DNA of 28,236 nucleotides from a virus. The position numbers and the translations under genes were made by a program. The stretch lies in the IMG/VR virus record IMGVR_UViG_3300025168_000483, positions 1 through 28,236 of that record. One strand, written 5' to 3'. The notes beneath the pieces were generated by a model that saw nothing but the letters and a program-made list of their open reading frames with translations, was not told the DNA's origin and did no database searches. Of this stretch, positions 1 to 28,236 are shown in pieces. Every line of letters begins with the position of its first letter. Position 1 is the stretch's first letter.

Positions 1-96
1 TGCATCTATATTATTTTTTCGTAAGATACAATAATTTTTAACTTCATCTAAAGTTGGTTTTTTAAAACGTATGCTATTACTATCTGTAAGATTAGT
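1..96. repeat. Terminal direct repeat, left copy (circular overlap)
   Basis: Bases 1..96 are identical to 28141..28236. The repeat lies inside the coding sequence of the replisome-organiser-like gene, and the reading frame is kept across either copy. This fits an assembly overlap of a circular or circularly permuted genome better than a biological terminal repeat. Confidence 0.95.
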
Positions 97-429
97 ATTA
101 GTTATATTTATATTAGTATTATCTGTATAGTTTTTTAGACTACCCTTGTCTTTTAATTTAATATACCTTGACATTATTTCTTTACTACCTTGTCTAAAAA
201 TAACAGTCCTTTCAATATACCCATTATCATCTAGCATCTTTAACCAATTCTGAATTGATCCTCTACTAACTTCATAGAGCTTACAAAAGTATTGAGTTGA
301 AGCTGTGCATTTACCATTCATATTACATAGGGCTGTTATTTCTGCATAAAGCAATTTAGCATTTGGTGTTAGCTTTTTGTTGTATCTAACCTCTGCTGGT
401 ATAACTGCGTAATAGTTTGGTTTCTCCAT
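1..429 (-). CDS. Replisome-organiser-like HTH protein, N-terminal 143 codons (continues at 28140)
   Basis: Starts with ATG at 429, overlapping the stop of the preceding gene as TAATG. I translated it by hand: it opens MEKPNYYAVIPAEVRYNKKL and stays open to base 1. It continues in frame at 28140 and stops at 27970, giving about 199 residues across the circular join. Residues about 10 to 75 read as a winged-helix domain of the kind at the N-terminus of phage replication initiators (HTH_36-like: LTPNAKLLYAEI, then YEVSRGSIQNWLKMLDDNGYI). An Asn/Thr-rich linker follows. The C-terminal part, with a GSGKMKNWKAAVITW segment, is typical of phage replisome organisers. It likely binds the phage origin and recruits host replication proteins. 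The DnaA-like and SSB-like genes directly upstream support a replication role. The HTH call is firm; the exact role is inferred from family and context. Confidence 0.75.
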   Translation of the reverse strand, partial: MEKPNYYAVIPAEVRYNKKLTPNAKLLYAEITALCNMNGKCTASTQYFCKLYEVSRGSIQNWLKMLDDNGYIERTVIFRQGSKEIMSRYIKLKDKGSLKNYTDNTNINITNTNLTDSNSIRFKKPTLDEVKNYCILRKNNIDA

Positions 430-938
430 TAAATAATATTTACTGTAAAGTGATAATCTTTCATGGCAAACTTAACATTTTCTAATTGATTAGAGAAGTC
501 AAAGAATGAAGTTTTTATTTTACATACAGCTCTACCACTTTTTACCTCTAGCACAACATTAAAATCTAACGTTTCTTTAACTCCATTTTTAAGTAAATGA
601 GTTTTCATGAAATTACCATTTAAGAAAAAATCTTTTTCCCCTCCAAGATCTTTGTAGGCTTTGTAGATTAGATTAAAAGTGTTTCTATATATAGCACAAG
701 TTGAATAGTTACCTTTGTGGGTGTGTTCATAATGGTAGATAAGACTTCTATCTCTATTTAAAACCTTGCCAATAACTGTCCTGTGTATATCTTCTTCAGT
801 TCTAGCTATATACCCTACAATCGCTCTAGCTACTTGTAAGGGTCTTTTTCTACTCTTAGTAGCAAGAGAACCTTTTGCAAACCCCAACACGCTAGTAGTG
901 AGGTCGCAAAGGTTTTTTAAGTTATTTTCTTCAGTCAT
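429..938 (-). CDS. Stand-alone DnaA domain IV-like DNA-binding protein
   Basis: A 169-residue protein. Residues about 30 to 75 resemble the C-terminal DNA-binding domain of DnaA: RKRPLQVARAIVGYIAR followed by IGKVLNRDRSLIYHYEHTH. The second stretch matches the DnaA signature in which a GRDHSTVLHA-like loop and helix contact the DnaA box. There is no AAA+ ATPase domain. Residues about 95 to 169 look beta-rich and I do not recognise them. It overlaps the DUF3127 gene upstream (TAATG at 938..940) and the replisome-organiser-like gene downstream (TAATG at 429), so the three are probably co-translated. A likely job is recognition of DnaA-box-like sites at the phage origin or capture of host replication factors. 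The domain resemblance is clear by eye; the function is inferred. Confidence 0.7.
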   Translation of the reverse strand: MTEENNLKNLCDLTTSVLGFAKGSLATKSRKRPLQVARAIVGYIARTEEDIHRTVIGKVLNRDRSLIYHYEHTHKGNYSTCAIYRNTFNLIYKAYKDLGGEKDFFLNGNFMKTHLLKNGVKETLDFNVVLEVKSGRAVCKIKTSFFDFSNQLENVKFAMKDYHFTVNII

Positions 939-1252
939 TAGAACGGTGAGTTTTCTTCTGCTTCATGAGCAACTCTTGCAGACTGGTCTGTAAAGTGGTA
1001 GCCATCAATGTTATGATAATACTTGCCTTGATATTCTCTTGAATAAACATTACAAAGAATTGCTACATCCATTCCTAGTTCTAGCCTGCCTAGTTGTTCT
1101 ACATTCTTGTTTCCAAAAGCACTTACTGCTGTTAAGTTATTAAATTCATTTCCATTATCTATTACAATAGATTGCTTTTGCCAATCCTTTCCTGATTTAC
1201 TTGTACCTTGTTCTAGGTCAAGTATCTTTACTAATTTACCTGTTACTTCCAT
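938..1252 (-). CDS. DUF3127 family, SSB-like protein
   Basis: A 104-residue protein starting MEVTGKLVKILDLEQGTSKS. This start and the following WQKQSIVIDNGNEF segment are characteristic of the Bacteroidota family DUF3127. The fold is probably an OB-like beta barrel. The C-terminus is acidic and ends EEENSPF-like (EAEENSPF), resembling the acidic tip with terminal Pro-Phe by which single-stranded DNA-binding proteins recruit partners. Together with its place between a recombination-type gene and a DnaA-like gene, this makes it the likely SSB of the phage. No canonical SSB gene was seen elsewhere. Its stop overlaps the start of the next gene. Family assignment is good; the SSB role is inferred. 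Confidence 0.72.
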   Translation of the reverse strand: MEVTGKLVKILDLEQGTSKSGKDWQKQSIVIDNGNEFNNLTAVSAFGNKNVEQLGRLELGMDVAILCNVYSREYQGKYYHNIDGYHFTDQSARVAHEAEENSPF

Positions 1253-1265
1253 TTTATTTATTTAT

Positions 1266-1664
1266 TTAGTTATTACTTTTTTTAAATGATTCACTTTCAT
1301 CTTCCCCAAACACTCCTAGTTCATAGAAGCCTGTTAGCTTTAGGACTGCACGGCTCATAGCTCTTTTCTCTGCCATTTCCATTACGTACCAGGTATTACA
1401 ATTACCATCCTTAAAGCCTTCTCCTTTTAAAGCAGAGCCAAATGTCTGTATTGTCGTTTCTCCTGATTCTTTGTATGCTTTTGCTTTAACAACACAAAAG
1501 TCTTTTTCGCATTTTATTACTTCATAAGTAATAAGGATGTTTTCCAAAGCTTGGATTTTGTCAATCCCTGAGCGTGTTATGATTAAAAAATGTTGATGTT
1601 TAAAAATATCTTCTTTTTCTAATCCGTAATGATTGTACTTTTCTTTAATCTTTTCTGTTTTCAT
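1266..1664 (-). CDS. Putative phage ssDNA-annealing or replication accessory protein
   Basis: A 132-residue protein. The central and C-terminal part, with TFGSALKGEGF and YVMEMAEKRAMSRAVLKLTGFYELGVFGEDE, has a layout seen in small Bacteroidota phage proteins located beside SSB genes. The MAEKRAxSRAVL helix followed by an acidic GEDE stretch loosely resembles ERF/Rad52-type annealing proteins. I cannot assign it firmly to ERF because the classical glycine-rich motif is not obvious. It is the first gene of the replication block after a 73-base intergenic gap that holds a TATATTTG element (1715..1722). Its product probably acts with the DUF3127 protein on single-stranded DNA. The function is an inference from motif shape and position. 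Confidence 0.45.
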   Translation of the reverse strand: MKTEKIKEKYNHYGLEKEDIFKHQHFLIITRSGIDKIQALENILITYEVIKCEKDFCVVKAKAYKESGETTIQTFGSALKGEGFKDGNCNTWYVMEMAEKRAMSRAVLKLTGFYELGVFGEDESESFKKSNN

Positions 1665-1714
1665 ATATTCTTTTTTTTGTGCCTACTTAAAAGGGCATCG
1701 GCTTTCCCTGTTTG

Positions 1715-1722
1715 CAAATATA
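1715..1722 (-). promoter_or_regulatory. Isolated Bacteroidota -7 element (TANNTTTG)
   Basis: On the minus strand this reads TATATTTG, matching the Bacteroidota -7 consensus TANNTTTG. It lies about 50 bases upstream of the start at 1664, in the 73-base gap after the gene ending at 1738. I found no TTG at the expected 17 to 23 bases upstream, so this is a half-match only. Confidence 0.3.
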
Positions 1723-1737
1723 AACAAACTTATTAAC

Positions 1738-2010
1738 TTATTTTGTTTTGATATATTTAATTAATTGTTTTTTAATATACTTTAAATGTTCTGTATCGAT
1801 CCATTCTAAAAAGTTATAAGAGTCAAAACAGATTTGAAAGTCTTTTCCATACTCATCTGTACCTCTTAAATATACTTCGTTCTCGTGTGCTTGGAATGTA
1901 TTAATATCATTCATGCTTTTGTGTATCAGTTTATCCTGTTCTAACTCAGGCATTTCCATAAGTTTATCTGCTAACATTTTTCTATGTTCTTCATTCATTT
2001 CTTTATCCAT
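1738..2010 (-). CDS. Hypothetical 90-residue protein
   Basis: Not recognised. The first 30 residues are charged and probably helical (MNEEHRKMLADKLMEMPELE). A central YLRGTDEYGKDFQICFDSYNF segment looks like beta hairpins, and the C-terminus is Lys-rich. It starts in a TAATG overlap with the gene upstream (2010..2012) and ends just before the intergenic gap at 1665..1737. No signal peptide or membrane segment is seen. Its place at the front of the presumed early unit suggests an early accessory role. Confidence 0.6.
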   Translation of the reverse strand: MDKEMNEEHRKMLADKLMEMPELEQDKLIHKSMNDINTFQAHENEVYLRGTDEYGKDFQICFDSYNFLEWIDTEHLKYIKKQLIKYIKTK

Positions 2011-2300
2011 TATTTTAAATTTATTATTAAAGGTTTCTTGTTATTGTCCTCATACGCTTCTGCATATTCAGTTAGTAGGTCTTCTTGATAATCAAAGTTA
2101 ATTTGCCACCCTTCTTCTTTAAGCATCTTAGAAAATAGATTGTAGCATTGTAATTCAGTACCAATGACTTTGACACTTGGCTCATTTTTTAAAACCCAAT
2201 ATTCACATAGTACTTTTTTATTGTCTAATGGTTCTTTTGACCAATGGTCAGTCTGAGGTGCATTAAACCATTCTTGATATTCAGCGTCTCTTATATCCAT
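2010..2300 (-). CDS. Hypothetical protein, acidic, about 96 residues
   Basis: The open frame extends back to an ATG at 2348, but I prefer the internal ATG at 2300 (MDIRDAEYQEWFNAPQTDHW). It overlaps the stop of the upstream gene by only 10 bases, whereas the longer form overlaps it by 58. The protein is aromatic-rich and acidic. The stretch VKVIGTELQCYNLFSKMLKEEGW looks like a beta-strand followed by an amphipathic helix. No family was recognised. The stop forms a TAATG overlap with the next gene at 2010. Confidence 0.55.
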   Translation of the reverse strand: MDIRDAEYQEWFNAPQTDHWSKEPLDNKKVLCEYWVLKNEPSVKVIGTELQCYNLFSKMLKEEGWQINFDYQEDLLTEYAEAYEDNNKKPLIINLK

Positions 2301-2545
2301 GACATTACAATTTCGGTTACTAAAATAATTAATGCCAAACCTAAACAACTAAAGCCTAATACTTCTACCCAAGATTCAATAGGTTTTTTTATTTGGCTAA
2401 CAGCATAGTCGTTATACTTATTATTGTATTTTACTTTCTGTGTCTGTGGGTCATACTCACAGTAAAAGAATCTCTTTAATTCATCTGAGTTAAAGACTTG
2501 TTCTTCCCTTGTTGTTCTGTTGATTACTCTAAATTCATTTTTCAT
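2291..2545 (-). CDS. Small membrane protein, C-terminal TM segment
   Basis: An 84-residue protein with a charged, soluble N-terminal half (RTTREEQVFNSDELKRFFYC) and one hydrophobic segment at about residues 63 to 84 (VLGFSCLGLALIILVTEIVM). It therefore looks like a tail-anchored protein with a cytoplasmic head. It is the first gene after the promoter at 2575..2607, so it is probably expressed early in infection. The function is unknown. An early membrane protein could act in host takeover or superinfection exclusion, but nothing in the sequence proves that. Confidence 0.6.
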   Translation of the reverse strand: MKNEFRVINRTTREEQVFNSDELKRFFYCEYDPQTQKVKYNNKYNDYAVSQIKKPIESWVEVLGFSCLGLALIILVTEIVMSWI

Positions 2546-2574
2546 TTCTTATTCTTTTTAAATTAATTATGGTA

Positions 2575-2607
2575 CAAAGATATAAAAAATAAATGATATA
2601 AACACAA
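2575..2607 (-). promoter_or_regulatory. Bacteroidota-type promoter (TTG - N22 - TATCTTTG)
   Basis: Minus-strand TATCTTTG (2575..2582) matches the -7 consensus TANNTTTG exactly. TTG lies at 2605..2607, with 22 bases between them, inside the 17 to 23 range known for Flavobacterium promoters. The start codon at 2545 is about 30 bases downstream. It sits in the largest intergenic gap of the genome and is probably the early promoter. Confidence 0.6.
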
Positions 2608-2710
2608 TTATAAACTAAGTTATTAACAATTTAAGAGTTTGTATCTAGGAAAGACTTTAGGTGCTGTCTAGTATATATGGGTCAAAAAGAAAAGAAAGTG
2701 CCTAAAACGG
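2608..2710. other. Intergenic region between lysis block and early promoter
   Basis: With the promoter, this makes the only sizeable gap in the genome (2546..2710). I found no gene, convincing terminator hairpin or tandem repeat here. It is a candidate regulatory or origin region by position only. Confidence 0.4.
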
Positions 2711-2800
2711 CTAAAGGGGGGGGTGTAAAACAAGCAGCAAGATGCCTATTAGAATAAGGATATATATTAGAGTTATTCTTAATCCAATGTTTTCTTCCAT
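2711..2800 (-). CDS. 29-residue membrane microprotein
   Basis: ATG at 2800 overlaps the stop of the phosphoesterase gene as TAATG, the coupling used throughout this genome. It stops with TAG at 2711..2713. The translation begins MEENIGLRITLIYILILIGI and ends in a short Leu/Val run and HPPL. It is almost entirely one transmembrane helix with an acidic N-terminus. The last codons contain a run of eight C residues (coding strand), unusual in this AT-rich genome. It is the last gene before the early promoter and belongs to the presumed lysis block. It could be a small holin or antiholin-like peptide, but its size prevents family assignment. Confidence 0.5.
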   Translation of the reverse strand: MEENIGLRITLIYILILIGILLLVLHPPL

Positions 2801-3528
2801 TACAAAGGCATTAATAGATTAATCGGAAGCGTTCCGTTATTCAAAACGACTGAGCAACCGATTGACTGCTTCTTAAAGTTCTTGGCGTAAGCTGCTGCGT
2901 AAGTCGTACAGTCCACTCCGCATCCGACCTGCATTCCAAATACTCTATACTTCTTTCCACAGAACCATTGTACATAAGCTAAAGTATGAGTATGACCACA
3001 GACTGAGGACATCAGGTTGTTCTTAGACTTAGCTGCTGCCTGTCCTCCTTCTCCATGTTCGTAAAGCACATCATCATATACTACTGATTCTACCCAATTC
3101 CAGTTAGGAGTTCCTAGAACTTCATTATAAGACTTAATCCATGCTTTAGGAATGCCACCTGAAAAGCTCTTTCTTGCGGCAAGGCGGTCATGGTTGCCAA
3201 TGCAAACATCTGCATATTCAAAAGCCTTGTACCATTTAGCTACTTTTTCAATAGTCTTTTCAAGCTCTAACCCTGCTGACATTCCATCAGGGTCTGGCTC
3301 GTGATAGCTAAACGCATGATTATCAAGTATGTCGCCAATAAAGATTACCTGATTACAGTTAAAGGTTTCGTACTGCTCTAAACACCAATCAAGGTAGCCA
3401 TCTAAACAGAACGGTTCGTGCAAATCTCCAATGACTAAGATATTCCTAGTTTCAGTTTCTCGCAATTTCTGTAAGGCAGCTACCTCGTGGGGTTTTAATC
3501 TGTATCTATTACTTTTTAGCATCCGCAA
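2800..3528 (-). CDS. Calcineurin-like metallophosphoesterase
   Basis: A 242-residue protein with the full set of metallophosphoesterase motifs in order: GDLHEP (residues 34-39), GDILDNH (65-71), GNHDR (111-115), a His at 158 in YEHGE, and GHTHT (178-182). These Asp, His and Asn residues hold the two-metal centre, so the enzyme should be active as a phosphodiesterase or phosphatase. The residues before 28 are a basic helix. The substrate cannot be read from the sequence; nucleic acid ends, cyclic nucleotides and nucleotide second messengers are all possible. It sits between a holin-like gene (20-base overlap) and a membrane microgene (TAATG). Such enzymes are common in phages, but finding one inside a lysis block is less usual. 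Confidence 0.88.
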   Translation of the reverse strand: MRMLKSNRYRLKPHEVAALQKLRETETRNILVIGDLHEPFCLDGYLDWCLEQYETFNCNQVIFIGDILDNHAFSYHEPDPDGMSAGLELEKTIEKVAKWYKAFEYADVCIGNHDRLAARKSFSGGIPKAWIKSYNEVLGTPNWNWVESVVYDDVLYEHGEGGQAAAKSKNNLMSSVCGHTHTLAYVQWFCGKKYRVFGMQVGCGVDCTTYAAAYAKNFKKQSIGCSVVLNNGTLPINLLMPL

Positions 3529-3700
3529 TCCCTTGCCCTAATACAAGTGCTGCAATACTTAAAAGTATGTTTTTTACTTCGTCAGGGTTCAAGCCTAACT
3601 GATCACTCATTAGGGTTGCTAAACACCCAATAGCTGTGTAGATAAATTTACGACTTGATGCCATGCGTTTTATCGTCTGAAGGATTATCCATTTTTTCAT
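3509..3700 (-). CDS. Holin-like small membrane protein
   Basis: A 63-residue protein with a basic N-terminus (KKWIILQTIKRMASSRKF), a hydrophobic segment at about residues 19 to 31 (FIYTAIGCLATLM) and a second at about 43 to 57 (VKNILLSIAALVLGQGIAD), ending in Lys. The SRKF...ALVLGQGIADA pattern is familiar from small phage proteins beside lysis genes. The layout suits a two-helix class II holin. Upstream spacing to the DUF5675 gene is 2 bases, and its end overlaps the phosphoesterase gene by 20 bases. The start has AATAACTATG context. The membrane nature is visible; the holin role is inferred from position. Confidence 0.5.
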   Translation of the reverse strand: MKKWIILQTIKRMASSRKFIYTAIGCLATLMSDQLGLNPDEVKNILLSIAALVLGQGIADAKK

Positions 3701-3702
3701 AG

Positions 3703-4188
3703 TTATTTATTTTTGATTATTAAATTAATATTTGTGCCGCCTAAATTAAGTATTTCCTTGACTAACAACTCCATAGCCAATCTTGAGTTATGAACAACAT
3801 CCTGTTCGCTTCCTAAGCCCACCAGCACACATCCTTGAGTTGATGATGGGTAATTCCCTATATGTATGAGTATAAAATCCCTATTAGGAACATCTTGTAT
3901 AAGCAAGTGGAGGTAATCCCTGGTAGCTGATTCTCTTGGGTATCTAAGTCTTACTTTGTATTCTCCTGCTGGAATGCAACTTATATTTCTTTGATTGTCT
4001 TTATAAGGAAGTTCTAAAGTATCGCACATTCTCTCCCCGTTTAAGAATAATTCACCTAATGTACTCTTATCACTAAACATATCCCTTATGATAAGAAGAT
4101 TTATAGAAGCCAAACTAGAGGTGGTAGACTTTGTAAATTTTAACCCCCTTAACTTCTGAAACAAATTCTTTACGAACTTTAAGATCAT
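3703..4188 (-). CDS. DUF5675 family protein, candidate cell-wall enzyme
   Basis: A 161-residue protein. From about residue 29 it follows the DUF5675 pattern: STLGELFLNGERMCDTLELP, then CIPAGEYKVRLRYPRES, VPNRDFILIHIGNYP and STQGCVLVGLGS. The conserved His in IHIGN and Cys in QGC resemble the HxxGN...GC arrangement of L,D-transpeptidase-type catalytic sites. A peptidoglycan-linked role is therefore possible, but it is not established for the family. The first 28 residues are basic and overlap a small out-of-frame ORF (4115..4258), so translation might start later, for example at Met37. It lies directly upstream of the holin-like gene, and no conventional lysozyme, amidase or peptidase was seen in the genome. 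Confidence 0.7.
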   Translation of the reverse strand: MILKFVKNLFQKLRGLKFTKSTTSSLASINLLIIRDMFSDKSTLGELFLNGERMCDTLELPYKDNQRNISCIPAGEYKVRLRYPRESATRDYLHLLIQDVPNRDFILIHIGNYPSSTQGCVLVGLGSEQDVVHNSRLAMELLVKEILNLGGTNINLIIKNK

Positions 4189-4258
4189 CTGTATTTTTCT
4201 TTTGATACTTTGGATTTTTTGAATTTAGCTTTCGCTTCTTATTAGTTGGCACATCCAT
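4115..4258 (-). CDS. 47-residue basic small ORF, overlaps DUF5675 gene
   Basis: ATG at 4258 sits in a TAATG overlap with the stop of the 56-residue membrane protein, and the frame runs to TAG at 4115..4117. It starts MDVPTNKKRKLNSKNPKYQK and is very Lys-rich. Its last 24 codons overlap the DUF5675 gene (start 4188) in another frame. The coupled start favours translation; the long overlap is against it, unless DUF5675 starts later. No family was recognised. Confidence 0.4.
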   Translation of the reverse strand: MDVPTNKKRKLNSKNPKYQKKNTDDLKVRKEFVSEVKGVKIYKVYHL

Positions 4259-4428
4259 TACCTATTCTTTTTATGATGCCACCACTTGTCGGCTGTATAG
4301 ATAATTGATACTAACAACAATATTATCTTTAATATTACCTCTATATTAGTGAAGGTCGCTACGCTTAATATTGTCGTATTTAATATCACTACATCCCCTA
4401 CTTCCTTTGCTAATTCTTTTAGTGCCAT
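4258..4428 (-). CDS. 56-residue membrane protein, holin/spanin candidate
   Basis: I translated this by hand from ATG at 4428: MALKELAKEVGDVVILNTTI, a hydrophobic stretch ending in LKIILLLVSIIYTADKWWHH, then KKNR and TAA at 4258..4260. It has a short soluble N-terminus, one clear transmembrane helix at about residues 27 to 45 and a basic, Trp/His-rich cytoplasmic tail. This is a common form for small phage membrane proteins next to lysis genes. It overlaps the small basic ORF upstream (4346..4489) in another frame and couples to the one downstream by TAATG. It is probably the most reliable of the three small ORFs between the DUF6712-like and DUF5675 genes. Confidence 0.55.
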   Translation of the reverse strand: MALKELAKEVGDVVILNTTILSVATFTNIEVILKIILLLVSIIYTADKWWHHKKNR

Positions 4429-4489
4429 CTTTTAAGTATGCTTTTAATTTAGTTTTATTTTTTTCTTTTACTTTATAAGTCTTTTTCAT
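4346..4489 (-). CDS. 47-residue Lys-rich small ORF
   Basis: ATG at 4489 lies in a TAATG overlap with the stop of the DUF6712-like gene. The frame ends at TAA 4346..4348. It starts MKKTYKVKEKNKTKLKAYLK and remains basic, with a single Cys. The second half overlaps the 56-residue membrane protein in another frame. The coupled start is the main support. The product could bind nucleic acid or be a short leader that delivers ribosomes to the next start. No family was recognised. Confidence 0.42.
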   Translation of the reverse strand: MKKTYKVKEKNKTKLKAYLKDGTKRISKGSRGCSDIKYDNIKRSDLH

Positions 4490-5058
4490 TAAATACCTGC
4501 ATTTAAGAAGTTCCTTAATGTCAGTTTAGTTCCTTGTCTTGGTCTTTCAAGATTCATGTTGGAATAATAGGAATTAATATCTGGCCGCACATCAGCTCCC
4601 GTGTTGGTAGCGTATTCAGGGAAACTAGCCGTATTGTTTCTTATGTAGTCTATCATTCGTTCCATATAATACTCGGCAGTATTTAAAACCTCATTTCTAA
4701 GATGTTGTGCTTCTTCCGTAGATAAAGCATTTCCAGTTTCCGAAGTCTTTGAGTAGATGTTACCATTCTCAATTTTGAAGCGTAAAAAAGGGAGTGCCAT
4801 ATACAGGGCGAACGATGGGAGCATTTCTGCTATGTAGTCGTTAAGCAAAGTTGCATAAGCCTCATTACCTGGATTGTTTACTGTTCCTGCTACAATTAAG
4901 TCTTTCAATTTCTGGTTTAAGTCTGTCCCTAGCTTAGTCTCGCAATACAGCTTTTGCGATTGCTTCACATACGGGAGTAATAGACTGGTATCGACATTAA
5001 GACCGATTGTCGTAGAGTCCTTAAGTCGTTCTTCTGATATAAATAATACGTATGCCAT
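4489..5058 (-). CDS. DUF6712-like head-tail connector / head completion protein
   Basis: A 189-residue protein. It starts MAYVLFISEERLKDSTTIGL and has a mostly helical body (LLPYVKQSQKLYCETKLGTD, LNDYIAEMLPSFALYMALPF, AEYYMERMIDYIRNN). This resembles the Bacteroidota phage family DUF6712, which sits next to portal genes and is probably a neck adaptor like other gp6-type connectors. The C-terminal 30 residues are extended and basic (NLERPRQGTKLTLRNF). It lies 2 bases after the portal gene and uses a GATAACTATG start context. Family assignment is from pattern memory; the connector role comes from the position after the portal. Confidence 0.55.
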   Translation of the reverse strand: MAYVLFISEERLKDSTTIGLNVDTSLLLPYVKQSQKLYCETKLGTDLNQKLKDLIVAGTVNNPGNEAYATLLNDYIAEMLPSFALYMALPFLRFKIENGNIYSKTSETGNALSTEEAQHLRNEVLNTAEYYMERMIDYIRNNTASFPEYATNTGADVRPDINSYYSNMNLERPRQGTKLTLRNFLNAGI

Positions 5059-5060
5059 AG

Positions 5061-6920
5061 TTATCTTGCTTTTATATATCCGTTATTTTTCATTCGTCTT
5101 GGTGGTATTGCTACTAGCTTGTCGTTTCTTTTAGCAGTAAATCCTTCTGACCTAGCCTTAGTATAGCCTATTAAATCAGCATCTTCTATTTTAGTAGTTT
5201 TTGATTCTCCTGTTGTAGTTTTAAAAATTCTTCTAGTCCAAAAATGGAAACATTGAGGTCCACCCTTGTAGAGCCAGATCGAATAAGTATCAGCTCCACC
5301 TTTACCAAAGCCTGGATTAACTGCTTTTGTAGTCATATTAATTATGTCCTCCTTTCTGTAAAGTTTATTTGCACCCATCATTTGTTGGCAAAACTTTCTT
5401 CTAGTTCCTGACCTATTATTTAGAAAACCATCTTTTTCATAAACATAACGAACTCTAAAGTAATCACCAGTCTTTTTAGATACACCATCTTGTTCTGACT
5501 TACGACTTGGAATAGCTGTACCAGTTGAAGCTAACTCAATCTTTTCATCCACTAGTTTATTTAAAACTTCTTCAAAGTCAAAATCTTGATGCTCTCCATC
5601 TACAATTTCTTCTTCTACTAATTCCCAATCTTCAGGCATATCTTCACCACACTCATCAATGAACGCATCTAAGGCCGTATATTCAGTCATCTTAGTAAAG
5701 TCCTCATCAACTACTACATCTTCCTTTAGAGGTGCTAATCCGAGCTCCTCACGTATCTCATCCTGTGTCATTACAGCCGCCAAGTCTTGATTCGTAAATC
5801 TTGTCGTTATTGGTTTAAGTTGCTCAAATCTTACAGGCATATCCATATTGTTTACTGTAAAGATTTTTTTAAGGACTTTCAAGATATGCTCTTGAAATGG
5901 CTTGACCACCGTATTGCTGTAGAAATTCGCTGCCGAGTTCAATTCGTCTGCATTGTTTCCCAAACCACTATCACTCTTAATTCCCATTAAAATCGGACTC
6001 GTCACACGATGCCCTGTTAAAATGTTTTGAACCAAAAGCTCTTGGAGTGCAAGGTACTGTTTATCGAGATCTGAAGGACTTATAGCTGTTATCTCAGGGG
6101 TTCTTGTCTTATCGTCTGAGAACGTTAATATGAATTTCCCTGCGTTGTCAGCGCCCGTGAATTTAGCCGCTAAACTTTGTTCTATTTGAAAACGCTCCTC
6201 CTGTGTCGGCACTCCATTCGCAAAGGATATTAGGAACGACCCCGAGAATCCTGCCGAGATATTATTAAGGTGAAATTCCGCAACTCGCTGATCGACCAAC
6301 GCCCAGTTATTTGCAGCAACGTAATCAGGCGTATGGTATGCGTTCATATTAGGACTGTAAAGCCCTGTATAAAGTATTTGATTAGGTGAAGTCCTATCAT
6401 TAGTATTAAAGGCAGGAACTCTATAAGGTTTGTTTGCTCTTGTATTTGACCAATCTGCTGAAACATAATAGCCTTCAACTTTTCCTAGTTCGTTTGGTTT
6501 TTCTGCTCTAATCTTGTCTACTCCGATATGGTAGATTTCAGCGATTTGAGTCCTGTCTTGACTCCATACTACGTTCAAGGCAAACGCTCCCTGTAGCTTA
6601 AAGTCAAAAGATATTTTTTTGATTACTTCTTGTAGTGTTTCACTACTGTTAGCTGAATTAAAGAATTTCTTTAATTTAACAACTGCTTCCAAATCTCTTT
6701 CTTCTTCATCTTCAATGACTATGTTCTCACCAGCAATCATCTCTGCTGTAGCGTTGATTATCGCCGCTTGTGTCGAGCTGTTGTAGTAAAGGTCAATTAA
6801 GAACTGAGGGTATAAATTTGCCCAGTCCTCAGTTCCGTAGTCTACCCAATGTTTTGAACGTGATTCAGATACTACTGGAGCTGTTGTTGTGCTTAAATTT
6901 ATTGAAAGTATATTTTCCAT
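5061..6920 (-). CDS. Portal protein with extra C-terminal domain
   Basis: A 619-residue protein. Residues 1 to about 400 are portal-like: an N-terminal SKHWVDYGTEDWANLYPQFL, a stem/clip region (FHLNNISAGFSGSFLISFAN) and a helical LQELLVQNILTGHRVTSPIL segment followed by NNADELNSAANFY. This is the usual order in SPP1/HK97-type portals of Bacteroidota phages. An acidic linker (about 415 to 470) leads to a distinct domain from about 489. That domain contains TRRKFCQQMM, LYRKEDIINM, NPGFGKGGADTYSIWLYKGG and QCFHFWTRR and ends in a basic tail. Portal proteins are usually 400 to 550 residues, so the last 130 residues are an addition. The gene lies at the far end of the structural block, about 14 kb from the terminase. 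Its place beside DUF6712 supports the call. Confidence 0.78.
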   Translation of the reverse strand: MENILSINLSTTTAPVVSESRSKHWVDYGTEDWANLYPQFLIDLYYNSSTQAAIINATAEMIAGENIVIEDEEERDLEAVVKLKKFFNSANSSETLQEVIKKISFDFKLQGAFALNVVWSQDRTQIAEIYHIGVDKIRAEKPNELGKVEGYYVSADWSNTRANKPYRVPAFNTNDRTSPNQILYTGLYSPNMNAYHTPDYVAANNWALVDQRVAEFHLNNISAGFSGSFLISFANGVPTQEERFQIEQSLAAKFTGADNAGKFILTFSDDKTRTPEITAISPSDLDKQYLALQELLVQNILTGHRVTSPILMGIKSDSGLGNNADELNSAANFYSNTVVKPFQEHILKVLKKIFTVNNMDMPVRFEQLKPITTRFTNQDLAAVMTQDEIREELGLAPLKEDVVVDEDFTKMTEYTALDAFIDECGEDMPEDWELVEEEIVDGEHQDFDFEEVLNKLVDEKIELASTGTAIPSRKSEQDGVSKKTGDYFRVRYVYEKDGFLNNRSGTRRKFCQQMMGANKLYRKEDIINMTTKAVNPGFGKGGADTYSIWLYKGGPQCFHFWTRRIFKTTTGESKTTKIEDADLIGYTKARSEGFTAKRNDKLVAIPPRRMKNNGYIKAR

Positions 6921-6923
6921 AGT

Positions 6924-7625
6924 TTATAAAGACGCAAGTCTAGTATTTAGTTTCGCTATTAAGTCAGCAGTGGAGATGTCGTATATTAGTATTTCTTCTA
7001 TTGTTCCATCAAAAGGGTCAGTGTCAGTTCTTCTTATCCCTATGGCATCAATATCAGCCGTTCCTGCAAGTGTTGGGGTTGTTCCTGTTTGCGCTACTCC
7101 ATTTTTCCATAAAGTTAAGACATTAGAAGATCTCGTTATAATTAAGTAATCATCACCAAACGTTCCTTCGTCTAAGTCTAAAGCTGTAGCAGATGAAGCA
7201 TCTATCTTGAGTGATATTCTTGTACTTGAAGTATATTTAAACAACTCGCCTCCTGTTGTGTTATCTGCTAAAAAAGTTCCTGCGTTTACAACAGATGGAT
7301 ATATCCTAAGCCCTATTGTGAAATCCCCTGATAATGATATTTGTGAGGTTGTTTGTAGGTTTTGTTGGTTAGCACTTACAAAAGTTAATGCCCCTGCTAC
7401 ATAGGTAGGTTGCTCTGAAGCTGTAGCTTGTACCATATCATGACTGTTATTAGAGCTATCTTCCCAAACAGAAACAGTTGGAACTAGCACTGGTGGAACA
7501 GGGTCTATGAAAGTAAGCCCTGCCTGGTTTTTATACCACGCTATCAAATTATCTATATTAGGGGGGACATATTCACCTATCGGTTTTAATGATGGTAAAC
7601 TCAAAGACTGTTTAAGAGCTAACAT
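6924..7625 (-). CDS. LamG/concanavalin-like virion appendage protein
   Basis: A 233-residue protein. An N-terminal linker of about 25 residues (possible virion anchor) is followed by NLIAWYKNQAGLTF and SVWEDSSNNSHDMVQ, which mark the start of a LamG-type jelly roll. Further signs are FTIGLRIYPS, LIITRSSNVLTLWKNGV and GTIEEILIYDISTADLIAKL, the last being the typical closing strands and helix. LamG domains bind glycans, so this is a candidate for host-surface adhesion by the virion. It lies between the portal gene (3 bases) and a small structural gene (1-base overlap), so it may be a capsid or neck decoration rather than a tail fibre. Confidence 0.6.
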   Translation of the reverse strand: MLALKQSLSLPSLKPIGEYVPPNIDNLIAWYKNQAGLTFIDPVPPVLVPTVSVWEDSSNNSHDMVQATASEQPTYVAGALTFVSANQQNLQTTSQISLSGDFTIGLRIYPSVVNAGTFLADNTTGGELFKYTSSTRISLKIDASSATALDLDEGTFGDDYLIITRSSNVLTLWKNGVAQTGTTPTLAGTADIDAIGIRRTDTDPFDGTIEEILIYDISTADLIAKLNTRLASL

Positions 7626-7909
7626 TATATAGGTTGTTCATAATAACATAAAGCTAAGCCGCTAGTCATTGTTATAGAATTGATATTTAAGAATATAGTT
7701 GTTCCTGCTGGGTAAGTTTGCACCAAATCTAGCACATCAGAACCTGCTGCTGCTGTTACATTTGCAGCAGTCATAACTGTTACTACTGATTCTATTGGAA
7801 AATGTGCGCAGTAATAATCTTTACCCGACATAGCTGTAGTCGTTACTACATCACATCTATTTTTTCCCATTTGCTCAGTCAAGAGCTGTTGTACATTTTC
7901 TATTGCCAT
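7625..7909 (-). CDS. Small structural protein, 94 residues
   Basis: No family was recognised. The protein is Ala/Thr/Val-rich with alternating hydrophobic residues (SVVTVMTAANVTAAAGSDVL, TTIFLNINSITMTSGLALCY), which suggests a compact beta fold. It has three Cys and no membrane segment. It stands between two appendage-like genes in the structural block, and its composition fits a virion decoration or fibre-base protein. The intergenic stretch before it is a T-rich tract. Confidence 0.5.
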   Translation of the reverse strand: MAIENVQQLLTEQMGKNRCDVVTTTAMSGKDYYCAHFPIESVVTVMTAANVTAAAGSDVLDLVQTYPAGTTIFLNINSITMTSGLALCYYEQPI

Positions 7910-7935
7910 TTTTTTATTTTTTTATTTTTTATTTT

Positions 7936-8688
7936 TTATGAGGTATATATATAGTTTTCTTCATTTATGTCTGCCGTAATACTGGCTGGAGTAGTAGAGC
8001 CACCACCAGAAAGCACTACTCCAGGATTTGTTATATAACCACTTCCTGCATAGGTAATTGTTACACTATTAACTGCACCCCCCGAAATAGTACAAGTTGC
8101 TGTAGCTACATGACCAGTTGCAGATGCGTCTATCGTAATAGTTGGAGCAGTTGTATATGCTGCCCCACCAAAGTGAATAGTTAATGTCTGCACTCTTTTT
8201 GCACTTTGAATGTATTGTACTTCTTGTCCAGTTTTAACATCTTCTGCTAAATAGAGCTGTCCAATATCTACAAGCCCTTGTACTATTCCATTATCATCAC
8301 TCGCAGGAATTAATACATCTATTTCTGTTGCTGGCCAGTTAGGATATGCCGATTCAGGCACAATACCAGGACCTCCACCACCACTTGGAACTTCATTAAC
8401 CCAGCTTACTTCATACACTTCGTATTTGTAATAACCTGCTGGAATCAAAGCAACTTCACCAGTATATCTAACAGGCGTAGCATCATATTTAAACTTCATT
8501 TCAGTATATCTGCTTTCTATTGCAGCACCACTATTAATATTAGGATAACAATAAAAAACTTCACCGCTCAGGTTATTAGAGAATTTTACTAAAAACCTTA
8601 TTCTAGTTTTTACAACACTTACATTTATCCTATTTTCTTCCGTAGAAATAAATGCGTCAAAGTCAGTTTTATAGGTTGCTTGTATCAT
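7936..8688 (-). CDS. Structural protein with GSGY-type beta repeats
   Basis: A 250-residue protein. Residues 1 to about 105 are a beta-rich N-terminal domain (IRFLVKFSNNLSGEVFYCYP, YTGEVALIPAGYYKYEVYEV), a layout common in proteins of Bacteroidota phage heads. After a Gly/Pro linker (PSGGGGPG) comes a middle region, then a C-terminal domain with YTTAPTITIDASATGHVATA, ISGGAVNSVTITYAGSGYIT and NPGVVLSGGGS. The GSGY...P.V...GGG motif occurs in many virion appendage proteins. It lies after the terminator at 8736..8756 and the late-motif site at 8693..8710, so it may start a separate transcript. Role: probably virion decoration or adhesion. Confidence 0.5.
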   Translation of the reverse strand: MIQATYKTDFDAFISTEENRINVSVVKTRIRFLVKFSNNLSGEVFYCYPNINSGAAIESRYTEMKFKYDATPVRYTGEVALIPAGYYKYEVYEVSWVNEVPSGGGGPGIVPESAYPNWPATEIDVLIPASDDNGIVQGLVDIGQLYLAEDVKTGQEVQYIQSAKRVQTLTIHFGGAAYTTAPTITIDASATGHVATATCTISGGAVNSVTITYAGSGYITNPGVVLSGGGSTTPASITADINEENYIYTS

Positions 8689-8692
8689 CTAC

Positions 8693-8710
8693 TATATAAG
8701 AGAAAAAGTC
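8693..8710 (-). promoter_or_regulatory. Candidate late promoter motif (GACTTTTTCTCTTATATA)
   Basis: The minus strand reads GACTTTTTCTCTTATATA, 4 bases upstream of the start at 8688 and just after a terminator. It shares GACTTTT-CT.TTATAT with the site at 20861..20876, and TCTCTTATAT with 11039..11055 and 11797..11812. The link to the phage sigma factor is hypothetical, and so short a leader argues for caution. Confidence 0.3.
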
Positions 8711-8735
8711 TTTATTTATTTGCTTATCAAAGAAA

Positions 8736-8756
8736 AGAGCAGCTAAAAGCTGCCCT
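8736..8756 (-). terminator. Intrinsic terminator after tail tube gene
   Basis: On the minus strand a 9-bp stem (AGGGCAGCT / AGCTGCTCT, one G-U pair) closes a UUU loop and is followed by UUUCUUUG. It lies 28 bases after the stop of the putative tail tube gene. It probably isolates a very highly expressed gene from those downstream. Confidence 0.65.
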
Positions 8757-8783
8757 AATCAAAGAATATATGAAAACTACTAA

Positions 8784-9365
8784 TTAAGATGTAACGATTG
8801 TTCCCATTGTAAATGCTGTATTGTCAAACGGGACTGTCGTATAATCTGCAACCATACTGAACGGATTTGCCTCCATTCCATCCCATGTAAGGGTGTAACC
8901 GTTTCTGTCCCCGAAAGCACTTCCAGATTCAGCCGTACCTGCATTTAATGACATAGCATTCTGAACACCCATACAAGTAATTATATCGTGTCCATTTGCT
9001 AACTGAGCATTTAACTGACAGAAAATAACCAGTTGATTCTGGCCTAATGCTTTAATCTCGTTCTGATCTTCCTTGGTAAGTTTGTTAAGAACCATAGTAA
9101 CTCCTGGGTTGTAAAACAAGCTGCCGTTTTCTGTGTTTCCTGTAATAGTTTCAAGACAGTTTGTACTTCCTCTAGGAACAGCATATCTATAAAGAGTATT
9201 AGTACCCATTTCTATATCTGTTACTTCAGATGAAGCAATTACAATTCCTGTTCCGTTTGTAGGGGCAGTAAACTGGTCATAAACACCGAAGTAAACGTAT
9301 TTCACGCCCCCCGATATTCGATTACAGTCTAATCCACGTCCTTTTACTAATGATACGCAAGCCAT
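8784..9365 (-). CDS. Major tail (tube) protein, putative
   Basis: A 193-residue protein. It starts MACVSLVKGRGLDCNRISGG, followed by VKYVYFGVYDQF. It has an alternating beta pattern, with a central YNPGVTMVLNKLTKEDQNEIKAL helix and GHDIITCMGVQNAMSLNAGT, then GYTLTWDGMEANPF. This layout is typical of the single-domain tail tube proteins of Bacteroidota siphophages. The gene follows the major capsid gene and is flanked by terminators on both sides, which fits a very abundant product. The tape-measure gene supports a long tail. No sequence motif is diagnostic, so the call rests on pattern and position. Confidence 0.6.
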   Translation of the reverse strand: MACVSLVKGRGLDCNRISGGVKYVYFGVYDQFTAPTNGTGIVIASSEVTDIEMGTNTLYRYAVPRGSTNCLETITGNTENGSLFYNPGVTMVLNKLTKEDQNEIKALGQNQLVIFCQLNAQLANGHDIITCMGVQNAMSLNAGTAESGSAFGDRNGYTLTWDGMEANPFSMVADYTTVPFDNTAFTMGTIVTS

Positions 9366-9394
9366 ATTATTTTATTTTTAAAAAGTTAAAAAGT

Positions 9395-9414
9395 AGGGAG
9401 CTTTTACACTCCCT
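9395..9414 (-). terminator. Hairpin terminator after major capsid gene
   Basis: On the minus strand AGGGAG pairs with CTCCCT around an 8-base loop and is followed by ACUUUUUAACUUUUU. It lies 12 bases after the capsid stop codon. It may lower readthrough or protect the 3' end of the capsid mRNA. Confidence 0.55.
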
Positions 9415-9425
9415 TCTTTGTGTTA

Positions 9426-10334
9426 TTATGATTGTCTTACAATATCAGCTCCAGTTCCAGTTTGAACACCTGCTGAGTATCTAGCGACTAAACGCATATT
9501 ATCCGACCCATCGAGAGCAGCCATATCCATCAAAGTAATACGAGTAGCGTCCGAAATTAAATCGGTTCCGAAAAATAAGTTTGATTTTTGAGCTATTACT
9601 AATTCATTTTCTGCCATTCCGTTGCAAGGTGCAATTTTATAGCCTTCAAACATTGGTACGTAGTCTCCATTCATATTGTAAGCATTAACATATCCTAAAG
9701 TAGATACTGCTGAAATATAGTATTGGTAAGTTCTTTGACTCATATAAATATGTAAGTCCTCTTTACCTAAAGTAGTTGTAGGTATAGATGCTACTGCTCC
9801 TTGAAGCTCTCCAATAATTGTTGCTGCTGTATAAGCCCCTGCTGCTGCATCTTGTACTACTGTTGCATCAACTGCTGGTAAAAGTAAACCTGTTACAGCT
9901 CCTAAGAAGCCATTGAATTCACCTGCAACATTAGTTCCTGTCCAAATAGAATCTTCAGTTGCTTGTGCTATAATCTCACCCATATAAGAAATTACATAGT
10001 CATCAAAAGATGCTGGAGGTGGTGCGCCTGCACCTGCTCTCATTTGTAACGCTTCCCATGAGTCAAGTAATGTAGACTTGCAAAGGTCAAGGTTAATTTG
10101 TAGGTTCTTCGGTTCTAATACCTTTTCGGTTAAAGCAAGTGTTCCTGCTCCTGTAAAGTCGCACGTTGCGTCTGCAACTGCTGAGACAGTATTATTCATT
10201 GCCTGTATGTTAGATTTATATTTGATATTTTCTATCATAGTTAAGTAATCTAACGAGTTTGAAGCTTTTAATGCAGCGCTGATGTAAAATCCAGCGGCTT
10301 TCCCTGCAAAGTTTGAAGTCGTAGTAAACGCCAT
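9426..10334 (-). CDS. Major capsid protein
   Basis: A 302-residue protein without a signal or membrane segment. The sequence has the character of a HK97-fold capsid subunit: an extended N-terminus, a mixed alpha/beta core (LQINLDLCKSTLLDSWEALQ, SYMGEIIAQATEDSIWTGTN) and a domain with DLHIYMSQRTYQYYISAVST, NLFFGTDLISDATRI and MRLVARYSAGVQ. The WTG.N and FFGTDL..D segments are familiar from capsid proteins of Bacteroidota phages. It lies directly after the scaffold gene (25 bases) and an XkdF-type protease gene, the standard head-assembly order, and is followed by a terminator. Proteolytic maturation is possible since a protease is encoded. Confidence 0.82.
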   Translation of the reverse strand: MAFTTTSNFAGKAAGFYISAALKASNSLDYLTMIENIKYKSNIQAMNNTVSAVADATCDFTGAGTLALTEKVLEPKNLQINLDLCKSTLLDSWEALQMRAGAGAPPPASFDDYVISYMGEIIAQATEDSIWTGTNVAGEFNGFLGAVTGLLLPAVDATVVQDAAAGAYTAATIIGELQGAVASIPTTTLGKEDLHIYMSQRTYQYYISAVSTLGYVNAYNMNGDYVPMFEGYKIAPCNGMAENELVIAQKSNLFFGTDLISDATRITLMDMAALDGSDNMRLVARYSAGVQTGTGADIVRQS

Positions 10335-10359
10335 TTTTTTTGTTTTTTAAATTATTATT

Positions 10360-11013
10360 TTATTTGTATAGTTCGTATAAGAACTTTTCCTGCTTAGTCA
10401 TTCTTCTGAAATCTTGTGGTGTAGGAATAGGTCTTTCTGAGCTAAATTTGTTTGTATTTAAAGGAGCTTCAGCAGGTGATTCTGCTAATTCCGTTTTAAG
10501 TTTTTCATTTTCTGCTTTTAATTCTTCAACTGAAAATTCTTTTACTTCTGTAGTCTTGATAGACTTAGGGTTTGTAGTAGGAGCTTCTTCAGTCATTTCT
10601 TCAACATCATCATCACCACCTTCTTTAGACCTTTTAAGATCAGCGACAGCGTCCTCTAAGTTCTGAATACGCTTTTCCATTCCTTCCCAGTCTTCAACTA
10701 CAGCTAATTCTTCAGTAGCTTCAACTTCTTCAGATGCTTCTTCTTTTTCTTCCGTTTCGCTTTCCATTACCTCAGCAACTACTCCTTCTTCTTCAATTCT
10801 GAAAGTTAATCCGTCCTCAGTCTTGTACGTTCCAATCGGTAAAGGTATTGTCGTTCCGTCCTCTGTAAGAACGCTTGCGTCCACGCCTGCTTCTAAAGTT
10901 TCTGCTGTAGATACAACGATAGTACCATCTTCTAGTTTTGACTGCCAAGCGAGAGAAATTTCTTCGCCTTTATCAAGACCAAGTGCTACTAATATTTGCT
11001 TTTTTAAATCCAT
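10360..11013 (-). CDS. Head scaffolding protein, putative
   Basis: A 217-residue protein that is very acidic. The N-terminal half has short beta strands (TIVVSTAETLEAGV, GTYKTEDGLTFRI). Next are a Glu-rich stretch (about residues 85 to 105), a coiled coil (WEGMEKRIQNLEDAVADLKR), a second acidic linker and another coiled coil (VEELKAENEKLKTELAE). The basic C-terminus (DFRRMTKQEKFLYELYK) is a typical capsid-binding end of a scaffold. It sits between the protease and major capsid genes. Composition, coiled coils and position all fit a scaffold that is removed during maturation. Confidence 0.7.
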   Translation of the reverse strand: MDLKKQILVALGLDKGEEISLAWQSKLEDGTIVVSTAETLEAGVDASVLTEDGTTIPLPIGTYKTEDGLTFRIEEEGVVAEVMESETEEKEEASEEVEATEELAVVEDWEGMEKRIQNLEDAVADLKRSKEGGDDDVEEMTEEAPTTNPKSIKTTEVKEFSVEELKAENEKLKTELAESPAEAPLNTNKFSSERPIPTPQDFRRMTKQEKFLYELYK

Positions 11014-11038
11014 TGTTAAATTTTTTATAGTGAGTGTG

Positions 11039-11055
11039 TATAATATAAGAGAACT
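11039..11055 (-). promoter_or_regulatory. Candidate late promoter motif upstream of scaffold gene
   Basis: The minus strand reads AGTTCTCTTATATTATA, sharing TCTCTTATATTATA with the site at 11797..11812 upstream of the protease gene. It is 26 bases before the scaffold start and overlaps the 3' end of the protease gene. The repetition in structural-gene upstream regions is visible; promoter activity is inferred. Confidence 0.35.
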
Positions 11056-11779
11056 AACTGTTCTTTATTTGATTTTCATTTATTATCTCATTTAATGCTT
11101 CTAATATTTCTTGGTCTGTTGGAGTTGCATCTGACATCTTTTCCATCTTATCGGCAAAGTAGCCTTCGATTGAAAGTCCCTTTAATGAACCGCCTTTAAT
11201 CTTATTCCAGAGATCTTCATTGTCGATACGCATAGCAACCATCCAAGTTCCTTTAGGAAGTGAGAATCCGTACAGCGTACTCTTATCCATTTTAGGGTCG
11301 TCAATTATCCAAGACTCTACAGTTAAAACTCCTGATACTCTTTCTGAATGCTCCTCAGTTGCTTTATGGTGATTGTTGTTTTTTAAATAAAGTTCACTTG
11401 CTTTACGAACTGTCGATTTTGAAAAATAAACATAATAATCTTCTTGCGTATTGGGATTATGCCTGAATATTTGCTTATCGGGGATAAGGGCTGGCGAGAT
11501 TAACATTCTTTTGTCCTCATCTACTTTAGCAAAGGTCAAGTTGTTTTTCTCTTTACCAAAGAAAACAAAGTCCTGTTCGATTGCTGGAGCAGACACTAAA
11601 CTAATAGCATCTATTGCCAGCTCTTGTGAGTCTTCATCGATTACCAATTCAACAATAGAAGTGGTCTTCATTTCTTCATAAGAGGCGTTTGCATCTTCAC
11701 AATCTTGTAGAGTAGCATATTCACACTCTCCTGTTTCTCCCCATTTATAGTTTCCTTCAGAACATTCTTTACACGGCAT
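11054..11779 (-). CDS. XkdF-like prohead maturation protease
   Basis: A 241-residue protein. Residues 1 to 30 are a Cys-rich segment (CKECSEGNYKWGETGECEYA), as often seen ahead of the domain in Bacteroidota phages. The XkdF/Peptidase_S78_2-like domain follows: VELVIDEDSQELAIDAISLV and SAPAIEQDFVFFG, then FRHNPNTQEDYYVYFSKSTV, the His-rich NNNHHKATEEHSERVSGVLT, GFSLPKGTWMVAMRIDNEDL and GSLKGLSIEGYF. The His in the HHKATEEH region and the Ser in GLSIEGYF are in the expected order for a herpes/S78-type serine protease, but I cannot confirm catalysis. It lies upstream of the scaffold and capsid genes, as expected for a prohead protease. Confidence 0.8.
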   Translation of the reverse strand: MPCKECSEGNYKWGETGECEYATLQDCEDANASYEEMKTTSIVELVIDEDSQELAIDAISLVSAPAIEQDFVFFGKEKNNLTFAKVDEDKRMLISPALIPDKQIFRHNPNTQEDYYVYFSKSTVRKASELYLKNNNHHKATEEHSERVSGVLTVESWIIDDPKMDKSTLYGFSLPKGTWMVAMRIDNEDLWNKIKGGSLKGLSIEGYFADKMEKMSDATPTDQEILEALNEIINENQIKNS

Positions 11780-11796
11780 AATAATAGTCTTTGGTA

Positions 11797-11812
11797 TATA
11801 ATATAAGAGATT
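11797..11812 (-). promoter_or_regulatory. Candidate late promoter motif upstream of protease gene
   Basis: The minus strand reads AATCTCTTATATTATA, 18 bases upstream of the protease start, in the gap after the tape-measure gene. It shares a 14-base identity with 11039..11055. Confidence 0.35.
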
Positions 11813-11833
11813 AGTTTAAGTTTTATTTGATTT

Positions 11834-13411
11834 TTAGATTGTAGCTCTACGTCTTATAATTTCTAAACCATTTTGACTTGACGTGATGTCATCACTAACA
11901 ACGTAAGCCCTAGTTGGTTCTACAGCTTGACCACCTGTTAAGTCAAAAGACCCTGACATCATTTGAGGTGCAGGAGGGGTCGCTACTGCACCAACACCTC
12001 CAATACCACCAACACCACCACCACCACCACCACCAACATCTGTTTGCATAATAGAGTTGATATTAGCCATTCCTGCCGCTAGAGCTAATGCTGCTGAAGC
12101 AGGTCCGATAACTAATCCTGCTGGTGGAGGAACACCCATTCCTTGATTATATGCAGCTATTACAGATTGAAACATGTCAATAGTAGCTAAACCGATTTTT
12201 AGTTTCTTTTGTTTTTCTGCTAATTGCGCTCTTTTTCCTTCATACTTTTCTTCAATATCTTCAGTAGATTTTGCATTGGCTTCAGCTAATTCTATTTCTT
12301 TATTGTATTCTGCTTCTATTCTATTTCCTTGAGCTTCTAAATTGCTAGTAAGAAAGGCAATACTATTGGCAAGCATTTTCTCTTTAACTGCTTCTATGTT
12401 AGCTGCTAGTTCTTCTTCTCCTGCTAAGTCTTTATCTCTTTGTTTTTGCTTTTCTTCATTCCACTTATCATTTCTAGCAATCATTGCATCCCATTCTGCA
12501 TCATCAGAAGCTTGTTTTGCATCTTTATCTGCTTGTATCTCAGCCTTCTCCGTTTCTCTAAGTCCATTTAAAAAGTTCTGTAAGCTAATCTGTCTCCCTG
12601 CACTTTCTTGTCTTATATTTGCTAAGTTGATTTCCAGTTCAGCTAAAGCATCTAAATCTGCAGCCATAACTCCATCTGGTCCCAACATTTTATGTCTTTC
12701 GACTTCTAGTGCTACAGCTTCTTCTGCTAATTTAATTCTTTTATTTTCTAATTCAGTTTCTTTTGCAAACGCTGATACTGCCGCTTTCTCTCTTTCTACA
12801 TAACTTTTTGTAATATCTTCAGCAGCTAATTTCAACTTTTCAATATCTGCTACTGCTTGCGCTGTTTCTACATTTAATTCTCTTTGTGCATCTGCTAATT
12901 TTTGACTTGCTTGTGTTAAAGCTATCATTGCTGCTGTTTCTTCTACAATTTCAGCAGCAATACCACTAATAGCTGCTTTTGCTGCTGCTGCTGCTTCTGC
13001 CCATTTTCCTTGAAAGAATAAAGTAATAGCTTCTCCAAGCCCCCCTATCCTATCTAACACTACACTAATAGCTGAGCCTACTGTCTTGAATGCTGTTTCT
13101 AATACTTCTGCTCCTTTTTTAGTTCTTGTAAACCAAGTCACTAACGAACCAATAGCTACTATAAATGCACCGATACCTGTTGATATAAGCCCTGCCTTGA
13201 GACTACCGAACATAGCTTTTGCCATTGGTATAACTTTACCGAAAGCAGACTTAACACCATTCAAGGAAACTCCCATCAAAGTAAAGTTACCAATACTTTC
13301 TTTTGCTTCCTTGTTTACATCATCAAGGCTGTCTGCCATTTTATCAGTATCTTTGGTTACTGATTTTATGTTTGATTTGACTTCTAAATTTAATGTCTCC
13401 GTCTTTGCCAT
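11834..13411 (-). CDS. Tail tape measure protein
   Basis: A 525-residue protein. An N-terminal coiled-coil start (MAKTETLNLEVKSNIKSVTK) is followed by a hydrophobic segment at about residues 73 to 95 (LISTGIGAFIVAIGSLVTWF), as usual in tape measures. A long Ala/Glu/Lys-rich helical region with heptad patterns runs from about 140 to 420. A second hydrophobic Ala-rich part (GPASAALALAAGMANI) and a Gly run of seven precede the Pro-rich C-terminus. By the common rule of about 0.15 nm per residue, the tail would be near 80 nm. The seven Gly codons are all GGT (12014..12034), a tandem trinucleotide repeat. Its position between the baseplate-type genes and the head genes is unusual in order but fits a siphovirus. 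Confidence 0.85.
   Translation of the reverse strand: MAKTETLNLEVKSNIKSVTKDTDKMADSLDDVNKEAKESIGNFTLMGVSLNGVKSAFGKVIPMAKAMFGSLKAGLISTGIGAFIVAIGSLVTWFTRTKKGAEVLETAFKTVGSAISVVLDRIGGLGEAITLFFQGKWAEAAAAAKAAISGIAAEIVEETAAMIALTQASQKLADAQRELNVETAQAVADIEKLKLAAEDITKSYVEREKAAVSAFAKETELENKRIKLAEEAVALEVERHKMLGPDGVMAADLDALAELEINLANIRQESAGRQISLQNFLNGLRETEKAEIQADKDAKQASDDAEWDAMIARNDKWNEEKQKQRDKDLAGEEELAANIEAVKEKMLANSIAFLTSNLEAQGNRIEAEYNKEIELAEANAKSTEDIEEKYEGKRAQLAEKQKKLKIGLATIDMFQSVIAAYNQGMGVPPPAGLVIGPASAALALAAGMANINSIMQTDVGGGGGGGVGGIGGVGAVATPPAPQMMSGSFDLTGGQAVEPTRAYVVSDDITSSQNGLEIIRRRATI
12014..12034. repeat. Trinucleotide repeat (ACC)7 inside tape measure gene
   Basis: Seven perfect ACC units on the plus strand encode seven Gly as GGT on the coding strand. 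It is a possible slippage site that would change linker length without shifting the frame. Confidence 0.9.
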
Positions 13412-13421
13412 AATCTTTATT

Positions 13422-14258
13422 TTAAAAAGTTCCTGTTCTTAATTTCTTTTCTGTTATTTGTATGCTTGCAAGCCACTCTAAATTTCTATTTGCAGCACCA
13501 GTTACTTCTATTGTTATATAAGGATCTATTCCTGCTGCTATTACCTGTGCTGTACCTGTTGCTCCTATACTTGCTATTGTAGTAGAGCTTTGCGAAATAA
13601 CTAAATTGTACCCATCATCTACTTGTATTGCTCCTTTCAATTCTAAAGAAACATAATCTCCTGCCACTCCTGATGTTCCCCCTGAGCATAATGCTATTAC
13701 TTTAATTTCAAATCCAAATATAGAATTGTTTTGCACCTCTACAAAAGAACTTCCATCAGATTGGATAGTCAGTTTAGTAGCTGTTGCATCTGTTGTAGTT
13801 CCACCAAGCTGTAGAGTAGATGTTTGACTTACACCTGATAACACACCACCACCAATAACGATTTCACTATTCCTAATAGCCTTTCCATAAGTTCCACCTA
13901 AGACAGAAGCATTATTAACACCATTTGCTATTTCATTAAGACTACCATTAATAAAACAGTTATTATTAAAACCTCTAGTAGTATTGTTAGCTCCATTTAT
14001 CTGAATAGTATTAGAACCTAATTCAGTAGTGTTTCCAGTACCGTTATTCTTATTGTTTATATTAGCTATGTTTCTATTTAAGTTTGTATTGAATCTAAAA
14101 GATCTACAAGTTCCAGTAGACTTATCATAAGTGTACCCATAGGCTTCACAGGTAACTTGATTAGCCATTAAGCCATTAGTAGTGCCATCAGTAAAAAGCA
14201 CCTGACCTAGAGTGTTAATTTCGTAGGGTTTTAAAGTATATCCTGTTAAAAAATCCAT
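13422..14258 (-). CDS. Beta-structured tail/fibre protein, Asn-rich
   Basis: A 278-residue protein. After MDFLTGYTLKPYEINTLGQV and a Cys-bearing segment (CEAYGYTYDKSTGTCRSF), residues about 65 to 130 are Asn/Gly-rich with short repeats (NINNKNNGTGNTTELGSNTI, INGANNTT, INGSLNEIANGVNNASVLGG). These resemble beta-helix or YadA-head-like stacks in fibre proteins. The C-terminal 120 residues form a Thr/Val/Ile-rich beta domain (VSLELKGAIQVDDGYNLVIS). The gene lies between the large baseplate-type protein and the tape measure and joins both closely. It is likely part of the tail tip or a receptor-binding fibre. The family is not recognised with certainty. Confidence 0.55.
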   Translation of the reverse strand: MDFLTGYTLKPYEINTLGQVLFTDGTTNGLMANQVTCEAYGYTYDKSTGTCRSFRFNTNLNRNIANINNKNNGTGNTTELGSNTIQINGANNTTRGFNNNCFINGSLNEIANGVNNASVLGGTYGKAIRNSEIVIGGGVLSGVSQTSTLQLGGTTTDATATKLTIQSDGSSFVEVQNNSIFGFEIKVIALCSGGTSGVAGDYVSLELKGAIQVDDGYNLVISQSSTTIASIGATGTAQVIAAGIDPYITIEVTGAANRNLEWLASIQITEKKLRTGTF

Positions 14259-17062
14259 TATGGTAAAAGTATAAATTCAACTGTTGCTAAGCTGTTGGGT
14301 TTGTATTCTATTTTGTTACATCTAAATATTCTGTTCTTGATGAATATGGTGTCGTTAAATTTGAATGTATTAATGTCTGCAGGAGTAAGGTTTACCTTTA
14401 GAGTCATGATTCTAGTGTCTGGATTATATAGTTCATTAAAATAAGGTTGCCAATATGTAGAATATAAATTGTCTGTTGGTGCGTTTCCTACTCCTGGAAA
14501 TAGTTGTTCACTTTGAAATACAAAATCCCTAGTAGTAGTTGATATACTAGGGACTGTAGATAAATGACTAAATTGTAAAAAGTTAGGCTGATTCTCACTA
14601 ACTAAGTCATTCTGTGCAGGTATATAATAAGAAGCACCTGTACTTTTTTGCCCATTGTCATAAAATATTCTTGGTGAGTTGTCAAACCCTTCTCCAGTTC
14701 CATCATCAGTCATAGCATAGATTGAAGGAGTTACAAAAGTAGAAAATTGGTTAAATAGAGGTCTTGACACAGTAGCCGCAAATGGCTCTGGTATTATTTC
14801 TTTTTCTCCCACCAACAGAGTAGGAAGGCCTTGTGCTGATGTTACAGCCGTAAATACTTTGCTTCCGTACAGATGTCCACTTGTAGAATTTTTATAAACA
14901 TTAAAAGCATAGTCATCATTATCTTCAACAAATTTAAAAGTTGTCTTTCTGTTCAAATCTGTTAAAGGCATTAATTCCATTTGAGAAATATCTACCTTAG
15001 TAGTCCAGTCATGCTGAATACTTCTTGAAGCTAAATTAGTACCTGTTGTATTTTTTATAAATACATCTGCATAAGGTTCTATCAAAATATTACTTGGATC
15101 GTCCTCATCTACCATACTGACTAAATTAAACATAGTCATAATTCCTTTTAAAAAATCCCATTGCCCTAATTCTCCTCTTAGATTTTCTAATAAAATTTCG
15201 CTAGTTATGTCTGATGTTCCTGTTATAACCGTAGCTCCATTAGATGCAAATGCTGATAATTGTTGAGTTGTTAATTGAGTTAATGTAACCCCTGCATCAA
15301 GTTTATAAAATGAAGGTCTTAAACTTTCTCCTGTATTCAATACAACTGTTCCATTAAAACTACTAGCTATATTTCCAAAAGAAGTTTGGTTTGAAAATAG
15401 TTGGTTATTAATCGGAAAATAACCTGTCGCTACTCCTAAATTATCAAACTTTTCCCACCCTAAAACACCAAGTTGTCCAGAAGTCCACCCTGAATAACTA
15501 AATTTGAAAACTCCACTTATATTATAAATTTGATTATCAAAAGAAGCTGTAAACCTTGACGTAGTTACATCAAATCCTAGTTCAGAAGCATTAGTAAATG
15601 ATTCAATATCAAAAGGTAATTTAGTTGGAGTCAATCCTGCTGTTACTCCTGTGGTGTTGTCATTTTCACCAAAACCCTCACCCATATTGCTATTTGGTGC
15701 TAAAGCTGAACCCCAATTAAAGTCCATATATAACTTTTCAAAGTCTGCACTGTCAAAGAAGCTAGAACTCCAGTAAAAACTTGTATTCGCAAATATTTTA
15801 TTTATTAAATATTTTAATTGAATACAAGGTCTAAACGCTTGCTGTAAAGAAGTTAGTTGAGGGTGTCCTGGTGTTGGGCCTGAAGTCGTTGATGTGTTTG
15901 TAGTTATACCTATATTTCCAGTCCAATCTATAAAAGGATATTTAAGCGTTTCTGTAGTTCTGAATCCTGAAGTGTTTGGGTTCAGATAAGTAGGCGCTCC
16001 TGTCCAAGTATTTTTAATTTGTGTTTTATTGTAAACGTGATCCAATTCTGTAAAATCTAAGTCTGCAAAAATAAGCTCTTTTAAAGTGTCAGCAAAAGCT
16101 ATAACCTCAGAATACAAATTTACATTGTAGCTTATTTCTCCTTCGTCATCTTTAACATTTATCATTCTTAACCATCCTTCAAATAAAATAAAGCCATCTT
16201 GCTTTAAAACACATCTAGTTTTTACATAAGGATTAAATACCAATCCGTCATCAGCTCTTGTAACCTCAAACATATTATTGAATATCCGATTGTTTCTTTT
16301 TGTCGCTGGCAAATTAAAGTCTTTTGAATAGGACTTAACTTGTTCTGCTGCATTTTTAAAATCATCAATACTCAATGTCAATGGTATATCTTCTTCTTCA
16401 TATAAGTCGCAAATCACTTGTCCATCATTCAATTCGGTATAAACTCCAGTAGTTCCAGATGCTTGATTTACTATTGATAGATTTGTTATTACTTCAACCG
16501 TATTAGGTGTAGTATCGGGCAGATCATAATGTACTGCAAGGAAAAATATATTATCTGTTTGCGTAGCTGTGAAGGAGAATGTTGCTGTAGTTCCACTACC
16601 TGTTTGTGCTGATTCTGAAGCAATCGTTGAAGGTGAGCTGGAATCATCAATAAGCCTCATAGTAATAAGAGATGAACTTCCACCTGTTCTCTCAACATAA
16701 TCGATTGTTACATCATATACTGCTCCTATTATTAAATTGGAAAGTCTTTGATAAACACCAGCTAGCGTGTAATCGCTAAACCCATCAAAATGACCGTATA
16801 TATTTAAATTATTTGAAGTCTGGTTTGGTAGGGTTGGTAAACTTGCGCCATCATGGTATCTCCACCTGTACCAACTACCTGCTGTTGGTGGGTAATTTGT
16901 AATAACCTGAGTTGCTGTTGGAGATGTAGAATCATAAGACGGAGACGAATTTATAGTTGAAAAATTAATGCCATCAATTAAAAACTGGTTAGTGGTGGCA
17001 GTCCAAGTTGAATCATGCGTTCCTTCATAAGTCTGCGGATATACTATTAATTGCGTACTCAT
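14258..17062 (-). CDS. Large tail tip / baseplate protein
   Basis: A 934-residue protein. Residues 1 to about 215 look like a Ser/Thr-rich beta-sandwich (carbohydrate-binding-like: LIIGAVYDVTIDYVERTGGS, TATFSFTATQTDNIFFLAVH). From about 220 there is a conserved phage tail core with DIPLTLSIDDFKNAAEQVKS and YSKDFNLPATKRNNRIFNNM, then VLKQDGFILFEGWLRMINVK. The SKDFxLPxTxxNN..F pattern is characteristic of long tail proteins of Bacteroidota phages, probably the baseplate hub or tip. The C-terminal 50 residues (MTLKVNLTPADINTFKFNDT, FIKNRIFRCNKIEYKPNS) close that unit. It is coupled with its neighbours by 1-base overlaps. The extra N-terminal sandwich suggests surface contact. Confidence 0.65.
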   Translation of the reverse strand: MSTQLIVYPQTYEGTHDSTWTATTNQFLIDGINFSTINSSPSYDSTSPTATQVITNYPPTAGSWYRWRYHDGASLPTLPNQTSNNLNIYGHFDGFSDYTLAGVYQRLSNLIIGAVYDVTIDYVERTGGSSSLITMRLIDDSSSPSTIASESAQTGSGTTATFSFTATQTDNIFFLAVHYDLPDTTPNTVEVITNLSIVNQASGTTGVYTELNDGQVICDLYEEEDIPLTLSIDDFKNAAEQVKSYSKDFNLPATKRNNRIFNNMFEVTRADDGLVFNPYVKTRCVLKQDGFILFEGWLRMINVKDDEGEISYNVNLYSEVIAFADTLKELIFADLDFTELDHVYNKTQIKNTWTGAPTYLNPNTSGFRTTETLKYPFIDWTGNIGITTNTSTTSGPTPGHPQLTSLQQAFRPCIQLKYLINKIFANTSFYWSSSFFDSADFEKLYMDFNWGSALAPNSNMGEGFGENDNTTGVTAGLTPTKLPFDIESFTNASELGFDVTTSRFTASFDNQIYNISGVFKFSYSGWTSGQLGVLGWEKFDNLGVATGYFPINNQLFSNQTSFGNIASSFNGTVVLNTGESLRPSFYKLDAGVTLTQLTTQQLSAFASNGATVITGTSDITSEILLENLRGELGQWDFLKGIMTMFNLVSMVDEDDPSNILIEPYADVFIKNTTGTNLASRSIQHDWTTKVDISQMELMPLTDLNRKTTFKFVEDNDDYAFNVYKNSTSGHLYGSKVFTAVTSAQGLPTLLVGEKEIIPEPFAATVSRPLFNQFSTFVTPSIYAMTDDGTGEGFDNSPRIFYDNGQKSTGASYYIPAQNDLVSENQPNFLQFSHLSTVPSISTTTRDFVFQSEQLFPGVGNAPTDNLYSTYWQPYFNELYNPDTRIMTLKVNLTPADINTFKFNDTIFIKNRIFRCNKIEYKPNSLATVEFILLP

Positions 17063-18480
17063 TATACAGATTGTGTTCTTCTATTCTTACTCTTTTCAAC
17101 TTCTATTGTATATTGCATAAGTTTATCGTTTGCCCTTGTCTTTCTAGTATAGCTTGAAGTAGTTAAAGTAACTGGCTCTACATACTTATTTGTTATCGTG
17201 TCGTAAGGTGGTGTCTCTGTTTCATATCCATTTAGGATATAAACTTCAGGACTGTTAATGAGTTCTTCAAACCAAAGTCCTTCTTCTTCAGTTACATAAG
17301 CTGTATTCATTTTAATTTTTTCAGATGTATTTACTCTAAAATTTTTCCTTCCTCCTTGATAGCCACTTATACCTAAAGTCTCCTCATTCCAAGTTCCACT
17401 TATTTGATTGTATGGTGCTCTCTTTGTAGATATTGATTTAGTCGATTTTTGTGTAAAAGTATAATAATCCCAAACTCCCCATTGATTAAGCCAAGTAAGT
17501 CTTATTGGTGTGTACCCTAGATTTGTAGGACAGTTAAGATTGATAGTGTAAGTTGATGAACTAATAGTACCACCGAAGTTGGTAGATTTTATTGTGTAAT
17601 ATCCGTCAGGATGGGCAAGAATAAAAGCCCTAAATGTAGATGACCACCCCCTTAGATTTCCAGGAAACACCCCTGCATACATAAGTTCGTACGCTGATTT
17701 TGTAAGAGTATTAATCGGAGACGTAATAATTTCTCCTGCACCAACACCAGGATATTGTGTACCATCTTTTTGGTAAAGCTTAAACTCTATTTCTTCTATT
17801 GCATAAGAATCATTTGCTATTGGCATAAAATTTAGGAATGCAAAAGCTCCATAATCATCTACATTTGCATATTGTGTAGTTGGTGCATTGGATAAGAATT
17901 TCCCAGTAGCTTTTGCTGTATATAATTTTGCTTCTTGTAAGTCATACCCATAATTTTTATTGTCGAGTGTTAAGACATCATCATATTGTAGAACTCCATT
18001 AAACATAGTGAATTGGCTTGATCCTACATTAGACCCTACTTGAATAATTGGGTCAGTTGCTGTGATACTACCATATACGCTAAACGAAATAGTTAGCCTT
18101 TTAGCACTATTAGCATTTAAAGAATATTTATCTATTAGGTGCATTGGCGTATTGGGCACTTCTGCTGTTTTATATCTTGTAAGCGAAGCTGATGTTGGAG
18201 ATGAAACAGCAAGATTGTCAGCACTTACAAAAGTTTCTAAGACTGGTCTAAAATCCCATATACCTGCTCCAGCATTATTTGGTGTTGTTTCAAAAATCCC
18301 AATCGAATCGGCAGAAGTAGGTGTTTGATTATATACATAAACCTGCGCCCTATATTTGACATTAAAATATGTTGCTACTGTAGTGGCATCTAGCACCGAA
18401 AAAATTAGTTGCTGTCCTACTGGGAGTCCTTTGTTGGATGCGTCACCAAATAGAGGTTTTTGTATTATTTGTAATGCCAT
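17062..18480 (-). CDS. Tail structural protein (distal-tail-like)
   Basis: A 472-residue beta-rich protein. The N-terminal half has strands such as VGQQLIFSVLDATTVATYFN and KYRAQVYVYNQTPTS. The central part contains CPTNLGYTPIRLTWLNQWGV and WDYYTFTQKSTKSISTKRAP, followed by GRKNFRVNTSEKIKMNTAYV and EEEGLWFEELINSPEVYILN. The RLTWLNxxGVWDYYTF segment with later WFEELINSPEVYI is a pattern I know from tail proteins upstream of the large hub in Bacteroidota siphophages. Position and size fit a distal tail or tail-adaptor component. It joins the 934-residue gene by a TAATG overlap. The exact role is uncertain. Confidence 0.6.
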   Translation of the reverse strand: MALQIIQKPLFGDASNKGLPVGQQLIFSVLDATTVATYFNVKYRAQVYVYNQTPTSADSIGIFETTPNNAGAGIWDFRPVLETFVSADNLAVSSPTSASLTRYKTAEVPNTPMHLIDKYSLNANSAKRLTISFSVYGSITATDPIIQVGSNVGSSQFTMFNGVLQYDDVLTLDNKNYGYDLQEAKLYTAKATGKFLSNAPTTQYANVDDYGAFAFLNFMPIANDSYAIEEIEFKLYQKDGTQYPGVGAGEIITSPINTLTKSAYELMYAGVFPGNLRGWSSTFRAFILAHPDGYYTIKSTNFGGTISSSTYTINLNCPTNLGYTPIRLTWLNQWGVWDYYTFTQKSTKSISTKRAPYNQISGTWNEETLGISGYQGGRKNFRVNTSEKIKMNTAYVTEEEGLWFEELINSPEVYILNGYETETPPYDTITNKYVEPVTLTTSSYTRKTRANDKLMQYTIEVEKSKNRRTQSV

Positions 18481-18491
18481 TTTTTATTTTA

Positions 18492-19025
18492 TTAATTTAC
18501 TTTTGTTTGTGATATGCTGTCTATTATATCTTCTGTTATTGCTCCTAATAAATCTTTTCCAAATTCTTTCATTCCAAGTCCTAAAGGTTTCTGAAAGAAG
18601 CTAAGGCTTTTAATCCCATCTCTTTTAATTGACCTACCTATTATGAATGCTAAAGATAAGTTGCTTATAAATCTGCCACTCTTTTTATCTCTACCTTTTA
18701 TTCCCTTCTTCTTAATCCATTTAGCTAATATTCCTGGTGGTGGTTGTTTTGTTGTATAACTGTAAGGACTTGATTCTGTTTGGTTCTTATAGTTTTTATA
18801 AGATTGCTTCTTTTTATTTCCCGAAACACCTTTGTCTAAGAACGCTCCATAGTCTGCCATATAGAATTTAACAACAAACCCATTACCATCAGGCTTGACT
18901 TCAAACTTAATAGAATTTGCTAGTGCGGTCTTTCCCCCTTTAGCCTTTCCTAAATTTCCTTTAGCTCTATTGACTACTTGCTTACCAAAAGCATTTAAGT
19001 ATGCTTCTATGTTCTTAGTTTCCAT
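18492..19025 (-). CDS. HK97 gp10-like neck/tail completion protein
   Basis: A 177-residue basic protein. Its opening METKNIEAYLNAFGKQVVNR followed by KTALANSIKFEVKPDGNGFV and VKFYMADYGAFLDKGVSGNK is typical of the HK97 gp10 family (minor tail/neck protein). In that family an N-terminal helix leads to small beta strands and the YxxFLDKG motif. The middle is very Lys-rich, and the C-terminal helices (FGKDLLGAITEDIIDSISQT) close the fold. It probably acts at the head-tail interface. It shares a TAATG-style overlap with the upstream gene at 19025. Confidence 0.65.
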   Translation of the reverse strand: METKNIEAYLNAFGKQVVNRAKGNLGKAKGGKTALANSIKFEVKPDGNGFVVKFYMADYGAFLDKGVSGNKKKQSYKNYKNQTESSPYSYTTKQPPPGILAKWIKKKGIKGRDKKSGRFISNLSLAFIIGRSIKRDGIKSLSFFQKPLGLGMKEFGKDLLGAITEDIIDSISQTKVN

Positions 19026-19477
19026 TACTCTGCACCAACAAATACTGATACTTCTGGACTATAAGTTGCTCCTTCAGGTCTTACCTGTAAAGAAGTGATA
19101 TTTTCTAAAGTACTGAATGCAGGAGTTGTATCTGTTTCACCAATTACTTCAGCTTCACCTCTTGGTATGATATGAGATGTTCCTGGAGTAAGTCTTACTT
19201 GATAGTTAGTGTTAGTAGTTACTACTGCTAAAACTAAAGCACTATCTGCCCCTAAGTTAGTCACTCTAATATAGCGCACATTTTCTACATCTATTGCCCC
19301 TGCTGAAGTATGAGGACTTGCAGCAAATACTGCTACTGTTGTAGTTTGTGAATGCGCACAAGTTACTATTCTTTCAAATACATTATTAATTCCTGTTGTT
19401 GCTACTGAGTTGGTGTTTCCCCTCAGTGCACCATTTAAGGTTACTGATTCGATTACTGTTGTTGTTAGCGTTGCCAT
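19025..19477 (-). CDS. Structural protein of beta fold, 150 residues
   Basis: A Thr/Val/Ala-rich protein without charged runs (NSVATTGINNVFERIVTCAH, VENVRYIRVTNLGADSALVL, TPGTSHIIPRGEAEVIGETD). The RYIRVTNLGADSALVLAV...NYQVRLTPGTSHII arrangement looks like a beta-sandwich in virion surface proteins. It sits between connector-type genes, so it may be a neck or decoration protein. No defined family was recognised. The 71-base stretch before it is AT-rich with no hairpin that I trust. Confidence 0.5.
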   Translation of the reverse strand: MATLTTTVIESVTLNGALRGNTNSVATTGINNVFERIVTCAHSQTTTVAVFAASPHTSAGAIDVENVRYIRVTNLGADSALVLAVVTTNTNYQVRLTPGTSHIIPRGEAEVIGETDTTPAFSTLENITSLQVRPEGATYSPEVSVFVGAE

Positions 19478-19548
19478 GTTTTATATTTTTATTGTTATTT
19501 TAAAAAAGCCTATTTCTATTTTATATTTTCCTATTTTAAATTTCCACA

Positions 19549-20079
19549 TTACTTCCCTATTGGATTGTTAAGTACAGGTATTATGCAGGCTTGAAAATCA
19601 TTCTGAACTAAGATTCCTATTGAGAACACCCACCCTGTCAGTAAGTTGTCAAATCTTTCTTGGAACGGCTCTAAAGTATATTCTCCTTCTGTAAAATAAA
19701 CAGGGTCATCAATATCTAGTTCCCCAGCTCCCTGCCATTGACTGTGCCTCATCATACTTATAATATCAATACAAACCTGTAAACAACTAGAAGCAACCTC
19801 TTGCTCATTACTGAGATAGTTTGCTGATTGTAAATCTTCTTCTGTCCAATTCTTTTTTTCAGTTACAGCATCCATAACGAATAGCTGAAAATTATAAATT
19901 AATTCTGATTGTCCAGTTGATACACTTACAGGGTTGATATGAAACAAAGGAAAAAGAGTTTGATTATCCATATCAATTTTCCAAATATCTCCAGTTGTTG
20001 TAGTCTTGATTTGCTCGTGCATTTCGCCCAAACTTTTGAGGGTATCAATACAATTATTAAAGGTTTTATTATTTATCAT
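19549..20079 (-). CDS. Putative tail terminator/connector protein
   Basis: A 176-residue protein. A helical N-terminus (CIDTLKSLGEMHEQIKTTTT) is followed by FPLFHINPVSVSTGQSELIY, NFQLFVMDAVTEKKNWTEED and VASSCLQVCIDIISMMRHSQ, then TLEPFQERFDNLLTGWVFSI. An N-terminal helix, the strand YNFQLFVMD and a late GWVFSIGI strand recall the compact fold of tail terminator proteins. Its place directly upstream of the beta structural and gp10-like genes supports this. It overlaps the small 44-residue gene by 11 bases. The call is by fold impression and context, not by a diagnostic motif. Confidence 0.5.
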   Translation of the reverse strand: MINNKTFNNCIDTLKSLGEMHEQIKTTTTGDIWKIDMDNQTLFPLFHINPVSVSTGQSELIYNFQLFVMDAVTEKKNWTEEDLQSANYLSNEQEVASSCLQVCIDIISMMRHSQWQGAGELDIDDPVYFTEGEYTLEPFQERFDNLLTGWVFSIGILVQNDFQACIIPVLNNPIGK

Positions 20080-20203
20080 TGATTTGTACTTGTTTACTTT
20101 CGTTTAAATCTGTTTCATAACTTAGCCAAGTTAAGCACTCTAAAAGATTTAGTCTTGAGACTGCATCTAAGTTTACTATATTTTGGTTGCACAATCTGTG
20201 CAT
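20069..20203 (-). CDS. 44-residue small ORF, coupled by TGATG
   Basis: ATG at 20203 overlaps the TGA of the upstream 214-residue gene as TGATG. The frame ends at TAA 20069..20071 and overlaps the next start by 11 bases. It begins MHRLCNQNIVNLDAVSRLNL and continues with LECLTWLSYETDL. It is a short helical peptide with two Cys. It fills the only gap between two structural genes. It may be a second reading frame of a tail-assembly-chaperone pair, reached here by re-initiation. Confidence 0.5.
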   Translation of the reverse strand: MHRLCNQNIVNLDAVSRLNLLECLTWLSYETDLNESKQVQINDK

Positions 20204-20847
20204 CACGCCGAACCATCCCCACCTTGCGGCAAAGCCTCCATCTTTAGTTGTTCCTGTTTCTTCTCCATCTGTTCCATCAAATATGACGGCAAAATCTTCA
20301 ATAATTCCTTCCCTAAATTTGATAAAAAAAAAAGAGCTGACTGCACTTGTCCTGCTGACATCTTCTTCATTTCTTCTGCCCTTAAGGCTATCTCACCATC
20401 ATAGGCTTCTATTGTGTATGCTTCCCCATTACGCTCTGTAACTTTCCTAAATAGAACAGCCATTACTTCAGGCATATTATTTTCAAGACCATTCTTTATA
20501 AAGGTCTCCAAATCGGCATACTCCCCTAATGTCAAATCATCCAAATTAGGGTGCATTCCGTATTCAACCCCTTCTATTTCAAATGTCTTTTTTAATACTG
20601 TTTCTTGCTCACCTTGTAGCTCTGCTATCTTACTCATTATAATAGCTACATCTTTTAATGGCAATTCCTTTATTAACTTCTTTGGCATATCAGAAAATGC
20701 TGCTATTGTTTCTTCTGCTTCTTCTGTTTTACTTCCTGTTTCTAGGTCAATTACTTCTAGCCATTTTTCCAGCGTTACATCTGACCAAGAGTTAATTAGA
20801 TTGTAAGTTTTTTTCTTTAAACCTTCTTTTTTAATTTTTACTTTCAT
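20203..20847 (-). CDS. Putative tail assembly chaperone-like protein
   Basis: A 214-residue acidic, mostly helical protein. After a basic start (MKVKIKKEGLKKKTYNLINS) it has WSDVTLEKWLEVIDLETGSK, then FSDMPKKLIKELPLKDVAII. In the centre is GVEYGMHPNLDDLTLGEYAD followed by LETFIKNGLENNMPEVMAVL and a helix-rich C-terminus with KKMSAGQVQSALFFLSNLGK. The SW.DVTL.KW..V motif and the LDDLTLGEYADLE segment are typical of a family in Bacteroidota tailed phages. I would place it with tail assembly chaperones because of size, charge and a short follow-on ORF, but I cannot prove this. It is the first gene of the late unit after the terminator. Confidence 0.5.
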   Translation of the reverse strand: MKVKIKKEGLKKKTYNLINSWSDVTLEKWLEVIDLETGSKTEEAEETIAAFSDMPKKLIKELPLKDVAIIMSKIAELQGEQETVLKKTFEIEGVEYGMHPNLDDLTLGEYADLETFIKNGLENNMPEVMAVLFRKVTERNGEAYTIEAYDGEIALRAEEMKKMSAGQVQSALFFLSNLGKELLKILPSYLMEQMEKKQEQLKMEALPQGGDGSA

Positions 20848-20860
20848 AGTGTTTATATTA

Positions 20861-20876
20861 ATATAATAGAAAAGTC
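20861..20876 (-). promoter_or_regulatory. Candidate late promoter motif at the start of the structural unit
   Basis: The minus strand reads GACTTTTCTATTATAT, 13 bases upstream of the start at 20847. It resembles 8693..8710 (GACTTTTTCTCTTATATA). Being just after the terminator that follows the terminase gene, this is where a late promoter is expected. Confidence 0.35.
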
Positions 20877-20930
20877 CATTATTTAGTTTAAAATGCGTAT
20901 TATTGCACCGTTCTTCATTATTCTTGTTTT

Positions 20931-20967
20931 AAAAAGGGGTTGAGATTTTTGTTCTCTCCCCTTTTTT
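20931..20967 (-). terminator. Intrinsic terminator after large terminase gene
   Basis: On the minus strand AAAAGGGGAGAGA pairs with TCTCAACCCCTTTT around an AACAAAAA-like loop, with a small bulge. It is followed by TTTTTAAAAC and overlaps the terminase stop codon. The poly-A on one side and poly-T on the other would let it work in both directions. It separates the presumed early and late units. Confidence 0.72.
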
Positions 20968-22178
20968 TATTGCACAAAATACTTGCCAGCATTAGGATTG
21001 TCTAAGTGATAAATGACGTTGTATCTAATTGCGTCTATTGAATGATTCCAATTGTCAATATATAATTTCGACCCCTTGTCCTGATAGGCATAATTATTCA
21101 GCTCTTTAGCTATGTTAGTTGATTCAGGAGTTACTACCAAATGATAATCTTGCATCCTAGTTATTCCACTTTCAATAGTTCCTTTTTTAACTGGCTTAAT
21201 ATTAACCCCTAAATGTCTAAGGTCTGCAATAAGTCTTGGTTCGCTACTATCAGCAATACAAAGTGTATTATCTACTTTATCTAAAATGATTGCAGCTAGT
21301 TCGTGTGATTTTAAACCATTACGATAAACTTCTTCTTTAAGATATATCTTTTTATGCTTCTTATCAATAGCAACAGAAATTAAAGAATCAGGATCTATTG
21401 AGAATCCGAAATCAAGACCACAAGAAACTTGTAAGTTGTCAGGATTAAATTCTCCAATACTCCAGTTGTCAAATACGACTCCTTCGGCACGGTCTAACCA
21501 GCCACCCATAATTTTGTGAGTGTACTTCTTAAAGTTAGTATGCTTTATACTCTTAATACGCTCTAGGAAGCTCTGTGATAGATTATCTTTGTTGTCTAGG
21601 TATGTACTGTGTATGTAACACACATTGTCTTTAACGCCATTAAAACCACCTTCAACGCCTTTGCTCTCAAAAAACCTGTCATATATCCAATGTTCTTTTG
21701 TAACTGGGTTTAATATAAGTATGATTCTATTCTGTATATTCTTTTCTCTAATACTAAGGTCTATTGTATCAAAGATGTTTTCATCAATAAGTTCTTCAGC
21801 TTCGTCTAATACCCAAGTGCTTATGCCTTGTAATGACTTTAGACTTGCAGTCTGGTTTCCTGCTGAAGTTCTTATACCTCTAAATAGTATGTCAGAGTTG
21901 TTGCTTTGATTTAATACTTCAGCTTTGTTAATACTAAAGACATCTTCAAATCCTAACAGCCCTATCTTTTCTAAGAACTCAGGGATGATTGATAAGTGAG
22001 CTGATGTCATTGTGAATCTTGTAAAGAGTATTCTAATACCCTTTGTCATAGTAAGTAAAGTTAGAAAGACTGTAGCAGCAAAAGACTTTCCTGAACCCCT
22101 ACCGCCTGTGATTATGAAGTACCTAGCTTTAGACTCAAAGAGTGGGTTGTATTTCTTATTCAGTATCAGTTTCCACAA
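20967..22178 (-). CDS. terL: Terminase large subunit
   Basis: A 403-residue protein, a usual length for PBSX/Terminase_3-type subunits. The Walker A motif GGRGSGKS lies at residues 25-32 and the Walker B/catalytic part TWVLDEAEE at 121-129. An ATPase coupling segment IILILNPVTKEHWIYDRFF follows. The RNase H-like nuclease domain starts at about 250. Its acidic residues are seen in GLDFGFSIDP (D256), CIADSSEP (D310) and NHSIDAIRY (D382). Both activities should be intact: ATP-driven DNA packaging into the prohead and cutting of concatemers. It overlaps the small subunit gene by 23 bases and is followed by a terminator, so it belongs to the transcript of the replication genes rather than the head genes. 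Confidence 0.95.
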   Translation of the reverse strand: MWKLILNKKYNPLFESKARYFIITGGRGSGKSFAATVFLTLLTMTKGIRILFTRFTMTSAHLSIIPEFLEKIGLLGFEDVFSINKAEVLNQSNNSDILFRGIRTSAGNQTASLKSLQGISTWVLDEAEELIDENIFDTIDLSIREKNIQNRIILILNPVTKEHWIYDRFFESKGVEGGFNGVKDNVCYIHSTYLDNKDNLSQSFLERIKSIKHTNFKKYTHKIMGGWLDRAEGVVFDNWSIGEFNPDNLQVSCGLDFGFSIDPDSLISVAIDKKHKKIYLKEEVYRNGLKSHELAAIILDKVDNTLCIADSSEPRLIADLRHLGVNIKPVKKGTIESGITRMQDYHLVVTPESTNIAKELNNYAYQDKGSKLYIDNWNHSIDAIRYNVIYHLDNPNAGKYFVQ

Positions 22179-22509
22179 ATGTTATTACAGGCATATTAAT
22201 AGCTTTGTCTCCTGAAGTTATGTCTAGCCTGTTTGTTTCATTCCAGCCAAGTCTAGTCTTAGCTGCGTGTATTACAACTGATGGCACTTTGTCTTTTACA
22301 CATTCATAATACTTAGACTTAATAAAGTCATTCTCAATGTTTTGCACTTCTGATACTGCCTTAGCAAATTCTTCATCTTCTTGAAGCCACTTGTAGAAGT
22401 TAGTTCTTGATAAGTCGCAAGACTTTAGAGCAGTTGTTATTACTCCTAGACTTGACTCTAGTGCTTTGAGTATTCTGTCTTTGTTGATTTGTGTTCTATT
22501 TTGTTCCAT
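22156..22509 (-). CDS. terS: Terminase small subunit
   Basis: A 117-residue protein. Residues 8 to 50 form a helix-turn-helix of the kind used by small terminase subunits (ILKALESSLGVITTALKSCD, LSRTNFYKWLQEDEEFAKAV). A helical oligomerisation segment follows (VQNIENDFIKSKYYECVKDK, VPSVVIHAAKTRLGW), and the tail is beta-like. It would bind the packaging site of the phage DNA and guide the large subunit. The overlap with the large subunit gene and a 1-base overlap with the glycosyltransferase gene upstream suggest tight coupling. The pair makes this call firm. Confidence 0.85.
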   Translation of the reverse strand: MEQNRTQINKDRILKALESSLGVITTALKSCDLSRTNFYKWLQEDEEFAKAVSEVQNIENDFIKSKYYECVKDKVPSVVIHAAKTRLGWNETNRLDITSGDKAINMPVITFVETDTE

Positions 22510-23366
22510 TACTTTTTATGTTTTTCATTTAATATTACAGGTATTGCATTGTTCCAGCTTACTCTATGATGTAGTCTTGACCTCTCAGTATTTAACATTG
22601 CAACCTTTACAGATGAAGGACTAAACATTACAGAGTAAAAAGATTTAACATAAGTTCCTTGACTTAAATATATTTCAGTTAGCCCTCCATCATTAGCTTG
22701 TGTGTCTGTTTGTTTTAATGAAACATTAGGTATAGTTAAAAACAAATCACCAACAGCTCCTAGTCTTGTATAAGCATTAACATCTTCATTAATTCTACCT
22801 GTAAACTTAAATGGTCTTTCTGTACTACAAAAAAAGCTATTCATACATTTTCTTTTTAGCTTTAATTCCTTTGCCCATCCACTATTATGACCACCTATCC
22901 AATCTCCATTCTGAGATAGTGCTATTGTCTTTGCAGGTATTGTTTTATAATAATCTAATACAGCTTTAAAAATATCATCTACATTATTTATATATCCTCT
23001 ACCTTTATTATAAGATAATTCCCCATTAAACCTATAACTAAAATCTGTATAATCATCATCAAGAACTAAGAAGTATTTAATACCAACCTTCTTAGCTAAA
23101 TCAAAACAAGCATTTCTTGCATACACTACCACTCTTTCATCATCAAAATTATCACCTATGTCAAATGTGTTCTTATATTCTTTTTTAGAAAACACTAGAA
23201 CTTGTTTAGTATAAAGCTCTTTGTATTTTTCTAATTGCTTATCATCATCTGAGCATATAAAATAAATCTTTCCCGTATATCCAAATCTCTTTAGAGTTTT
23301 AAGTGTCTTTATATTTTCAGACCTACCATAAGTTAAGATAAATACAGCAAAATCTTCATCTATCAT
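22509..23366 (-). CDS. GT-A type glycosyltransferase, resembling phage DNA-base glycosyltransferases (TAGT-like)
   Basis: A 285-residue protein. The N-terminal Rossmann-like part (FAVFILTYGRSENIKTLKTL, then GKIYFICSDDD) leads to ARNACF (residues 83-88) and the metal/sugar-nucleotide motif LVLDDDY (100-106). A second acidic motif, GRINEDVNAYTRLG (190-203), holds the expected base, and the C-terminal part has TQANDGGLTEIYLSQGTYVK and RLHHRVSWNN. The RN...DDDY pattern and small size fit the TET-associated glycosyltransferase (TAGT) group, described as sugar-adding enzymes for hydroxylated DNA bases in phages. No signal or membrane segment is seen, so it acts in the cytoplasm. It overlaps the ParB-like gene by ATGA and the small terminase by one base. 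Glycosyltransferase is firm; DNA as acceptor is inferred. Confidence 0.72.
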   Translation of the reverse strand: MIDEDFAVFILTYGRSENIKTLKTLKRFGYTGKIYFICSDDDKQLEKYKELYTKQVLVFSKKEYKNTFDIGDNFDDERVVVYARNACFDLAKKVGIKYFLVLDDDYTDFSYRFNGELSYNKGRGYINNVDDIFKAVLDYYKTIPAKTIALSQNGDWIGGHNSGWAKELKLKRKCMNSFFCSTERPFKFTGRINEDVNAYTRLGAVGDLFLTIPNVSLKQTDTQANDGGLTEIYLSQGTYVKSFYSVMFSPSSVKVAMLNTERSRLHHRVSWNNAIPVILNEKHKK

Positions 23367-24154
23367 AATATGCCATTCTTTTCATAAGCTGCTGCAATAT
23401 CCTTAGTAAGTTTTACATATCCTTTTTCTATAGCCTTATCAAAGTCTATTATCACTAAAGCTGAATCTTCCATAAGCTCTTGAATCTCTTTGCTTGAATG
23501 TGCATAGAAGTCTGCTATTTTACTGTAATCATAAACTGTATGTCTTAATGCACAATGAGATAAGAACATTAGTTCTTCTTCAGTTAAATCAGCTTGTTTT
23601 ATTTTATGTATAAGTTCATCTGCTTTTTTAGTATCAAATAAATCATCTATAAGAGGCTTTTCATTTTTAGGATCATAAGTTGGAGCTACTATCTTTCTTG
23701 TATATGTATCATCTTCTTCAGCTATTGCATCATCTTGATTTTCCCATACATCTAAACCATACTCATTAAGCAGAACACTATCCCAATCATTTGCTAGTAT
23801 ATCCCACTCCCATTCTCCTGAGCTAACATTGTCTTTTATGATTATTGCATCACAATATTCTAAGTAGGTTTTTGTTTCTCTTTCTTCTTCTATTGCAATC
23901 TTATTCATATCATCACAATCAGCTTGAGTAAACATATCCGTCCATATTTCCTTCTTCCCTAAATCTATTGAAGCCTTTAATCTCATATTGCCACCAAGCA
24001 CCATCATATCTTCATCAACAATAACAGGTCTTAACTTCATATATCCTGGCATTGTTCTTATGCTGTGTTTTAATGTCTTAAATTTATCATTCTTAATGAT
24101 TCTAGGATTCTTAGGATTTCCTTTGACCTTACTGATCTTAACTTGTTGCTTCAT
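23363..24154 (-). CDS. ParB-like nuclease-domain protein
   Basis: A 263-residue protein. Residues about 5 to 75 have the ParB N-terminal fold: NPKNPR, then LRPVIVDEDMMVLGGNMRLKA, where GGNMR is the usual GxxR nucleotide-binding loop. A region following KTYLEYCDAIIIKDNVSSGE with WEWDILANDWDSVLLNEYGL is seen in ParB-like proteins next to phage DNA-modification genes. The C-terminal 100 residues (FLSHCALRHTVYDYSKIADF, EIQELMEDSALVIIDFDKAI) form a helical part that I do not recognise. There is no ParB HTH for parS. It is joined by ATGA to the glycosyltransferase gene. The domain may be a nuclease, a CTP-binding switch or a DNA-targeting factor; the choice is open. Confidence 0.75.
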   Translation of the reverse strand: MKQQVKISKVKGNPKNPRIIKNDKFKTLKHSIRTMPGYMKLRPVIVDEDMMVLGGNMRLKASIDLGKKEIWTDMFTQADCDDMNKIAIEEERETKTYLEYCDAIIIKDNVSSGEWEWDILANDWDSVLLNEYGLDVWENQDDAIAEEDDTYTRKIVAPTYDPKNEKPLIDDLFDTKKADELIHKIKQADLTEEELMFLSHCALRHTVYDYSKIADFYAHSSKEIQELMEDSALVIIDFDKAIEKGYVKLTKDIAAAYEKNGIL

Positions 24155-24156
24155 AG

Positions 24157-24170
24157 TATATAATAGAATT
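24157..24170 (-). promoter_or_regulatory. AATTCTATTATATA motif upstream of ParB-like gene
   Basis: It lies 2 bases before the start at 24154, in a 29-base gap, and resembles the core of the late-motif sites. It may be a promoter part or simply an AT-rich initiation region. Confidence 0.2.
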
Positions 24171-24183
24171 TATTAGTATTTAT

Positions 24184-24432
24184 TTAGTAGTCCTCATTTA
24201 TTCCCCTATCACCTATCAATTTTTCTTTAGCTCCTTTCCAAAGGTTATCTCTGTTCTTGCTTAGGCTTTCTTCAGTTCTTATTTGGCTAGGCATTCCTTC
24301 AAGTGGTTCTGAGTCCATATACTTTCCACATTTACAAAGAGCCTCTTTGGTTTCCCAATCCCCGTCTACGTAAACTATGGTAGCCGTTGAAATATCTTTA
24401 GTCTTTCCGCACTTGCATTTATATAATGTCAT
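24184..24432 (-). CDS. Small zinc-ribbon protein (CxC ... CxC)
   Basis: An 82-residue protein starting MTLYKCKCGKTKDISTATIV. A first Cys pair at residues 6 and 8 and a second at 33 and 35 (ALCKCGKYMD) form a compact zinc knuckle. A polar helical C-terminus follows (SLSKNRDNLWKGAKEKLIGD). This type of small protein is common in Bacteroidota phage accessory regions, but its function is unknown. It lies 1 base after the 77-residue gene and 29 bases before the ParB-like gene. The zinc site suggests nucleic acid or protein binding. Confidence 0.6.
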   Translation of the reverse strand: MTLYKCKCGKTKDISTATIVYVDGDWETKEALCKCGKYMDSEPLEGMPSQIRTEESLSKNRDNLWKGAKEKLIGDRGINEDY

Positions 24433-24433
24433 A

Positions 24434-24667
24434 TTAATCTATTAATTGTAAATCTCTACCTTCTTCTTTTGCCATCCTTATTATTGTCTTAAACAATTTC
24501 TTTCTTTCTAAGTTTGTTTCGCACCATATAAATTGAGTGTCCATCATTCCTGTTAAAGTAAGCTGAATACCAAAACGAGTTCCTTCTTGTTCAGTTTTTT
24601 TATATCCATATTTTTTAACCACCTGTTTCCAGCTTACTAGCTGTATAGTATTATTTACATTTATCAT
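24434..24667 (-). CDS. Hypothetical 77-residue protein
   Basis: Not recognised. The protein is basic with short beta and helix elements (VSWKQVVKKYGYKKTEQEGT, QFIWCETNLERKKLFKTIIR) and a single Cys. It overlaps the DUF3310 gene upstream by ATGA (24664..24667) and is followed 1 base later by the zinc-ribbon gene, so all three are probably translated together. Confidence 0.6.
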   Translation of the reverse strand: MINVNNTIQLVSWKQVVKKYGYKKTEQEGTRFGIQLTLTGMMDTQFIWCETNLERKKLFKTIIRMAKEEGRDLQLID

Positions 24668-24945
24668 TTTCTTACTCCTGTTGGTGATAAAGCTCCTGTC
24701 CTAGTCTTAGAAGTTAAGACATCTAATTCAAAGTGCAAATGATGTATAGCCTTTCTAATATCTTCAAGTCCTCCGTCCTCGTGCTTGTTCTTTGAACGTA
24801 GTAAGTAGGTAACAGCCGTTCCGATATTATAGCTTAGGTCAAAATTAGATACGACATCTTTTGCCATATATCCGTTCTTGCCTTTGTAGTATTCAGGTAT
24901 TGTTTCGTCTTTCATAGTTTTATAATAGTTAGTTGGTATTGGCAT
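24664..24945 (-). CDS. DUF3310 family protein
   Basis: A 93-residue protein. It carries the DUF3310 pattern: IPEYYKGKNGYMAKDVV, SNFDLSYNIGTAVTYLLRSK, then EDIRKAIHHLHFEL. The family is widespread in phages and is often labelled nucleotide-kinase-like without experimental proof. It is a small helical protein. The start could be ATG 24945, giving a 17-base overlap with the upstream ORF, or ATG 24915 (MKDETIPEYY), which has the AAAACTATG context common in this genome. The second is equally likely, because the conserved domain starts there. The neighbours suggest an early nucleotide or DNA metabolism role. Confidence 0.75.
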   Translation of the reverse strand: MPIPTNYYKTMKDETIPEYYKGKNGYMAKDVVSNFDLSYNIGTAVTYLLRSKNKHEDGGLEDIRKAIHHLHFELDVLTSKTRTGALSPTGVRK

Positions 24946-25117
24946 CTTCTAATAGTTTAAGTAATTGAGCACTTGTATAGATTCTATCTTTCGGTTTGAA
25001 CTCATTAAATAGACAGGTAAAATTATCCTTTTCCCAAGTCCATAAAGATTGTACTTTATTTTTAATATGTTCTTTTAAGACCCATTTGATGGTCTTGTAT
25101 TTTCTTTGTTCTATCAT
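24929..25117 (-). CDS. Hypothetical 62-residue protein
   Basis: Not recognised. It is basic and aromatic-rich (YKTIKWVLKEHIKNKVQSLW, TWEKDNFTCLFNEFKPKD), probably a small alpha/beta protein. Its 5' end overlaps the 57-residue ORF (25062..25235) for 56 bases in another frame. Its 3' end overlaps the DUF3310 ORF if that begins at 24945. The overlap at each end is larger than usual here, which lowers confidence, but without it a coding gap would remain. Confidence 0.5.
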   Translation of the reverse strand: MIEQRKYKTIKWVLKEHIKNKVQSLWTWEKDNFTCLFNEFKPKDRIYTSAQLLKLLEDANTN

Positions 25118-25235
25118 TATTTCTTTTATTTAATTTAGTTCTACTATCTTTTATAAACTTTACAGGCTGGGCAAATCCAAACATCATTCTAAAAGTTCCC
25201 TGCGTATCAGGGTTGTACATTTTTACTTTAGTCAT
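25062..25235 (-). CDS. 57-residue basic small ORF
   Basis: ATG at 25235 overlaps the stop of the Cys-rich gene by 8 bases (ATGACTAA). I translated it by hand: it starts MTKVKMYNPDTQGTFRMMFG, continues FAQPVKFIKDSRTKLN and ends in a very basic tail at TAA 25062..25064. The N-terminal half looks like real coding sequence. The C-terminal third overlaps the 62-residue ORF in another frame. No family was recognised. Confidence 0.45.
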   Translation of the reverse strand: MTKVKMYNPDTQGTFRMMFGFAQPVKFIKDSRTKLNKRNNDRTKKIQDHQMGLKRTY

Positions 25236-25629
25236 TGTATTTATTATATAGTTTTTTTATCCCATCAAAACAAGTCGATATACAAGAACCACAATTAGTT
25301 CCTGTTCCATAATTAGTCATATAAATAGTATTGTAAAGTTCTATCATTCTTTTTTTAGCAGCTATATCTTTTGCCCTGCCTGTTTTTAAGTCTTTCCATA
25401 AGTCTAGTATTTCATCTATCATTTCTTGCGGCAAGTCATCAGGAGCTTCCATTACAAGACTTTTACCCCAATACTTCTGTGGACACTCCATTGGTGCAAT
25501 TCGTGCCTTGATTTTCATGAAACATAGACAGCGCTTACATTGTCCTAAAGTCTTTGAATAGTAAACGCATTCCTTGCAGATAGCCATTCTATCTTCATAC
25601 ACGTTATTAGGAACAAAAAACTTATTCAT
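25228..25629 (-). CDS. Cys-rich zinc-binding phage protein
   Basis: A 133-residue protein with a Cys cluster at residues 18 and 21, then 31, 34 and 36, and 49 (ICKECVYY, GQCKRCLCFMKIK, MECPQKYW). This spacing forms one or two zinc sites and is a known pattern in small phage proteins of Bacteroidota. A helical linker follows (EMIDEILDLWKDLKTGRAKD). The end has three more Cys (NCGSCISTCFDG, residues 113-120), like the tail of some phage packaging-adjacent proteins. It overlaps the sigma factor gene by 8 bases. The function is unknown; nucleic acid or transcription-complex binding is possible given the neighbour. Confidence 0.65.
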   Translation of the reverse strand: MNKFFVPNNVYEDRMAICKECVYYSKTLGQCKRCLCFMKIKARIAPMECPQKYWGKSLVMEAPDDLPQEMIDEILDLWKDLKTGRAKDIAAKKRMIELYNTIYMTNYGTGTNCGSCISTCFDGIKKLYNKYND

Positions 25630-26200
25630 CTACCAATTCTTTTTTAAGTATCTCTCTGACTTTGTCTATTGTAGTAAATAAGCTGTTACGACTGATTCCT
25701 GTTTTCTTAGCTAGTGAGTCTAGTGTATTCCCTTTATAGTAATAAAGTTCAAAAATCTGTTTGTCGTACCAATATAAATCATTTAAAACTAAGTCGATAT
25801 TGTCTAGCTTTTCAAACTCTAAATTCTTAACAGCAGGTTCTTCTGGAATATTGTAAAGATTTTTATCTGAAGAAAAAGACCCATAAACACTATTGCTTTC
25901 TAAATAAGTAACATTGCTTACCAACTCATCTATATGAGTATAGTATTTTTTATATTGATAATAAAAAGGACTTCTTGTGCTTGTTAAAGACCTTCGTAAA
26001 ACAACAGCTCCGTATCTTGTAATTCCATCCAAGCCGTCTTTCTCATATATTTTTTTTAAACTGTCTGGATTCATCTGAAGAAAATAAAGCATGCACTCTT
26101 GAACTGCATCTTCAACTTGGTCTTTATCTTGTGTAAGCCCATAGCACATTGTTCTAAACTTATCACTTAGCTTTGATATTTCAAGATAGATTTTATTCAT
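25622..26200 (-). CDS. Phage-encoded sigma-70 family (ECF-like) RNA polymerase sigma factor
   Basis: A 192-residue protein, the size of ECF sigma factors. Region 2 is visible at residues about 10 to 45 (FRTMCYGLTQDKDQVEDAVQ, ECMLYFLQMN), matching the DAEDLVQExFL core-binding helix. Region 4 is at about 145 to 190 (YDKQIFELYYYKGNTLDSLA, KKTGISRNSLFTTIDKVREI), an HTH for the -35 element. Between them is a longer Tyr-rich linker (about 90 to 130) than usual. It should redirect host RNA polymerase to phage promoters, possibly the TCTCTTATATTATA-type sites of the structural unit. It overlaps its neighbours on both sides by 8 bases. Sigma identity is well supported by order of motifs; its target is inferred. 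Confidence 0.8.
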   Translation of the reverse strand: MNKIYLEISKLSDKFRTMCYGLTQDKDQVEDAVQECMLYFLQMNPDSLKKIYEKDGLDGITRYGAVVLRRSLTSTRSPFYYQYKKYYTHIDELVSNVTYLESNSVYGSFSSDKNLYNIPEEPAVKNLEFEKLDNIDLVLNDLYWYDKQIFELYYYKGNTLDSLAKKTGISRNSLFTTIDKVREILKKELVDE

Positions 26201-26549
26201 TCGTTTGTTTTAATTCATCTATCTTATCTACTGCATCATGCACTAGCTCAGTAAGAACTGTCTTATAAGCTCGTATTAACCCTCTGTTTTTATTAGTTTC
26301 TAAACCTGCAAAGAATCCATTTGTAGCTACTGACATATTAATTGGTATAATCATTAACCAGTCATACCAGTTATTCTCTTTAACTCCAGCCCCGTAGTTG
26401 TTGTGATATTCCACGATAGTTTCAACTACTTCTAAATAATTGTTGTATCTGTTTTTGGAACTTACCTCTTTTGCAAACTCCTGACACATAATCATATACG
26501 AGTCTATTATAGTCTTGTGTTCAGCACTTGCATAAATTGGCTTTGTCAT
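26193..26549 (-). CDS. Hypothetical 118-residue helical protein
   Basis: Not recognised. It is nearly all helical with three to four segments (SYMIMCQEFAKEVSSKNRYN, NYLEVVETIVEYHNNYG, WYDWLMIIPINMSVATNGFF, GLIRAYKTVLTELVHDAVDK). A mildly hydrophobic central segment is not long enough to be a clear membrane helix. It overlaps the start of the sigma factor gene by 8 bases and could be a partner or regulator of it, for example an anti-sigma-like protein. That is speculation from position. A TAAATTTG element lies 5 bases upstream of its start codon. Confidence 0.55.
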   Translation of the reverse strand: MTKPIYASAEHKTIIDSYMIMCQEFAKEVSSKNRYNNYLEVVETIVEYHNNYGAGVKENNWYDWLMIIPINMSVATNGFFAGLETNKNRGLIRAYKTVLTELVHDAVDKIDELKQTNE

Positions 26550-26570
26550 TTGCCAAATTTAAGAAAATAT

Positions 26571-26978
26571 TTACTCTATTCCTTTTTCTTTTTTTAATTT
26601 ATCAACAGCTTCTTTGTAATAACTTATTTTTTCTTCATAATCTATACGGCTAACCTTTACAATTGTTCTAGCTAAGAACTCTAATTCTTCAGATGTTCCT
26701 TCACCATACTTTCCTTCTAAAGCAATACCAAAACGAAACTGCTCGCCTTGTTCATACATATTACACTTCACGCATTGTACTTGGCAGTTCATTTCATTCC
26801 ATCTCGTGGAGTGATGTCTCCTCGATTGGAAATGTCCATTTTGCATTCCTGATTTGTAATGACTAATCCTTGAGCAAGTGAAACATTGTACCGAACCTTC
26901 AGCAGTTGCTTCTCTGAGTCGTATAAAAAGTGAGAACCATTTGTCAAGTTCTTTTTTAAGTTTGCTAATTGTTTTCAT
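26571..26978 (-). CDS. NinG-like recombination protein
   Basis: A 135-residue protein that matches the lambda NinG (Rap) pattern. A Lys-rich helix comes first (MKTISKLKKELDKWFSLFIR), then the zinc core with VQCFTCSRISHY (C32, C35), MQNGHFQSRRHHSTRWNEMN and CQVQCVKCNMYEQG (C69, C72). His-rich GHFxSRRHxSTRW is the strongest family signature. NinG/Rap is a Holliday-junction endonuclease that supports phage recombination. The length is shorter than the 200-residue lambda protein but normal for this Bacteroidota version. It overlaps the upstream gene by ATGA (26975..26978). Next to the DnaA- and SSB-like genes, this completes a small recombination set. Confidence 0.85.
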   Translation of the reverse strand: MKTISKLKKELDKWFSLFIRLREATAEGSVQCFTCSRISHYKSGMQNGHFQSRRHHSTRWNEMNCQVQCVKCNMYEQGEQFRFGIALEGKYGEGTSEELEFLARTIVKVSRIDYEEKISYYKEAVDKLKKEKGIE

Positions 26979-27394
26979 ATACTCTTAATCAAATCAGCAA
27001 CTATTTTCCAATCCTGATCCGTGCTATTGTCTTTATTTTTATATAATTCACGCAAAGAATTTAAAGCAGCATCAAGTCTTTGTTTCTTAGTCTTATTAGG
27101 ATTCTTTATATTTACAGGCAGCCTATCTGTTAAATCCCATTCTATCACATTTCTTCCTGTTACCTTACAAGGTCTTACATCTTTCTCATATATAACCCCT
27201 ATCCTCCTTAGTTCCGTAAACCTTGCAGCACTTAATGATAAAGCATTTAAAGGATTAGTATGTTCTAATGCTTCCTGTCTTGTGCAAGGAGCAGATTTAA
27301 ATATAGCCTCAAAAGTTTCAAATCTTCTTTTAGCTAATAAATCAGAATTTTTTATTTCATTATAGCAATCTATTGATGTTTGTCTTGTATTCAT
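26975..27394 (-). CDS. Winged-helix DNA-binding protein
   Basis: I choose ATG at 27394 (MNTRQTSIDCYNEIKNSDLL, 139 residues) rather than the longer frame from 27490, since 27394 forms an ATGA overlap with the 19-residue microgene upstream. Residues about 18 to 85 form a wHTH: RRFETFEAIFKSAPCTRQEA, then LSLSAARFTELRRIGVIYEK, the recognition-type helix, and a wing with CKVTGRNVIEWDL. This form is common in Bacteroidota phage proteins between replication and NinG genes. The C-terminus is basic and helical. It could be a transcription regulator or replication accessory protein; the sequence does not decide. Confidence 0.6.
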   Translation of the reverse strand: MNTRQTSIDCYNEIKNSDLLAKRRFETFEAIFKSAPCTRQEALEHTNPLNALSLSAARFTELRRIGVIYEKDVRPCKVTGRNVIEWDLTDRLPVNIKNPNKTKKQRLDAALNSLRELYKNKDNSTDQDWKIVADLIKSI

Positions 27395-27450
27395 TTTAGT
27401 TCTCTTATTAGCCACATTACAATGGCTGTTATTATTACCCAGCCCAGCAT
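27391..27450 (-). CDS. 19-residue membrane microprotein
   Basis: ATG at 27450 overlaps the stop of the zinc-ribbon gene as TAATG, and its TGA overlaps the start of the wHTH gene as ATGA. It encodes MLGWVIITAIVMWLIRELK, one hydrophobic helix with a basic end. It may be a translated link that hands ribosomes from one gene to the next, or a small membrane peptide. Both overlaps argue that it is translated. Confidence 0.45.
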   Translation of the reverse strand: MLGWVIITAIVMWLIRELK

Positions 27451-27608
27451 TATGTATGTTCTCCACATTCAGGACAAAGGTCACAGTCATCTATCATTTT
27501 CTCTCCACAGCATTCAGAACGTACTTGTTCTTCTTCTGCTAAGATGTTATCAATTATTTTGTCTACTTCTTTAATGTTAGATAATTCATTTTTGTTTTCT
27601 TCTTTCAT
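27450..27608 (-). CDS. 52-residue zinc-ribbon protein
   Basis: I translated this by hand from ATG at 27608, which overlaps the TGA of the upstream gene as ATGA. A charged N-terminal helix of about 30 residues (MKEENKNELSNIKEVDKIID) is followed by a zinc site in SECCGEKMIDDCDLCPECGE (Cys 33, 34, 42, 45, 48 and His 51). The CC...DxCxxCxEH layout is a known small phage zinc-ribbon form. It stops at TAA 27450..27452. The product may bind nucleic acid or act as an adaptor. It fills what otherwise looks like a gap between two genes. Confidence 0.6.
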   Translation of the reverse strand: MKEENKNELSNIKEVDKIIDNILAEEEQVRSECCGEKMIDDCDLCPECGEHT

Positions 27609-27973
27609 GTTATTTGTTTTAAAGGTTCTTGATAATGTAAAACAGTCTTAGGGTCTTTCCCTAAAGTCCTTACTTCGTATTCAGCGCTGTCTATTAACTG
27701 CTTTTGCGCATACGTCCATTTGTAAAAAGTTCTTATATTTAAAAAGGGTTCATCTTTTCCAAATCTTACACCCTGATGAAACGCATCTTCAATTTGATTA
27801 AAGGTCATATTTCCGAAACGCTTTTCTTGTATTAAGTCCTGAGCAAAGATCTTACTTAGACTAGCCATAGTTTGCCTGTCAGGTTTTTGCCCTATTTCAA
27901 CTGAGGTTTTAGCTACTAAGTCTAAGACCTTTGCTTTTAAATCTTCAAGGGTTTCTTGTTTTAATAGTTTCAT
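27605..27973 (-). CDS. Replication-module protein of unknown function
   Basis: A 122-residue helical protein. Its first half (LKAKVLDLVAKTSVEIGQKP, RQTMASLSKIFAQDLIQEKR) is followed by MTFNQIEDAFHQGVRFGKDE and PFLNIRTFYKWTYAQKQLID. The FxQIExAFxxGVRx...PxLNxRTFYKWxxAxKxxID pattern recurs in Bacteroidota phages right after the replisome-organiser gene. It could be a helicase loader or another replication accessory protein. It overlaps the stop of that gene by ATGA (27970..27973) and the zinc-ribbon gene by ATGA (27605..27608). Role inferred only from position. Confidence 0.55.
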   Translation of the reverse strand: MKLLKQETLEDLKAKVLDLVAKTSVEIGQKPDRQTMASLSKIFAQDLIQEKRFGNMTFNQIEDAFHQGVRFGKDEPFLNIRTFYKWTYAQKQLIDSAEYEVRTLGKDPKTVLHYQEPLKQIT

Positions 27974-28236
27974 AATAGTTTTTTAGCTTCTTGCCATTCA
28001 TTAATTTGTGCATCTAGCTTTGACATTGTTGGTTTATTAAAGTTTTTCTTTTCCCAAGTTATTACTGCTGCTTTCCAATTTTTCATTTTACCTGAGCCGA
28101 CTGTCCATCCCTTGCTTTCATAATAAGCAATAAAGGATTCTGCATCTATATTATTTTTTCGTAAGATACAATAATTTTTAACTTCATCTAAAGTTGGTTT
28201 TTTAAAACGTATGCTATTACTATCTGTAAGATTAGT
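27970..28236 (-). CDS. Replisome-organiser-like HTH protein, C-terminal part (continues from base 1)
   Basis: This holds the last 56 codons (27973..28140) plus TGA at 27970..27972. The stretch 28141..28236 is the second copy of bases 1..96 and encodes the same residues. The unique part reads ESFIAYYESKGWTVGSGKMK followed by NWKAAVITWEKKNFNK and a helical end. The YYExxGWxxGxxKMKxWKAAVxxW pattern is typical of the C-terminus of phage replisome organisers. The stop overlaps the start of the next gene as ATGA. See the entry at 1..429 for the DNA-binding part. Confidence 0.75.
   Translation of the reverse strand, partial: TNLTDSNSIRFKKPTLDEVKNYCILRKNNIDAESFIAYYESKGWTVGSGKMKNWKAAVITWEKKNFNKPTMSKLDAQINEWQEAKKLL
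28141..28236. repeat. Terminal direct repeat, right copy (circular overlap)
   Basis: Identical to bases 1..96, with no mismatch seen. The same reading frame continues through it. Removing one copy gives a circular genome of 28,140 bp. Confidence 0.95.

Follow-up and report, generated by a model that had tools for sequence, protein, structure and literature searches.

The viral DNA analysed here (IMG/VR record IMGVR_UViG_3300025168_000483; the whole stretch of 28,236 bases is called the window) carries a ParB-like gene that overlaps a glycosyltransferase gene, which in turn overlaps the small terminase gene. The locus raises the question of whether these genes form one functional unit and what the glycosyltransferase acts on. 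The initial annotation had described the two genes as coupled to each other and to the terminase, and had suggested a system that marks DNA before or during packaging. The source record is a linear contig that may be a fragment, which limits the weight of any absence within the window. The features under study are as follows.

20967..22178, minus strand: large terminase subunit (TerL; Terminase_3 1.4e-31, Terminase_3C 7.5e-14)
22156..22509, minus strand: small terminase subunit (TerS; phrog_4044 6.7e-5, and position)
22509..23366, minus strand: TAGT (PF20691) GT-A glycosyltransferase, 285 aa (Pfam, PHROG, AlphaFold2 model, selection)
23363..24154, minus strand: ParB-like two-domain protein, 263 aa (phrog_620 2e-19; 4-base overlap with TAGT)
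23804..24154, minus strand: its N-terminal ParB/Srx-fold domain, residues about 1-117, with GGNMR in the nucleotide-binding loop (profile and fold matches)
23366..23713, minus strand: its C-terminal, TAGT-paired domain (CTD), residues about 148-263 (pairing with TAGT)

In transcription order, the ParB-like gene is followed by TAGT, TerS and TerL in a single overlapping run on the minus strand. The open reading frame coordinates agree with the overlaps noticed previously, namely 4 bases (ATGA) between the ParB-like gene and TAGT and 1 base between TAGT and TerS, and TerS and TerL overlap by 23 bases. A 4-base gene overlap is by itself nothing unusual in phage. Comparison with metagenomic relatives revealed purifying selection on each of the two genes (dN/dS 0.05-0.21 for TAGT and 0.20-0.30 for the ParB-like gene). 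Of the 123 CTD-TAGT pairs analysed in relatives, all lie on the same strand; in 107 the genes overlap, in 13 another gene lies between them and in 3 they are 3-53 bases apart. These results demonstrate that the coupling of the ParB-like gene and TAGT is far above chance. The window ParB-like protein (23363-24154) has about 18 additional residues just before its DNV segment, giving 263 aa compared to 245 in the closest relatives. Elsewhere in the window, the proteins encoded at 429-938, 25622-26200 and 26571-26978 gave DnaA-HTH-like and sigma-70 region 4-like matches, which are weak and stay below cut-off, as well as one to NinG above its cut-off.

The glycosyltransferase had been assigned to the TAGT group from its motifs, a surface-glycan family being the outcome that would have spoken against this. 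The profile search returned PF20691 (TAGT) with 120.4 bits against a cut-off of 27.5 (E = 1.3e-34, profile positions 1-204 of 205) and no surface-glycan family, and the protein also matched PHROG 842 (2e-73). The AlphaFold2 model (pLDDT 81, pTM 0.84) has a GT-A fold, and its top PDB fold match is GnT-I (Z 14.0, rmsd 3.9, 197 residues aligned); a PDB sequence search with the window TAGT found no relative. The motifs on which the earlier assignment was based, ARN (residues 83-85), DDDY (103-106) and NEDV (193-196), occur in the protein and hardly vary in the alignment of TAGT relatives, so that the catalytic motifs of the window protein are intact. Residues DDD 103-105 are the nucleotide-sugar/metal motif, and the conserved set comprises ARN, DDD, NED, TQ..GG, GT..K(S) and HH (266-267 in the window protein), of which TQ..GG, GT..KS and HH belong to the C-terminal half. 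The window glycosyltransferase is a true TAGT, and is predicted to transfer a sugar. In a quick tree with some long branches, all of the CTD-linked TAGTs (99/99) fell on one side of four outgroup TAGTs with an SH-aLRT of 100.

The N-terminal domain of the ParB-like protein matched the solved ParB 7bnk by profile (3.5e-10) and ParB 7bnr by fold (Z 12.4, rmsd 1.9, 92 aligned), and the Pfam ParB_N match covers residues 3-79. The GxxR nucleotide-pocket loop is present in the ParB family alignments as GGNMR or GHGR. The previous description of a ParB-like gene that keeps GGNMR, lacks a parS-type HTH and has an unfamiliar C-terminal domain was borne out: ParB_N was the sole ParB domain and no parS-type HTH was found in a Pfam scan at E up to 10, the ParB fold matches of the model stop near residue 114-124, and the CTD family follows residue 117. 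The Pfam scan also found no methyltransferase domain after ParB_N, the CTD having no methyltransferase match, and no ParA-named match occurred among the scanned window neighbours. A partition function for the protein was rejected because it has no HTH. Chromosomal and plasmid ParB proteins share the same nucleotide-binding fold, but in the ParB proteins of the module (the CTD protein, with or without a ParB domain, and TAGT) no parS-type HTH or ParB C-terminal dimerisation domain was recognised, and a glycosyltransferase adjoins.

According to a 2025 survey (PMC12704722), the ParB fold in phages is frequently joined to a DNA methyltransferase domain, and various NTPs are bound by ParB folds. 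The ParB domain of the Escherichia coli module is 53-56% identical to the N-domains of phage ParB proteins, several of which are annotated as DNA methyltransferases; the two that were checked consist of ParB_N and N6_N4_Mtase and lie upstream of TerL. The E. coli counterpart of the ParB domain also matched PADLOC MTase_II (1.5e-38) over the N-terminal part. The phage ParB-N6/N4 DNA methyltransferase fusions (PMC12704722) therefore share with the module a homologous ParB N-domain and the same site upstream of TerL, but have a methyltransferase domain where the module has the CTD and a separate TAGT. No CTD was found in the three comparison genomes (P8625, Javan141 and an Anaerosphaera phage). 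At the same pre-TerL site, Streptococcus phage Javan141 (L133, 5001-6175) encodes a ParB_N-only protein (172 aa) followed by a 225-aa ABC/AAA-type ATPase-like protein, possibly another ParB-linked module. BFVD entry M1IPF3 (363 aa), which is among the fold matches of both the TAGT and the ParB models, could be a natural ParB-glycosyltransferase fusion.

Searches of Pfam, NCBIfam and the PDB sequences found nothing that matches the CTD, which also had no fold match, the structural matches covering residues 1-116 of the ParB-like protein only, and in the plasmid collection no CTD was found at E 1e-10. Its conserved pattern is YTxKI..P.YEP...KP, followed by helices with RH.VF.Y.KIADYYAHS..Q.LME.SALVIIDFDKAIE.GY, and the positions conserved to at least 95% include Y151, P158, Y160, R204, H205, Y217, E229, D237 and G245. 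In the CTD model the helices are confident at residues about 165-235 (pLDDT 79-97) and the strongly conserved YTxKI..P.YEP stretch is disordered (pLDDT under 50). To be conserved yet unstructured on its own is as expected of a docking segment, and this stretch may be one. A divergent CTD was found in Porphyromonas phage 005b, where the order is again ParB-TAGT-TerS-TerL. The CTD is a previously undescribed domain, now assigned as the partner of TAGT.

This assignment comes from scans in both directions. A TAGT-first scan of viral contigs yielded 303 relatives, 80 of which were kept; in 74 of the 80, TAGT is preceded on the same strand by a CTD gene, either immediately or with one gene in between, and the remaining 6 contigs end within 113 bases upstream of TAGT. 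When the CTD was used as the query, TAGT was found just downstream on the same strand in 41/41 loci in bacterial genomes and downstream in 79/79 newly fetched viral loci, some of whose contigs are also in the TAGT-first set. A mirror-tree comparison of 99 non-redundant loci gave a correlation of 0.80 between the pairwise distances of the CTD and those of TAGT, against a permutation maximum of 0.16. An all-against-all comparison of 15 very different module-bearing phages and loci showed that exactly two families, the CTD protein and TAGT, occur in 15/15, the next best being found in 3-4.

The ParB domain behaves differently. In many loci the CTD protein is only about 130-150 aa long and has no ParB domain, and gain or loss of this domain accounts for 8 changes on the TAGT tree. 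TerL was found within 2 kb in 43 of 61 informative ParB-bearing loci versus 1 of 13 CTD-only loci (Fisher p 4e-5), an association that comprises only 3 phylogenetically independent pairs on supported branches. The unit is CTD plus TAGT; the ParB domain is an optional front end and terminase linkage likewise comes and goes. Thus, the overlap of the ParB-like, TAGT and terminase genes in the window stands as described in the initial annotation, but the obligate partner of TAGT is the CTD rather than the ParB domain or the terminase. Modules with a ParB domain could still mark DNA before or during packaging, but such marking does not characterise the module as a whole, and a packaging-specific role was rejected, TerL linkage being frequent in ParB-bearing loci and absent in most CTD-only modules. 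The literature searched contains no mention of a ParB neighbour of TAGT; the 2013 survey that reportedly defined TAGT lies outside that search.

The module was found in complete or near-complete phages of Lactobacillus, Nocardia and Vibrio, in E. coli/Salmonella prophages and in Haloarcula virus HHTV-2, as well as in prophage and phage contigs binned with Bacteroidota, Bacillota, Pseudomonadota, Verrucomicrobiota and others; the module probably moves horizontally. TAGT is present in 990 of 5,426 complete E. coli genomes (about 18%), in 865 of them over at least 80% of its length. It is annotated as 'hypothetical protein' in the genomes inspected (L083 and L135, Rac-like prophages), and the one E. 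coli locus that was read completely belongs to a Rac-like prophage, in which trkG and the terminase genes adjoin. In K-12 MG1655 (NC_000913 1425377-1425640; L140) only an 87-aa ParB remnant, the truncated ynaK, is left, and both the CTD and TAGT are lost. Decoration of a host surface glycan or of the capsid, resulting in seroconversion or receptor masking, is a common role of temperate-phage glycosyltransferases in general, and the module does occur in prophages. However, TAGTs 38-53% identical to each other occur in hosts whose envelopes are unrelated, ranging from E. coli to Lactobacillus and Haloarcula, and their obligate partner is a domain that can be fused to ParB. So wide an occurrence, in tailed phages of many bacterial phyla and in an archaeal virus, speaks against an acceptor that is a surface glycan of one lineage. 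Together with the family returned by the profile search, host breadth and the obligate partner make a surface-glycan transferase very improbable, and it was rejected.

The genes inserted between CTD and TAGT differ by lineage. They encode a second TAGT, giving tandem TAGT genes behind one CTD gene (L108, L115, L118, L121, L130); a class-I SAM methyltransferase (L041, L052, L054, L060, L061, L065, L066, L110); or a fusion of about 320 aa between a histidine phosphatase and a cytidylyltransferase-like nucleotidyltransferase (7 read of 15 loci with such an insert: L195, L202, L207, L220-L225, L228, L234, L238, L240, L242, L249). Tandem TAGTs are as expected of a two-sugar modification, the fusion is possibly a nucleotide-sugar donor enzyme, and the inserts look like second-sugar addition, capping and donor synthesis. 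What is inserted looks like sugar chemistry, not base oxidation.

The initial annotation had recognised no base-hydroxylating enzyme, and profile searches of the window and of 27 module-bearing records of related phages recognised none either, the TET part of these searches being weak. In the window, whose record may be a fragment, no TET/JBP, thymidylate-synthase-type, C5-methylase or N6/N4-methylase gene was found. TET/JBP (PF12851) was found in 0/27 module records, a weak test in that the intended positive control, mycobacteriophage Thibault, also gave no match. C5-methylase (PF00145) was found in 0/27, the thymidylate-synthase family (PF00303) in 1/27, the 191-kb Vibrio phage, and N6/N4 methylase in 3/27. 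The PF00303 test works, since it gave matches in 3/4 CTD-less comparison TAGT phages tested (Aeh1, 65 and henriette). The complete Lactobacillus phages c5 and jlb1 (32-38 kb) contain no candidate gene for making an acceptor, and a dedicated acceptor-making enzyme as well conserved as TAGT would have been seen in the 15-phage comparison.

These results bear on the possibility that the module TAGT is an ordinary one acting on hydroxymethylcytosine or hydroxymethyluracil, with a hydroxylase that is host-made or too divergent to recognise. The characterised TAGTs cited all use such acceptors, divergent TETs could have escaped, given the failed control, and the window record may be incomplete. However, the 15 phages have no third gene in common, yet CTD and TAGT were easily found in all of them; the two complete Lactobacillus phages offer no candidate; and PF00303 matched in three of the four CTD-less TAGT phages but in only 1/27 module phages, with C5-methylase in 0/27. 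An ordinary hydroxymethyl-base pathway is therefore considered improbable.

Comparison with the known enzymes showed both likeness and difference. The TAGTs of T-even and other T4-like phages, such as the T6 beta-glucosyl-HMC-alpha-glucosyltransferase (PF20691), belong to the same family and share the GT-A fold and the ARN, DD, NED, TQ..GG and HH motifs. According to a 2026 survey (PMC13216743), the T6 TAGT acts on glucosylated hmC DNA. T4-like TAGT phages carry a hydroxymethylase and a first glucosyltransferase, whereas neither has been found here, PF00303 matching in only 1/27 module records. The module TAGTs have DDD where those of Aeh1, phage 65, henriette and Vibrio 1.124.O have DDN, the other motifs being common to both. 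The CTD is always present in the module, but there is none in Aeh1 or henriette and only a chance-level match (0.004) in phage 65. In Vibrio phage henriette 12B8 (L138, 3001-3792), TAGT lies in a stretch without an annotated gene in the RefSeq record. The 2026 survey (PMC13216743) also reports that the TAGT is 'solitary' in 288 of 753 TAGT-bearing phage genomes, with no alpha-GT or beta-GT and so no recognised first-step glucosyltransferase, and states that the function of such TAGTs is unknown. These are probably the same population as the module TAGTs; the passages of the survey consulted name no partner for them, whereas the CTD is identified here as an obligate one.

Taken together, the ParB-like protein and TAGT probably make up a two-subunit phage DNA-glycosylation module, in which the complex, the DNA acceptor, the sugar and the purpose are inferred. 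The strict pairing, overlap and co-variation suggest that the CTD binds TAGT, and in such a complex it would hold TAGT on its substrate. The ParB-fold domain, if present, would bring the complex to DNA and may be nucleotide-switched like other ParB-fold proteins. TAGT would then glycosylate the replicated phage DNA, with a nucleotide-sugar as donor, and the sugar would shield the DNA against host nucleases or mark it for packaging. In the variant loci, a second TAGT would add a second sugar, the SAM methyltransferase a methyl cap, and the phosphatase-nucleotidyltransferase would make the module's own sugar donor. As no third gene is common to module phages, the acceptor would be something available from every host or phage, in the simplest case an unmodified DNA moiety, and it may be an unmodified base. 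Whether the CTD-TAGT pair is self-sufficient, placing the sugar directly onto a canonical DNA base or backbone position with no need of a hydroxymethylated base, can be put forward only tentatively, as a possibility a little short of an even chance.

DNA is favoured as the target mainly because the ParB domain is common to the phage ParB-DNA-methyltransferases, and the active-site residues shared with the TAGTs of Aeh1 and 65, phages with thymidylate-synthase-type genes, also argue for it. On the other hand, the TAGTs of known activity cited all use a base that already carries a hydroxyl or a glucose, and the module makes no such base; the ParB domain is not essential for acceptor recognition, since it is missing in many modules; and protein, tRNA or some other universal molecule would also be a conceivable substrate of a GT-A enzyme. 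The target might accordingly be a universal one other than DNA, either a protein of the phage or the host (RNA polymerase, terminase, portal or, in a glycogenin-like manner, the CTD itself) or tRNA, with ParB merely localising the complex. The lack of a hydroxymethyl base supplier in module phages, the conserved tyrosines in the CTD and the optional nature of the ParB domain fit this explanation, and the best fold neighbours of TAGT include the protein-glycosylating GT-A enzymes GnT-I, POMGNT1 and GalNAc-T2. However, GT-A fold neighbours tell little about the acceptor, T4-like TAGTs have matching active-site residues beyond the GT-A core, and the ParB domain is shared with DNA methyltransferases. 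A non-DNA target thus seems rather unlikely, and a DNA-glycosylation module is the preferred reading.

An obligate partner, a minimal gene set and common hosts can now be named for many solitary TAGTs, which makes the question of their acceptor testable. If the acceptor is DNA, phages would widely use a two-gene sugar modification without special nucleotide metabolism, which would bear on defence by restriction, CRISPR and DNA glycosylases. With an acceptor other than DNA, there would be a universal target of phage glycosylation, so far unrecognised. Either way, the module sits unannotated in nearly a fifth of complete E. coli genomes.
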